60,819 nucleotides of DNA from Gammaproteobacteria bacterium (GTDB lineage Bacteria; Pseudomonadota; Gammaproteobacteria; Steroidobacterales; GCA-2729495). The position numbers and the translations under genes are program-made. Within the stretch, counting starts at the first letter, position 1. Every line of letters begins with the position of its first letter. The stretch covers positions 1 to 60,819 of the forward strand of contig JAHDYM010000007.1 of NCBI GenBank assembly GCA_023383705.1, in the 5' to 3' direction. Of the stretch, positions 1 to 60,819 are shown piece by piece. Below the pieces are notes generated by a model. That model worked only from the letters and a program-made list of their open reading frames with translations, did not search any database and was not told the origin of the DNA.

Positions 1-997
1 TGTCGGCCGGCATCAGCACTTCCTTGGTGTTGTTCATCGGCGTCTGCAGGGGCTGTACATCGACCAGGATCGTGATGTCCTGACCCGCGATGACCTTGTT
101 GCGGGCATGGATCGGACCATCCTTCTCCGGCTCGAGCAGGAAGTTCCGCATGTTCAGGAAGAAGATCTTGGTCTTGTTTTCATCGACCGGCTGTTCGAAG
201 AAATACTGACGGAACCCCATGGTCTTGGAGAGGGTGATGTACGTCGGCATTGCGTTCGGGCCATAGGTGCCGCCACCAGCGAAGATATTGGTGCGCTCGG
301 TCTTGACATTGCCCCACGGCGTCTGCTGGCCGCCGGCAGTGATGTGGTCGGCCTGCGGCAGCGGCGGGGAGTCGAACTCGTGCATGAACCAGAAGCCCCA
401 GCCCTGGCGGTGGTCTTCCGTGTCATAGTCGCGAACCTTGTAGGTCTGGCGATTGACAGCCGAGTGACCGTGGGTCGGGTGCACGAACTCGTTGTGGGCC
501 GGATCGAGGCCGTTTTCGATGGAACGCTCGTAGTAGTAGTCGACTTCGAGCACCAGCACCTGATTGGCACGCCAGCCGGGCTGACCGTACTCTTCGATGT
601 TCAGCAGCGGCGGACGGGTTGCTTCCGGCTCGTCACCGAGGAAAGCGAACACGATGCCGTACTTCTCCTGAACGGGGTAGGAGTCGACCTTGGCGCGCGG
701 GGGCGGCTTGGTGCCATAACCGATCGAGGGGATGTTTTTGCACTCGCCATCGCCACCGAACTCCCAGCCATGGTACGGGCAGACGATGCAGTTGTTAACA
801 ATGCGCGGCTTGCCAGCGAGCGACCAGCCACCGCCGAGCGATGCACCACGGTGGGTACAGGTATCGCTCAACACATGGGCCTTGCCCTCATCGTCACGGA
901 AGGCGACGAGATTGCAGCCGAGCACCTTCACCTTCTCGGGCTTACCGGGACCGAGGTCTTCACTGCGAACGATTGGATACCAGAAATTTATATACAC
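1..997 (-). CDS. Rieske non-haem iron oxygenase, C-terminus beyond window
   Basis: The open frame runs leftward off the window, giving about 332 residues. A Rieske [2Fe-2S] motif is visible: Cys47-x-His49 and Cys73-x2-His76 (CPYHGW), with a longer spacer than usual between the two halves. A mononuclear iron site follows in the form DPAHNEFVH (Asp-x2-His-x4-His). This is the alpha-subunit architecture of ring-hydroxylating and O-demethylating oxygenases, which need a separate reductase; none is seen here. I chose the GTG at 997 because AGGAG lies 8 bases upstream, while the nearby ATG at 1001 opens only four codons. The substrate cannot be read from sequence; aromatic, steroid or demethylase-type reactions are all possible. 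Confidence 0.85.
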   Translation of the reverse strand, partial: MYINFWYPIVRSEDLGPGKPEKVKVLGCNLVAFRDDEGKAHVLSDTCTHRGASLGGGWSLAGKPRIVNNCIVCPYHGWEFGGDGECKNIPSIGYGTKPPPRAKVDSYPVQEKYGIVFAFLGDEPEATRPPLLNIEEYGQPGWRANQVLVLEVDYYYERSIENGLDPAHNEFVHPTHGHSAVNRQTYKVRDYDTEDHRQGWGFWFMHEFDSPPLPQADHITAGGQQTPWGNVKTERTNIFAGGGTYGPNAMPTYITLSKTMGFRQYFFEQPVDENKTKIFFLNMRNFLLEPEKDGPIHARNKVIAGQDITILVDVQPLQTPMNNTKEVLMPAD

Positions 998-1067
998 GCC
1001 ATCTACTCCTTGTTGGGGATACTCAGCAAAACTTGAGCGATTTATCTCTTAGCTGACCCGGAATCAC

Positions 1068-1083
1068 CCTGATCTAGATCAGG
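1068..1083. promoter_or_regulatory. FNR/Dnr-like palindromic operator
   Basis: CCTGATCTAGATCAGG is a perfect 16-bp palindrome. Its core CTGAT-N4-ATCAG differs from the FNR/Anr/Dnr consensus TTGAT-N4-ATCAA only at the outermost base of each half. It lies about 70 bases upstream of the Rieske gene start and downstream of the ric stop, so it most likely serves the oxygenase. Control by a CRP/FNR-family factor is inference. Confidence 0.5.
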
Positions 1084-1092
1084 TCGGTTCAA

Positions 1093-1136
1093 TTCACTTC
1101 ACTTCCAGTTCTCTTCACTGCACTTCACTTCACGTC
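1093..1136. repeat. imperfect TTCAC pentamer repeat
   Basis: The pentamer TTCAC and near copies recur several times in about 45 bases between the FNR-like palindrome and the ric stop codon. It is low-complexity sequence in the intergenic space; no function is evident. Confidence 0.5.
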
Positions 1137-1147
1137 TTTCGAATGTT

Positions 1148-1175
1148 CCGGACCGCAAGGCAGTCCGGCCTTGCG
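1148..1175. other. two mutually exclusive hairpins after ric
   Basis: Two overlapping inverted repeats share bases. CCGGAC at 1148-1153 pairs with GTCCGG at 1163-1168, while CGCAAGGC at 1154-1161 pairs with GCCTTGCG at 1168-1175. Both cannot form together. They lie directly downstream of the ric stop codon on the transcribed minus strand. There is no T-tract, so a standard intrinsic terminator is unlikely, but a transcript-end or processing structure is plausible. Confidence 0.5.
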
Positions 1176-1179
1176 TTCA

Positions 1180-1905
1180 TCAGCTCTTGCCGAGCTGGGC
1201 ATCCAGTGCGCGCGGAAACAGCACCCTGTTTTCCTTGTACATGTGCTCGACCATGTCCTGGTCGAAGCGTGCCACCGCGGCAAGCATCTGCTGCCAGAGA
1301 TCGTCGGCACCAGCTGGCGCGGTGTAGCCGTCAGTGTACTCGCGCATCTTTTTCAGGGATGCCAATGCTGCCTCATGCTCGGTTTCCATGCAGGCAATCG
1401 GCCCGCCGACGGCATCACCACAACGCGTGGGCTTGACCGCAGTGCGGATGGCCAGGTCCCGGACCATTGCAAACAGCGCCTCTTCCTCGTGCGCCAGATG
1501 CGACTCCAGCTCGGTGGCCACATGCTGCATCTCCAGCTTGAGTGCCGCCAGCCGTCCGTCTTCGGGATGCGCCGCTGCAACCTCGCGGGTCAGTTCTGTC
1601 AGCAGCGGCAGGTTTTCCCGCAGGTAACGGTGGTGCACGTCCTCGATATGTTCGACAAGGTCGAGCAGGGACATGGCCTTGAAAGGCGCAATGTCAATGG
1701 GTGGGACATCTTCCTGGGTGTTTGCCGACTGCAGCATGTTGAGCAGGATCCCGGGGTTGAAGCCGAAGTTCCAGCACAACTCGCCGATGGTGACCTCGGG
1801 GTCATCCCCGTCACGGAAAATGCCCGTGGAAACCAGAGTCCGCATCACGGCGGGCGGGCCGTTCTGCAGATCTGCAACTTTGCTGCGTGAGCTGAGCGTC
1901 AGCAT
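1180..1905 (-). CDS. ric: Iron-sulfur cluster repair di-iron protein (Ric/YtfE/ScdA family)
   Basis: This 241-residue protein has the ScdA layout: a short N-terminal DUF542-type domain with Cys44, then a hemerythrin-like four-helix bundle. The usual iron ligands are visible as His86, His91/92, His136/139, His177, His221 and Glu225. Family members protect or rebuild Fe-S and di-iron centres after nitric oxide or oxidative stress, in the cytoplasm. The start at 1905 was chosen because GGAGGAG lies 8 bases upstream; a longer frame to 1980 lacks a ribosome site. Its neighbour, an Fe-S and non-haem iron oxygenase, is the kind of protein that could need such repair, though that link is inference. 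Confidence 0.88.
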   Translation of the reverse strand: MLTLSSRSKVADLQNGPPAVMRTLVSTGIFRDGDDPEVTIGELCWNFGFNPGILLNMLQSANTQEDVPPIDIAPFKAMSLLDLVEHIEDVHHRYLRENLPLLTELTREVAAAHPEDGRLAALKLEMQHVATELESHLAHEEEALFAMVRDLAIRTAVKPTRCGDAVGGPIACMETEHEAALASLKKMREYTDGYTAPAGADDLWQQMLAAVARFDQDMVEHMYKENRVLFPRALDAQLGKS

Positions 1906-1963
1906 CCTGATATCTCCTCCGAAGGGTGCCGGCACGACGCACGAAACATAAACAGCGTCAGCC

Positions 1964-1977
1964 TTGATGGGCCACAA
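1964..1977. promoter_or_regulatory. possible degenerate FNR-like site upstream of ric
   Basis: TTGAT-GGGC-CACAA has one perfect FNR/Dnr half and one poor half, about 60 bases upstream of the ric start. ric-type genes are often under FNR/Dnr/NsrR control, which makes the position sensible, but the second half matches only 3 of 5 bases. Confidence 0.25.
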
Positions 1978-2086
1978 CATGCCTCAGTCCCGGCAGGAGC
2001 CATATAAGGGTTTTTACGCAATCAGCCCGGCATGGGCCTGATATGCTGCGCTCTGGCCAAAACACCAACCAATGCGGAGTGAGACG

Positions 2087-3436
2087 ATGACGACCAAGTT
2101 CCTGTTGCCGGAATCCGAGCTGCCGACACACTGGTACAACGTGGTGGCTGACCTTCCCAGCCCGCCGCCACCGCCGCTCGGTGCAGATGGCAAACCGGCA
2201 ACGCTTGACGCACTCGCAGCGATCTTTCCGCCCGGACTGATCGAGCAGGAAGTGAGTGCCGAGCGCTGGATCGCCATTCCGGAAGAGGTACGGGAGATAT
2301 TCCAGCTCTGGCGCCCGAGCCCGCTGTACCGCGCACATCGGCTGGAAAAGGCACTCAATACCCCGGCCCGTATCTACTACAAGAATGAATCGGTCAGCCC
2401 GACCGGTTCCCACAAGCCCAACACCTCGATCCCGCAGGCCTGGTACAACAAGCGGGCCGGCATCCGGCGCCTTGCAACCGAGACCGGCGCCGGACAGTGG
2501 GGTTGTTCGCTGGCCCTTGCTGGCCAGTTGCTCGGCCTGCAGGTCCGCGTCTTCATGGTGAAGGTCAGCTATGAGCAGAAGCCCTACCGGCGCTCGATGA
2601 TGCAGGCCTGGGGGGCGGAAGTTTTTGCCAGCCCCACCAACCTGACTGCGGCGGGCAGGCAGATCCTGCAGAAGAATCCCGACACCCCGGGCTCGCTGGG
2701 CATCGCCATTTCCGAGGCGGTCGAGGAGGCGATAGGACGCGCAGACACCAACTACGCGCTCGGCTCGGTGCTCAACCACGTGATGCTGCACCAGACGGTG
2801 ATTGGCCTGGAGGCTCGCAAGCAGATGGCGCTGGCAAATGACTACCCGGATGCCGTGTTTGGCTGCTGTGGTGGTGGTTCGAATTTCGCCGGCATCGCTT
2901 TTCCGTTCTTTGCCGACAAGGCCGCGGGCCGGGAAGTCCGGCTGGTTGCTGTCGAACCGACCTCGTGCCCGACCCTGACCAAGGGCATCTACACCTACGA
3001 CTTCGGCGATGCCACCGGCCTGACGCCGCTCCTGAAGATGCATACGCTCGGTCACGATTTCGTGCCGCCGGGCATCCATGCCGGTGGCTTGCGCTACCAC
3101 GGTGCCTCACCGCTGGTGAGCCAGCTCGTCGATGCGAAACTCGTCGAGGCGGTGGCAATTCCGCAGACCGAGACCTTTGAAGCCGGCCTGCTGTTTGCAC
3201 GCACCGAAGGGATCGTGCCGGCGCCGGAATCCACGCATGCGCTGGCAGCCACGATCCGCGAGGCGAAGCGTTGCGCGGAGACGGGACAGAGCCAGTCGCT
3301 GCTGGTCTGCCTCTCGGGTCACGGTCACTTCGACATGTCCTCGTACGACCGCTATTTCGCCGGCGAATTGCGCGACTATGATTATCCGGCAGAGGCCATC
3401 AGGGATTCGCTGGCGCGCCTGCCGAAGGTTGGCTGA
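2087..3436 (+). CDS. trpB2: Tryptophan synthase beta chain-like protein, TrpB2 type
   Basis: The 449-residue product is a fold-type II PLP enzyme. The PLP lysine is Lys110 in SPTGSHKPN, and the glycine-rich phosphate loop is CCGGGSNFAG. The long N-terminal extension and the SHKPN context mark the TrpB2 branch, which makes tryptophan from indole and serine, or acts on related substrates, and usually works without TrpA. The ATG at 2087 follows GGAG by 7 bases; an in-frame ATG at 2072 lacks a comparable site. It stands alone here with no trp genes beside it. A canonical TrpB with TrpA lies on the element at about 46-47 kb, so the window holds both types. Confidence 0.88.
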   Translation: MTTKFLLPESELPTHWYNVVADLPSPPPPPLGADGKPATLDALAAIFPPGLIEQEVSAERWIAIPEEVREIFQLWRPSPLYRAHRLEKALNTPARIYYKNESVSPTGSHKPNTSIPQAWYNKRAGIRRLATETGAGQWGCSLALAGQLLGLQVRVFMVKVSYEQKPYRRSMMQAWGAEVFASPTNLTAAGRQILQKNPDTPGSLGIAISEAVEEAIGRADTNYALGSVLNHVMLHQTVIGLEARKQMALANDYPDAVFGCCGGGSNFAGIAFPFFADKAAGREVRLVAVEPTSCPTLTKGIYTYDFGDATGLTPLLKMHTLGHDFVPPGIHAGGLRYHGASPLVSQLVDAKLVEAVAIPQTETFEAGLLFARTEGIVPAPESTHALAATIREAKRCAETGQSQSLLVCLSGHGHFDMSSYDRYFAGELRDYDYPAEAIRDSLARLPKVG

Positions 3437-3442
3437 GTTGCC

Positions 3443-3979
3443 TCAGTCCCGCGGCCGTGTGGCGGGATCCGGAAACAGGCTGGAGCTGTACCCGAAGCGG
3501 CTGAAATCACGAATCCGCATCGGGTACAGCTTGCCGATCAGATGGTCGCACTCGTGCTGCACGACACGGGCGTGAAAACCTTCCGCAATGCGATCGATGG
3601 CCTGGCCCTGCGCGTCGAAGCCGCGATAGCGGATGCGACTGAATCGCGGCACTACGCCGTTCATGCCGGGCACCGACAGGCAGCCCTCCCAGTCCTCTTC
3701 TTCTTCCGGGCCCAGTACCTCGATGACCGGGTTGACGAGTATCGTCTCCGGCACGGCTGGCGCATCCGGATAACGGCCATTGCTCTCGAAGCCCATGACG
3801 ACGACTGCCAGGTCCACGCCGATTTGCGGGGCCGCGAGACCGACGCCTTCTGCGGCAGCCATCGTTTCGAACATGTCGCGTATCAGTTCATCCAGCGCCG
3901 GTGTGTTGAACGCGAGGACCGGCTTGGCAATCCGCAGCAGCCGCGGATCGCCCATTTTGAGTATTTCATGTATGGCCAT
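3443..3979 (-). CDS. def: Peptide deformylase
   Basis: The 178-residue protein removes the N-formyl group from nascent proteins and is metal-dependent. All three family motifs are present: [15 protein letters not shown] with metal ligand Cys100, and HECDH with ligands His142 and His146 and catalytic Glu143. The ATG at 3979 gives the usual family N-terminus; a longer frame to 4069 encodes unrelated residues. It converges with trpB2 across 6 bases and is divergent from fdhB. It is not in the usual def-fmt pairing, so it may be a second def copy in this genome, which is inference. Confidence 0.93.
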
Positions 3980-4044
3980 GACAGCAGGAATGCTCGCACG
4001 TGATAATGGGCCGGCGCACAGTCTGCCACAGGGTGTGATTGTTG

Positions 4045-5553
4045 ATGGACAGCAAGGCGAGCAGCTCATTGGCTGGCCAGCGGGGATACCGGAGCTTCTA
4101 TGCCGACCTCGTTGCCGACCCGGACGCCGTCAGGGTCTGTACCGGGCTGTCCTGCCATCTGGCCGGAGCGGCTTGCCCGGACCGGCAGGACGAAGCCCAC
4201 CCCGTGCGCGCCGTTCAATGCCTGGGCTATTGCGACCGTTCACCGGCCCGTCTCGGGCCGGATGGGCAACTGGTCCTCGCAGCCGGCAGCAGCCCCACCC
4301 CGATCAGGAACATCGCGCGGGAAGCGATCGTGACCGCGCGTATTGGCCAGGGTGACTTTTCCTCCCTGGAACGCGCACGGGAAGCGGGGGTTTACCGCAC
4401 TCTGAGCCGGGGGCTGAACGGGACGCGGGCCCGGGTCCTGGCCGAGGTCGAGGCCTCGGGTGAGCAGGGCCGGGGCGGGGCTGGCTTTCCCACCGGACGC
4501 AAGTGGCGGATTGCAGCCGAAGCAGCGGCAGAAGAACGTCATGTCGTCGCCAACGGCGACGAGGGCGATCCCGGCTCGTTCATCGACCGGATCCTGCTCG
4601 AGTACGATCCGCACGCGATACTCGAGGGCATGGCGCTGTGTGCCTGGGCGATCGGTGCCCGGCAAGGGGTGGTTTATATCCGCTCCGAGTACCCGGCGGC
4701 GCAGGCGAAAATGGCGGCTGCAATCGCCGAGGCGCAGGCGGCGGGATTCCTGGGCAAGGCCATCTGTGGCTCCGGCTTCAGCTTCGAAGTGCGTGTCGTT
4801 GCCGGTCACGGCAGCTATGTCTGCGGCGAGGAGACTGCGCTGCTCAATGCCATCGAGGGCCGGCGTGGCGAGGTCCGTGTACGCCCGCCATATCCGGCAG
4901 TGCAGGGGCTGCATGGCCAGCCCACGGTCGTCAACAACATCGAGACGCTGGTCAATATCCCGTGGATCGTCGAGCGGGGTGCCGCGGCGTTCCGGCAACT
5001 GGGCACGGCGGATTCGCCGGGAACGAAGGCCTTCTGCCTCAATCACGGCTTTGCCCGGCCCGGCATCGTTGAAGCCGAATTTGGCCTGTCACTGCGGGAA
5101 CTGGTCGAAACGCATGGCGGTGGCGGGCGCGATGGCCAGCCGCTCGCCGGCATCGTCCTCGGCGGTCCCATGGGCAGCATCCTGCTGCCCGGTGAATGGG
5201 ACGTGGACCTCAGCTATCAGGAACTGGCCAAACGCGGCATCCAGTCCGGCCACGGTGGCGTGGTTGCGCTGCCGGCCGGAACCGACTGGTGGAAGCTCAT
5301 GATCCACTGGCTCGAGTTCATGGTCGCGGAGTCATGTGGCAAGTGCGTGCCCTGCCGCCTGGGCTCGGCCGAGGCACTGACGCTGGCGACGCAGGCCGAT
5401 GCCGACGAGGCGCACCGGAAACTTCCGGCCCTGCTTGATCTCATCGCCACCACCAGCCTGTGTGGTTTCGGACAGTCCTTGCCGGCGCCCGTGGAGCGAC
5501 TGCGGGTACTGGCACAAGGCGGGCAAAGCGGCACAGGCGGGACGGATCGATGA
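4045..5553 (+). CDS. fdhB: NAD-dependent formate dehydrogenase beta subunit (NuoF-like)
   Basis: The 502-residue protein carries the flavin/NADH module of soluble formate dehydrogenases. An N-terminal thioredoxin-like domain has four cysteines (32, 37, 59, 63), standing in for the separate NuoE/FdsG subunit. The NuoF part follows, with the FMN/NAD loop [10 protein letters not shown], the GDEGDPGSF motif and the [4Fe-4S] site [10 protein letters not shown] plus a later Cys in TSLCGFG. It passes electrons from the catalytic subunit to NAD+. The start at 4045 is the first ATG of the frame. It overlaps fdhA by an ATGA, so the two are translated together. Confidence 0.9.
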
Positions 5554-8276
5554 GCGCGCAGCTGCAGATCGACGGCGTCGACGTCCACTGGGTGCCGGGC
5601 GAGACCCTGCTGGAAGCTGCGCATCGTGCCGGCCTGGGCCAGCGCATACCCACGCTATGCCATATGGCCGGTTCCGCCCCGGAAGGTGGATGCCGCCTGT
5701 GCGTGGTCGAACTGGAAGGCAGGGAGCGGCCGGTGGCTGCCTGTCACACGCCGGCGGCGGCGGGCCAGGTGATCCGGACCTCGAGTCCCCGCCTGCACGA
5801 GCTGCGGCGGGGGCTGTTGCAACTGTGGGTCGATGCGACGCCGGCAGCCGCTGCAGAGGCAGGGTCTGGTGGTGATGAAAGATTTATATTCAATGACCTA
5901 CTCGCACAATATAAAGTAAGTCCTGCCAAGGGGAGCCAGCCGGTTTCCGAGCCCAATACCCTGCATCCCTACCTGCGTTTCTCGGCCGATCGCTGCCTGG
6001 TGTGCCGACGCTGCGTGCAGGTCTGTGCCGACCTGCAGGGGCAATTCGTCTACGGTGTCGGCCAGCGCGGCCCGTCCACGGCCTTGCTGTTTGGCGTCGA
6101 CGAGAACTTTGATACCTCGCCCTGCGTGAGTTGTGGCGCGTGCGTCGAGGTCTGCCCGACCGGCGCGCTCTTCGATATCGACCGGGAGGGTCCGGAGACA
6201 GCCGCGGCCCCGTCGGTCGTGCGCTCCGTCTGCGGCTATTGCGGCGTTGGCTGCAATATCGAGGTCAAGGTGGCCGACGGCGTCGTGAGGCAGATCAGTG
6301 GCACGCCGGAAGCCGTGGTAAACCGCGGACATCTCTGTGCCAAGGGCCGGTATGCACATGGCTGGCAGGATTCACCGGAGCGCCTGACCACGCCCTTGCT
6401 GCGCGTCGATGGCGCGCTGACACCGGTCAGCTGGACCGAAGCGCTTGCGTGGCTGTCACGGCGGCTGACGGAGATCCGCACGACTCACGGGCCCGATGCG
6501 CTTGGCGCGATGAGTTCCTCGCGCTCGACCAATGAGGCCGCCTATCTGCTGCAGAAGTTGTTCCGCAACGTGATCGGCACCAACAATGTGGACTGTTGCG
6601 CGCGCGTTTGTCATTCATCCACCGCATTGGCCTTGCAGATGACCACGGGTACGGGCGCCGCCAGCGCCTCGTACGCGGACATCGAACGGGCCCATACCAT
6701 CATCGTGGCGGGCGCCAACCCGACCGAAGCGCACCCGGTGCTCGGTGCGCGCATCAAGCAGGCGGTACGCCGTGGCGCCAGGCTGATCGTCATCGATCCA
6801 CGCAGCATTGAACTGTGTGGCTGGGCGGACCTGCACCTGCAGCTCAAGCCGGGCACCAACGTGCTGCTTTTCAACGCGCTCGCGCGGGTACTCGTCGAGG
6901 CCGGGTTGATCGACCATGACTACCTCGCCGAGCGCACCGAGGGGCTGGAGTCCCTGCGTGAATTCCTGCTGGCGACAGATCCTGCGGAGGCCGCAGGCGA
7001 AACCGGCGTGCCGCTCGAACTGGTGCGCGCAGCGGCACTGGCAATCGGCCAGGCCGCCCTGGCATCAAACGGTCGCTGCCTGTTCGTGACGGGGCTCGGC
7101 TTGTCGGAACTCACGCAGGGTACGGACTCGGTGATCACGCTCTGCAACCTGGCCATGCTCACCGGCAGCATTGGCAGGCCGGGTGGCGGGATGCTGCCAC
7201 TGCGTGGCCAGAACAACGTGCAGGGCAATGCCGATATGGGCGGCATGCCCGATCGCCTGACCGGGTACCAGCGCCTCGACGATCAGGCAGTACAGGCACG
7301 CGTCACGGCCTTGTGGGGCAGGCCGGTACCGGCAACCGCGGGCCTGACGATTCCGGAAATGCTGGACGCCGCGCTCTCCGGCTCCATTCGCGGACTCTGG
7401 ATCCAGGGTGAGGATATCGCCCAGAGCGATCCCAACGAGCAGCATGTGCGCACGGCGCTGTCTGCGCTCGAGTTGCTGGTGGTACAGGAACTGTTCCCTT
7501 CCGAGACCGCACAGCTGGCTCATCTGGTCTTGCCCGCCGCGGGCGTGCTGGAGCAGGACGGAACATTCACCAATGGTGAACGGCGCATACAGCGCGTGCG
7601 TCGTGTGCTGCCGCCTCCGGGTGAGGCGAAGACGGACTGGGAAGCGACACAGGCAGTGGCCAACGCCCTTGGTGCGGGCTGGAATTATGCGGATCCGGCG
7701 GCGGTCATGGACGAGGTTGCCCAACTGGCGCCCGCGCTGTTTGGTGGCGTCAGCCATGCGCGGCTGGATGGCGACGGCCTGCAGTGGCCTTGCCCGATGC
7801 CGGGTCATCCCGGTACGGCAACCGTGCACGCAGATGGTTTCGTGCGTGGCCGCGGCCGGCTGATGGCGCTGCCCTGGCTGCCGACCCCGGAAAAGCAGGA
7901 TGCCGACTATCCGCTGCTGCTGATCACCGGCCGCGTGCTGCAGCACTACAACGTGGGCACGATGACCCGCCGTACGCCGAACAGCCGGCTTGAGGACGGC
8001 GATTACCTGGAAATAAACCCGCAGGATGCGCTTGCCGAAGGCATCGACGATGGTGCCAGTGTGCAGGTGTATAGTCGCCACGGCAGCGCTGTGGTGCGGG
8101 CGCGGATTACCGGACGGGTCACGCCCGGACTCCTGTTTCTGTCATTTCATTTTCCGGAAACCCATGCCAACGCCCTGACGAGTTCCAGGCGTGACCCCGG
8201 TTCACATTGTCCGGAATACAAGGTGACGGCAGTGCGTATAAAGGCCGTGGCAAGTGCAGAGGTGAGTGCAAGATGA
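5550..8276 (+). CDS. fdhA: Formate dehydrogenase alpha subunit, molybdopterin-dependent, Cys type
   Basis: This 908-residue protein oxidises formate to CO2. Its clusters appear in order: a ferredoxin-like [2Fe-2S] domain (Cys37, 48, 51, 65); two [4Fe-4S] sites (Cys149/152/155/159 and Cys192/195/198/202); and the cluster at the entrance of the Mo/W-bis-PGD domain (Cys228/231/235/263). The metal ligand is Cys354 in CARVCHSS, where some relatives have selenocysteine. The C-terminal cofactor-binding domain is complete. The start at 5550 overlaps the fdhB stop. The chaperone FdhD and a separate gamma subunit are absent from the window, so the complex is probably a two-subunit FDH1-like enzyme. Confidence 0.92.
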   Translation: MSAQLQIDGVDVHWVPGETLLEAAHRAGLGQRIPTLCHMAGSAPEGGCRLCVVELEGRERPVAACHTPAAAGQVIRTSSPRLHELRRGLLQLWVDATPAAAAEAGSGGDERFIFNDLLAQYKVSPAKGSQPVSEPNTLHPYLRFSADRCLVCRRCVQVCADLQGQFVYGVGQRGPSTALLFGVDENFDTSPCVSCGACVEVCPTGALFDIDREGPETAAAPSVVRSVCGYCGVGCNIEVKVADGVVRQISGTPEAVVNRGHLCAKGRYAHGWQDSPERLTTPLLRVDGALTPVSWTEALAWLSRRLTEIRTTHGPDALGAMSSSRSTNEAAYLLQKLFRNVIGTNNVDCCARVCHSSTALALQMTTGTGAASASYADIERAHTIIVAGANPTEAHPVLGARIKQAVRRGARLIVIDPRSIELCGWADLHLQLKPGTNVLLFNALARVLVEAGLIDHDYLAERTEGLESLREFLLATDPAEAAGETGVPLELVRAAALAIGQAALASNGRCLFVTGLGLSELTQGTDSVITLCNLAMLTGSIGRPGGGMLPLRGQNNVQGNADMGGMPDRLTGYQRLDDQAVQARVTALWGRPVPATAGLTIPEMLDAALSGSIRGLWIQGEDIAQSDPNEQHVRTALSALELLVVQELFPSETAQLAHLVLPAAGVLEQDGTFTNGERRIQRVRRVLPPPGEAKTDWEATQAVANALGAGWNYADPAAVMDEVAQLAPALFGGVSHARLDGDGLQWPCPMPGHPGTATVHADGFVRGRGRLMALPWLPTPEKQDADYPLLLITGRVLQHYNVGTMTRRTPNSRLEDGDYLEINPQDALAEGIDDGASVQVYSRHGSAVVRARITGRVTPGLLFLSFHFPETHANALTSSRRDPGSHCPEYKVTAVRIKAVASAEVSAR

Positions 8277-8959
8277 GCGTACAGGACCGGCGGATTTTCG
8301 AGCGGCTCTATGGGCGCGCCAGTCGTGCCGAAGAGTTGCCGTGGCATGAACCGGAACCGCCGGCCTTGCTCGGCAAGGCCTTGCAGGCGCGAAAGACGCC
8401 TGGCAAGGCGCTCGATCTCGGTTGCGGTGCCGGCACCTACTCGCTCTGGCTGGCTGAGCGTGGATACAGCGTGACAGCCATCGACTTCATGCCACAGGCC
8501 GTGCGCATGGCCAGCGAGCGCGCGGAGGCGGCGAAACTCGATGTCACGGTAACCCAGGGCGATGTCACCGCCGAGGCCACCCGACTGGCGCATCCGGGGC
8601 CCTTCGACGTGATCCTCGATGTCGGTTGCCTGCATGGCTTGCCGGATCCCCTGCGCCCTGCCTACAAGCGGCAGATCCTGTCCTGGCTGGCGCCGGACGG
8701 TGATTACATCCTGCTGCACTTTGGCCGCCGTGGCTGGTGGGATCTGTGGCCGATCGGGCCACGACGCATCAGCCGCGCAGACATAAGCAGCTACTTTGCA
8801 CCTGAACTTGAAGAGCGGGAGTGGGATCCGAGAACCGATCGCGGCATGCCGCTCTTCATGGGCGGCAGCGCAGAGATCGGACGCTACTGGTTCAGGCGCA
8901 GCCGTTCCAGGACTTCGGCCGGCGACACGCCGGATGCGCGCAACGCCGCCAGCGTCTGA
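8273..8959 (+). CDS. SAM-dependent methyltransferase coupled to the formate dehydrogenase operon
   Basis: This 228-residue class I methyltransferase has motif I LDLGCGAGTYS near residue 50, followed by an acidic loop (AIDF). The DVILDVGCLHG stretch is motif IV. Its ATG overlaps the fdhA stop by ATGA, so it is translated with the dehydrogenase. The substrate is unknown; thiopurine- and tellurite-type methyltransferases share this layout. The last 25 residues are encoded in DNA that also encodes the C-terminus of gluQ on the other strand, so the tail may have grown by stop-codon loss. Confidence 0.75.
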   Translation: MSVQDRRIFERLYGRASRAEELPWHEPEPPALLGKALQARKTPGKALDLGCGAGTYSLWLAERGYSVTAIDFMPQAVRMASERAEAAKLDVTVTQGDVTAEATRLAHPGPFDVILDVGCLHGLPDPLRPAYKRQILSWLAPDGDYILLHFGRRGWWDLWPIGPRRISRADISSYFAPELEEREWDPRTDRGMPLFMGGSAEIGRYWFRRSRSRTSAGDTPDARNAASV

Positions 8960-9756
8960 GCCTGGTCGCGCTTGGCCAGCCGGCGGCCGCTGGCATCACG
9001 AATCAGCGGGTGATGGCGGTAGCGCGGCGCACTGAAACCGAGCACGGCCTGCAGCAGGCGCTGCACATGCGTGGCCGCAAAGAGATCCTCCCCGCGCGTG
9101 ACCAGCGTGACACCCTGATCGTGGTCGTCGATCACAACAGCGAGGTGATAGCTGACGCCCACATCCCGGCGTCCCAGCACGATGTCGCCAAGCGTGCCCG
9201 GCTGCAGCGGGATCAGGCCGCTCTCGCCGCCGGGACCTCGCCCGGTTTCCAGGAAGCCATCCGGTGCCGTGGCCAGCGTGCGCAGGCAGGCGGCGATATC
9301 CAGGCGGATCGCATGGGGTGTACCGGCAGCGAGTCGCGATGCCCGCGTACGCTCATCCAGCCGCCGGCATGTCCCCGGGTACAGCGGCCCCTCGGGTCCC
9401 TGTGGTGCAGACTGCATGCGCGCAATCTCGTCGGCGATCTCGCTGCGTGTACAGAAACAGGGGTAGGTGAGCCCGCGCGCTGTCAGGGCGGCCAGTTCGC
9501 TGCGGTATGTAGCCATGTGCTGTGACTGGTAACGGACCGGACCGTCCCAGTCGAGGCCCAGCCACTGCAACTCATCGATGATCCGGGCCGCGTATTCCGC
9601 GCGGCAACGGCCGGTATCGATATCTTCGATGCGCAGCAGGAAACGTCCGCCACTGGACCTTGCAGCCGCACGCGCGAGCCAGGCCGAGTATGCATGCCCG
9701 AGATGCAGTCCGCCGGTAGGGCTCGGCGCAAAGCGGGTGGTTTCCGGCTGTGTCAT
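8884..9756 (-). CDS. gluQ: Glutamyl-Q tRNA(Asp) synthetase
   Basis: The 290-residue protein resembles the catalytic half of glutamyl-tRNA synthetase without an anticodon-binding domain. The HIGH-type motif is HLGH after FAPSPTG, the KMSKS counterpart is RRLAKRDQ, and zinc ligands are in CFC and a later YPGTC. The family attaches glutamate to queuosine at position 34 of tRNA(Asp). Length and motifs are complete. Its 3' end overlaps the convergent methyltransferase gene by 76 bases. Confidence 0.92.
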   Translation of the reverse strand: MTQPETTRFAPSPTGGLHLGHAYSAWLARAAARSSGGRFLLRIEDIDTGRCRAEYAARIIDELQWLGLDWDGPVRYQSQHMATYRSELAALTARGLTYPCFCTRSEIADEIARMQSAPQGPEGPLYPGTCRRLDERTRASRLAAGTPHAIRLDIAACLRTLATAPDGFLETGRGPGGESGLIPLQPGTLGDIVLGRRDVGVSYHLAVVIDDHDQGVTLVTRGEDLFAATHVQRLLQAVLGFSAPRYRHHPLIRDASGRRLAKRDQAQTLAALRASGVSPAEVLERLRLNQ

Positions 9757-9838
9757 CGGCTGCCATTATGCCGTGGTCTTACATAAGCCGCTGAAGGCCG
9801 GGTGCATGGTGACAGGCGCTTGTTCTAGTATCCCGGTC

Positions 9839-11596
9839 ATGACCACGGTGTCCCGGGCAGTGTCGTGCGTATTTTTCGCTTTCATGGCGATGGCGCCGGC
9901 GGTCGTCGTGGCCGACTATCGCGGCGATATCGGCTACACGAAACTGCAGCAGGAACTTGGCAGTGCCATCCCGGATGGTACAGGCATACGGGTTACGCAA
10001 GTTGAAGGCGATGAACTGGTCAATGGCCAGAATGCCTGGTTTCCCGACCCGGCCAATGCGGAGTTTGCCGGCAAGACCATCAGCAATGCCTCCGGTGCAC
10101 CGGCAGGGTTGTATTCAAGCCATGCCACCAGTGTCGGTGGCAGCTTTTACGGCAACATGCGTTCGATCGCGCCGGGCGTCAGCAATATCTCGGCTTTCTC
10201 CGCCGGTGACTGGATGGGTGGAGGTGCATTGCTGACGGTGGTCGGTAGCGGTGGCAGCAGGCCACTGTCATCGACGAGCCGCGTTGCGAATCACAGCTAT
10301 GTCGGCAGTGCGCCGGGTGCCGAGACCTATGTACTCCGGCGCGTCGACTGGCTGGTCGAAACCGACGAATACCTGCAGGTGGTCGGTCTCGGCAATGGTG
10401 CCGGTACCAGCTCACTTGCCCTGCTCGGTTCTGCCTACAACGTGATTGCCGCCGGCCGTACCGACGGCCAGACCCGGCTCGGTTCGGTTGCGCTGGATGA
10501 AACGTACACCGTGGGCCGCACGCGACCGGATCTGGTTGATCCCTCGGATTACACCAGCACCGCCGCGCCGCGCATCGCTTCAGCAGTAGCCATGCTGGTA
10601 CAGGCCGGGCACGACAACCCGGCGTGGTCCAGTGACCCGGTGACCACCAGCATGACGAACCGGGCTGGCGTACTGGTGCGCAATGCAGAACGCACGGAGG
10701 TCATCAAGGCTGTGCTGATGGCTGGTGCTGATCGCCTTACCCACGACAGCACCTCGGCGGATTTGCTGAACTATCGTCGTAACGCAACCGATCAGACGGC
10801 CAATGGCCTGGATCGCCGTTTTGGCGCCGGTCAGCTCAATGTACGCAACAGCTACTGGATCCTGGCGGCGGGCGAGCAGGGCAGTGCCGAGGACGGCAAT
10901 GCGGCAGCACATGTCGCCAGCCGCGGTTTTGACTATGACCCCGGCTTTGGCGGCGGGTCGGGCAGCAATTCAGTCGCGACCTATCCACTGCCAATCGATG
11001 CACAGCCACAGCTGCTGACTGCCGCGCTGGTCTGGAATATCGACATCAACGGCGGAACTGCCAACACCTTCAATCCGGCTGCAACCTTGCGTGACCTGAA
11101 TCTCGAAGTCATCAATGTGGGCGAGGCCGGCAGCCCGCTGATCGCGGCTTCACGGAGTACGGTCGAGAACACCGAAAACATCTGGATGGTCGTACCTGCC
11201 GGCGCGCAATATGCGCTGCGCGTAACACGGGTGGGTTCGTTCCGCTGGGATTACGGTCTGGCCTGGCAGTTGCTCGCCGACCAGGATGCTGATGGCGCGC
11301 ATGACGGCCAGGACAACTGCGTCGATGCCGCCAACGGCCCCTGGCTGCCGGATGCGGGCGGCAACAGCCAGCTGGATACCGATGGTGATGGTTATGGCAA
11401 CATCTGCGATGGCGACCTTGATAACAGCGGCGGTATCGTAAACTACGGCGACCTGGCCGCCTTCAAGGCGATGTTTGGAACTCCGAGCGCAAATGGCGAC
11501 CTCAACGGCAGCGGCGGTATCGTCAATTTTGCGGACCTGGCACGGTTCAAGGCCCTGTTCGGCAAACCGCCTGGACCTTCTGCACTCAAGCCCTGA
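9839..11596 (+). CDS. Secreted subtilase-like protein with altered catalytic Asp and dockerin-like C-terminus
   Basis: The 585-residue product begins with a signal peptide (hydrophobic VFFAFMAMAPAVVV, then Ala-Asp). A subtilase-like domain follows, but the Asp block reads RVTQVEG, putting Glu56 where the catalytic Asp belongs. His95 (SSHATSVGG), Asn151 (NHSYVG) and Ser240 (TSTAAP) keep the other positions. After a beta-rich region come calcium-binding thrombospondin type 3-like segments and two near-identical repeats of the form GDLxxSGGIVNxxDLxxFKxxFG, which look like dockerin or type 3 repeats. It is probably secreted and calcium-bound, with weak or no protease activity. The start is uncertain: an in-frame ATG at 9806 is also possible. 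Confidence 0.72.
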   Translation: MTTVSRAVSCVFFAFMAMAPAVVVADYRGDIGYTKLQQELGSAIPDGTGIRVTQVEGDELVNGQNAWFPDPANAEFAGKTISNASGAPAGLYSSHATSVGGSFYGNMRSIAPGVSNISAFSAGDWMGGGALLTVVGSGGSRPLSSTSRVANHSYVGSAPGAETYVLRRVDWLVETDEYLQVVGLGNGAGTSSLALLGSAYNVIAAGRTDGQTRLGSVALDETYTVGRTRPDLVDPSDYTSTAAPRIASAVAMLVQAGHDNPAWSSDPVTTSMTNRAGVLVRNAERTEVIKAVLMAGADRLTHDSTSADLLNYRRNATDQTANGLDRRFGAGQLNVRNSYWILAAGEQGSAEDGNAAAHVASRGFDYDPGFGGGSGSNSVATYPLPIDAQPQLLTAALVWNIDINGGTANTFNPAATLRDLNLEVINVGEAGSPLIAASRSTVENTENIWMVVPAGAQYALRVTRVGSFRWDYGLAWQLLADQDADGAHDGQDNCVDAANGPWLPDAGGNSQLDTDGDGYGNICDGDLDNSGGIVNYGDLAAFKAMFGTPSANGDLNGSGGIVNFADLARFKALFGKPPGPSALKP

Positions 11597-11623
11597 TATT
11601 GCCGTCGTCATGGTCCTGCTGCC

Positions 11624-13504
11624 GTGACCCGCAGCAGCCGGAGTCCGCACGGTCCCGCTCCGGGGCCAGCACCGCCACCGCCGCCCGGCCTGCTGAACAG
11701 GCTCGGCCTGAATTTCTCGGTACTTCGCTATAGCGGACGCGCGATCCGGCTGGTCTGGGAAACGAACCGCCAGCTGGCGCTGGCCCTGGCGGCGCTGACG
11801 GTTGCCACCGGCGTGTTGCCAGCGGTAGCAGCATGGGTCGGCAAGCTCGTCATCGACGCAATCGTCCTGCAGATGGATCTCGTCAAAGGTGGCGCCGCAC
11901 CCGTCTATGCAGATGTCCTCGAACTGGTGGTTGTCGAGGCAGCGGTCATCGCACTGCTGGGGGCGGCTCAACGGGGCATCAGTGCCTGCCAGTCGCTCCT
12001 GCGTGCACAACTCGGGCAGCGGGTCAACGAACTGATACTCGACAAGGCCCTGACCCTGGACCTGACGCAGTTCGAGGATGCGGGGTTCTACGACAAGCTG
12101 ACGCGTGCGCGGCGAGAGGCATCCAGCCGGCCGCTGAGCCTGGTGATGCGCAACTTCGGGCTGTTCCAGCAACTCGTGTCGCTGGTGAGTTTCGGTGTGC
12201 TGCTGGCGCAGTTCTCGCCGTGGGCTATGGCCTTGCTGGTCTTTGCGGGCCTGCCTTCCTTATTCGCAGAAACAAAATTTTCCGGTGATACCTTCCGGCT
12301 GTTCCGCGTGCGGGCACCCGAGTCACGGTTGCAGTTTTATCTGGAAACCGTACTGGCGCGCGATGACAACGCCAAGGAAGTGCAGCTGTTCCAGCTCGGC
12401 CCGCTGCTGCTCAAGCGCTACAAGAGTCTCTTCGCCAAGATCTACAGTGAGGACAAGGCGCTCACGCTCAGGCGCGAGACCTGGGGTCTGCTGCTGGGCC
12501 TGTTCGGAACGGCGGTGCTGTATGGGGCCTATGCGTGGATTGCCGTCACTGCGGTCCAGGGTCAGATCAGCATCGGTGAAATGACCATGTACCTGCTGTT
12601 GTTCAAGCAGGGGCAGGGCGCCGTGTCTGCAAGCCTGGCCTCGATCGGCGGGATGTACGAAGACAACCTGTACCTGACCAATCTCTACGAGTACCTCGAG
12701 CAGGCACCGGTCTATCGGTGGGGCACGCTGACTGCCGGCTCGGACCGCAGCGATGGCGTGCGTTTCCAGGGCGTTTCCTTCACCTATCCGGGTGCCAGCG
12801 CGCCGACGCTGAGTGACATCACCCTGCATATCCGGCCCGGCGAGAGCCTCGCCCTGGTGGGCGAGAATGGAGCAGGAAAGTCAACACTTATCAAGATATT
12901 ATGCGGATTATATCAACCTGATTCAGGAACGGTTTCGCTGCATGGACTGGAAATCCGCAAATGGGACCGGGAGGCCCTGCGCCGGCAGGTTGCCGTGATC
13001 TTCCAGGACTTCAACCGTTACCAGTTCACTGTCGGCGAGAACATCGGTGCCGGCGACGTCGAGGCATACACCGATGAGAGCCGCTGGGAAGAATCCGCGC
13101 GCAAGGGCATGGCGATGGGTTTCATCCGGAAGCTCGAGCAGGGCTTCGCCACGCAACTTGGCAGCTGGTTTCGCGGTGGCAAGGAGCTGTCCACCGGGCA
13201 ATGGCAGAAGGTTGCCCTGTCTCGGGCCTTTATGCGGGTCTCGGCAGATGTGCTGATCCTGGACGAGCCGACGGCTTCAATGGATGCGGCAGCAGAGGCC
13301 GAGTTGTTCGAATACTTCCGCGAACATACGGCGGGGCGCATGTCGATCCTGATCTCGCATCGCTTTTCCACGGTGCGCCAGGCCGACCGCATCGCCGTGA
13401 TCGAGCACGGACGCATCACCGAATATGGCACGCATGCGGAACTGCTGGCGAAGAACGGGCGCTATGCGCACCTGTTCCGGTTACAGGCGCAGGGCTATCG
13501 ATAG
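11624..13504 (+). CDS. ABC exporter, fused permease and ATPase
   Basis: The 626-residue half-transporter has six predicted membrane spans in the N-terminal half and one nucleotide-binding domain. Walker A is GENGAGKST from residue 413, the signature is LSTGQ near 522 (a variant of LSGGQ), and Walker B is VLILDEP near 543, followed by the H-loop SHRFST. The type resembles peptide and lipid exporters that act as homodimers. It begins at a GTG 27 bases after the subtilase-like gene, so the two are probably co-transcribed, and it ends 10 bases inside the convergent subtilase gene. Its substrate is unknown. A proline-rich stretch of about 20 residues precedes the first helix. Confidence 0.85.
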   Translation: MTRSSRSPHGPAPGPAPPPPPGLLNRLGLNFSVLRYSGRAIRLVWETNRQLALALAALTVATGVLPAVAAWVGKLVIDAIVLQMDLVKGGAAPVYADVLELVVVEAAVIALLGAAQRGISACQSLLRAQLGQRVNELILDKALTLDLTQFEDAGFYDKLTRARREASSRPLSLVMRNFGLFQQLVSLVSFGVLLAQFSPWAMALLVFAGLPSLFAETKFSGDTFRLFRVRAPESRLQFYLETVLARDDNAKEVQLFQLGPLLLKRYKSLFAKIYSEDKALTLRRETWGLLLGLFGTAVLYGAYAWIAVTAVQGQISIGEMTMYLLLFKQGQGAVSASLASIGGMYEDNLYLTNLYEYLEQAPVYRWGTLTAGSDRSDGVRFQGVSFTYPGASAPTLSDITLHIRPGESLALVGENGAGKSTLIKILCGLYQPDSGTVSLHGLEIRKWDREALRRQVAVIFQDFNRYQFTVGENIGAGDVEAYTDESRWEESARKGMAMGFIRKLEQGFATQLGSWFRGGKELSTGQWQKVALSRAFMRVSADVLILDEPTASMDAAAEAELFEYFREHTAGRMSILISHRFSTVRQADRIAVIEHGRITEYGTHAELLAKNGRYAHLFRLQAQGYR

Positions 13505-15408
13505 GTGGCCACTTGCCGGCGACTGCGGTACCAACCCACCCCGAACAGCAGGGCGAGCCACAGCGGATGCATGAGTCCGCCGCCACCCCCACCACCATTA
13601 CTGCCACCAGCGGAAGTGGTGTTGACCGCAACTGAAATACTGTCCTGTGCCCCGACATCATCCGTCACTGTCAGTTGCACGTTCGCCGTCCCTGCTGCTG
13701 AAACCTCCAGCGTGGCTGTTGCCTGTGTATTGGTCCCGACCAGACTGGCGGCGCTACCCGATACGCTCCACAGATAGCTCGCCACAATCCGTCCACGCGC
13801 GGCGGCGCTGGCGGTGCCGTCCAGCGTGAGGGTTTCGCCGGCCTGTGCACTACCCGGGTCGGCAATGCGTGCGATGGGTCGCAGCGCTTCGCTGATCGCA
13901 CCGGGCGCGTCTGCCATGCCGGCGCCACAGGTCGTTGTGGTGCAGTTGCACTGCAAGGTGAAGCTGTCGAGATCGGGGCAGACCGGAATGGCGGGGTCAA
14001 CCGCGGGAAACGTCCTGGCCCCGGATTTGATGCGGCCAATCATTTCGCTGTTGCTGAGTTCGCTGTTCACGGCATGGATCAGCCCGGCGATGGCGGACAC
14101 CATCGGCACGGCGAAGCTGGTGCCGATACTGCTGGTATAGGTGGGGAACCCGGGCACCGTGGTGCCGGTATTGCTGGTCGTCGCCAGCGAGAAAAGACAG
14201 GGTGGTTCCAAATTCACGCAATTACCGGCCGGTGCCGCGATGCCGACTTCCAGGCCCAGACTGCTGTAGCCGACCTTGGTGCCGATGTGTCTGAGCCCCG
14301 CGACGGCCAGCACGCCCGGACAATTTGCCGGCGAATCCACCGGACCATGGTCATTGCCGGCAGCGGCAACGACCAGAACGCCGGCCGTTTCCAGATCACC
14401 GATCACCTGCTGGTAACTGGAGGTGCACTTACCGCTGCCGCCCAGGCTAAGGTTCAGGACTTTTGCCGGTGTCGGGTTGAGCGGGGCACCGGGCACATTC
14501 AGGCCGGCCGCCCATCGCATCGCTGCAATGATGTCCGAGTCATAACCGCCACATTTTCCCAGCACCCTGACAGGGAGGATTGGCGCGTTCCAGGTCGCCC
14601 CGGCAATGCCTTCCATGTTGTCCGACATGGCACCGACAATCCCGGCAACACGCGTACCGTGCCAGGAACTCCCGGTTTCCTCACAACTGGCCAGTGGACC
14701 GCTGGCCGCTTCACTTGCGGATACCCAGTCACCCGGGTCGGAGGGATCGGTGTCCCAGCCATCGCCGTCATTGGCGCTGGCAAAACTGCTGGATGATTCG
14801 CCGGAAACAAAATCGTGGCCAGCCAGCAAACGCCCGCCGGGCACCAAGCCACTGCGGCCAAGATCCGGGTGATCGAAGCGGACTCCCGTGTCGAGTACCG
14901 CAATGACCGTGTCATTCGTGCCGGTGCTCAGATCCCAGGCGGCCGTGAAGTTCACCGCCGCGGGCTGAGCGGCCTGCAAATACCACTGATCCGGATACAG
15001 CGGGTCGGCGGGCAGGGCCTGGGCACGACGCCGCTGGTCGATCTCGACGAATTCGACTTCCGGATCGGTGCGCAGCAACTCGAGTGCCGAACCGAGTTCC
15101 GTGCCGGACAATGGCCGTTCCAGCAACAAGACGCTCAGGTCTCCCCCCAGACTCCGTGAACCGCGCTGGGCCAGGCCCAGCCGCTGACCGAGTGCGCTGA
15201 TCCGGTTGGGCGTACCATCGCCCGTTGTTTGGCCATGGATGGACTTCCGGTCGTCGGCGTGTGGCCTGAGCTTGACGATCAGGCGCGCGGTCAACTCGGT
15301 CCGGGACCCCGGATTGCCGATCAGTCCAGGCGTGGTGTTTTGCGCTGCGACAGGCAGTGCGGCGAGCATTCCAGCAGAGAGAATGGCGGGCATCCGGGCT
15401 AGGCGCAT
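13495..15408 (-). CDS. S8 family serine protease (subtilase) with GlyGly-CTERM-like anchor
   Basis: The 637-residue protein has a signal peptide ending near AAQ23, an inhibitor-like propeptide to about residue 135, and a complete catalytic triad: Asp173 (VLDTGV), His250 (HGTRVAG) and Ser431 (GTSFAVP). An Ig/PKD-like domain follows (about 525-605). The C-terminus is a Gly-run, one hydrophobic helix and then RSRR, which matches the GlyGly-CTERM sorting pattern processed by rhombosortase. It probably acts at the cell surface or is released there. The ATG at 15408 follows GGAGG; a longer frame to 15465 is less likely. Confidence 0.88.
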   Translation of the reverse strand: MRLARMPAILSAGMLAALPVAAQNTTPGLIGNPGSRTELTARLIVKLRPHADDRKSIHGQTTGDGTPNRISALGQRLGLAQRGSRSLGGDLSVLLLERPLSGTELGSALELLRTDPEVEFVEIDQRRRAQALPADPLYPDQWYLQAAQPAAVNFTAAWDLSTGTNDTVIAVLDTGVRFDHPDLGRSGLVPGGRLLAGHDFVSGESSSSFASANDGDGWDTDPSDPGDWVSASEAASGPLASCEETGSSWHGTRVAGIVGAMSDNMEGIAGATWNAPILPVRVLGKCGGYDSDIIAAMRWAAGLNVPGAPLNPTPAKVLNLSLGGSGKCTSSYQQVIGDLETAGVLVVAAAGNDHGPVDSPANCPGVLAVAGLRHIGTKVGYSSLGLEVGIAAPAGNCVNLEPPCLFSLATTSNTGTTVPGFPTYTSSIGTSFAVPMVSAIAGLIHAVNSELSNSEMIGRIKSGARTFPAVDPAIPVCPDLDSFTLQCNCTTTTCGAGMADAPGAISEALRPIARIADPGSAQAGETLTLDGTASAAARGRIVASYLWSVSGSAASLVGTNTQATATLEVSAAGTANVQLTVTDDVGAQDSISVAVNTTSAGGSNGGGGGGGLMHPLWLALLFGVGWYRSRRQVATYR

Positions 15409-15506
15409 GAATCCTCCATCAACATGGTCCCCGGAGCGACGTGGACCGGTCAGCCACGATGCCATCTCATGTACACTCGGGACATCTGCCGGTGGAGGAT
15501 ATCAGC

Positions 15507-15821
15507 ATGAATGACATGGGAAAGGTGACTACCGACAAACTGTTCAGTGATTTGCAGACGGTCATCGAGGATGCCGAGGCGCTGCTGCAGGCCACGGCGA
15601 GCCAGACCGGGGAAAAAATCGAGGCGATCCGGTCCAGGGCCAGGACATCCCTGAATCAGGCCCGTCAAAGGCTGTCCGAAGTCCAGGTGAAAGCCGCTGA
15701 CCAGGCCCGCCAGGCTGCAGAATCGGCTGATGAGTATGTGCACAAGAATCCATGGCAGGCGGTCGGGATCGCTGCCGGCCTCGGGCTGCTCATCGGTGTG
15801 CTGATCAACCGGCGCGGATAG
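15507..15821 (+). CDS. DUF883 (ElaB/YqjD-type) membrane-anchored protein
   Basis: The 104-residue protein is a charged amphipathic helix region followed by a conserved NPWQAVG turn and one C-terminal membrane helix ending in NRR. This is the DUF883 layout; E. coli YqjD and ElaB bind ribosomes at the inner membrane in stationary phase. GGAGGAT lies 8 bases before the ATG. It heads the trio with the YqjE- and YqjK-like genes, as in enterobacteria. It is divergent from the subtilase gene. Confidence 0.87.
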   Translation: MNDMGKVTTDKLFSDLQTVIEDAEALLQATASQTGEKIEAIRSRARTSLNQARQRLSEVQVKAADQARQAAESADEYVHKNPWQAVGIAAGLGLLIGVLINRRG

Positions 15822-15841
15822 CGGTTGCGGACCGGCCATTG

Positions 15842-16255
15842 ATGGAAAACAGCACCCGATCGACTGGCGGACCGGTCAGCAGGCTGTTGCGGTCGCTGGG
15901 AAATATCCTGGCCTCACTTGTCGATGTGGGACAGACGCGCCTCGAGCTGCTGACTCTCGAACTGCAGGCGGAAATTCGCCGGGCGGCAGGGCTGCTGGCA
16001 ATCGCCTTTTTCACGCTGTTTTTCGCCGGCATGGGTTGCCTGCTGGCAGGCCTGACGCTGATTTTCGCCTTCTGGGACAGCCAGAGGATACTGGTGTCCA
16101 TACTCGTCACGGCCTTTTTCTTCCTGCTGGCAAGCCTCGGCGCCTGGAAGCTTTCCAGTCAGCTGCGCAACAAACCACCGATACTGGCCGACACCCTTGG
16201 CGAACTGCGCAAGGACAGTGACCGTCTGAGAAGCGGGGTGGCGAAGGAGCCATGA
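15842..16255 (+). CDS. Phage holin superfamily III / YqjE-like membrane protein
   Basis: The 137-residue protein has two closely spaced hydrophobic helices (about residues 45-70 and 75-100) with charged ends, the YqjE/DUF1469 pattern. Despite the family name there is no prophage around it. The neighbours before and after it are the DUF883 and YqjK-like genes, so it is a chromosomal envelope protein of unknown function. The start at 15842 is 20 bases after the previous stop. Its last codons overlap the next gene by ATGA. Confidence 0.82.
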   Translation: MENSTRSTGGPVSRLLRSLGNILASLVDVGQTRLELLTLELQAEIRRAAGLLAIAFFTLFFAGMGCLLAGLTLIFAFWDSQRILVSILVTAFFFLLASLGAWKLSSQLRNKPPILADTLGELRKDSDRLRSGVAKEP

Positions 16256-16566
16256 GCGCCGATACCGTGCAGCGGCGTGCAGTGCTGCTGGAACGTTGCG
16301 CCGCGCAGCGCGAGCGGATCTGCAGCGAGCTCCGCAGCATCGATGGCCAGCTGGAAGGCGTGCAGCGCGGTATCCGTATCGCGCAGGGACTGACCACCCT
16401 GCCCGGTGTGCTGTTGGCCGGTTCAGTGCTGGTCATGTTAGTGACAAGCGGCCGTGTGCGTACGGTCCGGATGCTCAGTACCGGACTGGCGCTGTGGGCC
16501 GCCGTACGCCGGCTCAGGCCTGGCCGGGAGCGGCCTGCCGGATTGCTCGCCGACACCGATCGCTGA
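16252..16566 (+). CDS. YqjK-like small membrane protein
   Basis: The 104-residue product has an Arg/Glu-rich N-terminal helix of about 40 residues and one hydrophobic segment near residues 47-65. It overlaps the YqjE-like gene by four bases, which fixes the start. The third position of a yqjD-yqjE-yqjK-like operon is the main support for the name. The function of the family is unknown. Confidence 0.65.
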   Translation: MSADTVQRRAVLLERCAAQRERICSELRSIDGQLEGVQRGIRIAQGLTTLPGVLLAGSVLVMLVTSGRVRTVRMLSTGLALWAAVRRLRPGRERPAGLLADTDR

Positions 16567-16575
16567 CGGCAGCGC

Positions 16576-17439
16576 TCAGCCCAACAGACTCTCGCTCTCT
16601 TTCGCGCCAGCGGGATCGGCAAAACCGAATCCGGCCTGTTTCAGTTTTGCGTTGGACACGCCGCGCGGCCCCTTGAATACACCCAGCCAGATCACCGGCT
16701 CCAGGCCCTCGCGCGCAGCAACGCGGGCAAAGAAATCCGCCTTGTTTTCCGGGATATCGTTGAAGAGGTTGTAGAGACCGGACAGGTGGTGGTCGATGGC
16801 AAACTCGATGGCGCGCACCACGTCGTCGCGGTGTACGAGCATGGCATCGGACTGGCCGTCAAAGGGGATCTGCTTGCCGGCGATATGCTTCAGTTCATTG
16901 CGGTGTTCGCGCCCCGGTCCGTAGATGGTACCGGTGCGGAAGTTGCAGACCTTGAGCGTATCCGTGCCGAGTGCCGCCAGTTTCTGCTCGGCCTCGATGA
17001 ACACCTGCGCAGCGGGCGAGGCCGCGTTCGCCGGGGTGTTCTCGTCCACGGGGTTGACGCCGTTGGCATCGCCATAGGCATTCATCGAGCTGCAGAAAAT
17101 GATCTGCCTGAGCTTCGGTGCTGCCGGAAGTGCGGCGATCAGGCCTTCGACTGTACCGACATAGGAGTCCCGGTAGGCAACGGGGTCCATGTACGGCTTG
17201 CCATCCTTGACACCCAGGCCGCCCGCCATGCTCAGGAGCACGATATCGCCGTCCTTGATCAGGCTGCGCATCGCTTCAACATCGCTGCCCTTCATCACGA
17301 CGATGTGGTTGGCAACCTCGGCAAGCTCGGCCGTCCTTTCGGGGCGCGTGGTGCTGACGCTGACGGAATGGCCCTTGTTCCTGAAGTACCGGGCGGCAGC
17401 CAGTCCGGTGTATGCAGCGCCGACGATTGCGATTTTCAT
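16576..17439 (-). CDS. NAD(P)-dependent epimerase/dehydratase family protein (extended SDR)
   Basis: The 287-residue protein opens with a dinucleotide-binding loop, IVGAAYTGLAAARY, and reads through as a Rossmann fold. A serine-rich segment IIFCSSMNAYG occupies the position of the active-site Ser/Tyr, and FRTGTIYGPG is the usual substrate-domain entry. The YxxxK pair is not clear, so the catalytic class is uncertain. The best guess is a nucleotide-sugar or small-metabolite oxidoreductase. It stands alone between convergent and tandem neighbours. Confidence 0.7.
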   Translation of the reverse strand: MKIAIVGAAYTGLAAARYFRNKGHSVSVSTTRPERTAELAEVANHIVVMKGSDVEAMRSLIKDGDIVLLSMAGGLGVKDGKPYMDPVAYRDSYVGTVEGLIAALPAAPKLRQIIFCSSMNAYGDANGVNPVDENTPANAASPAAQVFIEAEQKLAALGTDTLKVCNFRTGTIYGPGREHRNELKHIAGKQIPFDGQSDAMLVHRDDVVRAIEFAIDHHLSGLYNLFNDIPENKADFFARVAAREGLEPVIWLGVFKGPRGVSNAKLKQAGFGFADPAGAKESESLLG

Positions 17440-17485
17440 CCCTTGCCTCGTTTGATTGATGTCCCTGCGGACCTGCCGTCACAGT

Positions 17486-18238
17486 CTAGTACAGCGGCCG
17501 GGCAATGATCTGCCGTATCCTCGAGCCAATCTCTTTCCCGACCACGCTATAGACGCCCTTCCATGAGCGGGGGTCCAGGCTTTCGTCGAGGAAGCAGTCC
17601 AGGTGCCTGGCATCGCGCCGGCGTAGTATCGCGGCATCGGGACCATCGAAGCGGAGGGTGGCGGCCAGGTCGAGCCAGTGCGCCAGGTAGCCGTGAATGC
17701 TCGGTGTCACTTTCACGAGTTCATCGATCGTTGACGGCCGGCTCGTGCCGATCGACCAGTGCGACAGATAGGTGGCGATCGCCGGATTGCCCGGCGCATG
17801 CGAGCACACGTTCTGGTAGTCGCCGGTGGCCTTCCAGTACGGCTTGTTCAACGGATCGAAAACCTGGCGGAAGTACTGCGGGTAATCGACGGCATCCAGT
17901 CGCGGCAGGAAATCGGCATTGAATACGCAGGCAGTCGGGGAGAACTGCACGACCTGTGCGTGGAAATGCGGCATCACGCTGTCGGCGCGTCCGAACAGGA
18001 AGAACAGTTGCGTGTCGACAGGGCCGGCACACAGACGGAAGTGCAGCATGCGATCGGCGAGGCTGCCAGGGGCTGCAGCCCAGAGCCGCAGGAAGCCTGC
18101 ATCGGCGTGCGGTGCATCAGCCGCCCGGAGTGGAATCAGTGGTCCACCGTTCTCGCCGTTGCGCTCGGTGAATCCCTGCGCTGCACAGCTGCGTGCGACA
18201 AGATCCTCGACGAAGGACAGGCCGGATACCGCTGACAC
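17486..18238 (-). CDS. Hypothetical protein downstream of CoA transferase
   Basis: I do not recognise this 250-residue protein. It is soluble, has no signal peptide or membrane segment, and is rich in aromatic and histidine residues (for example VMPHFHAQVVQFSP near residue 90). A conserved-looking block NADFLPRLDAVDYPQYF follows, then SHWSIGTSRPS. The pattern faintly recalls ferredoxin-dependent bilin reductases, but I cannot support that. It starts at a GTG directly after the stop codon of the CaiB-type CoA transferase, so the two are almost certainly co-translated. That suggests a role in the same acyl-CoA or small-molecule pathway. Confidence 0.6.
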   Translation of the reverse strand: MSAVSGLSFVEDLVARSCAAQGFTERNGENGGPLIPLRAADAPHADAGFLRLWAAAPGSLADRMLHFRLCAGPVDTQLFFLFGRADSVMPHFHAQVVQFSPTACVFNADFLPRLDAVDYPQYFRQVFDPLNKPYWKATGDYQNVCSHAPGNPAIATYLSHWSIGTSRPSTIDELVKVTPSIHGYLAHWLDLAATLRFDGPDAAILRRRDARHLDCFLDESLDPRSWKGVYSVVGKEIGSRIRQIIARPLY

Positions 18239-19450
18239 TCAGATCACGCCTTCACGCGACAGGGCCTGCCGCTCATCCGCGCCATAGCCGAGCAACTCGC
18301 CCAGTACCTCGTCGTTGTGCTGGCCAACGGCTGCACCAGGCCAGTCGGTGCGACCAGGCGTGGAACTGAGAAAGGGCATCATGGCGGGGATTTTCAGCGC
18401 TTCGCCATTGACCTGCACCTCTTCGAACAGGCCGCGTGCGTTGAAGTGCGGGTCTCCCAGCATGTCGACGACGCTGTAGATCGGGCCCGAGGGTACAACC
18501 GCCTTCTCGAGAACTTCGAGCACCTGGGCAGAAGTCAGCGATTCCGTCCATGCGCCGATGGCGGCATCGAGCTGCTTTTCGTGCACGACGCGACCGGCAT
18601 TGTTGGCCATGCGCGGATCATCGCCGAGGTCCGGGCGTCCGATCGCATGCATCAGCCGCTTGTAGATGGAATCACCATTGCCGCCGATGATGACGAACTT
18701 GCCGTCCTTGCAGCGGTAGGTGTTTGTCGGCACGATCCCGGTGAGCGTCGATCCGGAGGGTTCACGCACGACGCCGGCACCGGAATATTCGGGAACCACG
18801 CCTTCCATCAGGTTGAATACCGATTCGTACAGCGCCGCATCGATCACCTGGCCGCGCCGCCCGGGATCCCTGGCCCGCTGGATACAGGCCAGCAGCACGC
18901 CGAGTACGCAGTGAATGCCGCCGAGCGTATCGCCGATGCTAAGGTTGGGTCGTACCGGTGTTTCACCCGGAAAGCCGTTGACGTAGCGCAGGCCACCGAG
19001 ACCCTCGCACACGGAGGCAAAGCCGGGTTTCGCCGCGTACGGGCCATCCTGGCCATAGCCGGAAATGCGGCCATAGATGAGCCCCGGATTGTCCACCCAG
19101 AGATCGGCCGGTCCGAGGCCCCATTTTTCCAGCGTACCAGGCCGGAAATTCTCGATCAGGATGTCGGACTTCAGTGCCAGTTTGCGGGCAATCTCGCGGC
19201 CACGCGGATTGCGCAGGTCAAGCGTCACCGACTTCTTGTTGCGCCCAAGGCTGTGCCACCAGAGCGACACGCCATCCTTCATCACGCGCCAGGTACGAAT
19301 CGGGTCACCACTGCCCGGCGGTTCGATCTTGATGACCTCCGCGCCGAAATAACCCAGGATGCTGGCGGCAAAGGGACCTGCCAGCAACTGGCCCATTTCA
19401 AGTACGCGGTAACCGTCGAGGGGTCTTTCGCCCTTCTTGTTGTCCATCAT
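18239..19450 (-). CDS. CaiB/BaiF family (type III) CoA transferase
   Basis: The 403-residue protein begins with the family motif YRVLEMGQLLAGPF and continues with FGAEVIKIEPPGSGDP. SLGRNKKSVTLDLRNP and a DILIENFRPG stretch holding the catalytic-Asp region follow, so it is a full-length type III transferase. These enzymes move CoA between carboxylic acids such as carnitine, bile acids, oxalate or aromatic succinates. The substrate cannot be deduced here. The only close partner is the following unrecognised gene, which begins immediately at its stop. Confidence 0.88.
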   Translation of the reverse strand: MMDNKKGERPLDGYRVLEMGQLLAGPFAASILGYFGAEVIKIEPPGSGDPIRTWRVMKDGVSLWWHSLGRNKKSVTLDLRNPRGREIARKLALKSDILIENFRPGTLEKWGLGPADLWVDNPGLIYGRISGYGQDGPYAAKPGFASVCEGLGGLRYVNGFPGETPVRPNLSIGDTLGGIHCVLGVLLACIQRARDPGRRGQVIDAALYESVFNLMEGVVPEYSGAGVVREPSGSTLTGIVPTNTYRCKDGKFVIIGGNGDSIYKRLMHAIGRPDLGDDPRMANNAGRVVHEKQLDAAIGAWTESLTSAQVLEVLEKAVVPSGPIYSVVDMLGDPHFNARGLFEEVQVNGEALKIPAMMPFLSSTPGRTDWPGAAVGQHNDEVLGELLGYGADERQALSREGVI

Positions 19451-19533
19451 CGGATGCTCACTGAGGCGGTAGCGGGGGCGGTCTGTGGAACGGGCATTCT
19501 GCCAGTTCCGTGCCCGCCTGCAAAACCGGCTGG

Positions 19534-20157
19534 CTACTTCCTGGCCGGAACGGCCGAGCCACTGAAGTGCCAGGAGATGAACCGCGGACCATCAAAATAG
19601 CTGCGTTCGATATCGGTAAAACGGAATCCGGCCGCTTCGATCGATGCATCGATCTGCCGGTTCGGATTGCACCCGGCGAGGCCGCGAAAAACCGGCGCCA
19701 GGCGGTCCTGCCAGCGTGCAACTGCGGCATCGGGTGCCCGGCCATGCTCGAGAAACAGCAACTGGCCGTCGGGCTTCAGTACCCGCCGGATTTCAGTCAG
19801 GGCCCGCTCGAGATCCGGGATCGAGCACAGCGTCCAGGTGCTGACGACGCAGTCCATGCTGGCGCGCTCCAGCGGAATGCTCTCGGCACCTGTACCCAGG
19901 AACTCGACCGGAAACGGCGGGCTGGACGCTGCGGCCAGTTCGGCAGCCTCGGCCTGCAGGACTGTCGAGGGCTCCAGGCCGAAGAGGTGAGTCACCTTGT
20001 GGTCATACCAGGGGATGTTCAGGCCGGATCCCATGCCGACCTCCAGAACCCGGCCGTGGGCCAGGGCCGGAATACGCGGCCGGTGTTTGGTCATGGCCTT
20101 GTTCCTCATCCCGGCGGAAATCATCCGGGGGAGGATGCGCCTGGCGTAAAAACCCAT
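19534..20157 (-). CDS. SAM-dependent methyltransferase, UbiE/METTL7-like
   Basis: The 207-residue class I methyltransferase has motif I GRVLEVGMGSGLN near residue 35, an acidic strand end (GLEPS) and a motif II/post-II region CVVSTWTLCSIPD. The closing block LLFLEHGRAPD with a later CNPNR is characteristic of the METTL7-like group that methylates thiols or small lipids. The substrate is not known. It lies 5 bases downstream of a P-loop gene on the same strand, so the pair is an operon. Confidence 0.78.
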   Translation of the reverse strand: MGFYARRILPRMISAGMRNKAMTKHRPRIPALAHGRVLEVGMGSGLNIPWYDHKVTHLFGLEPSTVLQAEAAELAAASSPPFPVEFLGTGAESIPLERASMDCVVSTWTLCSIPDLERALTEIRRVLKPDGQLLFLEHGRAPDAAVARWQDRLAPVFRGLAGCNPNRQIDASIEAAGFRFTDIERSYFDGPRFISWHFSGSAVPARK

Positions 20158-20162
20158 GGCGC

Positions 20163-21023
20163 TTAGCCCGTGCCGGGCTTGCCGCGCTGGCGGATTGCCA
20201 CCGAGACCATCTCGAGGAAATCCGCCTCATCGCGCAGCGTGCTGATGTCCCGTGCGTTGACCGTGTAGCCATATTTCGCGGCGATCGCCTCATAGCGCGG
20301 CCGCCGATGCTGCACGAGATGCGGAAAGATCCAGGTAACGAACTTGTCCGGATCGATTTCGCCGGCCGAAGCGGCGCCGGTCTCGGCAAGGTAGGCAGCC
20401 AGCCTGGCTTCGAGAAAATCCTCGCGGTAATAGAGCGGTTTCGGCTTGTCTACCGCCCGGCGAATGAGTTCCTGTTCCATGTCGTCGCCGGCACGCAGGT
20501 AGAGGATCAGGGTGTGTTGGGCCAGAATTTCCAGCATGCCGGGATCGTCGAGCTCGCAGATGCTGCCGCCGGCATCGTTCAGGAAGTGGTCGTAGCCGTA
20601 TATGTCATGCGCCTTGTCGATGAATGCGGCCACGTCCTTCATGGCTGCGATCTCGGCATCCCGGTGCAGGCGCTGCCGGCGCTGGAACTCGGCAAGCGGC
20701 AGGCCGCCGCGCTCGATCGCACCGATCTTGCCGAGGAAGGTGGAGATCGGTTCCAGATTGTGGACGGTGATGTTGCTGGATATGTAGATCGAGTCACTGC
20801 GCAGCAGGTCACGCAGGAACGGAACCCTCATGGCCTGTTCCTTGACGTTGTCAAGGAAGGGTTCCTCGAGGTACTTGGTACCGATCCGGTAGTCACCCGA
20901 ATAGTGAAACCAGCTGGAACTCGGCAGCCTGTAGGCGAGGGTGGTCTTGCCGACACCCGACATGCCGAGCAGCGTGATCGCCCTGCGTGGCCAGGCCAGA
21001 AACTCGTCGCGGGTCATGAACAT
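20163..21023 (-). CDS. P-loop NTPase of unknown role
   Basis: The 286-residue protein has a kinase-like P-loop GMSGVGKTTLAYRL at about residues 20-33. An acidic block then holds a conserved Asp-Ala-Gly-Gly (NDAGGSICELDD), which may coordinate Mg2+. No signal peptide or transmembrane span is visible. The fold could be an adenylate-kinase-like or chaperone-type NTPase. It sits immediately upstream of the methyltransferase gene, a pairing that suggests a common job. The start at 21023 is the first Met; a second lies two codons later. Confidence 0.65.
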   Translation of the reverse strand: MFMTRDEFLAWPRRAITLLGMSGVGKTTLAYRLPSSSWFHYSGDYRIGTKYLEEPFLDNVKEQAMRVPFLRDLLRSDSIYISSNITVHNLEPISTFLGKIGAIERGGLPLAEFQRRQRLHRDAEIAAMKDVAAFIDKAHDIYGYDHFLNDAGGSICELDDPGMLEILAQHTLILYLRAGDDMEQELIRRAVDKPKPLYYREDFLEARLAAYLAETGAASAGEIDPDKFVTWIFPHLVQHRRPRYEAIAAKYGYTVNARDISTLRDEADFLEMVSVAIRQRGKPGTG

Positions 21024-21046
21024 GGGATGAGTCTACCGTTCAGCTG

Positions 21047-22054
21047 TCAGAGTCCCGCCAGGCGGCGGTGGAGGTCGAGGGCTTCGGTGCTGGGTCGCTG
21101 GCTTTCATCGCGCGGGTAACGCAAGGGCCGCCCCGCAAGGATCCTGTAGCTGGTTTCCATCAGGTCGTCGCCGATGACCACCGACATGCTCCTTGTGTCC
21201 ACTGCGATCTTGCCGAGGTCAAACAGGGTGTGCACGTCGGCCCGCAACAGCAGGCCGTTTGAGGCATGGTGCGTCGACTTGCCACGGAACGGCACGATAT
21301 AGGCAGCCTCAAGGGCATCCACCGCGGTGAAGTTGGTGATCGCACAGCGGTATTCATAGGCATCGAGCAGCGCCTGCCTGAAACCCGGGTGGCCGCGCCG
21401 CTTGATGATGGTATCGACAACCGCCTGACGACCTTCCTTGCTGTTCTGTGGCTCCAGCAACTGCAGTTTCGCCAGGTCGCGCTCCGACATGCGGATCATT
21501 CCGCTCATGTCGAGGATCGGGCCACCCACCGAGGTGTTCAGCAGGCGCCGGCGGACGAAGCGCTCGATGCCGCCGAAGTCGGCCTCGATCCGGTCGATCC
21601 GCTCCGCCGGTACGCGACCGATATCGCCTGTCGCGCCAACCAGATAGTCGCCAAGCTCGGCACAGGGCAGATTGAGCGGAACGGGTTCCGACAGGAAGAA
21701 CAGGTATTCGCGCATTTTGGACTCGGCCCGGTCAGCGCCCCAGATCGCGCTGGCCGCCCGCTCGTTCTGGTAGCGCCCCAGCACCTTGGCGTAATAGCGG
21801 AAGTGCTCCCGCTGGACGAGCAGCACGAAATCGCCGACCCCCATCTGGAACCAGTGCTGGATGTTCTCGGGCTCGCCATGCAGTCCCCATGCATAGAAGC
21901 CGTGACCGCGACGCTCGATATCGATGAGTTCCGGATAGGTCGCGTCGCTGAAACTGCGGATCACCAGCTGACGGTCGATGGGCATGGCAACCGATCGTTC
22001 CAGGTCGGTGCGATCCTGCGCTGAGTCCACTGAGGCAATGAAGATACCGGCCAT
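21047..22054 (-). CDS. HNH endonuclease with N-terminal PUA/EVE-like domain
   Basis: The 335-residue protein carries a C-terminal HNH fold of the HNH_2 type: YRCAITN near residue 245, EAAYIVPF, and HHASNGLLLRADVHTLFD, holding the usual His/Asn positions. Its first 170 residues include an aromatic-rich segment (GFYAWG, WFQMGVGDFVLLVQ) resembling a PUA/EVE/YTH base-reading domain. Such fusions act as modification-dependent nucleases. No methylase gene is nearby, so it may be a stand-alone defence enzyme. The true start may be Met24 at 21985. Confidence 0.72.
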   Translation of the reverse strand: MAGIFIASVDSAQDRTDLERSVAMPIDRQLVIRSFSDATYPELIDIERRGHGFYAWGLHGEPENIQHWFQMGVGDFVLLVQREHFRYYAKVLGRYQNERAASAIWGADRAESKMREYLFFLSEPVPLNLPCAELGDYLVGATGDIGRVPAERIDRIEADFGGIERFVRRRLLNTSVGGPILDMSGMIRMSERDLAKLQLLEPQNSKEGRQAVVDTIIKRRGHPGFRQALLDAYEYRCAITNFTAVDALEAAYIVPFRGKSTHHASNGLLLRADVHTLFDLGKIAVDTRSMSVVIGDDLMETSYRILAGRPLRYPRDESQRPSTEALDLHRRLAGL

Positions 22055-22201
22055 AATTCGACGCGCGTCTGTCCGGGGCTGGACCAGGGATGGATTCTAG
22101 CCCACAAACCGGCGGGGCGGTCCTGCGTCCCGGGGCCTGTGGCCGCGCGCCGGAACGGGTATCATTGCCGGCGATTTTGCAGCTTGAGCAGGAATGTACG
22201 G

Positions 22202-24697
22202 ATGGCGCAGCCGGGTTGGCAGGTTCACAAGTTTGGCGGTACCAGCATGGGCGATGCGGATTGCTTTCGCCGGGTCGCCGATATTCTGCTTGCCGATCCT
22301 GCGGAACGGCAGGCCGTGGTGGTATCCGCCATGGCAAAAACCACCGATGCCCTGCTTGGCCTGGTGGCGGCTGCCGAGCAGTCTGCTCCGGACCTGGCGA
22401 GCCGGGTGGATGCGATCGTCAGTCGTTACAAGGCGACGACGGCCAGCCTGCTCAGGGAACAGAGGCGGGCGGACGAGATCCTCGGCACCTTTGCCGCCGA
22501 CATCGCGGACCTGAACGGCCTCCTGCACTCGATCTCGCTGGTCCGCCAGGCTGGCGAGCGCAGCCGGGATCTGGTGGCAGGCTACGGCGAGCTGTGGTCG
22601 TCACGGCTCCTGGCTGCGTACCTCAGCGAGCGCGTACAGGCGGAATCGCGTGACCGGCCGATCAAATGGGTGGATGCCCGCGACCTTATCGTGGTGGAGC
22701 GGGGCGAAATGGGGCCGGCCGTGAAGTGGGATGAGTCACGCTCCCGTGCCAGCCGCCACTTCGGTAGCGGGACGCGCGGCATAGCAGTGATTACCGGCTT
22801 CATCGCCTCGGAACCTGACGGGCTGTTCTGCACGCTGGGCCGGAACGGCAGCGATTTTTCCGCCTCCATCGTCGGTGCGCTCGTCGACGCCGAAAAGATC
22901 ACCATCTGGACCGATGTGGATGGCGTGATGAGCGCCGACCCGAACCGCGTCCCGGAGGCGACGATCATCAAGTCGCTTTCCTACAACGAGGCGATGGAGC
23001 TTGCCTACTTCGGTGCGAAGGTCATTCATCCACAGACCATGGCACCAGCTGTACAGCGTGCGATCCCGATCTGGATACGCAACACCTTCAATCCGGCCGC
23101 AACCGGCTCGCTGATCGGACCGGATACCGGTTCAGAGCAGCCGATCAAGGGCATTACCTCGGTGGATGACGTCGCGCTCGTGAATATCGAGGGCGCCGGC
23201 ATGATCGGTGTACCGGGTACCGCCAATCGCCTGTTCGGCGTGCTGCGCGAGGCGTCCATATCCGTAATCCTGATTTCGCAGGCCAGTTCCGAGCATTCAA
23301 TCTGTATCGGCGTGCCGAGCCGCATGGCTGAGAAGGCCGAGAAAGTCGTGCGCCGGGCCTTCGCGGTCGAACTCGATCAGGGCATGATCCAGAGCGTCAC
23401 TGTCAAGAAACCGTGCAGCATCATCGCGGTGGTGGGTGACGGGATGGCCGGCATCCCCGGCGTGGCCGGACGTTTCCTCAGCACGCTCGGGGCCGCCGGC
23501 ATCAACGTCATGGCGATCGCCCAGGGTTCATCCGAACGCAATATTTCAGCCGTCGTGGCCCGTGCCGATTCAACCCGGGCCCTGCGTGCGGTGCATTCGG
23601 GCTTCTACCTGTCGGCCGAGACGGTTTCGATCGGCATCGTCGGTCCCGGCAATGTCGGCCGGGTGTTGATCGAACAGATGGCCACCGAACTGCCGCGCCT
23701 GAAATCGCAGTTCAACCTGGATCTGCGCGTGCGGGCGATCGCCAGTTCAAACCGCATGCTGCTCGCCGAAGGACGGATTGACCTGGATGACTGGCAGGCC
23801 GTTTTTGCACAGCAATCCGAGACCCTCGACTGGGAGCGCTTCACCCGGCACGTGCACGCCGAGCACCTGCCGCATGCGGTGGTGGTTGACTGTTCCGCCA
23901 GCGAAGACGTGGCCTCACGCTATGTCGACTGGCTGGGTACCGGTGTGCATGTCGTGACGCCCAACAAGAAGGCCGCCAGCGGGTCGCTGGCAAGCTACGA
24001 CCAGTTGCATGCAGTCCGGCGCCGGCACAACACGCGTTTCCTTTACGAGACCACGGTCGGTGCGGCGTTGCCGATCATCGGGACCTTGCGCGACCTGCGT
24101 GAAACCGGCGACGAGATCCGCAGCATCGATGGCATCTTTTCCGGGACGCTGGCCTACCTCTTCAACGTCTTCGATGGCAGCAAGCCATTTTCGACGATCG
24201 TGCGCGAAGCGCGTGATGCCGGCTATACGGAGCCCGATCCGCGTGACGACCTTTCCGGCATGGACGTTGCGCGCAAACTGATCATCCTTGGGCGCGAGAT
24301 GGGCATGCGCCTTGAACTCAAGGATGTCCGCATCGAGAGCCTGGTGCCGGCGGGGCTGGACAGCGGCGACGCCGATGAATTCCTGCGCGGCCTTTCGGCG
24401 CACGATCCGGCCATGAACGAACGCTGGCGCAAGACCGATGCCGCCGGGCAGGTGCTGCGCTATGTCGGGCGCCTCGATCGCCAGCACGGCACGGCCACCG
24501 TGCAACTGGAAAGCCTGCCGCGCAGGCATCCGTTCGCCAACATCAACCTGACCGACAATATCGTCCGCTTCGCCTCGGCACGCTACAGCGAAAACCCGCT
24601 CGTCGTGCAGGGGCCTGGCGCCGGACGCGCCGTGACGGCGGCTGGTGTTTTTGCCGACCTGTTGCGCCTCGCAACCTACCTCGGCACCGCGCTCTGA
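22202..24697 (+). CDS. thrA: Bifunctional aspartokinase / homoserine dehydrogenase I
   Basis: The 831-residue protein joins an aspartate kinase (KFGGTS near residue 10, TLGRNGSD loop) to ACT regulatory domains (residues about 300-455) and a homoserine dehydrogenase (SIGIVGPGNVG near 480, then GTLAYLF with the catalytic region). It catalyses the first and third steps from aspartate to threonine and methionine. The ATG at 22202 gives the family N-terminus. thrC begins 8 bases after its stop; thrB is not in this cluster, so homoserine kinase is elsewhere or of another type. Confidence 0.94.
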   Translation: MAQPGWQVHKFGGTSMGDADCFRRVADILLADPAERQAVVVSAMAKTTDALLGLVAAAEQSAPDLASRVDAIVSRYKATTASLLREQRRADEILGTFAADIADLNGLLHSISLVRQAGERSRDLVAGYGELWSSRLLAAYLSERVQAESRDRPIKWVDARDLIVVERGEMGPAVKWDESRSRASRHFGSGTRGIAVITGFIASEPDGLFCTLGRNGSDFSASIVGALVDAEKITIWTDVDGVMSADPNRVPEATIIKSLSYNEAMELAYFGAKVIHPQTMAPAVQRAIPIWIRNTFNPAATGSLIGPDTGSEQPIKGITSVDDVALVNIEGAGMIGVPGTANRLFGVLREASISVILISQASSEHSICIGVPSRMAEKAEKVVRRAFAVELDQGMIQSVTVKKPCSIIAVVGDGMAGIPGVAGRFLSTLGAAGINVMAIAQGSSERNISAVVARADSTRALRAVHSGFYLSAETVSIGIVGPGNVGRVLIEQMATELPRLKSQFNLDLRVRAIASSNRMLLAEGRIDLDDWQAVFAQQSETLDWERFTRHVHAEHLPHAVVVDCSASEDVASRYVDWLGTGVHVVTPNKKAASGSLASYDQLHAVRRRHNTRFLYETTVGAALPIIGTLRDLRETGDEIRSIDGIFSGTLAYLFNVFDGSKPFSTIVREARDAGYTEPDPRDDLSGMDVARKLIILGREMGMRLELKDVRIESLVPAGLDSGDADEFLRGLSAHDPAMNERWRKTDAAGQVLRYVGRLDRQHGTATVQLESLPRRHPFANINLTDNIVRFASARYSENPLVVQGPGAGRAVTAAGVFADLLRLATYLGTAL

Positions 24698-24705
24698 GTT
24701 CCCCC

Positions 24706-26001
24706 ATGCAATACATCAGCACACGCGGCGGCGCGCCCGTCTGCATCGAACAGGCGATCATGAGCGGTACCGCTCCGGATGGCGGTCTCTATGTGCCGGT
24801 GCAACTGCCGTCGATGCAAGCCGCCGATTTTGCCGGTCGCGACAGCCTGCCGGAGATCGCCGGGCAACTGCTCACGCCGTTTTTCGCCGGTTCGACGCTG
24901 GCCGGGGTGCTCGGGGAGATATGCCGCCAGGCGCTGGATTTTCCGGTGCCACTGCGCGAGATCGAAAGCGGGCAACTGTCGGTACTCGAGCTTTTTCACG
25001 GACCAACCGCCGCCTTCAAGGATGTGGGCGCGCGATTCCTCGCCGCCTGCATGGAGCGCATCGTCAGCGACGGGCGCTTCGCCACACCACCGGTAACGAT
25101 CATGGTCGCCACCTCCGGCGACACGGGTGGTGCCGTGGCTTCGGCCTTTTTCCGGCGTCCGGGCATGCGTGTGGTGGTGCTGTTCCCGCTGGGCCGGGTT
25201 TCACCGCGCCAGCAGCATCAACTCACCTGCTGGGGAGACAACGTCGTTTCGCTGGCCGTGCGCGGCGAGTTCGATGACTGCCAGCGCCTCGTCAAGGAAG
25301 CGTTCGCCGATCCGGGACTGGCTGCCAGGCATCGCCTGTGTTCGGCCAACAGCATCAATGTCGGTCGCCTCCTGCCGCAAGCGGCGTACTACGCAAAGGC
25401 CAGCCTCGAGCACTGGCGCAGGACCGGTGAGGCCCTGAGCTTCGTGATTCCCACCGGGAACCTCGGCAACGGTTTCGCCTGTGTCTGGGCCAGAAGGCTC
25501 GGGCTGCCCATAGACCGCATCGTGCTTGCCATCAATGCCAATACGCCGATCGCGGACTTTCTGGCCACCGGGCAATGGCTGCCGAGACCGAGCATAGCCA
25601 CGCTCGCCTCGGCAATGGACGTGGGCAATCCCAGCAATATGGAAAGGCTGCGGCAGTTGTGTGGCGACATCACCAACCTGCGTGAAGAGGTCAGCGCGGT
25701 CGCCGTATCCGACGCGGAAATCCGCAGCAGCCTGCAGGATGAGTACCGGCGGCATGGTCTGGCCTGGTGTCCCCATACGGCCACCGGACTGCACGTCTAT
25801 CGAAACCTGCCGGAGGCGGAGCGCCGGCAGCGACACTGGGCGGTGGTTGCGACGGCCCATGCCGCCAAGTTCGACACGATCGTGGAACCCTTGCTCGGTT
25901 GTGACATCCCGCCACCTCCGGAACTCGCCGCGCTCCTCGCGCTGCCATCGGGATTTGCGACGATCGATGCAAGCCTCGCCGATCTCGCCAGCCAGCTCTG
26001 A
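24706..26001 (+). CDS. thrC: Threonine synthase
   Basis: The 431-residue PLP enzyme converts O-phosphohomoserine to threonine. It opens with YISTRGG, and the PLP lysine lies in HGPTAAFKDVGARF near residue 105. The GDTGGAVASAF stretch matches the phosphate-binding loop. Length fits the type I family. It follows thrA after 8 bases and precedes the NERD-domain gene after 6, so all three may be one transcript. Confidence 0.94.
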   Translation: MQYISTRGGAPVCIEQAIMSGTAPDGGLYVPVQLPSMQAADFAGRDSLPEIAGQLLTPFFAGSTLAGVLGEICRQALDFPVPLREIESGQLSVLELFHGPTAAFKDVGARFLAACMERIVSDGRFATPPVTIMVATSGDTGGAVASAFFRRPGMRVVVLFPLGRVSPRQQHQLTCWGDNVVSLAVRGEFDDCQRLVKEAFADPGLAARHRLCSANSINVGRLLPQAAYYAKASLEHWRRTGEALSFVIPTGNLGNGFACVWARRLGLPIDRIVLAINANTPIADFLATGQWLPRPSIATLASAMDVGNPSNMERLRQLCGDITNLREEVSAVAVSDAEIRSSLQDEYRRHGLAWCPHTATGLHVYRNLPEAERRQRHWAVVATAHAAKFDTIVEPLLGCDIPPPPELAALLALPSGFATIDASLADLASQL

Positions 26002-26007
26002 ACACCC

Positions 26008-26622
26008 ATGTCGCCTGGTGATGCCGGCAACAACGATGGTCTGTGGGTGCTCGCTGCCCTTGTCGTGCTGGTCCTGCTGCTGGCCCTCGGCATCGCACTA
26101 TGGATGGTCCGTCGCAACCGGCAGCGTGATGTCGAGCGTCGGCTGCAAGACGCCAGCACCGCGGTGCTCCGGAACACGCTGATACCCGACGGCAACGGTG
26201 GCCAGATCCAGCTCCAGTATGCCTTGCTCACCCGGCGGGGCATCCTGATCCTCGATGTCAAGGAAGTGGAAGGGCATGTTTTCGGCAGCGAGGGCATGCA
26301 GGAGTGGACGGTGCTGGCTCGCGACCGGCGCTATACCTTTGTCAACCCGCAGCCCGGTCTCTGGGACCGTATCGCGGCTGTAAAGCGGCTGACGCCCGGG
26401 ATTCCGGTGACCGGCTACGTGGCTTTCGGCAGCCGGGCGCACTTCTCCAAGGGGCAGCCCCGCAGCGTGATCCTGCTGGAGCAACTGCTGCAGGACCTGG
26501 AGCGGGAAGCACAATCGGCTGACACCGCAGCCCCTGAAGGCTTCGAGGCGCACTGGCAGCAACTCTGTGCCGCAGTCGGTGCCGGAAACGAGTTCGAAAC
26601 TAAGCCGCGGCCGCGAGCCTGA
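26008..26622 (+). CDS. Membrane-anchored NERD-domain protein
   Basis: The 204-residue protein has one N-terminal membrane helix (WVLAALVVLVLLLALGIALW, about residues 13-33) and then a NERD (nuclease-related) domain: VLRNTLIPDGNGGQIQLQ, LLTRRGILILDVKEVEG and WTVL. The usual Asp and Lys of the nuclease-like core are present in DVKEVEG. The role of such proteins is unclear; DNA or RNA handling at the membrane is inferred. It is 6 bases after thrC. Its 3' end overlaps the convergent tatD gene by 23 bases. Confidence 0.75.
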   Translation: MSPGDAGNNDGLWVLAALVVLVLLLALGIALWMVRRNRQRDVERRLQDASTAVLRNTLIPDGNGGQIQLQYALLTRRGILILDVKEVEGHVFGSEGMQEWTVLARDRRYTFVNPQPGLWDRIAAVKRLTPGIPVTGYVAFGSRAHFSKGQPRSVILLEQLLQDLEREAQSADTAAPEGFEAHWQQLCAAVGAGNEFETKPRPRA

Positions 26623-27394
26623 ACAGGCGTTCTGCATTCCGCGTGCTGGCGGTCGCGACAACCTCGACGCTTTCCTGCATGCAGTCGGCCACCACCCGCA
26701 GCACCTCGGAGAGGAATGCAGGTTCGTTTCGCCGGGTTCGCGGCTTCGGACTCAGGGTGCGCGGCAACAGGTAGGGCGCATCGGTTTCCAGCAGCAGCCG
26801 GTCCAGCGGCAGCCCCGCAACCGCCGCACGCAGTTCTGCCCCACGTCGCTCATCGCAGATCCACCCTGTGACGCCGATGTACAGGCCGAGCTCCAGATAG
26901 TCGTCGAGCACGGCCGGACCTTCGGTAAAGCAATGCGCCACGCCGCCTGCCAGGGCAGGCCAGTAGTCGCGCACCATCGCCAGGAACTCGTCGTGGGCGT
27001 CGCGCTGGTGCAGGAATACCGGCTTGCCGCATTCGGCTGCAAGCTTCAGCTGTCCTTCAAAGGCCAGGCGCTGGTCGCCCGAGGGCGCGTAGTTCCGGCA
27101 GTAGTCCAGGCCGCATTCGCCTGTCGCCACGACGTGCGGGTCGGCGAGCAGTTCCTGCAAACGACGGGCAGCCTGCGCTGAAAACTCGCCGGCATGATGC
27201 GGATGGATACCGGCTGTTGCCCAGACGGTGCCGGGTCGCTGCACGGCCAGCCGCAGTGCCGACTCACTGCCGGCCATCGTGGTGCCGGTGGCGATGAACC
27301 GGCTGACGCCGCTCCGCGCCGCGCGCACGAGAACTTCGTCCAGGTCATGGACGAAGCTCTCGTGCGTCAGATTGGCCCCGATATCGATCAGCAT
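26600..27394 (-). CDS. tatD: TatD family metal-dependent hydrolase
   Basis: The 264-residue protein has the amidohydrolase-like TIM barrel of TatD DNases. Metal ligands are seen in IDIGANLTH (in place of DxHxH), GIHPHH, GECGLDY, FLHQRD, HCFTEG and LLLETDAPYL. The family acts as a 3'-5' exonuclease in DNA repair or oxidative stress. The atypical first metal motif (DIGANLTHE instead of DSHCHLD) is as in E. coli TatD. The gene stands alone between the convergent NERD gene and acnA. Confidence 0.88.
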   Translation of the reverse strand: MLIDIGANLTHESFVHDLDEVLVRAARSGVSRFIATGTTMAGSESALRLAVQRPGTVWATAGIHPHHAGEFSAQAARRLQELLADPHVVATGECGLDYCRNYAPSGDQRLAFEGQLKLAAECGKPVFLHQRDAHDEFLAMVRDYWPALAGGVAHCFTEGPAVLDDYLELGLYIGVTGWICDERRGAELRAAVAGLPLDRLLLETDAPYLLPRTLSPKPRTRRNEPAFLSEVLRVVADCMQESVEVVATASTRNAERLFRLAAAA

Positions 27395-27435
27395 GCGCCG
27401 CTGCTTCGGGACATGTGCGTGAGCTCAGCAGGGCA

Positions 27436-30117
<2,682 letters not shown>

Positions 30118-30222
30118 GAGTCAAATCTCCAATCGGGTGGACAGCTCGCAGGACGGCCTGGAGGCGGCGCAGTATAACGGATGAGGCCTTGCCGCGCGGC
30201 TAGTGGAAGGCCGCAACAGGCC

Positions 30223-31332
30223 TCAGGCAGCCGATCTGGTGTCCAGGATGACACCACCGCCAAGGCATTCATCCCCGGCATAGAAGACCGCGTACTGCCC
30301 CGGCGTTGCTGCGCGCTGGGGGACTGGAAACTGCAGCTGCAGGACGCCTTCCCGGGTGTCCCGGGCCAGCTCGCAAGCGACCAGCGCCTGCCGGTGTCGC
30401 AGCCGGACATGGAGCCGCACCCGGCCCATTGCCTGGAGGTCACCGGGCTCACCGTTGATCCAGTGCAATTCACCTATGGCCAGTCCACTGCTCAGCAGGG
30501 CCGGATGATCGTGGCCCTGCACCACGATCAGCGCATTCCGCTCCTGATCGCGGGCGGCAACAAACCAGGCCGCCTGCTCCCTGTTTGCCTGCCCGCCGAT
30601 ATTCAGCCCGTGACGCTGGCCGATGGTGTAATAGGGGAGACCTGAATGTTCACCGACCGTCTGCCCCTCGAGCGTCAGGATTGGCCCTGGTTCCGCCACG
30701 AGGTACTGCGCCAGGAAATCCCTGAACGGCCGCTCGCCGATGAAACAGATACCGGTGCTGTCGGCCTTGGCGTGATTGGCAAGGCCGTATTCCCGGGCCA
30801 GTGCCCGCACTGCGCTTTTCCGCAGCTCGCCGAGCGGAAAGAGTGTGCGGGCCAGCGCCTCGCTCCGCACCGAATGCAGGAAGTAGGTCTGGTCCTTGTC
30901 GGCATCGGCGGCCTTGTACAGGTAGCCCCTGTCGCCCCGGTGGACAACGCGCGCATAGTGGCCGGTGGCGATGTATTCGGCACCCAGGCGCTCTGCATGA
31001 TGCAGGAAGGCACCGAACTTGATGTGCCGGTTGCAGGCCACATCGGGATTGGGCGTCCGCCCGGCCCGGTATTCAGCCAGGAAACCGGCAAATACCTGCT
31101 CCCGGTATTCCCGCGCAAAATTCACGTGGTGCAGCGGGATGCCGAGATCGGCCGCAACCTGCCGTGCATCGGCAAAATCGGACGCCGCGGTGCAATGCTC
31201 GTCGGCGTCATCCCAGTTCGTCATATGCAGCGCCTCGACAGCGTGTCCGGCGCGCAGCAGACACAGTGCCGCCACGGCAGAATCGACACCACCGGACAGC
31301 GCAACGACAACGGGTTTCTTCACCGCAGGCAT
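30223..31332 (-). CDS. mnmA: tRNA-specific 2-thiouridylase
   Basis: The 369-residue enzyme thiolates U34 of tRNA(Lys, Glu, Gln). The PP-loop SGGVDS starts at residue 13. The catalytic cysteines are Cys100 (NPDVACNRHIKF) and Cys196 (GICFIGER). The C-terminal beta-barrel is present. It is 40 bases downstream of the Nudix gene on the same strand, the arrangement known from nudJ-mnmA in enterobacteria. Confidence 0.95.
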   Translation of the reverse strand: MPAVKKPVVVALSGGVDSAVAALCLLRAGHAVEALHMTNWDDADEHCTAASDFADARQVAADLGIPLHHVNFAREYREQVFAGFLAEYRAGRTPNPDVACNRHIKFGAFLHHAERLGAEYIATGHYARVVHRGDRGYLYKAADADKDQTYFLHSVRSEALARTLFPLGELRKSAVRALAREYGLANHAKADSTGICFIGERPFRDFLAQYLVAEPGPILTLEGQTVGEHSGLPYYTIGQRHGLNIGGQANREQAAWFVAARDQERNALIVVQGHDHPALLSSGLAIGELHWINGEPGDLQAMGRVRLHVRLRHRQALVACELARDTREGVLQLQFPVPQRAATPGQYAVFYAGDECLGGGVILDTRSAA

Positions 31333-31371
31333 ACGGTGAAAGTCTAGCAGGGCATACCGGCCGGCACCGGC

Positions 31372-31872
31372 TCAGGCGATGAGTGCAGCGCGCTTCAGCA
31401 GTTGTGCGGGTTCGATCTCGCGGATCAGGTCAGCGGGCAGGCGGATGCCAGCCAGATAGTCATCCACCGCACGCAGCACCATCGGGCTGCGCAGCTGGTG
31501 CGTCCGGGCCAGCAGTTCATCGCGGCTGAGCCAGAGCACGCGCTCGACACCGGTATCCAGCTTGCGATGCTCGTCATGCTGGTCGCAGGTGCCGGCGAAG
31601 GCCACGCGGAGGAAAGTCCGCTGGCCGGGACCCCGGCTCCACAGGTATACACCGACCATCGACCCGGGCAGGAAGGTCCATGCGGTTTCTTCAAGCGTTT
31701 CACGGCACACCGCCTGGAGCAGTGTCTCGCCCGGTTCGACGTGACCGGCAGGCTGGTTGATCTGCAGGCGCCCGCGGATGCGCTCTTCGACGAACATGAA
31801 ACGGCCGTCCCGTTCGATGACGGCCGCCACGGTCAGTTCGGGCCTGACAACAGTCCCTTGCGTATTCGGCAT
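31372..31872 (-). CDS. nudJ: Nudix hydrolase (NudJ-like)
   Basis: The 166-residue protein has a complete Nudix box at about residues 41-63: Gly-x5-Glu, then the CRETLEET core with the metal-binding glutamates. NudJ relatives hydrolyse thiamin pyrophosphate and nucleoside di- and triphosphates. Its position directly upstream of mnmA supports the NudJ assignment. No signal or membrane segment is visible. Confidence 0.85.
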   Translation of the reverse strand: MPNTQGTVVRPELTVAAVIERDGRFMFVEERIRGRLQINQPAGHVEPGETLLQAVCRETLEETAWTFLPGSMVGVYLWSRGPGQRTFLRVAFAGTCDQHDEHRKLDTGVERVLWLSRDELLARTHQLRSPMVLRAVDDYLAGIRLPADLIREIEPAQLLKRAALIA

Positions 31873-31930
31873 CCTGTAATCCCCCCGGCTGGCATGTCGC
31901 TTTCTTGTCGTCTGTTTATATGTTTGCCGT

Positions 31931-32428
31931 CTAGACCCGCAACTGGCGCAGCTCCCTGGATGTCTCCGATGCCGCCCATATCTCCTCGAAGAGCGTCAGA
32001 TAGCGGCGCGCGACTGCGGGTTCGTAGGTATCTGCAATACCTTCCCAGCGCCGGTTATTGACCCGATAGAGCAGGGCAATGTCATCGGCCAGCAGGAACG
32101 CCTCGCGATGATCCGCATAATCATCATGCAGGTTGCGGAATTCGATGTAGGTATCGAGCCGCCGCCCGAGACCAACCAGCCGGTTGCCGTTGCGCACCGT
32201 GCGCGTTGGCTCGGAAATCAGCACCCGGACCCTGGCACAGCGCTTGGCAAGCACCAGGCGCTTGACGATCCCCAGGAACTTCTCGTGATCGTAGAGCCCC
32301 GGCTCGAGGTCAGGAGTCAGGATCGACAGGCCACGTTGCGCAACTGCAGCGACTTCGACTGCCGCCGCCCGGGTATCCTCGAAGGTGGTGAGAATCCGGC
32401 GCTGCCCCCGTATCTTTTCTGCATTCAT
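31931..32428 (-). CDS. Uncharacterised protein between purB and nudJ
   Basis: I do not know the function of this 165-residue protein. It starts MNAEKIRGQR, is soluble, and contains a segment VRVLISEPTRTVRNGNRLVGLGRRL followed by an aromatic-rich HDDYADHREAFLLAD. The overall arrangement recalls the phospholipase D-like or DUF7931 group, without a visible HxK catalytic pair. I chose 32428 because the longer frame to 32542 runs into purB and adds residues of low complexity. It is transcribed in the purB direction, 70 bases after purB. Confidence 0.6.
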   Translation of the reverse strand: MNAEKIRGQRRILTTFEDTRAAAVEVAAVAQRGLSILTPDLEPGLYDHEKFLGIVKRLVLAKRCARVRVLISEPTRTVRNGNRLVGLGRRLDTYIEFRNLHDDYADHREAFLLADDIALLYRVNNRRWEGIADTYEPAVARRYLTLFEEIWAASETSRELRQLRV

Positions 32429-32498
32429 GACGGCATTGTAGATACGCGATCGGGCACGAAGTGCCAAATGCGTCACAGTTGAGCCGGGAAGCCTGGAA

Positions 32499-33881
32499 TC
32501 AGGGCTCGCTGTCAGCTGCCTGGCGGGCCAGCCGGGCTGCATCGCCGGTATAGGCGGCCGGGCTCAGGGCGAGGAGGCGGCTGCGCTCGCTGGCGGGCAG
32601 GTCAACCGACTGCAGAAAGCGCTGCAGATCATCCCGGGAGATGCTCGAGCCACGGGTCAGTGCCTTCAGTTGTTCGTAGGCGTCGGCGTGGCCAAAACGA
32701 CGCATCACCGTCTGGATGGCCTCGCCGAGTATCTGCCAGCTGTCGTCCAGCTCTGCCTGCATGCTGGCTGCATCGGGCTCGAGCTTGCGCAGCCCGACGA
32801 GCAGGGAATCGATGGCCAGCAGGGAATGTCCTGCGGCTACTCCCACGTTGCGCAACACCGTCGAATCGCTCAGGTCACGCTGCCAGCGCGATACCGGCAG
32901 CTTTTCACTGAAGTGCTTCAGCAGCGCATTGGCGATGCCGAGGTTGCCTTCGGCGTTTTCGAAATCGATCGGATTGACCTTGTGCGGCATCGTCGACGAA
33001 CCGACCTCGGTATCGATGCGCCGCTGCCGGAAGTGGCCTATCGAGATATAGCCCCAGGCATCACGACACAGGTCGAGCATGATCGTGTTGATGCGCGCGA
33101 GCACATCGCAGTACTCGGCAATCCAGTCATGCGGTTCGATCTGCGTCGTGTACGGGTTCCAGACCAGGCCCAGCGATTCGATGAAGCGACGGGAAATGTC
33201 CGACCAGTCCGCATCCGGATAGGCGGCCAGATGCGCATTGAAGTTGCCCACCGCACCGTTGAGCTTGGCCAGGGGCTCAACCGCACGCAGCTGCCTGAGC
33301 TGCCGCTTCAGGCGCCAGGCGGAATTGGCCAGTTCCTTCCCCATGGTGGTCGGGCTGGCAGGCTGGCCATGGGTGCGCGCCAGCATCGGAAGATCGGCCA
33401 TGTTGCGCGCCATCGTGTCCAGCAGGCTGACGACCTGCCGCAGCCTGGGCAGCAGCACATCGTCGCGGCCGTGGCGCAGCATCAGCGCGTAGGCGATGTT
33501 GTTGATGTCCTCGGATGTGCAGGCGAAGTGCAGGAAAGGCCTGATCTTGCCGAGCTCGGCGTCTTCTCCCAGGCATTCGCCGATGAAGTATTCGACCGCC
33601 TTGACGTCATGATTGGTGCGGCGCTCGATTTCCTTGACGCGTCGCGCGTCCTTGGGGGTGAAACCGGCGGCGATTCGATCCAGTACCTGGCTCGCGACTG
33701 GCGACAGCGGACCAAAGCCCGGCACAGCGCTTTCAGCGGCCAGAAACTGCACCCAGCGCACTTCCGTCAGGACGCGGAAACGGATCAGGCCGTACTCGCT
33801 GAAGATTTCCCGGAGGGAATCAGTCCTGGCGGAGTAACGGCCGTCGAGCGGCGAGAGGGCGGTGAGCGGGTCGCGATCCAT
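32499..33881 (-). CDS. purB: Adenylosuccinate lyase
   Basis: The 460-residue enzyme catalyses two fumarate-releasing steps in purine synthesis. The fumarase/aspartase signature is SSTMPHKVNPIDFEN, holding the catalytic serine loop. The N-terminus LTALSPLDGRY is that of the gammaproteobacterial PurB group. The window also holds its structural relative fumC, divergently placed 110 bases away. Confidence 0.95.
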   Translation of the reverse strand: MDRDPLTALSPLDGRYSARTDSLREIFSEYGLIRFRVLTEVRWVQFLAAESAVPGFGPLSPVASQVLDRIAAGFTPKDARRVKEIERRTNHDVKAVEYFIGECLGEDAELGKIRPFLHFACTSEDINNIAYALMLRHGRDDVLLPRLRQVVSLLDTMARNMADLPMLARTHGQPASPTTMGKELANSAWRLKRQLRQLRAVEPLAKLNGAVGNFNAHLAAYPDADWSDISRRFIESLGLVWNPYTTQIEPHDWIAEYCDVLARINTIMLDLCRDAWGYISIGHFRQRRIDTEVGSSTMPHKVNPIDFENAEGNLGIANALLKHFSEKLPVSRWQRDLSDSTVLRNVGVAAGHSLLAIDSLLVGLRKLEPDAASMQAELDDSWQILGEAIQTVMRRFGHADAYEQLKALTRGSSISRDDLQRFLQSVDLPASERSRLLALSPAAYTGDAARLARQAADSEP

Positions 33882-33991
33882 GCCAGACTGTGCAAAAAGC
33901 CCCTATAATTCGGCACCGAAATCATACACCAACCGCAACTGGTCCTGCCCGCACTTTATCGGTAGCGACCCCGGGCAGGCAGGAGAGACGA

Positions 33992-35380
33992 GTGACCGAC
34001 GCGAAGTACCGCATTGAGCGTGACAGCATGGGCGAACTGCAGGTTCCGGAACATGCGCTGTGGGGTGCGCAGACGCAACGTGCGGTCGACAACTTCCCGA
34101 TCAGCGGTATCCCGATGCCACGCGGGTTCATCCGCTCCCTCGGCCTCATCAAGTGGGCTGCGGCCGGTGCAAATGCCGAACTCGGCCTGCTCAAGAGCCG
34201 TCGCGCCATGGCCATCCAGGCCGCTGCGCTCGAGGTGGCTGGCGGCAGGCACGATGAGCATTTCCCCATCGATGTCTTCCAGACCGGTTCGGGCACCAGC
34301 TCGAACATGAACGCCAACGAAGTCATCGCGCAACTGGCGACGAAGCGACTCGGTGCGGAGGTCCACCCCAACGATGACGTCAACATGGGCCAGAGCAGCA
34401 ACGATGTGATTCCGACTGCCATCCATGTGAGCGCTGCGCTCGGCGTTGCGGAAGACCTGCTGCCGGCGCTTGCCCATCTGCGCAAGGTGATCGTCCGCAA
34501 GGCGAGGGAAACCGGTCGGGTCGTAAAGACCGGTCGCACGCACCTGATGGATGCGATGCCGGTAACACTCGGGCAGGAACTCGGCGGCTGGGCGCAGCAG
34601 ATCGCCAATGCCGAAGCCCGCATCAGGGATTGCCTGCCGCGGCTGACGCGTATCGCGCAGGGCGGCACGGCAGTCGGCACGGGCATCAACGCCCATCCGA
34701 AATTCGGCAAGAAGGTTGCGGTGCTGCTGAGCGAGCAGACCGGCGTCAGGTTCGATGTCTCGAAGAATACTTTCGAATCGCTTAGCTGCCAGGATACGGC
34801 GGTCGAGCTGTCGGGCCACCTGCGCACCCTGGCCGTCGCACTGCTGAAGATCGCCAACGACCTGCGCTGGATGAACAGTGGCCCGCTGGCCGGCCTCGGC
34901 GAGATCACGCTGCCTGGATTGCAGCCGGGCAGCAGCATCATGCCGGGCAAGGTGAATCCGGTCATTCCGGAAGCGGTGGCCATGGTCTCGGCGCAGGTGA
35001 TCGGCAACGACGCGACCCTGACGATCGCCGGGCAGTCGGGCAACTTCCAGCTCAATGTCATGTTGCCGGTGGTTGCATTCAACCTGCTGCAGAGCCTCGG
35101 CCTGCTCGCGAATGCGAGTCGCGTACTGGCCGACAAGGCCATTGCCGGCTTCAAGGTCAACCATGAAAAGCTGGCCGAGGCCCTGGACCGCAACCCGATC
35201 CTGGTAACGGCCCTGAATCCGGTCATCGGCTACGAGCAGGGCGCTGCCATCGCCAAGAAAGCCTATGCGGAACGGCGTGCCGTGCGTGAAGTCGCTGCAG
35301 AATGCACTGACCTCACGGACCGGGAACTCGATCGCCTGCTCGATGTCAGGGACCTGACCCGCGGCGGCATCAAGACCTGA
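33992..35380 (+). CDS. fumC: Class II fumarate hydratase
   Basis: The 462-residue enzyme is the iron-independent fumarase. The signature GSSIMPGKVNPVIPEA is present near residue 315, along with the TGSGTSSNMN and GRTHLMDAMPVTLGQE blocks. The GTG at 33992 follows AGGAGA by about 6 bases, whereas the longer frame to 33890 has no ribosome site. mazG begins 10 bases after its stop. Confidence 0.93.
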   Translation: MTDAKYRIERDSMGELQVPEHALWGAQTQRAVDNFPISGIPMPRGFIRSLGLIKWAAAGANAELGLLKSRRAMAIQAAALEVAGGRHDEHFPIDVFQTGSGTSSNMNANEVIAQLATKRLGAEVHPNDDVNMGQSSNDVIPTAIHVSAALGVAEDLLPALAHLRKVIVRKARETGRVVKTGRTHLMDAMPVTLGQELGGWAQQIANAEARIRDCLPRLTRIAQGGTAVGTGINAHPKFGKKVAVLLSEQTGVRFDVSKNTFESLSCQDTAVELSGHLRTLAVALLKIANDLRWMNSGPLAGLGEITLPGLQPGSSIMPGKVNPVIPEAVAMVSAQVIGNDATLTIAGQSGNFQLNVMLPVVAFNLLQSLGLLANASRVLADKAIAGFKVNHEKLAEALDRNPILVTALNPVIGYEQGAAIAKKAYAERRAVREVAAECTDLTDRELDRLLDVRDLTRGGIKT

Positions 35381-35390
35381 GCGCCATGCC

Positions 35391-36191
35391 ATGAACCAGC
35401 AGGACAGGCGCTCGATAGACACCCTGCTGGGGATAATGGCCACCTTGCGGGACCCTGAAAAGGGCTGCCCATGGGACCGGGAGCAGGACTTCGGTTCGAT
35501 CGCACCCTACACCATCGAGGAAGCCTACGAGGTTGCCGATGCAATCGACCGGGACGATCTCGGCGAACTCCGCGACGAACTCGGCGACCTGCTCTTCCAG
35601 GTGGTCTTCCACGCACAGATGGCGAGCGAACTCGGTGCCTTCGACTTTGCCGACGTCGTGCAGGCCATCAGCGAGAAGATGCTCCGGCGTCATCCGCATA
35701 TCTTCGGGACGGAGCAGGCGCTGACGGCCGATGACCAGCGCATTGCCTGGGAGAACCTCAAGGCCGATGAGCGTGCGACGGGCAGCGACACTTCGGCCAT
35801 AGCGGGCATCGGCCAGGCGCTGCCGGCGCTCAGCCGGGCCAGCAAACTGGGCAAGCGTGCCGCGCGGGTGGGTTTCGACTGGCCGGATATCGATGGCGTG
35901 ATTGCCAAGATGCGCGAGGAACTCGATGAACTGAAGGTGGCCCGTGGATCCGGCGAGGCTGCGGCAGTCGAGGAGGAGATCGGCGACCTGCTGTTCACGG
36001 CAGCCAATCTCGCCCGGCACCATCGCATCGATCCGGAGCACGCCCTGCGGGCGGCCAATCGCAAGTTTGAACGACGCTTCAGGGCGGTCGAGGCATTGCT
36101 GAACCAGACGGATTCCGGCTGGACGGGCAAGAGTCCGGAGGAACTCGACCAGCTGTGGCAGACGATCAAGGCTGGCGAGCGCAAGGGATGA
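35391..36191 (+). CDS. mazG: Nucleoside triphosphate pyrophosphohydrolase
   Basis: The 266-residue protein has two tandem MazG domains, each with the EEAYE / ELGDLLFQ type metal-binding glutamate motif: TIEEAYEVADAI with ELGDLLFQVVFH in the first, and ELDELK with EEIGDLLFTAANLAR in the second. It hydrolyses NTPs to NMPs and clears non-canonical nucleotides. It is co-transcribed with fumC and overlaps the DAHP synthase gene by ATGA. Confidence 0.93.
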   Translation: MNQQDRRSIDTLLGIMATLRDPEKGCPWDREQDFGSIAPYTIEEAYEVADAIDRDDLGELRDELGDLLFQVVFHAQMASELGAFDFADVVQAISEKMLRRHPHIFGTEQALTADDQRIAWENLKADERATGSDTSAIAGIGQALPALSRASKLGKRAARVGFDWPDIDGVIAKMREELDELKVARGSGEAAAVEEEIGDLLFTAANLARHHRIDPEHALRAANRKFERRFRAVEALLNQTDSGWTGKSPEELDQLWQTIKAGERKG

Positions 36192-37552
36192 GTGAAGCGA
36201 GCCACAGCGCGGCCTGGGCGCCGGACAGCTGGCGATCCTGCACGGTTGCGCAGATACCCGCTTACCGCAATGCCAGTGACAGCAACGCGGTGATGGATGC
36301 CCTGGCCAGGTTGCCACCGCTGGTAACCTCCTGGGAAATCGAGGCGCTGCGCGAGCAGATTGCGCTCGCCCAGAATGGCAAGGCATTCATCCTGCAGGGT
36401 GGCGACTGCGCCGAGACTTTTGCAGACTGCAATTCGGCCGCCATCGTCACCAAGCTGAAGATACTGCTGCAGATGAGCGTTGCCATCATCTCGGGAATCA
36501 AGCTGCCGGTCGTGCGGGTCGGTCGTATCGCTGGCCAATACGCCAAGCCACGTTCGGCGGATACCGAAGTCCGCAATGGCGTGTCCCTGCCGAGCTACCG
36601 GGGCGACATCATCAACCGCAACGCCTACACCGCAGAGGACCGCGAGCCTGATCCGCACCTCATGCTGCGTGCCTATGAGCGCTCGGCGCTCACGCTCAAT
36701 TTCATCCGCGCGCTGATCGATGGCGGATTCGCCGACCTGCACCACCCGGAAAACTGGGACCTGGACTGGGTCAGGCATTCCCCGCTGGCTGATGAATACC
36801 GCCGTATGGTGCAGACGGTTGCGGATGGGCTGGATTTTTTCGAGAGCCTCACCGGCAAGTCCATCGACCAGGCGCGACGGGTGGATTTCTACACGGCGCA
36901 CGAAGGGCTGCATCTGCCCTACGAGCAGGCCCAGACACGATTCCTGGCGCATCGGCAGAAGTGGTACGACCTGACCACGCACTTCCCGTGGATCGGTGCG
37001 CGCACCAGCCAGCCGGGCAGTGCGCACATCGAGTTTTTCCGCGGCATCGCCAATCCGGTCGGCATCAAGCTCGGCGTCGACATGAACCCGGACTGGCTCC
37101 GGAGCATCTTGCGCAGCCTCAATCCCGCCAATGAGCCCGGCCGGCTGACGCTGATTCATCGCCTGGGCGCCTCGCGCATCCGGAGCCTGCTGCCACCGCT
37201 GATCGAGACGGTGCAAAAGGCGGGCGTTCGGGTGTTGTGGGTCTGTGACCCCATGCATGGCAACACCGAGACCGCCAGCAACGGCATGAAGACCCGGCGC
37301 TTCGACAATATCCTCGATGAACTTGCCGGCGCTTTCGAGGTGCACCGGGACTGTGGCACCTGGCTCGGCGGCGTCCACCTGGAACTCACCGGCGAGCATG
37401 TGACTGAGTGCACCGGTGGTGCGCGCGGCCTGACCGATGCGGACCTGCACCGGGACTACCGCAGCCAGGTCGATCCACGGCTCAACTATGAGCAGGCGAT
37501 GGAGGTGGCCATGCGCATCGCCGGCCACGGCCGCCAGCGAGCGCGACGCTGA
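36188..37552 (+). CDS. aroF: 3-deoxy-7-phosphoheptulonate synthase, class II
   Basis: The 454-residue protein is a plant-type (class II) DAHP synthase, the entry enzyme of aromatic amino acid synthesis. Visible motifs are LQGGDCAETF with the metal-ligand Cys, VVRVGRIAGQYAKPRS and VLWVCDPMHGNTE. The start overlaps the mazG stop by four bases, with the ATG at 36188. Class II enzymes are normally inhibited by tryptophan or other aromatics; regulation is not visible here. The adjacent genes are nucleotide clean-up and DNA repair, not aromatic genes. Confidence 0.92.
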   Translation: MSEASHSAAWAPDSWRSCTVAQIPAYRNASDSNAVMDALARLPPLVTSWEIEALREQIALAQNGKAFILQGGDCAETFADCNSAAIVTKLKILLQMSVAIISGIKLPVVRVGRIAGQYAKPRSADTEVRNGVSLPSYRGDIINRNAYTAEDREPDPHLMLRAYERSALTLNFIRALIDGGFADLHHPENWDLDWVRHSPLADEYRRMVQTVADGLDFFESLTGKSIDQARRVDFYTAHEGLHLPYEQAQTRFLAHRQKWYDLTTHFPWIGARTSQPGSAHIEFFRGIANPVGIKLGVDMNPDWLRSILRSLNPANEPGRLTLIHRLGASRIRSLLPPLIETVQKAGVRVLWVCDPMHGNTETASNGMKTRRFDNILDELAGAFEVHRDCGTWLGGVHLELTGEHVTECTGGARGLTDADLHRDYRSQVDPRLNYEQAMEVAMRIAGHGRQRARR

Positions 37553-37569
37553 GTCGCAAGCCGACAGCC

Positions 37570-39411
37570 ATGGCGGCAGAACCGGCCAATCCGCCGTTTG
37601 ACAGCAGCGCCTTCCTGGCCTCACTGACCCATCGTCCGGGCGTCTACCGGATGCTGTCTGCGGATGAGACGGTACTGTATGTCGGCAAGGCCAAGGACCT
37701 GCGCAAGCGGGTATCCAGCTACTTCGGCAGCAAGGCGCATCTGCCAAAGACCCAGGCGCTGATGGCCCAGACCAGCCGGGTTGAAGTGACCGTTACCGGC
37801 ACTGAACACGAAGCCCTGCTGCTCGAACACAACCTCATCAAGGAGCACCGGCCCCGCTTCAACGTCATCCTGCGTGACGACAAGAGCTACCCGTGGATCC
37901 ATGTCTCGACGGACCAGGAATTTCCACGCTTTGAATTGTACCGGGGAGGACGTCGCGGCCCGGGACGCTTCCTCGGTCCATGGCCTTCGGCGAACACCGT
38001 GCGGGAAAGCCTCATCCAGCTGCAGAAGCTGTTCCGGGTCCGCCAGTGCAGTGAAGCCTTTTTCGCCAACCGCACGCGGCCCTGCCTGCAATACCAGATC
38101 CGGCGCTGCACGGCGCCCTGCACGGGCCAGATCAGTGCGGCGGACTACCAGCGGGATGTTGCGGATGCGCTGCTGTTCCTCGAGGGGCGCAACGACAGTG
38201 TGCTGGCAAGTCTCGCGACGCGCATGGAGCAGGCGGCGGCCATGCTCGACTATGAGCGTGCGGCCCTGCTGCGCGACCAGATCCAGCTGGTACGGAAAAT
38301 CCAGGCCGAGCAGGTGATCAACGCGCCGGGCATGACCGATGCGGATGTACTCGGCGTGCAGACCGGGCAGGGACAGGCCTGCGTGGCGGTGCTGATGATC
38401 CGCGGCAGCCGGGTGCTCGGCAGTCGCAGCTGGTTTCCGCGCATCGCACCAGGCACCGAGGCCGGGGAGGTGCTTTCTGCCTTCGTTGCCCAGCACTATT
38501 TTCATGCCTCGCCGCCAGCGGAAATCCTCGTGCCCGTGCCGCTGGCCGACCGCGCCGTCCTGCAGTCGGCGCTGGAATCCCGGAGTGGCAAGCGCTGCAG
38601 GATCCGTGACCGGGTACGCGGCACACGCAGCCGCTGGCTGGAAATGGCAGCAGACAACGCGGCACAGGGACTGAGTACACGGCTGGCGAGCACCGCAACC
38701 CTGCGCGGCCAGTTCGAACAACTGACCGAAGCACTGATGCTGGATGAAGTGCCGGAACGGATTGAATGTTTCGACATCAGCCATACCGCGGGGGAGGAAA
38801 CCGTCGCCGCCTGCGTGGTGTTCGGAACCGAGGGACCGCTCAAGTCCGACTACCGGCGCTTCAATATCCGGGGCATCGAGCCCGGTGACGACTATGCCGC
38901 GATTGCCCAGGCCGTGGAGCGTCGCTACACGCGGTTGCGACATGAAGAGGCCGCAGTCCCCGGGCTGATCCTGATCGACGGGGGCGCAGGCCAGACCGAC
39001 CGGGCCGCAAAAGTACTGGAAGAACTGCAGCTCAGCCATGTGCCCCTGCTGGGGGTGGCGAAGGGCCCGGAGCGGCGGGCCGGCGAGGAAAAGCTGGTCC
39101 TGCCGAATGGCAGGGGACTCGTTCGCCTGGCCGCCAGTTCACCCGCGCTGCACCTGATCCAGCAGATACGCGATGAGGCACACCGCTTTGCGATAACCGG
39201 ACACCGGCAACGCCGTGCGCGGCTCCGGCGGAGTTCCAGCCTGGAGGCCATCCCCGGCCTGGGACCACAGCGCCGTCGCGCGCTCCTGCGCGAGTTCGGC
39301 GGGCTGCAGGGGATCTTGCAGGCCGGGGTCGGTGACCTGGCCAGGGTGCAGGGCATCAGCCGGACCCTCGCCCAGCGCATCTACGATCACCTGCATGGTG
39401 GCACGCCCTGA
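37570..39411 (+). CDS. uvrC: Excinuclease ABC subunit C
   Basis: The 613-residue protein makes both cuts in nucleotide excision repair. Visible parts are the GIY-YIG endonuclease (GVYRMLSADETVLYVGKAKDLRKRV), a UVR motif near residue 210, the UvrC-specific RNase H-like domain (ECFDISHTAGE and LILIDGGAGQ with catalytic acids) and two C-terminal helix-hairpin-helices. It is followed by pgsA after about 90 bases, the widespread gammaproteobacterial order. Confidence 0.95.
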   Translation: MAAEPANPPFDSSAFLASLTHRPGVYRMLSADETVLYVGKAKDLRKRVSSYFGSKAHLPKTQALMAQTSRVEVTVTGTEHEALLLEHNLIKEHRPRFNVILRDDKSYPWIHVSTDQEFPRFELYRGGRRGPGRFLGPWPSANTVRESLIQLQKLFRVRQCSEAFFANRTRPCLQYQIRRCTAPCTGQISAADYQRDVADALLFLEGRNDSVLASLATRMEQAAAMLDYERAALLRDQIQLVRKIQAEQVINAPGMTDADVLGVQTGQGQACVAVLMIRGSRVLGSRSWFPRIAPGTEAGEVLSAFVAQHYFHASPPAEILVPVPLADRAVLQSALESRSGKRCRIRDRVRGTRSRWLEMAADNAAQGLSTRLASTATLRGQFEQLTEALMLDEVPERIECFDISHTAGEETVAACVVFGTEGPLKSDYRRFNIRGIEPGDDYAAIAQAVERRYTRLRHEEAAVPGLILIDGGAGQTDRAAKVLEELQLSHVPLLGVAKGPERRAGEEKLVLPNGRGLVRLAASSPALHLIQQIRDEAHRFAITGHRQRRARLRRSSSLEAIPGLGPQRRRALLREFGGLQGILQAGVGDLARVQGISRTLAQRIYDHLHGGTP

Positions 39412-39499
39412 GCACAGGGTTTATTTCGCGGCCGGTTGCGGTCCAGGTATCAGCCACGCGTTAGAATGCCGCCAGATTTTCCGTTCCACCGATCCGGCG

Positions 39500-40075
39500 A
39501 TGTATCCACAGTTCAACATAGCAACATCCCTGACCTGGTTCCGGATCGCGGCGATCCCACTGGTCGTACTCGTGTTCTACAGCCCGGTTTCCTGGGCCCG
39601 GCCAGCTGCCGCCGTGGTGTTCCTGCTTGCGGCGATCACCGACTGGCTGGATGGCTATATTGCGCGCCGGCTCCAGCAAACCTCGGCCTTTGGCGCCTTT
39701 CTCGATCCCGTGGCCGACAAGATGATCGTGGCCACCGCGCTGATATTGCTGGTGCAGTCCGACACGCGAAATATCGTGGCAATACTTGCAGCGATCATCA
39801 TCGGCCGCGAAATTGCCGTATCTGCACTGCGCGAGTGGATGTCGGAACTCGGCACGCGGCATCGGGTGGCCGTGTCGGGCTATGGCAAGCTCAAGACCAT
39901 CACCCAGATGACCGGCCTGTCCTGCATGATCTTCCATGAACCATTGCTGGGCCTGCCGGTCTACCAGATCGGGGTAGCCTGCCTGGTGCTGGCGGCGGGC
40001 CTGACCATCTGGTCGATGGTCGGCTATATCCGCGCAGCCTGGCCCTCGGAAGAGAAACATGACGAGGTTTCTTGA
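39500..40075 (+). CDS. pgsA: CDP-diacylglycerol-glycerol-3-phosphate 3-phosphatidyltransferase
   Basis: The 191-residue integral membrane protein makes phosphatidylglycerol phosphate, the first step toward acidic phospholipids. The CDP-alcohol phosphotransferase signature is DWLDGYIARR followed by GAFLDPVADK (DGxxAR-x8-GxxxDxxxD). Several hydrophobic helices are evident. The start at 39500 gives MYPQFN, close to the family start. tRNA-Gly lies 39 bases downstream. Confidence 0.93.
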   Translation: MYPQFNIATSLTWFRIAAIPLVVLVFYSPVSWARPAAAVVFLLAAITDWLDGYIARRLQQTSAFGAFLDPVADKMIVATALILLVQSDTRNIVAILAAIIIGREIAVSALREWMSELGTRHRVAVSGYGKLKTITQMTGLSCMIFHEPLLGLPVYQIGVACLVLAAGLTIWSMVGYIRAAWPSEEKHDEVS

Positions 40076-40114
40076 CTCTGGATGGTTCGCCGATACCATA
40101 TGCAGTCCTTGCGG

Positions 40115-40190
40115 GCGGGAATAGCTCAGTTGGTAGAGCGATACCTTGCCAAGGTATAGGTCGCCGGTTCGAGCCCGGTTTCCCGCTCCA
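40115..40190 (+). tRNA. tRNA-Gly (anticodon GCC)
   Basis: A 76-base tRNA with encoded CCA. The acceptor stem GCGGGAA pairs with TTCCCGC, the D-arm is AGCTCAGTTGGTAGAGC, the anticodon loop TTGCCAA holds GCC, and the T-arm contains GGTTCGAGCC. It follows pgsA, as in many gammaproteobacteria. The 3' end is the insertion site of the element at its right. Confidence 0.97.
40173..40190 (+). other. Putative left attachment site in the tRNA-Gly 3' end
   Basis: The last 18 bases of tRNA-Gly are the likely crossover region. ICEclc-type elements insert at an 18-bp sequence at the 3' end of a tRNA-Gly gene, and the integrase here starts 227 bases away facing the same way. No second copy of this 18-mer was seen in the rest of the window, so the right site lies beyond 60,819. 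Confidence 0.6.
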
Positions 40191-40200
40191 AGTTATGATC

Positions 40201-40224
40201 TACAGACTTCCACTGACGTCTGTA
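40201..40224. other. Inverted repeat beside the attachment site
   Basis: TACAGAC-N10-GTCTGTA is a perfect 7-bp inverted repeat 11 bases after the tRNA. Its place between the attachment site and the integrase suits an integrase or excisionase arm site. It may also be a hairpin in the tRNA 3' transcript. Confidence 0.45.
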
Positions 40225-40234
40225 AGTCGTTGAA

Positions 40235-40258
40235 AAGAGGGGCTTCGGCCCCTTTTTT
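40235..40258 (+). terminator. Rho-independent terminator after tRNA-Gly
   Basis: GGGGC-TTCG-GCCCC is followed directly by six T residues and preceded by an A-rich run. It is a textbook intrinsic terminator about 45 bases after the tRNA and should stop read-through from pgsA/tRNA into the integrase. Confidence 0.85.
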
Positions 40259-40389
40259 CATTCCAGCGAGTGCCACGGAAATCCACCTACAGCCAGCGTT
40301 TTTGAGGCGCCAATTGAGGCACAAGAATGCGGGTGGGTCGGCTACCGGATAGTTGCTGGGGCTGAGCGGGGACCAAGACGAGCATAGGG

Positions 40390-40407
40390 CCTAAGTCATA
40401 ACTTAGG
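40390..40407 (+). promoter_or_regulatory. Inverted repeat overlapping the integrase ribosome-binding site
   Basis: CCTAAGT-CATA-ACTTAGG is a perfect 7-bp inverted repeat. Its right arm contains the first bases of the integrase Shine-Dalgarno sequence (AGGAG at 40405-40409, ATG at 40417). In RNA it could hide the ribosome site; in DNA it could be a repressor operator. Confidence 0.5.
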
Positions 40408-40416
40408 AGCCTCGAA

Positions 40417-42360
40417 ATGGCACTCTCTGATCTGACCGTCCGGCAGGCAAAGACCACCGGCAAGCGCTACACCATCTCCGACAACGACTGCTTGGGTCTG
40501 TTGGTCTCTGCCGCAGGCGGCAAGTCGTGGCTATTCCGCTACTACTGGCTGGGCAAGCAGAAGCGCATGTCCTTGGGCGGGTATCCCGCCCTCAGCCTGC
40601 GCGAGGCCCGCGTCGAGCGGGACAAGGCCCAGGCCCTACTCGCCAGGGGGATCGATCCCCAGGTCGAGCGCGACCGGAGGCGTCACGCGGCCAAACTGGC
40701 AGGTGAGCATACCTTCAAGAACGTCTTCGATGCCTGGGTAGAGCATCGCCGCAAAGAACTCAAGGAAGGGCGCCAAAGTACGATGTCGCAGATCCTGCGC
40801 ATCTTCAACAAGGACGTGCTGCCCACCTTGGGAAAGATGTCGATCTACGACATTCGCCGACCTCAACTTCTGGGCGTCCTGGCGGCGATCGAGAAGCGCA
40901 AGGCGTTCACGACCGCCGAGAAGGTTCGCACCTGGTTCAACCAGATGTTCCGCTATGCCTTGGTCATCGCCGAGGGGCTGGAAGTCAACCCGGCCGCAGA
41001 CTTGGACGTGGTCGCCGAACCCAAGCCCCCGGTGGCCCACAACCCCTACTTGCACCTGCCTGAGCTGCCCGAGTTTCTTCAAAAGCTCCGGCTCTACAAC
41101 CCCCGCGGCTGGCAGACCCAGCTTGGCGTCCGGCTGCTGTTCCTGACCGGGGTACGCACCGGCGAGCTGCGGCTGGCCGAACCTGAGCAGTTCGACCTCG
41201 ACCGGGGTTTGTGGATCATCCCGCCACAGGTCGTCAAGCAGCTTCAGGATGAGATGCGCAAGGCCGGCAAGCGGCCGCAGGACGTGCCACCCTACATCGT
41301 GCCTCTATCACTGCAGGCCATCGAGATCGTGCGCTATCTCCTGGGAGTGATGCGCCCGGCGCAGAAGTACTTGCTGTCGCATCGCAGCGAACTCAAGAAG
41401 CGCATCAGCGAAAACACCCTCAACAAGGCCGTGCAGCTCATGGGGTATGAGGGACGCCTGACCGGCCATGGCATCCGCGGCACCATCTCGACGGCACTCA
41501 ACGAAATCGGCTACCCGAAGATTTGGGTGGACGCGCAGCTTTCGCACTCCGATCCGAACAAGGTGAGTTCGGCCTACAACCACGCCAAGTATGTGGAACC
41601 GCGTCGCCGGATGATGCAGGACTGGGCCGATCGTCTCGACTTGCTCGAACAGGGCCAGGTGGAAGCGGCGAGCGCGCACCTGACCATCCGCATCGACGGC
41701 GTGCCGGCGATGGCGGAGGCGGAGGACGTGGTGGACTTGGCCGCCACGGTGTCCGAACCCGTTTCTCCTGGCGTCCCGCCCGTGGTGGCCACGCCTATCG
41801 TCGTGACCCCGAACAGCGGCGGGATCACGTTCCAGCGGCTGTCGCAGGTGCCGCCGCCGCCGACGCATGCCCCGGAGCCGGAAGTCTCCGCAATTCAGCG
41901 GGAGCGCGAGGAAATGCTGGCCATGTACGAGTCGCCGAACAATCTGCCGGTGCCGCTGTTCGGCAAGCTGGCCGGGAAGTCCAAGGACCAGATCAACCGC
42001 GAGCTGAAAGCGGGCAAGCTGCTGTCCATCGCATTGGGCAACCGGGGGCAGCGTGTTCCCGACTGGCAACTGGTGCCGCTCAAGCACAGGCTGGCCCAGG
42101 TGCTCATGAACCAGTGTCCACACGCGGATTCGTGGGACCTGTACCGCATGCTGACCCAGCCGAACCCCGACCTGGGTGATCGCGCGGCCATTGATGCGGT
42201 CACGCCGAGCAACGTGCCCGCGATCATCCGGGTCATCATGGGCGACTACCAGCAGCATGCGGACATGCCCGAGGCCGTTGCACCGCGCCCCGTCCCCGAG
42301 GATGTGCGTCAGAGCATTCGTCGGCTGGTGGATAGCGCAGTGGTGCTTGAGGGAGTCTAG
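40417..42360 (+). CDS. int: Tyrosine recombinase (IntB13-type integrase) with long C-terminal extension
   Basis: The 647-residue integrase has an N-terminal DUF4102 arm-binding domain (about 1-85), a core-binding domain and the catalytic domain. The active-site residues are Arg247 (TGVRTGEL), His351 and Arg354 (HGIRG), His377 (LSHSD) and Tyr387 (AYNH). Residues 411-647 are extra. The part from about 505 to 612 (GNRGQRVPDWQL, then SWDLYRMLTQPNPDLGDR) resembles the toxin-binding domain of Xre/MbcA/ParS antitoxins. The size and tRNA-Gly target fit the ICEclc integrase IntB13. The start has AGGAG 7 bases upstream, inside an inverted repeat. Confidence 0.9.
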   Translation: MALSDLTVRQAKTTGKRYTISDNDCLGLLVSAAGGKSWLFRYYWLGKQKRMSLGGYPALSLREARVERDKAQALLARGIDPQVERDRRRHAAKLAGEHTFKNVFDAWVEHRRKELKEGRQSTMSQILRIFNKDVLPTLGKMSIYDIRRPQLLGVLAAIEKRKAFTTAEKVRTWFNQMFRYALVIAEGLEVNPAADLDVVAEPKPPVAHNPYLHLPELPEFLQKLRLYNPRGWQTQLGVRLLFLTGVRTGELRLAEPEQFDLDRGLWIIPPQVVKQLQDEMRKAGKRPQDVPPYIVPLSLQAIEIVRYLLGVMRPAQKYLLSHRSELKKRISENTLNKAVQLMGYEGRLTGHGIRGTISTALNEIGYPKIWVDAQLSHSDPNKVSSAYNHAKYVEPRRRMMQDWADRLDLLEQGQVEAASAHLTIRIDGVPAMAEAEDVVDLAATVSEPVSPGVPPVVATPIVVTPNSGGITFQRLSQVPPPPTHAPEPEVSAIQREREEMLAMYESPNNLPVPLFGKLAGKSKDQINRELKAGKLLSIALGNRGQRVPDWQLVPLKHRLAQVLMNQCPHADSWDLYRMLTQPNPDLGDRAAIDAVTPSNVPAIIRVIMGDYQQHADMPEAVAPRPVPEDVRQSIRRLVDSAVVLEGV

Positions 42361-42401
42361 GCCTCGCGCTTCAACCTATGGCCGGGGCGAGATGACCCCG
42401 G

Positions 42402-43070
42402 TCAGCGAGGCACCCGTTGCGCAGTGTCTGTCTTGGCAACTTCCAGTGCTCTACGCTCGAACCGCTCGAAAACGGAGTCTGTCTGAGCGTGGGGGCGCTG
42501 CAGGTATGTCACGATCTCATAGGGGCCATCGGCAAGCGGTCGCATGGCGATCCCCCATTCATGACTGTGCTCGATGCGCGACCGGGCTGAGACCCCGACA
42601 CCGTAGCCGGCCGCAACCCATAGCGCCACCATCTCGAATGAGGTCACCCGCTGGACGTTCTGCTGGTCCAGCGGCATGAGGGAGGCCAGCTTCTCATCCA
42701 GCAGAGGGCAATCCTCGGCTTGCCAGCGATAGATGGGGTAGTCCTGGAGGTCGGCGATGGTGATCTTTGCTTGGTCAAGCAAGTGGAACCGCGTTGGCAT
42801 GGCAACGACCATGTTCTCGATCCACAACGGTTGGGTCTTGAGGGCCGGGTCGCTGGAGCCATGAAGCGACATCCCTGCGTCGTAGCGGCCGTCACGAAGT
42901 CCCTCAAGCAGAACGTCACCTGCAACCTCAAAAAACGTGAGGGCGACGTCTGGCTCTTCCGCGCGCTGTCGCGCGAGAAGCGCAGAAAGGTGTGGTGACG
43001 GTACGCCCGGTGCTACTGCAAGCCTAATACAAGGGGGCGGGCTGGTGGCGTCGCGCATATGGGCCCCCAA
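42402..43070 (-). CDS. LysR-type effector-domain protein without HTH
   Basis: The 222-residue protein matches only the substrate-binding half of LysR regulators: IRLAVAPGVPSPHLSALLARQR, DAGMSLHGSSDP and VAAGYGVGVSARSRIEHS. No N-terminal winged helix is encoded in frame upstream. It is divergent from the XRE gene, and a similar protein lies on the other side of that gene. It may sense a ligand and act on a partner regulator rather than on DNA. The start near MGAHMRDATS is uncertain. Confidence 0.68.
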   Translation of the reverse strand: MGAHMRDATSPPPCIRLAVAPGVPSPHLSALLARQRAEEPDVALTFFEVAGDVLLEGLRDGRYDAGMSLHGSSDPALKTQPLWIENMVVAMPTRFHLLDQAKITIADLQDYPIYRWQAEDCPLLDEKLASLMPLDQQNVQRVTSFEMVALWVAAGYGVGVSARSRIEHSHEWGIAMRPLADGPYEIVTYLQRPHAQTDSVFERFERRALEVAKTDTAQRVPR

Positions 43071-43150
43071 AAGGAAAGTTGATCAAGAAAACGAATCGAC
43101 ATGATACCAATGAGTTAAATATAACGTGGTTAAATTATGGTGACTGCCCG

Positions 43151-43174
43151 ACGCTTCTGCCAATGCAGAAGCGT
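43151..43174. promoter_or_regulatory. Perfect 10-bp inverted repeat spanning the XRE start codon
   Basis: The arm ACGCTTCTGC at 43151-43160 is the exact reverse complement of 43165-43174, with four bases CAAT between. The predicted ATG of the XRE gene (43163-43165) sits in the loop. It could be the regulator's own operator or an RNA hairpin that limits translation. Confidence 0.6.
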
Positions 43175-43456
43175 AGTGTTCAACGAGGCCGTCCCCCAGG
43201 CACAACCAGATATGAAGCCGAGCCAGCCCTGGCTTTCGGCAAGGCTGTGCGCGCGTTTCGTATGGATCAAGGTATTGCTCAGGAGGAACTGGCTGCGTTG
43301 GCCGGCATTGAGCGTTCGCACATGGGCAAGATCGAGCGTGGAGAACACTTGCCATCATTGGCCATGATTCTGAAAGTGGCTACGGCACTCAAAATGAGCG
43401 GCACCGAGCTAATGGCCGCAACGGAAAGCAACCTTCATGCTGGCACTAAAGCGTAA
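43163..43456 (+). CDS. XRE-family transcriptional regulator
   Basis: The 97-residue protein is a single helix-turn-helix domain: AFGKAVRAFRMDQGIAQEELAALAGIERSHMGKIERGEHLPS, in the usual Xre/Cro arrangement, with a short N-terminal basic tail (MQKRSVQRGRPPG). It is flanked by two HTH-less LysR effector proteins, so it may be their DNA-binding partner or the element's control switch. The start at 43163 rests on the plausible N-terminus; the frame extends upstream to 43079. A perfect inverted repeat covers this start codon. Confidence 0.78.
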   Translation: MQKRSVQRGRPPGTTRYEAEPALAFGKAVRAFRMDQGIAQEELAALAGIERSHMGKIERGEHLPSLAMILKVATALKMSGTELMAATESNLHAGTKA

Positions 43457-43481
43457 GCCGATGCTGAGCCTGGGATGATTT

Positions 43482-44108
43482 CTATCCGTCTGCCTGAGCG
43501 CGTAGGCGGGTAATGAAACGCTCCAGCACAGGGCACAAGATGTCACCGTGGGGCCGAAGCAGGTAGGTGGTAATCACGGCCGAGTCCACAGCCAGAGGAC
43601 GAGCGACTACATCTGCACGTCGGCTGACTGCAAGCCTAGCTGCCGTGGTGAAGCCGAGCCCGTATCCAGCGCCGACCAAGGTAAGCATCATGTCCAGCGA
43701 GGATGCGTGCTCGATGACGTTCGGTTCTCGCTCCAATGGCCGCAGCAGTCGTGTCAGTTCGCGGCAATAGCCTTCGCACACCTGCGGATCACACAGCACG
43801 AGCGGGTAAGAGGCAAGTTCGGGAAGTGGCACCGCCTTGTGCGCGAGCAACGGATGGCGTGCGGGCACCGCCAGTAGCAGCGGGTCATGCCATATCGGCT
43901 CTACAGAAATATCTTCACCGACCTCTGCAGTGTGGGCAAACCCGATTGTGAAGTCACCTGATCGCAGCCCGCGCAACTGCTCTGCCAAAGGGACTTCTGC
44001 CAGTCGAATCTCAATCTCGGGTTCCTCCTCGCGACAGTGAGCCAGAAATACAGATAGGCGCTGGTCAACAGTGCCATCCGATACGGCGATGCGTAAACTG
44101 CCATGCAA
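43482..44108 (-). CDS. LysR-type effector-domain protein without HTH
   Basis: The roughly 208-residue protein begins at the point where LysR regulators enter the effector domain (HGSLRIAVSDGTVDQR), with VGAGYGLGFTTAARLA near the C-terminus. The frame continues upstream for about 18 codons (DIWRIYGKGKAIAAG) to a stop but has no ATG, so the listed TTG start is doubtful. No winged helix precedes it. It is a second ligand-domain-only protein beside the XRE gene. Confidence 0.62.
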   Translation of the reverse strand: MHGSLRIAVSDGTVDQRLSVFLAHCREEEPEIEIRLAEVPLAEQLRGLRSGDFTIGFAHTAEVGEDISVEPIWHDPLLLAVPARHPLLAHKAVPLPELASYPLVLCDPQVCEGYCRELTRLLRPLEREPNVIEHASSLDMMLTLVGAGYGLGFTTAARLAVSRRADVVARPLAVDSAVITTYLLRPHGDILCPVLERFITRLRAQADG

Positions 44109-44245
44109 TCCTGCCGCGATAGCCTTGCCCTTGCCATAGATTCTCCAAATATCAGAGTTTCAAGAAGAGCCGAAACGCTGGGTTGCTGCTTCCATCCAAG
44201 ACGGAATCCACGCACGCGGCCGTCTGCGATCGCGTGCGCGAAGCA

Positions 44246-45511
44246 TTAGGCGTACACGGGGAAGCGGCGGCACAGCGTCACGACCTTGTCGCGCACCTGC
44301 TGCGTGACCTCGTCGCCTGTGCCGTTTTCCAGCCCGTCGAGCACATCGCATAGCCACCCGGCAAGCTCCTCACACTCAGGAACACCGAAACCGCGAGTAG
44401 TCACTGCGGGAGTGCCGATGCGCACGCCCGAGGTCACGAAAGGCGAGCGCGGGTCGTTGGGAACCGAGTTCTTGTTTGCCGTCATGTAGGCATTGCTCAG
44501 GGCCGCATCCGCATCCTTGCCGGTGTAGGGCTTGTCGGACAGGTCGATCAACATCAGGTGGTTGTCGGTGCCGCCCGACACGATCTTGTAGCCGCGCTGC
44601 TGGAGCACCGCAGCCATGGCTCGGGCGTTGGTCACGACCTGCTTCTGGTAGGTTTTGAACGCAGGAGACAACGCTTCCTTGAACGCCACCGCCTTCGCGG
44701 CGATGACGTGCATCAGCGGGCCGCCCTGGATGCCAGGGAACACGGCGGAGTTGAGCTTCTTGTAGAAGTCCTCGCTCTGTCCTTTGGCCAGGATGAGGCC
44801 GCCGCGCGGCCCGCGCAGCGTCTTGTGGGTGGTGCTGGTCACCACATGGGCATGGGGCAGCGGATTCGGGTACTCGCCTGCGGCCACCAGGCCGGCCACA
44901 TGCGCCATGTCCACCCAGAAGATCGCGCCAACTTTGTCGGCGATGGCACGCATGCGTGCCCAGTCCTTGTGCCGCGAATACGCCGAGAAGCCACCGATCA
45001 GCATCTTGGGCCGGGTCTCCAGCGCGATGCGCTCCATTTCGTCGTAGTCGATGAGGCCCGTTTCGGGGTCCAGACCATAGGGCACGATCTTGTAGTGCCG
45101 GCCGGAGAAATTGGAAGGATTCCCGTGGGTCAGGTGTCCGCCCTGAGCCAGGTTCATCCCCATCACGGTATCGCCCGGGTTGGTCAGCGACAGGTACACC
45201 GCAGCGTTGGCCTGCGCACCGGCGTGAGGCTGTACGTTGGCATAGTCGCAGTCGAATAGTTGCTTTGCCCGCTCGATCGCCAGCCTTTCGGCGACGTCCA
45301 CATTCTCGCAACCACTGTAGTAGCGCTTGTCGGGATAGCCTTCGGCGTATTTGTTGGTGAACACCGAATCCTGAATCGCCATCACCAACGGGCTGGCGTA
45401 GTTCTCCGAGGCGATCAGCTCGACGTGGTCTTCCTGGCGTCGTTCTTCGTTCTGGACGGCTTGATCCAGTTCAGGATCGAATTGGGCGAGAGTCAGGGAT
45501 GAGTCATACAT
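44246..45511 (-). CDS. glyA: Serine hydroxymethyltransferase (element copy)
   Basis: The 421-residue PLP enzyme interconverts serine and glycine with tetrahydrofolate. The PLP lysine is Lys230 in [14 protein letters not shown]. The substrate residues in IASENYAS and [11 protein letters not shown] are present, so it looks active. It is the last gene of the PLP-centred operon, 10 bases after trpA. As a housekeeping enzyme it would normally have a chromosomal copy elsewhere, so this one is probably a duplicate that supplies serine to the trpB product or withstands an inhibitor. Confidence 0.93.
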
Positions 45512-45521
45512 GGCAATACTC

Positions 45522-46375
45522 CTATGGTTTGGCGTTCTTGGCTTTAGGGCTGGACGTCTGCTCGGGAACGTCCAGTTCCAGTTGTCTGCGGACAGAGCGG
45601 ATCAGGTCGCTGGCGGCCGCCAAGGCATCCGCCGCCGGCTTGCCTTCCAGGCTTTCGATCAGCCAGGAGCCGATCACGACGGCATCGGCGACCTGGGCGA
45701 TCTGGCGTGCGGTGTGGGCATCACGGATACCGAAGCCGACACCGACAGGAATCCGCACGTGCTGGCGAATCCGCGCCAGCGTTGCCTTGACCTGGTCGAT
45801 GTCCAGGGTCTTGGCTCCCGTGACACCCTTGATGGACACGCAATACACATAGCCGCTCGCACGTTCGGCGACTTGCCGAATGCGCCGCTCGGTCGAGGTT
45901 TGTGCCAACAGGAAAATCAAGTCGATGCCGTGCTGGCGCAGTTGTGCGCTAAGGTCGCCCGCCACTTCCGGCGGGTAATCCACCACAAGCACGCCATCGA
46001 CACCTGCGGCAGCGGCATCTGCGGCGAAGGCGCCTGGTTGGCGGATCTGGTCGTAGCGTTCGATGGGATTGGCGTATCCCATCAGGACCACAGGCGTGGT
46101 GGTATCGGACTGGCGGAACTGCCGCACCTGTTCAAGCACCTGCGGCATCCCGACGCCCTGTTGCAAGGCGCGTTCGGAGGCTGCCTGGATCGTTGGGCCA
46201 TCCGCAGACGGGTCGGAGAACGGCACGCCCAGTTCGATGACGTCGGCGCCGGCCTCGACCAGCACGTGCATCAACGCGGGGGTGATGTCCGCATAGGGAT
46301 AGCCGGCCGTGGCATAGGGAATGAGGGCCTTGCGTCCCTCCCGCTGCAGACGCTTGAAGGTGGCCTGGAGCCTGC

Positions 46376-46379
<4 letters not shown>
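45522..46379 (-). CDS. trpA: Tryptophan synthase alpha chain (element copy)
   Basis: The 285-residue TIM-barrel protein splits indole-3-glycerol phosphate to indole. The catalytic residues Glu49 (VIELGVP) and Asp60 (DPSADGP) are both present at the canonical numbers, along with GYVYCVS and VGVGFGI phosphate-binding loops. It overlaps trpB by an ATGA. No other trp genes (E, D, C, F) are on the element, so its substrate must come from the host pathway, or it serves another indole-like substrate. Confidence 0.93.
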
Positions 46380-47601
<1,222 letters not shown>

Positions 47602-47605
<4 letters not shown>

Positions 47606-48831
47606 GATGTCGCCTCCATGTGTCCGGTCATCGCAGCCGTGCCCGCACACGTGGTCGCTTCTGGCGACAGGAGAGCCGCAACGCGCGCGACGATGTCGTC
47701 AATCTGCGCTTCGTCGCAGATCAGGGCAGGCAGCAGCCGGATGGTGGAGTTCCGGGTCACCGTGATAAGCAGGCGCTGCTCGTTCAAGGCACGGCCGACC
47801 AGCTCTTTGCAGTCCCGGTTCAGTTCGATTCCCACCATCAGGCCCAGGCCCCGGATCGTGACAACCTCGGGGTGGCCGGCCAGCGCGTCACGCAGACCGG
47901 AAAGCAAGCGATCTCCCAGGGTCGCGGCCCGCTTGGGCAAGTCGTCCCGCGCCATGATGTCGAGTACAGTGCAACCCACGCGGCAGGCCAGCGGATTGCC
48001 GCCGAAGGTCGTGCCGTGCTGGCCGGGCGACAGCAGGTCGGCCACTTCTCCGCGTGCCAGGCAGGCGCCGATGGGAAAGCCATTGCCCAGTGCTTTGGCC
48101 ACCGTCATGACGTCGGGGACAATGCCGGTGTGCTGGTGCGCGAACCACGCGCCGGTGCGGCCCATGCCGCACTGGATTTCATCGAGCATGAGTAGCCACC
48201 CCTGCTGATCGCACAGCGTGCGCAAGGCCCGCAGGTACGCCGCGTCGGCAACGCGAATGCCGCCTTCGCCCTGCACGGGTTCGATCAGTACCGCCACGAT
48301 GTCGGACGACTGCTCGGCCATCCGGCGCACCGCGTCGATATCGTTGAAGGGCACGCGCAGAAACCCGGGCAGCAACGGCTCGAAGCCCTGCTGTTTGGCT
48401 GGGTTGTCGGTCGCGGTGAGCGTGGCGATGGTGCGGCCATGGAAGGCGTTCTCCATCACCAGGATCTGCGGCTGGGCCACTTGCTTGTGGTGGCCGTACA
48501 GCCGTGCCAGCTTCAACGCAGCTTCGTTCGCTTCCGCACCGGAATTGCAGAAGAAACCCTTCTCCATCCCCGTCAGTGCGCACAGACGCTCGCCCAGTTG
48601 CTCCTGCCAGTCAATGCGAAACACGTTGGAGGTGTGCAGCAGCGTGCCCGCCTGCTCGGCGATGACCTGGGCGATTTCCGTGTTCGCATGCCCGAGGCTG
48701 GTCACGGCGACGCCGGCAATGGCATCCAGGTATTCGACGCCCTGCTGGTCCCAGAGGCGCGCGCCGCTCCCCCGCGTGAAGGAGACGGGTTGGCGGGCAT
48801 AGGCCCGCATCAAGTAAGAGGGGTTGGTCAT
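47602..48831 (-). CDS. Class III (ArgD-type) aminotransferase
   Basis: The 409-residue PLP enzyme is of the acetylornithine/succinylornithine aminotransferase type. Visible parts are [39 protein letters not shown] and the PLP lysine Lys246 in [15 protein letters not shown]. Neither argB nor argC is nearby, so arginine synthesis is not evident; ornithine, GABA or another omega-amino acid is as likely. It overlaps pdxY upstream and trpB downstream. Confidence 0.88.
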
Positions 48832-49766
48832 GATGGTTCCTTGGGCTCAGCGAAAGCGCACGTCAGGTGCCTGAAGTCCGCCGTGATGTCGTGGATGAAG
48901 ATTTCCTCTGGCTCCGGCTCGAAAGACCATCGCGGGAGCACAAGCTCCTTGGCTTGTGCCAGCTCGGTGATACGCAAGGCGCGAACGACATGCTCACAAG
49001 CCATTGCAGCGGCGGCTTCCAACGCCACTCCGTTTAGCCAGTGCCCGCTCAAGCAGGCGCTGAACAGGTCGCCTGTACCGGCCAGTGCAACAGCGACACG
49101 CGGATGCCTGATCAAATGCACTTGCCCTTCGGTCACCACGACGATCCACATCTCATCCGGCGTCCAGGCATCTGGAACTGCGCTGGTCACAGCGACCCAT
49201 TCGGTACGTCCGGCAAGCAAAGACCTTGCTGCGAACACCACGCTCTGGAGATCATCCACAGGCATGCCCGTCAGGCAGGCCAGTTCAAAAGCGTTGGGCG
49301 TCAAGCCGTTTGCCAGTGCGGTGAACCCGCCTCTGTAAACGTCAGCGATCCCCTCGGCGCTGTAGATTCCGTGCTCCTGATCGCCGATCACGGGGTCGAT
49401 GACAACGCGCAGGTGGGGCCGATTCGCGAGCAGGGTCTCGATCCAGGCGCGCAGCGCTACCGCCTGGCCGGCGTTTCCGAGATACCCCACTTGGACGGCA
49501 CGCAGCGCATTCAACGCACCACGCGCGGTCAAGTCCTGCAAGTAGCCGTCGAACCATTCGACAGGGAGTGCGCCGCCGTGGATCGAGGGATAGCTCGGGA
49601 TGTTGCTCAGCACCACGGTCGGCACGGCAGCCACGGTCAAGCCAAGGGCTTCCAGCGTGGGCACGGCAGCATTGTTTCCAACGCGCCCATAAACCACTTG
49701 CGATTGCACTGAAACAACGTCGATCTTAAGCGGCTGTCTTTCTTCGGAAAATGACGCCGCTCTCAT
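48828..49766 (-). CDS. pdxY: Pyridoxal/pyridoxine kinase (PdxY/PdxK-like)
   Basis: The 312-residue protein is a ribokinase-fold B6 kinase that makes pyridoxal 5'-phosphate. It opens with VVSVQSQVVYGRVGN, close to the PdxY/PdxK start. The anion-hole and catalytic loop reads LAGTGDLFSACLSGH, holding GTGD. About 10 extra residues precede the usual start. It is overlapped at both ends by its operon neighbours. It supplies PLP to the operon's enzymes and is a likely regulatory target of the divergent MocR protein. Confidence 0.88.
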   Translation of the reverse strand: MRAASFSEERQPLKIDVVSVQSQVVYGRVGNNAAVPTLEALGLTVAAVPTVVLSNIPSYPSIHGGALPVEWFDGYLQDLTARGALNALRAVQVGYLGNAGQAVALRAWIETLLANRPHLRVVIDPVIGDQEHGIYSAEGIADVYRGGFTALANGLTPNAFELACLTGMPVDDLQSVVFAARSLLAGRTEWVAVTSAVPDAWTPDEMWIVVVTEGQVHLIRHPRVAVALAGTGDLFSACLSGHWLNGVALEAAAAMACEHVVRALRITELAQAKELVLPRWSFEPEPEEIFIHDITADFRHLTCAFAEPKEPS

Positions 49767-50482
49767 GGTCGGCCTCGTTGGGGATCTGGTTCAGCCGCAT
49801 CAAGCCAACGAGAGAGCACCGCAGAAGCGGCGGCCGGCAACTGGGTCTGCAGCGCATGGGCTCGGGCGCGAAGTCCGAGCACGTCGATCCCCGATTGCGC
49901 GAGTTCACAGCTATGGCCGACCAGCCAGCGTTCGATCCGCCGCGCATCGGCTTCCAGATGGAACTGAAGCCCGAGGACATGATGCCCAAGCGCAAATGCC
50001 TGGTTGGAGCAGACGTCCGTAGCCGCCAGGCGCACTGCACCCGCCGGGATGTCGAACTGGTCGCCATGCCAGTGCAGCACAGGTACATCGCCGAGCGCTC
50101 CCAGCGGCGAGTCCTGTCCTTCCGCAGTCAGCTTCAAGGGGGCATAGCCGATTTCCTTGACGCCCATTGGGGCGACATGAGCGCCCAGCGCGCGCGCTAT
50201 CAACTGCGCCCCCAGGCAAATGCCCAACAGCGCTTTCCGGCTCTCCAGTCGCTTGTGCAACAAGTTCAACTCGTCGGCGATGAACGGATAAAGTGCCTCA
50301 TCGAAGGCACCGATCGGGCCGCCGAGCACGACCAGCAAATCCGGGGTCACCACATCGAGCGTGCGCAGGTCATCGACCGTGGCATCCACATAGCGGATGG
50401 CGTAGCCCCGGGCTTCGAGCAAAGGCTCCAGCGTACCCAGGTCCTCGAAGCAAACGTGGTGAATGGCGATGACGGTCTTCAT
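49763..50482 (-). CDS. Class I glutamine amidotransferase domain protein
   Basis: The 239-residue protein is a stand-alone class I glutaminase domain. The nucleophile is Cys89 in GICLGAQ, and His175 and Glu177 sit in QFHLEAD, completing the triad. It resembles the GuaA-like group (gamma-glutamyl ligase/hydrolase relatives) rather than PdxT, whose motifs differ and whose partner PdxS is missing. It may release ammonia or process a gamma-glutamyl compound. It overlaps yggS and pdxY by four bases each. Confidence 0.85.
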   Translation of the reverse strand: MKTVIAIHHVCFEDLGTLEPLLEARGYAIRYVDATVDDLRTLDVVTPDLLVVLGGPIGAFDEALYPFIADELNLLHKRLESRKALLGICLGAQLIARALGAHVAPMGVKEIGYAPLKLTAEGQDSPLGALGDVPVLHWHGDQFDIPAGAVRLAATDVCSNQAFALGHHVLGLQFHLEADARRIERWLVGHSCELAQSGIDVLGLRARAHALQTQLPAAASAVLSRWLDAAEPDPQRGRP

Positions 50483-51294
50483 GACGGTGGTTCCTCAGTG
50501 GTTGAGCCCGCAGGCCAGTAGTGGCTGTCAGGGGTACTGCGGGCACCAAAAATGGCCTGGCCGACGCGCACGACGGTGGCGCCTTCCTCAATGGCGATCT
50601 CGAAGTCGCCTGACATCCCCATGGACAGTTCTTCCAGCCCAATGCCCGCTGGTGCGCCTTCGCGCAACTGATCGCGCAGGTTTCGCAGCAGGATGAAGCA
50701 CTGCCGCACTCGCTCGGCTTCGCTGGAGAACAACGCCAGCGTCATCAAGCCCCGCACACGCAAAGCTGTGAATGCCGGCAGTTCTTTGACGAACGACAAC
50801 ACCTCTTGCGGCTGCAACCCGTACTTGCTGGCCTCGCCGGACGTGTTGACCTGAACGAAAACGTCCAGCGAACGCCCCTCAACCTGCAGGCGGCGGTCCA
50901 ACGCCTCGGCGACACGCAAGCTGTCGAGCGCCTGGAACTCCGTTGCAAAGGCGGCCACCAGTTTGGCCTTGTTGGTCTGCAGGTGGCCGATGACCGACCA
51001 CTGAAGGTCAGCCAGGTCTGCCATAGCAGTCCACTTGCGGTGGGCTTCCTGCACTTTGTTCTCGCCGAGCTGGCGGCAACCGGCGGCGTAGGCCAGGCGG
51101 ATGTGCGCCTCATCAAAGGTCTTGCTGACAGGCAGCAGACGCACGTTCGCAGGGTCGCGGCCGGCGCGGCGAGAGGCTATGTCGATGCGTTCGCGCACCT
51201 TCACCAGATTCCGGCGGAAGTCCTCGACCGTAATCGCCTGCGGGTACAGGCCGTGCTGGTCGTGACTGGTCTGCGTGACGGCCGAGGTTTGCAT
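50479..51294 (-). CDS. yggS: YggS/PLPBP family PLP homeostasis protein
   Basis: The 271-residue protein binds PLP in an alanine-racemase-like barrel but has no known catalysis. The PLP lysine is Lys58 in LLPVSKTFD; WSVIGHLQTNKAK and LSMGMSGDFEIAIEEGATVVRVG are the family signatures. About 20 extra residues extend the N-terminus. The ATG at 51294 overlaps the benE stop, so the long upstream frame is not used. Family members buffer free PLP and influence amino-acid pools. Confidence 0.92.
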   Translation of the reverse strand: MQTSAVTQTSHDQHGLYPQAITVEDFRRNLVKVRERIDIASRRAGRDPANVRLLPVSKTFDEAHIRLAYAAGCRQLGENKVQEAHRKWTAMADLADLQWSVIGHLQTNKAKLVAAFATEFQALDSLRVAEALDRRLQVEGRSLDVFVQVNTSGEASKYGLQPQEVLSFVKELPAFTALRVRGLMTLALFSSEAERVRQCFILLRNLRDQLREGAPAGIGLEELSMGMSGDFEIAIEEGATVVRVGQAIFGARSTPDSHYWPAGSTTEEPPS

Positions 51295-52559
51295 CAGTCG
51301 GCCGCTCCTTTGCTCGCTGTCGGTACAGAAGTGGGGGCCGCCTCGATCTGCGGCTTGGGACGCGACCACCGACCGTTGAGCACGGCGTAGGCCACCAGTC
51401 CGATCAGCAGACCCCAGAAGGCACCGCCAATGCCCAGCATCGTGATGTTGGCCGCAGCGGCCAGAAAGGTGATCAGCGAGGCTTCCCGGGTCTTGGCATC
51501 GGCCATGGCGCTGGCCAGGCTACCGCCGATGGTGCCCAGCAGCGCGAGGCCCGCCAGGGTGGTGATGAACGTTGCCGGGAACGCCATGAAAACGGCGGCC
51601 AGCGTCACACCGAACACGCCGACGAGGATGTAGAACACGCCCGCTGCGATACCGGCGATCCAGCGCTTGGACGGATCTTCATGTGCCTCGCGCCCCGTGC
51701 AGATTGCCGCCGTGATCGCAGCGATATTGAAGGCGTGCGAGCCGAACGGTGCCATCAGCAGCGAGCCTAGCCCGGTGACCGTCACGATGGGATTGGCACT
51801 GGTCTTGAACCCATCATTGCGCAGCACCAGCATGCCGGGCATGTATTGGCCGGTCAGGGTGATGAGAAACAGCGGCAACGCCACGCTCAGCAAGGCGTTG
51901 AGCGAGAACGATGGCATGGTGAAAACCGGTGCCGCGAACTTCAACGCCAGGCCGGACAGATCGACACGGTCCTGGATCAGCAGGAAAGCCAGTCCCAGCA
52001 CCAAAATGCCGACCACCGCATAGCGTGCCGTGAACCGTTTCAACACGACGTAGGCGACGATCAGCAGGCCTGCCAGTAGTGGATCAACGCTCATGCCGCC
52101 GAAGGCACCAATCCCGAACTGCAGCAGGATGCCCGCCAGCAGCCCGGCGGCCACACCGGGCGGAATCAGCCGGATGACCTTCTCGAAGTAGCCCGACAGG
52201 CCGAGCAGAACGAAAGCCGCTGCGGAAATCAGGTACGCACCGACCGCCTCCGTATAGGGCGTGGTGGCCAGCGCCGTGACCAGGAACGCCGCTGCTGGCG
52301 TGGACCAGGCCGTGATGATCGGCTCGCGGGCGATCCAGCTCAGCATGATCCCCGTCACCCCAACACCGATCGAAATCGACCACACCCACGAGGCCGTCAG
52401 CTCCGGGCTGAGGCCGGCCACTTTGGCAGCCTGGAACACCAGAATGAACGTGCCGCCGTAATTGACGATGACCGAAATCAGGCCGGCGACGATCGGGTGG
52501 ATAAGATCACGTACCGCTTCCCAACTCGCCTCGGATAAACCACAGGCTTTGAACACCAC
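51294..52559 (-). CDS. benE: BenE/NCS2-like benzoate-type transporter
   Basis: This multi-span membrane protein resembles BenE throughout: HPIVAGLISVIVNYGG, ITAWSTPAAAFLVTALA, IPPGVAAGLLAGILLQFGIGAFG and FSPFG-like MAPFGSHAFNIAAITAAIC. About 12 hydrophobic helices are visible. It may import an aromatic acid such as benzoate or a pyridine ring compound. Its start is odd. The frame has no ATG near the expected N-terminus, and the best start is a GTG at 52559 inside a remnant of another gene. It overlaps yggS by one base. Confidence 0.8.
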   Translation of the reverse strand: MVFKACGLSEASWEAVRDLIHPIVAGLISVIVNYGGTFILVFQAAKVAGLSPELTASWVWSISIGVGVTGIMLSWIAREPIITAWSTPAAAFLVTALATTPYTEAVGAYLISAAAFVLLGLSGYFEKVIRLIPPGVAAGLLAGILLQFGIGAFGGMSVDPLLAGLLIVAYVVLKRFTARYAVVGILVLGLAFLLIQDRVDLSGLALKFAAPVFTMPSFSLNALLSVALPLFLITLTGQYMPGMLVLRNDGFKTSANPIVTVTGLGSLLMAPFGSHAFNIAAITAAICTGREAHEDPSKRWIAGIAAGVFYILVGVFGVTLAAVFMAFPATFITTLAGLALLGTIGGSLASAMADAKTREASLITFLAAAANITMLGIGGAFWGLLIGLVAYAVLNGRWSRPKPQIEAAPTSVPTASKGAAD

Positions 52560-52722
52560 TGACGACGGACATGGCTGCCACGATGGAGACGGCCTGCCAG
52601 GGCGGCATGACCTGCAGCCATATGCCGAGAGACAACAAGGCAGTGCCGAACCCGGCGAGGCCATTGACGAAGCCGCCAGCAGCCGCGCCAGCCAGTAGGG
52701 AAAGAACGAGTTCGAGCGGCAT
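52507..52722 (-). pseudogene. TauE/SafE exporter 5' fragment overlapping benE
   Basis: A 71-codon frame has a good ribosome site (GGAG 8 bases before its ATG) and encodes the start of a TauE/SafE-type transporter (LAGAAAGGFVNGLAGFGTALLSLGIW), then stops at 52507. Intact relatives have about 250 residues. It overlaps the benE start in another frame, so benE seems fused behind a truncated gene. Its translation may help benE start through coupling. Confidence 0.7.
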
Positions 52723-52727
52723 ATCAA

Positions 52728-52890
52728 CGCTCCATCGCTAAAAATGATTTGGGGAACACGCGCGCCGAGCGGACGCAGGAGATAAAAAATGGCATGACCT
52801 GTCGATGTCTCCTAAGCCTTGTTGACAGCCAATTTTAGCCTTAAAATGGTAGGAATAATCATGCCAATTTCACGATGAGATACCTGCCAA
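52728..52890. promoter_or_regulatory. Divergent promoter region with repeated GCCAATT
   Basis: The 163 bases between the benE operon and the MocR-type gene are AT-rich. GCCAATT occurs at 52828, 52863 and 52886, the last overlapping the regulator start. A TTGACA -35-like hexamer is at 52822-52827. MocR proteins bind direct repeats, so these are candidate operators for the divergent operon. The exact promoter elements are not clear. Confidence 0.45.
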
Positions 52891-54375
52891 TTGTTCAAGC
52901 ACGCTCAACTCGAATCTGTCAAAGCCTGGATAGGTGACCCCGCTCACGGCGCCCTGTCGCTGCACGCCCGCATTCAGCGTGCGATCCGGCAATTGATCCT
53001 GGACGGCGCGCTGGATGTCGGTCGGCCCTTGCCCGCTTCGCGGGCGCTGGCGCAGTCACTGGGCGTTTCGCGGGACACGGTCGAAGCTGCGTACAGCCAA
53101 TTGCATGCGGAGGGGTTTATCGACCGGCGAGTGGGTAGTGGCAGCTTCGTTTCGGAACGGGCACAGGTGCCTCCGAGGCGAGGCACGAGCCAGCGGGCAA
53201 AGCTGTACCGTGAATCACCACGTCTCAGCCAGCGTGGGGCCGCAATCTTCCAGAACGGCGGTGTACGCGAGGCCCTGACACCGCGCCCCTTCGCGCCGGG
53301 GGTGCCGGAGACGCGAAGCTTCCCGTTGCAAACGTGGGAGCGGCTGCAGCGTCAGGTGTTGAAGGAACATGGAACGCTGGCCCTGACACACAGCCATCCG
53401 CAGGGTGTGGAGGCACTGCGACGGGCTATTGCGGATTACGTCAACCTCGAACGCGGAGCCTGTGCCACACCTGACCGCATATTGGTGTTAACCAGTTCGC
53501 AACAGGCGCTGTCGCTGTGCGCCACTGTGCTGCTCGATGCAGGGGACCGGGTCTTTATCGAAGATCCCGCCTATCACGGCGCTCGTCGTGCATTCGATGC
53601 AGCGGGCCTCGAATCCGTGCCGGTTCCTCTGGATGCCCAGGGCATTCGGATCGAGTCATTGCAGAACGCTGCGCAACCCGCAAAAGCGATTTTTCTGACC
53701 CCATCGCACCAGTTCCCGACTGGAGCCACGCTTGCGCTTGACCGACGGCTTGCGATCATCGAGTGGGCACATAGGAACCAAGCCTGGATCATCGAGGACG
53801 ACTACGACAGCGAGTTCCACTATGCCGGCAAGCCGACCGCATGCGTGCAAGGCCTCGATGCGCACGACCGGACCATTTACATTGGAACATTCACCAAATC
53901 CATGTTTCCGGGCCTGCGAATCGGCTACATGGTGCTGCCATCGCAGCTCGTCGCTCCAATGACAGTGGCTCGCACGCTGCAGGACGGCCATAGCGCCTCC
54001 ATTCCGCAGTTGACGCTGGCGCGGTTCATGGAGGGCGGACACTTCGGTTCGCATGTTCGGGCCATGCGCAGCGTTTATGCCGAACGACGCGATGCCCTGG
54101 AACGGCTTGTCTGCAAGCACTTGGCCGACTTCGTGGAGCCGAGGGTGCCCGATGGCGGCATGCAAATGCCATGCGTCTTCGTGCGCGACATCCCGGAGCG
54201 GGAGGCCATTGATACCGCACGCCGTGCCGGCATTGACTTGCTGGGACTGACACCCCTGCATGCGTCGAGCAAGCACAAGGCCGGCTTTCTCATGGGGTTT
54301 GCCGCCTACGCCCCGAAGGAACTAGAGATCGCAGTCAAGAAGCTCGCCAATGTGCTTCGCGCACTGGATCGGTGA
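52891..54375 (+). CDS. MocR/PdxR-type transcriptional regulator
   Basis: The 494-residue protein joins a GntR winged helix (SRALAQSLGVSRDTVEAAYSQLHAEGFI, residues about 50-78) to a class I aminotransferase-like domain. The PLP-binding lysine is Lys336 in GTFTKSMFPGLRIGYM. MocR proteins sense PLP or amino-acid aldimines and often control B6 genes. The start is a TTG; the frame has no ATG upstream of a stop. It is divergent from the operon that contains pdxY, so autoregulation and control of that operon are likely. Confidence 0.88.
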   Translation: MFKHAQLESVKAWIGDPAHGALSLHARIQRAIRQLILDGALDVGRPLPASRALAQSLGVSRDTVEAAYSQLHAEGFIDRRVGSGSFVSERAQVPPRRGTSQRAKLYRESPRLSQRGAAIFQNGGVREALTPRPFAPGVPETRSFPLQTWERLQRQVLKEHGTLALTHSHPQGVEALRRAIADYVNLERGACATPDRILVLTSSQQALSLCATVLLDAGDRVFIEDPAYHGARRAFDAAGLESVPVPLDAQGIRIESLQNAAQPAKAIFLTPSHQFPTGATLALDRRLAIIEWAHRNQAWIIEDDYDSEFHYAGKPTACVQGLDAHDRTIYIGTFTKSMFPGLRIGYMVLPSQLVAPMTVARTLQDGHSASIPQLTLARFMEGGHFGSHVRAMRSVYAERRDALERLVCKHLADFVEPRVPDGGMQMPCVFVRDIPEREAIDTARRAGIDLLGLTPLHASSKHKAGFLMGFAAYAPKELEIAVKKLANVLRALDR

Positions 54376-54384
54376 CCCACAAGG

Positions 54385-55593
54385 ATGTCCAACATGACTT
54401 CGTCATCAAACGGGCTGTTGGCCCAGGTCTCAACCGCCCACCTGGTCAGTCACCTGCACATCATGGCGGTGCCCGCCATGTTGCCGTTGCTGCCGACCGC
54501 GATGCAGGTCAGCTTCGTCGAGCTGGGGATCGCAATCGGGGTGTTCAACATCGTGTCTGCCGTGGTGCAGGCCCCGCTCGGGTTTCTCGTCGATCGCGCT
54601 GGGGCGCGACGGATGCTGCTGGCAGCGCTGGCGCTCGGTTCGCTGAGCTTCGCACTGTTGGCCATCTTCCCGACCTATCTTTGCCTGCTTGTAGCGATGG
54701 GGCTCGCTGGGGTGGCCAACGGCGTTTATCACCCCGCCGATTACTCATTGCTGTCGCGGGGCATCGTTCCCGAAAGAATGGGGCGGGCCTTCTCCGTTCA
54801 CACCTTCGCAGGTTTTCTAGGAGCGGCTCTCGCACCGCCGCTGATGGTGGGCGTTGCGCTAGCCTGGGAGCCGCGTTGGTCGTTTGCCATCGCTGCCGTG
54901 GCCGGGCTGATCGGGCTGTTCGTTGTGGGACTCGGCTCGCCAGAACCGGCGAAGGTGGCAAGCCCGACGGCCACAGAAAAGGCCAAGGTGAGAGCTAGGC
55001 CGTTGACCACACCGCTGGGAACTCTGGCTGTCCTGACGCTGCTGTTCGCCATGCTCAGCCTCAGCACCGGCGCCATCGAGAAATTCTCTGTCTCCGCACT
55101 GGTCCAGGGGTTCGACGTCACGCTACCGGCTGCCAACATGGCGTTGACCGTCTTCATGTTCGCCAGCGCCTTCGGCGTGCTGGCAGGCGGCATACTTGCA
55201 GACCGAACAAAAAAGCACGGCTATCTGGCTGCTGGTGCATTCGCGTTGGCGGCGGTCTTCGTTGTGATCGTCATTGGCATACCGCTGCCACCCGTGCTGT
55301 TGGCCCTAGCGCTGGGGGCGATCGGCTTCCTGACGGGAATCGTGGCACCGTCGCGTGACATGCTGGTGCGTGCCGCTTCGCCGGCCGGCGCAGAGGGCAA
55401 GACGTTCGGCATCGTCTCCACTGGATTCAATGTCGGGGGTGTGATCGGGCCGGTTCTGTTCGGTTTCCTGCTCGACCGCGGGTTAGCCAGTGGCGTGCTC
55501 TGGGCTTCTGTCTGCTTCATGGTCATCACCACGGTGATCGTGCTCTTCCAGGAGCGGCGCAGTGCCGCTAAACCCGTTCTGGCTGTCCACTAG
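54385..55593 (+). CDS. MFS transporter
   Basis: The 402-residue protein has about 12 hydrophobic helices. The N-terminal HLVSHLHIMAVPAMLPLLP resembles the fosmidomycin-resistance (Fsr) branch of MFS efflux proteins, and DRAGARR is the loop 2-3 motif. It begins 9 bases after the regulator gene, so the two are co-transcribed. Export of a drug or metabolite linked to the divergent operon is inference. Confidence 0.83.
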   Translation: MSNMTSSSNGLLAQVSTAHLVSHLHIMAVPAMLPLLPTAMQVSFVELGIAIGVFNIVSAVVQAPLGFLVDRAGARRMLLAALALGSLSFALLAIFPTYLCLLVAMGLAGVANGVYHPADYSLLSRGIVPERMGRAFSVHTFAGFLGAALAPPLMVGVALAWEPRWSFAIAAVAGLIGLFVVGLGSPEPAKVASPTATEKAKVRARPLTTPLGTLAVLTLLFAMLSLSTGAIEKFSVSALVQGFDVTLPAANMALTVFMFASAFGVLAGGILADRTKKHGYLAAGAFALAAVFVVIVIGIPLPPVLLALALGAIGFLTGIVAPSRDMLVRAASPAGAEGKTFGIVSTGFNVGGVIGPVLFGFLLDRGLASGVLWASVCFMVITTVIVLFQERRSAAKPVLAVH

Positions 55594-55624
55594 CAGCCAC
55601 CCCAAATAATCAAAGGAGATATTC

Positions 55625-56458
55625 ATGAGCCGTCCGAGCATTGCCCAAAAACGCGCGGCATTCCGCGCATTACATCAATCCGGCTGCTTTGTGCTGCCGA
55701 ACCCGTGGGATGCCGGCAGCGCCAGTGCGCTGGCTAGTCTCGGTTTCAAGGCACTGGCGACAACCAGCTCGGGCTACGCCTGGTCTTGTGCGCGGGCGGA
55801 CGGACAGCTTTCCCGTGACGAAACCCTGGCGCACATGCGCTATATGGTCGAGGCCTCCGACCTGCCGATCAATGCCGATTTCGAGAGCGGCTTTGCCGAC
55901 ACACCCGAGGGCGTGGCCGAGAGCGTACGTATGGCGGTCGAAACCGGCGTGGCAGGCATCTCCATCGAAGACTCGACAGGCGACGCGCAGGCACCGCTGC
56001 GCAGCCTGGCTGAATCGGTCGAGCGGATGCGTGCGGCACGCGCTGCGATTGACGCCACGGGCGGCGAGGCCCTGCTGATCGGTCGGGCGGAGAACTTCTT
56101 TGTAGGCCGCCCCGATCTTGACGACGCCATCCTGCGCCTGAAGGCTTACGCAGATGCCGGAGCGGATTGTCTGTACGCGCCCGGCATCAAGACACGCGAA
56201 CAGATCAGCGCGGTGGTCGCGGCAGTTGCACCCAAGCCAGTGAATGTACTCATCGGCTGGGAAAGCGATCTGACTCTGCAGGACCTTGCCGACCTCGGCG
56301 TTCGGCGCGTCAGCGTCGGTGGCGCGCTGGCCCGCGCAGCTTGGGGCGGTTTCTTGAATGCGGCCCGCCTGATCGCCGAGCAAGGCCGGTTTGACGGTTT
56401 CGCCGGTGCCCCCTCCGGCGCGGAGCTTAACGCGCTACTTGGCAAGCAGGCGACTTGA
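55625..56458 (+). CDS. Isocitrate lyase/PEP mutase family protein
   Basis: The 277-residue protein begins RALHQSGCFVLPNPWDAGSA, typical of the lyase/mutase group. Acidic metal ligands are in DFESGFAD and ISIEDSTGD. The family includes oxaloacetate decarboxylases, methylisocitrate lyases and phosphonate enzymes; the specific reaction is unknown. GGAGA lies 6 bases before the ATG, 32 bases after the MFS gene. It is probably part of the same transcript. Confidence 0.85.
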   Translation: MSRPSIAQKRAAFRALHQSGCFVLPNPWDAGSASALASLGFKALATTSSGYAWSCARADGQLSRDETLAHMRYMVEASDLPINADFESGFADTPEGVAESVRMAVETGVAGISIEDSTGDAQAPLRSLAESVERMRAARAAIDATGGEALLIGRAENFFVGRPDLDDAILRLKAYADAGADCLYAPGIKTREQISAVVAAVAPKPVNVLIGWESDLTLQDLADLGVRRVSVGGALARAAWGGFLNAARLIAEQGRFDGFAGAPSGAELNALLGKQAT

Positions 56459-56593
56459 TATTCCGTCAGAAGCGGGACGCCCCAGGCGGTTCAGCGCGAA
56501 GCAGGACAACACTCCCGGCCTGTGTCGTGGCCGGGAGACGTTCTGAGTGCTGGTGGCAGGCCTGCTAATACGGAAAAAATTTGTGAGGCCAAT

Positions 56594-56860
56594 ATGGACA
56601 CAGACCTCGACACGATGACGCGGGAACAGCTCATCGACGAAGTGAAAAAGTTACGCACCGGCATTCGTACCCACCGGGACACGTCTGGCCATGATCTGCG
56701 CTGGTATCACCCGCACCTGTGGGCCTTGCTTCCCGAAAGGGCCGGGCACGTTCCCGCAGTGCCCGACTGGCCCCAGTTCATGCGTGGTTGCGTGCAGTAC
56801 CGCGCATCGCTGGATGTTCAATGTCCCCAGGCTCCCGGCGTTCAACAGGAACTTGAGTAA
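56594..56860 (+). CDS. Small hypothetical protein
   Basis: The 88-residue protein starts MDTDLDTMTREQLIDEVKKLRTGIRTHRD, a charged amphipathic helix, and continues RWYHPHLWALLPERAGHVPAVPDWPQFMRGCVQYR. It has one Cys in RGCVQYR and no membrane span. I do not know its role, but a similar-looking short protein occurs in other genomes. The start is the ATG at 56594, after GAGGCC. Confidence 0.55.
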   Translation: MDTDLDTMTREQLIDEVKKLRTGIRTHRDTSGHDLRWYHPHLWALLPERAGHVPAVPDWPQFMRGCVQYRASLDVQCPQAPGVQQELE

Positions 56861-56899
56861 TGAATCGTTGGGTGCATCCATGACTGGAAGTCAGGGGTG

Positions 56900-57250
56900 T
56901 CATCCATTTACATCTCGGCTGTCTTTCGGCGCTTCGTCGCGCTCATTCAGTCCGTAGTCCCGAATCACTGTCGCGACTCGCAGACGACAGTCGGCGAAGA
57001 CCTCTTTTCGGCCAGACACCTGAGCTCTCCGATGTTGGTCAAGGTTACGCCATTGTTGAACAGCCTGTTCATCGCGCCAGAACGAAAGCGAGAGATACTT
57101 TCCCTTGGAGGTCACGCTTTCAAATCGCTCGACCGAAATGAACCCTTCGATTCGTTCAAGATCGTCTTTTAAAGACGCTGCAATGTCGAAGTATTTTTCG
57201 GCCCCCCCACGAGAGGGAAAAACCTCAAAGATCACCGCTATCACTGCCAC
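56900..57250 (-). CDS. Antibiotic biosynthesis monooxygenase (ABM) domain protein
   Basis: The 116-residue protein is a ferredoxin-like ABM fold: VIFEVFPSRGGAEKYFDIAASL, EGFISVERFES, YLSLSFWRDEQAVQQWRNLDQHR. These small dimers oxygenate quinone-like compounds or act as haem or stress proteins without cofactor. It lies downstream of the broken EamA gene on the same strand, so it may have shared its transcript. Confidence 0.8.
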   Translation of the reverse strand: MAVIAVIFEVFPSRGGAEKYFDIAASLKDDLERIEGFISVERFESVTSKGKYLSLSFWRDEQAVQQWRNLDQHRRAQVSGRKEVFADCRLRVATVIRDYGLNERDEAPKDSRDVNG

Positions 57251-57939
57251 CTCCCATCATGATTTATATCGTGCTCGATCTAGTCCCGGTTGATGAGCCA
57301 TAGCGCCAAGCAGATCAAGAGCCCGCCAGCAGCCTGTGTCCAGGAAACTGAAGAATCCAAGACGAAATAGGCAAGAATGACCGTGAACAGCGGGGCCAGA
57401 AACAGGAATCCACTAGCCCTTGCCGCTCCACCTTTGCTCAGGGCCACAAACCACAGCCCGAAAAGATCCCGTCGATGCCGGGATTGCAAGCCACAGGAAC
57501 CAACCCCACTGGACCGCTGTCACTGAGTCCGGCCACCGCAGGCCGTTGCTGTAAGCAAGGATCAGGATGGCCAGCGCTCCGATCATCATTTGCCAAAAGC
57601 TCAACGCCCACGAGTTGAACGGCAAAGCGGCACGTTTGTTGACGAGCGTTGCGATTGCCCAGCATAGCGCCGAGGCAAGGCCGATGATCTCGCCGGTCAA
57701 ACTTGTTCCGTGAGAAAAAATGGCTGGACTGATGCCAAGTGCAAGTGCAAGCGCGACGCCCATAAAACCGAGAAGCAGCCCCGCGAGTCTCGCACTGCGA
57801 AGCGGCTCGCCATGGAGCACCCGTCCGAACAGCACTACCCAGATCGGATGGGTAAAATGCAGGATCGCGGCGGTCGAGGCAGAGACATGCTTCATCGCCC
57901 AGAACAGCAACTCCATGACGGCTGCCGTTTGAAGCAGCC

Positions 57940-57945
57940 CGATCA
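57940..57945. repeat. Target-site duplication, left copy
   Basis: CGATCA immediately outside the IS left end. The same six bases occur at 59874-59879 outside the right end. One copy restores the EamA reading. Confidence 0.8.
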
Positions 57946-59873
57946 CCGGGGTTCGACACTTCACCCCGATTTTCGCCCCTTTTCGGAAAGTGCCTCCAGC
58001 ACCGGCGCGGGTTTGAAGGCCGCGACCGCAAAAGCGCTGTGGTGGCACGTTTGTAACAAGCGTGCTCAATATTGACGTGGCTTTGTAGGTGGCTAAAGTG
58101 GCGGCATCATGCACGTCAAGCTCACCACCTCCGGAGGCCGCCGCTACGTCCAGCTCGTCGAGTCCTATCGCGACGAAGCGGGACGGGTGAAGAAGCGCAC
58201 CGTCGCCACGCTCGGCCGCGCCGAGCAGGTCGATGGCTCGCTCGATGCGGTCATCAACGGCCTGCTCAAGATCACCGGCCGCGAGCCGATGGCCGCCAAA
58301 CCGCCGGCGCCGACGGTGTCGTTCGAGTCCGCGCGCGCACTCGGTAACGTGTGGGCGTTGACCGAACTGTGGCAGTCGCTCGGGTTCTCGGATCTGCGCC
58401 GGGTGTTTCGCCGCACGCGCCGCACCACCGACGTGGAAGCGCTGATCCGCCTGATGGTGCTCAACCGCCTGTGTGACCCCGAGTCCAAGCTCGGCGTGCT
58501 GCGCTGGGTGCAGACGGTGGCGTTGCCCGACTTTGGGCCGAAGGCGGTGACGCACCAGCAGTTGCTGCGCAGCCTCGATGCGCTGATCGATCACCAGGAC
58601 GAGGTGGATGCCGTGGTCGCCGGGCTGCTGCGCCCGCTGATCGATCAGGATCTGTCGGTGGTGTTCTACGACCTCACGACGATCCGCAGCGAAGGGCTCA
58701 GCCAGCAGGCCAGCGACGTGCGCCAGTACGGCATGGCCAAGGAGGGGCTGATCGCCCGCCAGTTCATGCTTGGCGTGGTGCAGACCGCCGAGGGGCTGCC
58801 GATCTACCACGAGGTGTTCGACGGCAACACGGCCGAGACGCGCACCCTCCTGCCGACGCTCACCAAGGTGCTCGCGCGCTTCCCGTCGGTGCAGCGCCTG
58901 GTGCTGGTTGCCGACCGGGGGCTGCTCAGCCTGGATAATCTGGAGGCGCTGAAGGCAGTGCGGCTGGCCAGCGGCAAGCCGCTCGAATTCATCGTCGCCG
59001 TGCCCGGTCGGCGCTACAACGAGTTCGTCGATCTGCTCGAATCCTTCCACGAACAGCAGTGCGCTGGCGCCACGCAGGAAGTGATCGCGGAGCACGCCTG
59101 GAACGCTCTGCGGTTGGTGGTCGCGCACGATCCGGTGACGGCCGCCACGAAGACCCAGCAGCGCAACGAGCGTATCGACGCGCTGATCCGTCAGGCGGAC
59201 GAATGGTCGGGCAAGCTCACCGAACAGGACGAAGGCGTGAAGCACCGGGGCCGCAAGCTCTCGGATAGCGGCGCCAAGGCGCGCTTCTACCATGCGGTCA
59301 GCGAGGCGCACCTGTCGCGCATCATCAAGGTGGATCTGGGCGAGGAGCTCTTCAGCTACCACATCGACGACAAGGCGAAGCGTCTTGCCGAAATGATGGA
59401 TGGCAAGCTCCTGTTGGTCACCAACGCCGAGGACCTGTCCGCGCAGAACGTGATTCAGCGCTACAAGTCGCTCGCCGACATCGAGCGCGGTTTCAAGGTG
59501 CTCAAGTCCGAGATCGAGATCGGCCCGGTATATCACCGCCTGCCCGAGCGGATCCGCGCGCATGCGTCGATCTGTTTCATGGCGCTGATCCTGCATCGGG
59601 TCATGCGTAGCCGACTCAAGGCAGCGGACGCGTGCTACACGCCCGAGCGGGCACTAGAGCAACTACAGCGCATCCAGCATCACCGGGTGCGCCTGAACGG
59701 CGGCGAGCCGGTGGTCGGGGTGTCGACGCTCAGCACGGAGCAGAATGAGGTGCTTCATGCACTGGGGATAGGAAAGCCAGCGGCGCCGGAGCAGTTGGCG
59801 CTGTTGTAGTGGCATTTTTGAAAGTGCGCTCTAGCAAAAACAAGCACTTGCGAGCGTAACTGTCGAACTCGGG
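57946..59873 (+). mobile_element. IS1634-type insertion sequence (1,928 bp)
   Basis: The ends are imperfect inverted repeats: CCGGGGTTCGACA on the left and, as reverse complement, CCCGAGTTCGACA on the right (11 of 13 bases match). The element carries one transposase gene and is bounded by a 6-bp duplication of CGATCA. The clean duplication suggests a fairly recent insertion. It interrupts an EamA transporter gene. Confidence 0.82.
58109..59809 (+). CDS. tnp: IS1634 family transposase
   Basis: The 566-residue protein begins MHVKLTTSGGRRYVQLVESYRD and has the DDE-type blocks of the IS4/IS1634 group: VVFYDLTT, LVLVADRGLLS, and a later YKSLADIERGFKVLKSEIEI with the catalytic Glu region. Length is normal and there is no frameshift, so the copy looks intact. 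It is the only gene in the element. Confidence 0.9.
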   Translation: MHVKLTTSGGRRYVQLVESYRDEAGRVKKRTVATLGRAEQVDGSLDAVINGLLKITGREPMAAKPPAPTVSFESARALGNVWALTELWQSLGFSDLRRVFRRTRRTTDVEALIRLMVLNRLCDPESKLGVLRWVQTVALPDFGPKAVTHQQLLRSLDALIDHQDEVDAVVAGLLRPLIDQDLSVVFYDLTTIRSEGLSQQASDVRQYGMAKEGLIARQFMLGVVQTAEGLPIYHEVFDGNTAETRTLLPTLTKVLARFPSVQRLVLVADRGLLSLDNLEALKAVRLASGKPLEFIVAVPGRRYNEFVDLLESFHEQQCAGATQEVIAEHAWNALRLVVAHDPVTAATKTQQRNERIDALIRQADEWSGKLTEQDEGVKHRGRKLSDSGAKARFYHAVSEAHLSRIIKVDLGEELFSYHIDDKAKRLAEMMDGKLLLVTNAEDLSAQNVIQRYKSLADIERGFKVLKSEIEIGPVYHRLPERIRAHASICFMALILHRVMRSRLKAADACYTPERALEQLQRIQHHRVRLNGGEPVVGVSTLSTEQNEVLHALGIGKPAAPEQLALL

Positions 59874-59879
59874 CGATCA
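59874..59879. repeat. Target-site duplication, right copy
   Basis: CGATCA immediately outside the IS right end, matching 57940-57945. Confidence 0.8.
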
Positions 59880-60144
59880 GGATCATCAAAGAGGCGTCGC
59901 GCAATCCGGCTTGCGGAGTGAACAACGCGGCACCGAGCTGTCTGGAATGCAGAAGAACCAGTGGCAGTGTTGCAAGGGCTGCGACGAAAAAGCGCCAGCC
60001 AACCAGGATCATGGGCGAAAAACCTTGCTGAAGCAGAATTTTCCCCGCAATGAAGCTGGACCCCATCAAAAAGTGGAGACGACAATTGAGATGAAAAAAC
60101 CATCTCTTGAAGACACTGGTGATGGCTGAATGCGCGACATCGGC

Positions 60145-60591
60145 TCAGAATTGCAGTCGATAGCGTACAAACTGATCTGCGGCGACAAATTCGTCGTACA
60201 GCTTGCGTGCCGGGTTGTCGTCCCGGGTATGCCAGTAAAGCCTGGCCCACCCGTTTGTCTGGGCCAAGGACACCAGATCCTCAATTAACTTCCGTCCGAT
60301 GCCTTTGCCCCGACAAGCGGGGTCCACGAACAAATCTTCCAGATAGCAGCCTGGTGCAGCGGTCCAGGTACTGTCATGCAAAACGCTGGCGCTGAAACCG
60401 ATCACCCGGCCATCGACTTCGGCTATCCTGCAGAACGTCGATGAGTTGGGGTCAAGAATGCGCTGCCAAGTCCGGGCGGTGGTGGCGGGCGGCACGCTGG
60501 CTTCATAGAACGTGTTGTAGCCAGTCCAAAGCCGAAGCCAATCGTCATGGTCAGCCGGCAAGGCATCGCGAATTACGGTTTTATCGCTCAT
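60145..60591 (-). CDS. GNAT family N-acetyltransferase
   Basis: The 148-residue protein has the GNAT acetyl-CoA loop RGKGIGRKLIEDL near residue 93, preceded by LEDLFVDPACR. Its length is normal. The substrate is unknown; amino acids, polyamines or antibiotics are typical. It is upstream of the split EamA gene on the same strand, so the two probably formed an operon for modifying and exporting a small molecule. Confidence 0.87.
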   Translation of the reverse strand: MSDKTVIRDALPADHDDWLRLWTGYNTFYEASVPPATTARTWQRILDPNSSTFCRIAEVDGRVIGFSASVLHDSTWTAAPGCYLEDLFVDPACRGKGIGRKLIEDLVSLAQTNGWARLYWHTRDDNPARKLYDEFVAADQFVRYRLQF

Positions 60592-60626
60592 TGCGGATCT
60601 CCTAGGTTCGTCAAATTACGGTGTCG

Positions 60627-60767
60627 TTACTGCAAGTGAATGGGCCTCTTCTGCGGCATCAAGACGACCACAGCGGCAACCGTCAGCAAGGCGGCACACA
60701 GAAATACCGGCCCGGAGTAACTACCGGATGTGTCGCGCAGCAGGCCGATCAGCCCAGGCCCGAAGGG
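60627..60767 (-). pseudogene. C-terminal fragment of an MFS transporter
   Basis: About 46 codons read FGPGLIGLLRDTSGSYSGPVFLCAALLTVAAVVVLMP and end in a TAA at 60627. This is the last two helices of an MFS protein. Upstream the frame reaches a stop within about 15 codons and the sequence changes character, so the rest of the gene is missing from this point. Confidence 0.6.
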
Positions 60768-60819
60768 CTCTTCGTCATTTCGTGTGGAACCCAACAGTCA
60801 CAATGACTCCTGGTCGTCG
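60766..60819. mobile_element. Possible insertion-sequence terminus at the window edge
   Basis: From 60766 the sequence GGCTCTTCGTCATTTCGTG begins exactly where the MFS fragment loses its reading. It resembles the GGCTCTT start of ISL3-type terminal repeats. No transposase is in view, so this is only a candidate. Confidence 0.35.

Follow-up and report, generated by a model that had tools for sequence, protein, structure and literature searches.

A subtilisin-like protein with Glu in the place of the catalytic Asp and a dockerin-like tail in a gammaproteobacterium

A gene encoding a subtilase-like protein, in which Glu56 occupies the place of the catalytic Asp, was identified in the window, i.e., the whole stretch of 60,819 nucleotides analyzed here. 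In an alignment of 81 sequences, consisting of the window protein and 80 loci (the best 80 of 127 confirmed relatives), Glu56, His95, and Ser240 were each invariant (81/81). In the account proposed here, the product would be a serine hydrolase (probably a protease) that is exported and held at the cell surface, and it would belong to a separate KP-43-like branch with the subtilisin fold. Glu56 would orient His95 in the Asp's stead, His95 would activate Ser240, and the oxyanion hole would consist of Asn186 and the backbone. The thrombospondin type 3 (TSP3)/dockerin-like tail would fold through calcium and, once folded, would bind a cohesin and thus keep the enzyme on the cell surface, the receptor cohesin being anchored by exosortase via a VPLPA/PEP-CTERM tail. 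This account as a whole, a Glu-His-Ser surface hydrolase docking onto a cohesin, seems to us evenly balanced; catalysis, substrate, and docking are the parts of it that we infer. The features of the gene are as follows.

9839..11596, + strand: whole gene, 585 aa and stop; ATG at 9839, TGA at 11594-11596, frame open throughout
9839..9913, + strand: signal-peptide-like N-terminus, residues 1-25; hydrophobic run by sequence reading, model helix 7-17
9914..10873, + strand: S8-like (KP-43-like) domain, residues 26-345; from the model, the 1wmd match, and a sub-cut-off Pfam S8 match
10004..10006, + strand: Glu56 in the catalytic Asp place, codon GAA
10121..10123, + strand: His95
10394..10396, + strand: Asn186, expected oxyanion Asn
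10541..10558, + strand: Pro235 to Ser240, shortened segment and nucleophile
10916..11278, + strand: C-terminal beta domain, residues 360-480; model strands 362-480, within the KP-43 match
11279..11410, + strand: thrombospondin type 3-like calcium repeats; Pfam TSP_3 E=0.0011, 19.1 bits, cut-off of 25 not reached
11411..11479, + strand: dockerin-like repeat 1, 13-residue loop
11495..11563, + strand: dockerin-like repeat 2, 13-residue loop
11564..11593, + strand: C-terminal KPPGPSALKP motif, common to dockerin-tailed relatives

Fold, family, and the invariant Glu

Judging by its N-terminus, the product is an exported protein. The AlphaFold2 model (67 rows) has a mean pLDDT of 85.7, with values above 90 across most of residues 31-480, block means of 79-99 in the S8-like domain from residue 31 on, and values mostly below 65 in the tail. 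The top Foldseek match was KP-43 (E 2.9e-17). In VIA-align, the KP-43 structure 1wmd gave a Z of 32.1 (rmsd 3.0, 349 aligned residues), model residues 25-478 being aligned on chain residues 2-434 so that both domains were covered; 5fax (SubHal) gave a Z of 32.0 and the next entry, 9ues, 26.3. The fold predicted for the window protein is that of the subtilisins, and the label "subtilase-like" in the initial annotation of this DNA, made from the sequence alone, was borne out by the KP-43 match.

Like KP-43 and SubHal, the window protein combines a subtilisin-like domain with a C-terminal beta domain and keeps the His and the Ser. It differs from them in having Glu for Asp30, a 5-residue Pro-to-Ser segment, and a dockerin-like tail, and its identity to them is 23-24%. 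Its match with Pfam Peptidase_S8 (PF00082) reached 17.9 bits vs. a gathering cut-off of 21.8 and was confined to profile positions 53-288, which leave out the Asp block; 18 of the 67 members of a second alignment (A2) matched this profile at E<=0.01. No NCBIfam family model was found for the window protein, a phmmer search against the PDB gave weak matches only, mostly with ClpP, and hhalign gave no S8 alignment between the family profile and the ordinary S8 subtilase of the window (probability 1.1). The Glu-bearing family is very probably a distinct branch, which, on the model, we read as KP-43-like.

Orthologues 83-86% identical across nearly the entire length were found in genomes of the same genus, and a search with the whole protein gave matches at E<=1e-5 in 24 of 60 related genomes, in some cases through the tail only. 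Among 299 genomes sampled across the phylum, the only match was in the own genome (1/299, at most five candidates per genome being scored among the matches listed), and the family is therefore thinly spread. The 127 confirmed relatives came from a scan of genome_contigs, a collection described by the tool as covering 84,980 species. The hosts of the best 80 of the 127 are Gammaproteobacteria, including many methanotrophs (Methylomonas, Methylobacter, Methylomicrobium), sulfate reducers (Desulfobulbus, Desulfosarcina), Nitrospira, and one planctomycete. A plasmid search yielded no match.

The substitution had initially been noticed in the block RVTQVEG, which corresponds to residues 51-57; His95 lies in SHATSVGG and Ser240 in YTSTAAP. 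Apart from the 81 sequences mentioned above, each of the three residues was present in 24/24 sequences of an overlapping set in which identity falls as low as 26%, and all three are among the 18 invariant columns of A2, the chance of which is roughly 5e-5. The Glu is, as far as the aligned sequences go, a trait of the family, and its occurrence in all 81 ruled out both an error in the sequencing and a mutation peculiar to this genome. A Peptidase_S8 search of 13 related genomes served as a control: of the 39 matches listed, one was a family member (G300:C26), and the 28 with a locus and a profile start <=6 all carry Asp (25 by regular expression and three, VIDIG, VLDGG, and LIDAG, from the printed sequence). 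Glu56 was equated with the catalytic Asp from the order and spacing of the motifs and from the range of the fold match rather than by superposition. The KP-43 triad is given as Asp30, His68, and Ser255 in the part consulted of PMC7471176; its acid-to-His spacing is 38, vs. 39 in the window protein.

The tail and the cohesin-like proteins

The repeats at the C-terminus that had initially been described as almost identical, GDLDNSGGIVNYGDLAAFKAMFG and GDLNGSGGIVNFADLARFKALFG, are both present and share 17 of 23 residues and 50 of 69 bases. Their resemblance to dockerin was upheld by the sequence pattern: the tail consists of a TSP3-like stretch and two calcium-loop/helix repeats with 13-residue loops, and the model places helices at 536-546 and 564-574 with low confidence. 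As in type I dockerins, there are two C-terminal DxDxxGxxxxxD loop-helix repeats; the differences are the 13-residue loops, the TSP3 stretch ahead, and the PGPS behind. Pfam Dockerin_1 (PF00404) did not match the window protein at E<=1, which may be due to the length of the loops. Among 16 tails combining dockerin-like repeats and PGPS, the loops have 13 residues in six cases and 12 in 10.

The tails of the 81 proteins (the best 80 of 127 relatives and the window protein) were sorted by regular expression into 24 PEP-CTERM-like tails, 16 dockerin-like tails with PGPS (the window's included), 15 with dockerin-like loops of other kinds, not all of them genuine, 11 others, eight with no tail, and seven cut or frameshifted. 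The dockerin-like tail thus occupies the slot where relatives have VPLPA/PEP-CTERM anchors. An NCBIfam scan covering three of the 24 PEP-CTERM-like relatives gave VPLPA-CTERM scores just under the cut-off of 25.35 for L085 (23.8) and L102 (19.7) and no VPLPA-CTERM match for L104. In a tree of 79 rows, from which two frameshifted sequences were omitted and in which a few tails were re-sorted by eye (giving 18 dockerin and 26 PEP-CTERM), at least three changes between the two states were needed, and the sisters L100 (Methylomonas, dockerin) and L102 (Methylomonas lenta, VPLPA) were joined with an SH-aLRT of 100. The initial annotation had envisaged relatives in which the triad is normal and any likeness to dockerin is lacking, and these were found in one respect only: a normal triad occurred in none of the relatives examined, and many are without the dockerin and have a membrane-sorting tail instead.

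At two loci, L035 and L061, the gene of a small protein, of one kind in both, lies about 0.1 kb from the dockerin-tailed family gene on the same strand. These small proteins end in a PEP-CTERM or VPLPA motif (19.4 vs. a cut-off of 16, and 27.0 vs. 25.35); Pfam Cohesin gave E=0.11 for that of L035 and no match for that of L061. The L035 protein was modeled from two rows only (mean pLDDT 66.2), and the cohesin fold was confirmed in this model, which aligned with 4uyp (Z 15.6, 134 residues) and had cohesins as 49 of the 50 structure matches listed. The predicted fold resembles noncellulosomal cohesins of Archaeoglobus (2xdh, Z 13.0) and Clostridium perfringens (2jh2, Z 12.4), from which the L035 and L061 cohesins differ in their terminal PEP-CTERM/VPLPA motifs. 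On contig G301:C18, two genes for cohesin-like proteins ending in PEP-CTERM come after the gene of a dockerin-tailed protein.

Profile A4, two rows of which are the L035 and L061 proteins, matched in 22 of 60 genomes; 24 of the 30 matches listed, five of them its own seeds, end in a PEP-CTERM-like motif by regular expression (one is doubtful), and a search over the best 80 of the 127 loci matched L035 and L061 alone. Profile A5, made from A4-type matches, matched in 23 of 60 genomes including the own one. The search of the own genome for cohesins suggested in the initial annotation was answered in part: Pfam detected none (0 at E<=1), but the purpose-made profile A5 found a divergent cohesin-like protein on contig C58 (E 3.4e-33) with a VPLPA-CTERM end (32.5 bits, above the cut-off of 25.35), and four exosortase matches over the cut-off are present. 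The gene of this protein belongs to a conserved operon of its own and does not adjoin a dockerin gene. This context, and the presence of the A5 cohesin family in tail-less genomes, make it improbable that the family is just the receptor of the dockerin. A cellulosome was rejected, the own genome having no Pfam cohesin and a single copy of the window-type tail; contig C63 encodes one more Dockerin_1 protein, which belongs to a different type.

A cohesin-like match was present in 16/19 tail-bearing and 10/41 tail-less genomes among the 60 (Fisher 1.7e-5), and in 12/15 vs. 10/41 without the four seed genomes (p 3.7e-4). Within the window's family of genomes the counts were 13/14 vs. 10/23 (p 0.004), or 11/12 vs. 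10/23 without two seeds (p 0.01). None of the four tests corrects for kinship, and tails were called by eye among the matches listed; kinship, along with the seeding of the profiles from tail-bearing genomes, confounds the association. The tail-rich genomes G338 and G342 gave no cohesin-like match, and 10 genomes have a cohesin-like match without the tail.

The alternation of tails, together with a neighbouring gene whose product combines a predicted cohesin fold with an anchor motif, led us to propose that the tail may dock onto an exosortase-anchored cohesin, at a probability which we put a little short of even. Among single explanations of the tail, docking onto anchored cohesins would still be the best, less than an even chance being attached to it. 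A less probable reading, which we regard as rather doubtful, is that the Glu-His-Ser enzyme is active and that its tail is a calcium-rigid spacer or a sorting signal for dedicated machinery, with PGPS as the mark. It is consistent with the occurrence of the tail on a wide variety of proteins (G301, G338, G342, G352, and G355 gave 20-22 matches each, those of G338 and G342, 22 and 20, being mainly through the tail), with the conserved PGPS end, and with the failure to detect a cohesin in G338 and G342. However, Pfam Dockerin_1 is reached at E<=0.01 by 6 of the 67 A2 relatives, a true cohesin fold adjoins one tail, and PGPS shows neither the hydrophobic helix nor the basic terminus that known CTERM signals possess.

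The cohesin link is of interest because, according to the part consulted of PMC5244752, it is not known what dockerins and cohesins do outside cellulosomes. An exosortase-anchored cohesin adjoining a dockerin-tailed enzyme would make such a noncellulosomal role directly testable with two small proteins. A close parallel is Saccharophagus degradans, likewise a gammaproteobacterium with dockerin-like and cohesin-like ORFs (two and six, respectively) and no classical cellulosome; it differs in that the sections consulted describe neither an anchor link nor a subtilase (PMC2386152). No paper combining cohesin, dockerin, and PEP-CTERM was found in the open-licence PMC literature. In addition, a single protein of G352:C56 (L141) contains a cohesin domain followed by a TSP3 and dockerin-like tail with PGPSG, and is possibly a self-linking scaffold.

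Catalytic competence of the Glu-His-Ser arrangement

His95, Asn151, and Ser240 had initially been taken as the residues kept from the subtilases. This holds for His95 and Ser240, but Asn151 (VANHSY, in the N-x-S-W strand), although kept in 78 of the 81 sequences, is not the oxyanion Asn, which by motif order is Asn186 (GLGNG, of the GxGNxG type), present in 72/81. The distance from a conserved Pro to the Ser is exactly five residue steps in 81/81, vs. 12 to 44 (median 28) in 27 ordinary S8 domains counted by regular expression, the lowest of these counts being matches to a later Pro. The longer acid and the shortened segment before the Ser could offset each other. The Glu is located at residue 30 to 68 of the family proteins (median 53, starts picked by script), and therefore no propeptide would fit in after the signal peptide and before the catalytic domain.

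These features, i.e., the replacement of Asp by Glu, the short pre-Ser segment in 81/81, the oxyanion column without Asn in 9/81, and the missing propeptide, can also be read as those of a pseudoprotease whose fold has turned into a calcium-dependent surface binding or adhesion protein; subtilases of such a kind are known, CspC being an example in the excerpts consulted. A dead enzyme would be expected to drift, yet His95 and Ser240 are invariant, and this strict conservation, which extends to the Glu, suggests that a catalytic Glu fits better than decay. The adhesin proposed in the initial annotation is therefore not favored and appears unlikely. We consider it fairly probable, from the conserved columns, that the protein is an active hydrolase. 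That the Glu is non-catalytic and an acid from another strand faces His95 is improbable: Asp170 (80/81) and Asp30 (77/81, both in window-protein numbering) could be candidates, but Glu56 occupies the position of the Asp motif, at a KP-43-like spacing from the His.

In the S53 family, Glu takes the place of His. The window protein resembles the S53 sedolisins in combining a subtilisin-like fold with an active-site Glu, and kumamolisin (1sn7) was at Foldseek rank 25. The sedolisin triad is Ser-Glu-Asp (PMC11593635, part consulted); the window family differs in keeping the His and in having its Glu at the Asp position, and does not show this triad. The portion consulted of the same 2024 survey names just two triad types, and no paper on a subtilase with Glu-His-Ser, or on subtilisin D32E, was found in the open-licence PMC literature; for a subtilisin-like protein with a residue replaced by Glu, the one paper retrieved was a review on PCSK9. 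A natural branch with an invariant Glu-His-Ser would add a third type and would allow the accommodation of an acid one methylene longer to be tested. The broadest reading, namely a third triad type of the subtilisin fold, with a shortened pre-nucleophile segment across phyla, joined to a display on Gram-negative cells via dockerin and exosortase-anchored cohesin, amounting to a cellulosome-like protease display without a cellulosome, is a speculative one that we think unlikely to hold in full.

Gene neighborhood

An MsbA-like ABC exporter gene (11624-13504, + strand) begins 27 bases past the stop codon of the Glu-bearing subtilase, with which it is possibly co-transcribed; an exporter gene of this type also comes after the family gene at L030. 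An ordinary S8 subtilase (13495-15465, - strand; 146 bits) is encoded about 2 kb downstream of the Glu form; it has Asp-His-Ser and a PKD domain, and its Gly-rich end is GlyGly-CTERM-like. A similar gene lies close to the family gene at L030 and on G303:C20.

No conserved operon was found for the family across the 80 loci (the best 80 of 127 relatives) by BLAST clustering of the neighbours. The widest neighbour groups were proteins rich in dockerin-type tails (9/80 loci) and TPR-repeat lipoproteins (8/80, including L089, L095, L097, L105, L107, and three others), the latter presumably resembling PrsT, a component of the PEP-CTERM system. The cohesin-like VPLPA gene comes after a FecR-like gene both in the own genome (G000 C58, L153), where a TPR-like protein is encoded upstream, and in G315 (L156), these labels having been assigned by eye. 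The L037 and L039 relatives end in GYVCGxCHAxxG, with a heme-binding-like CxxCH at the extreme C-terminus.
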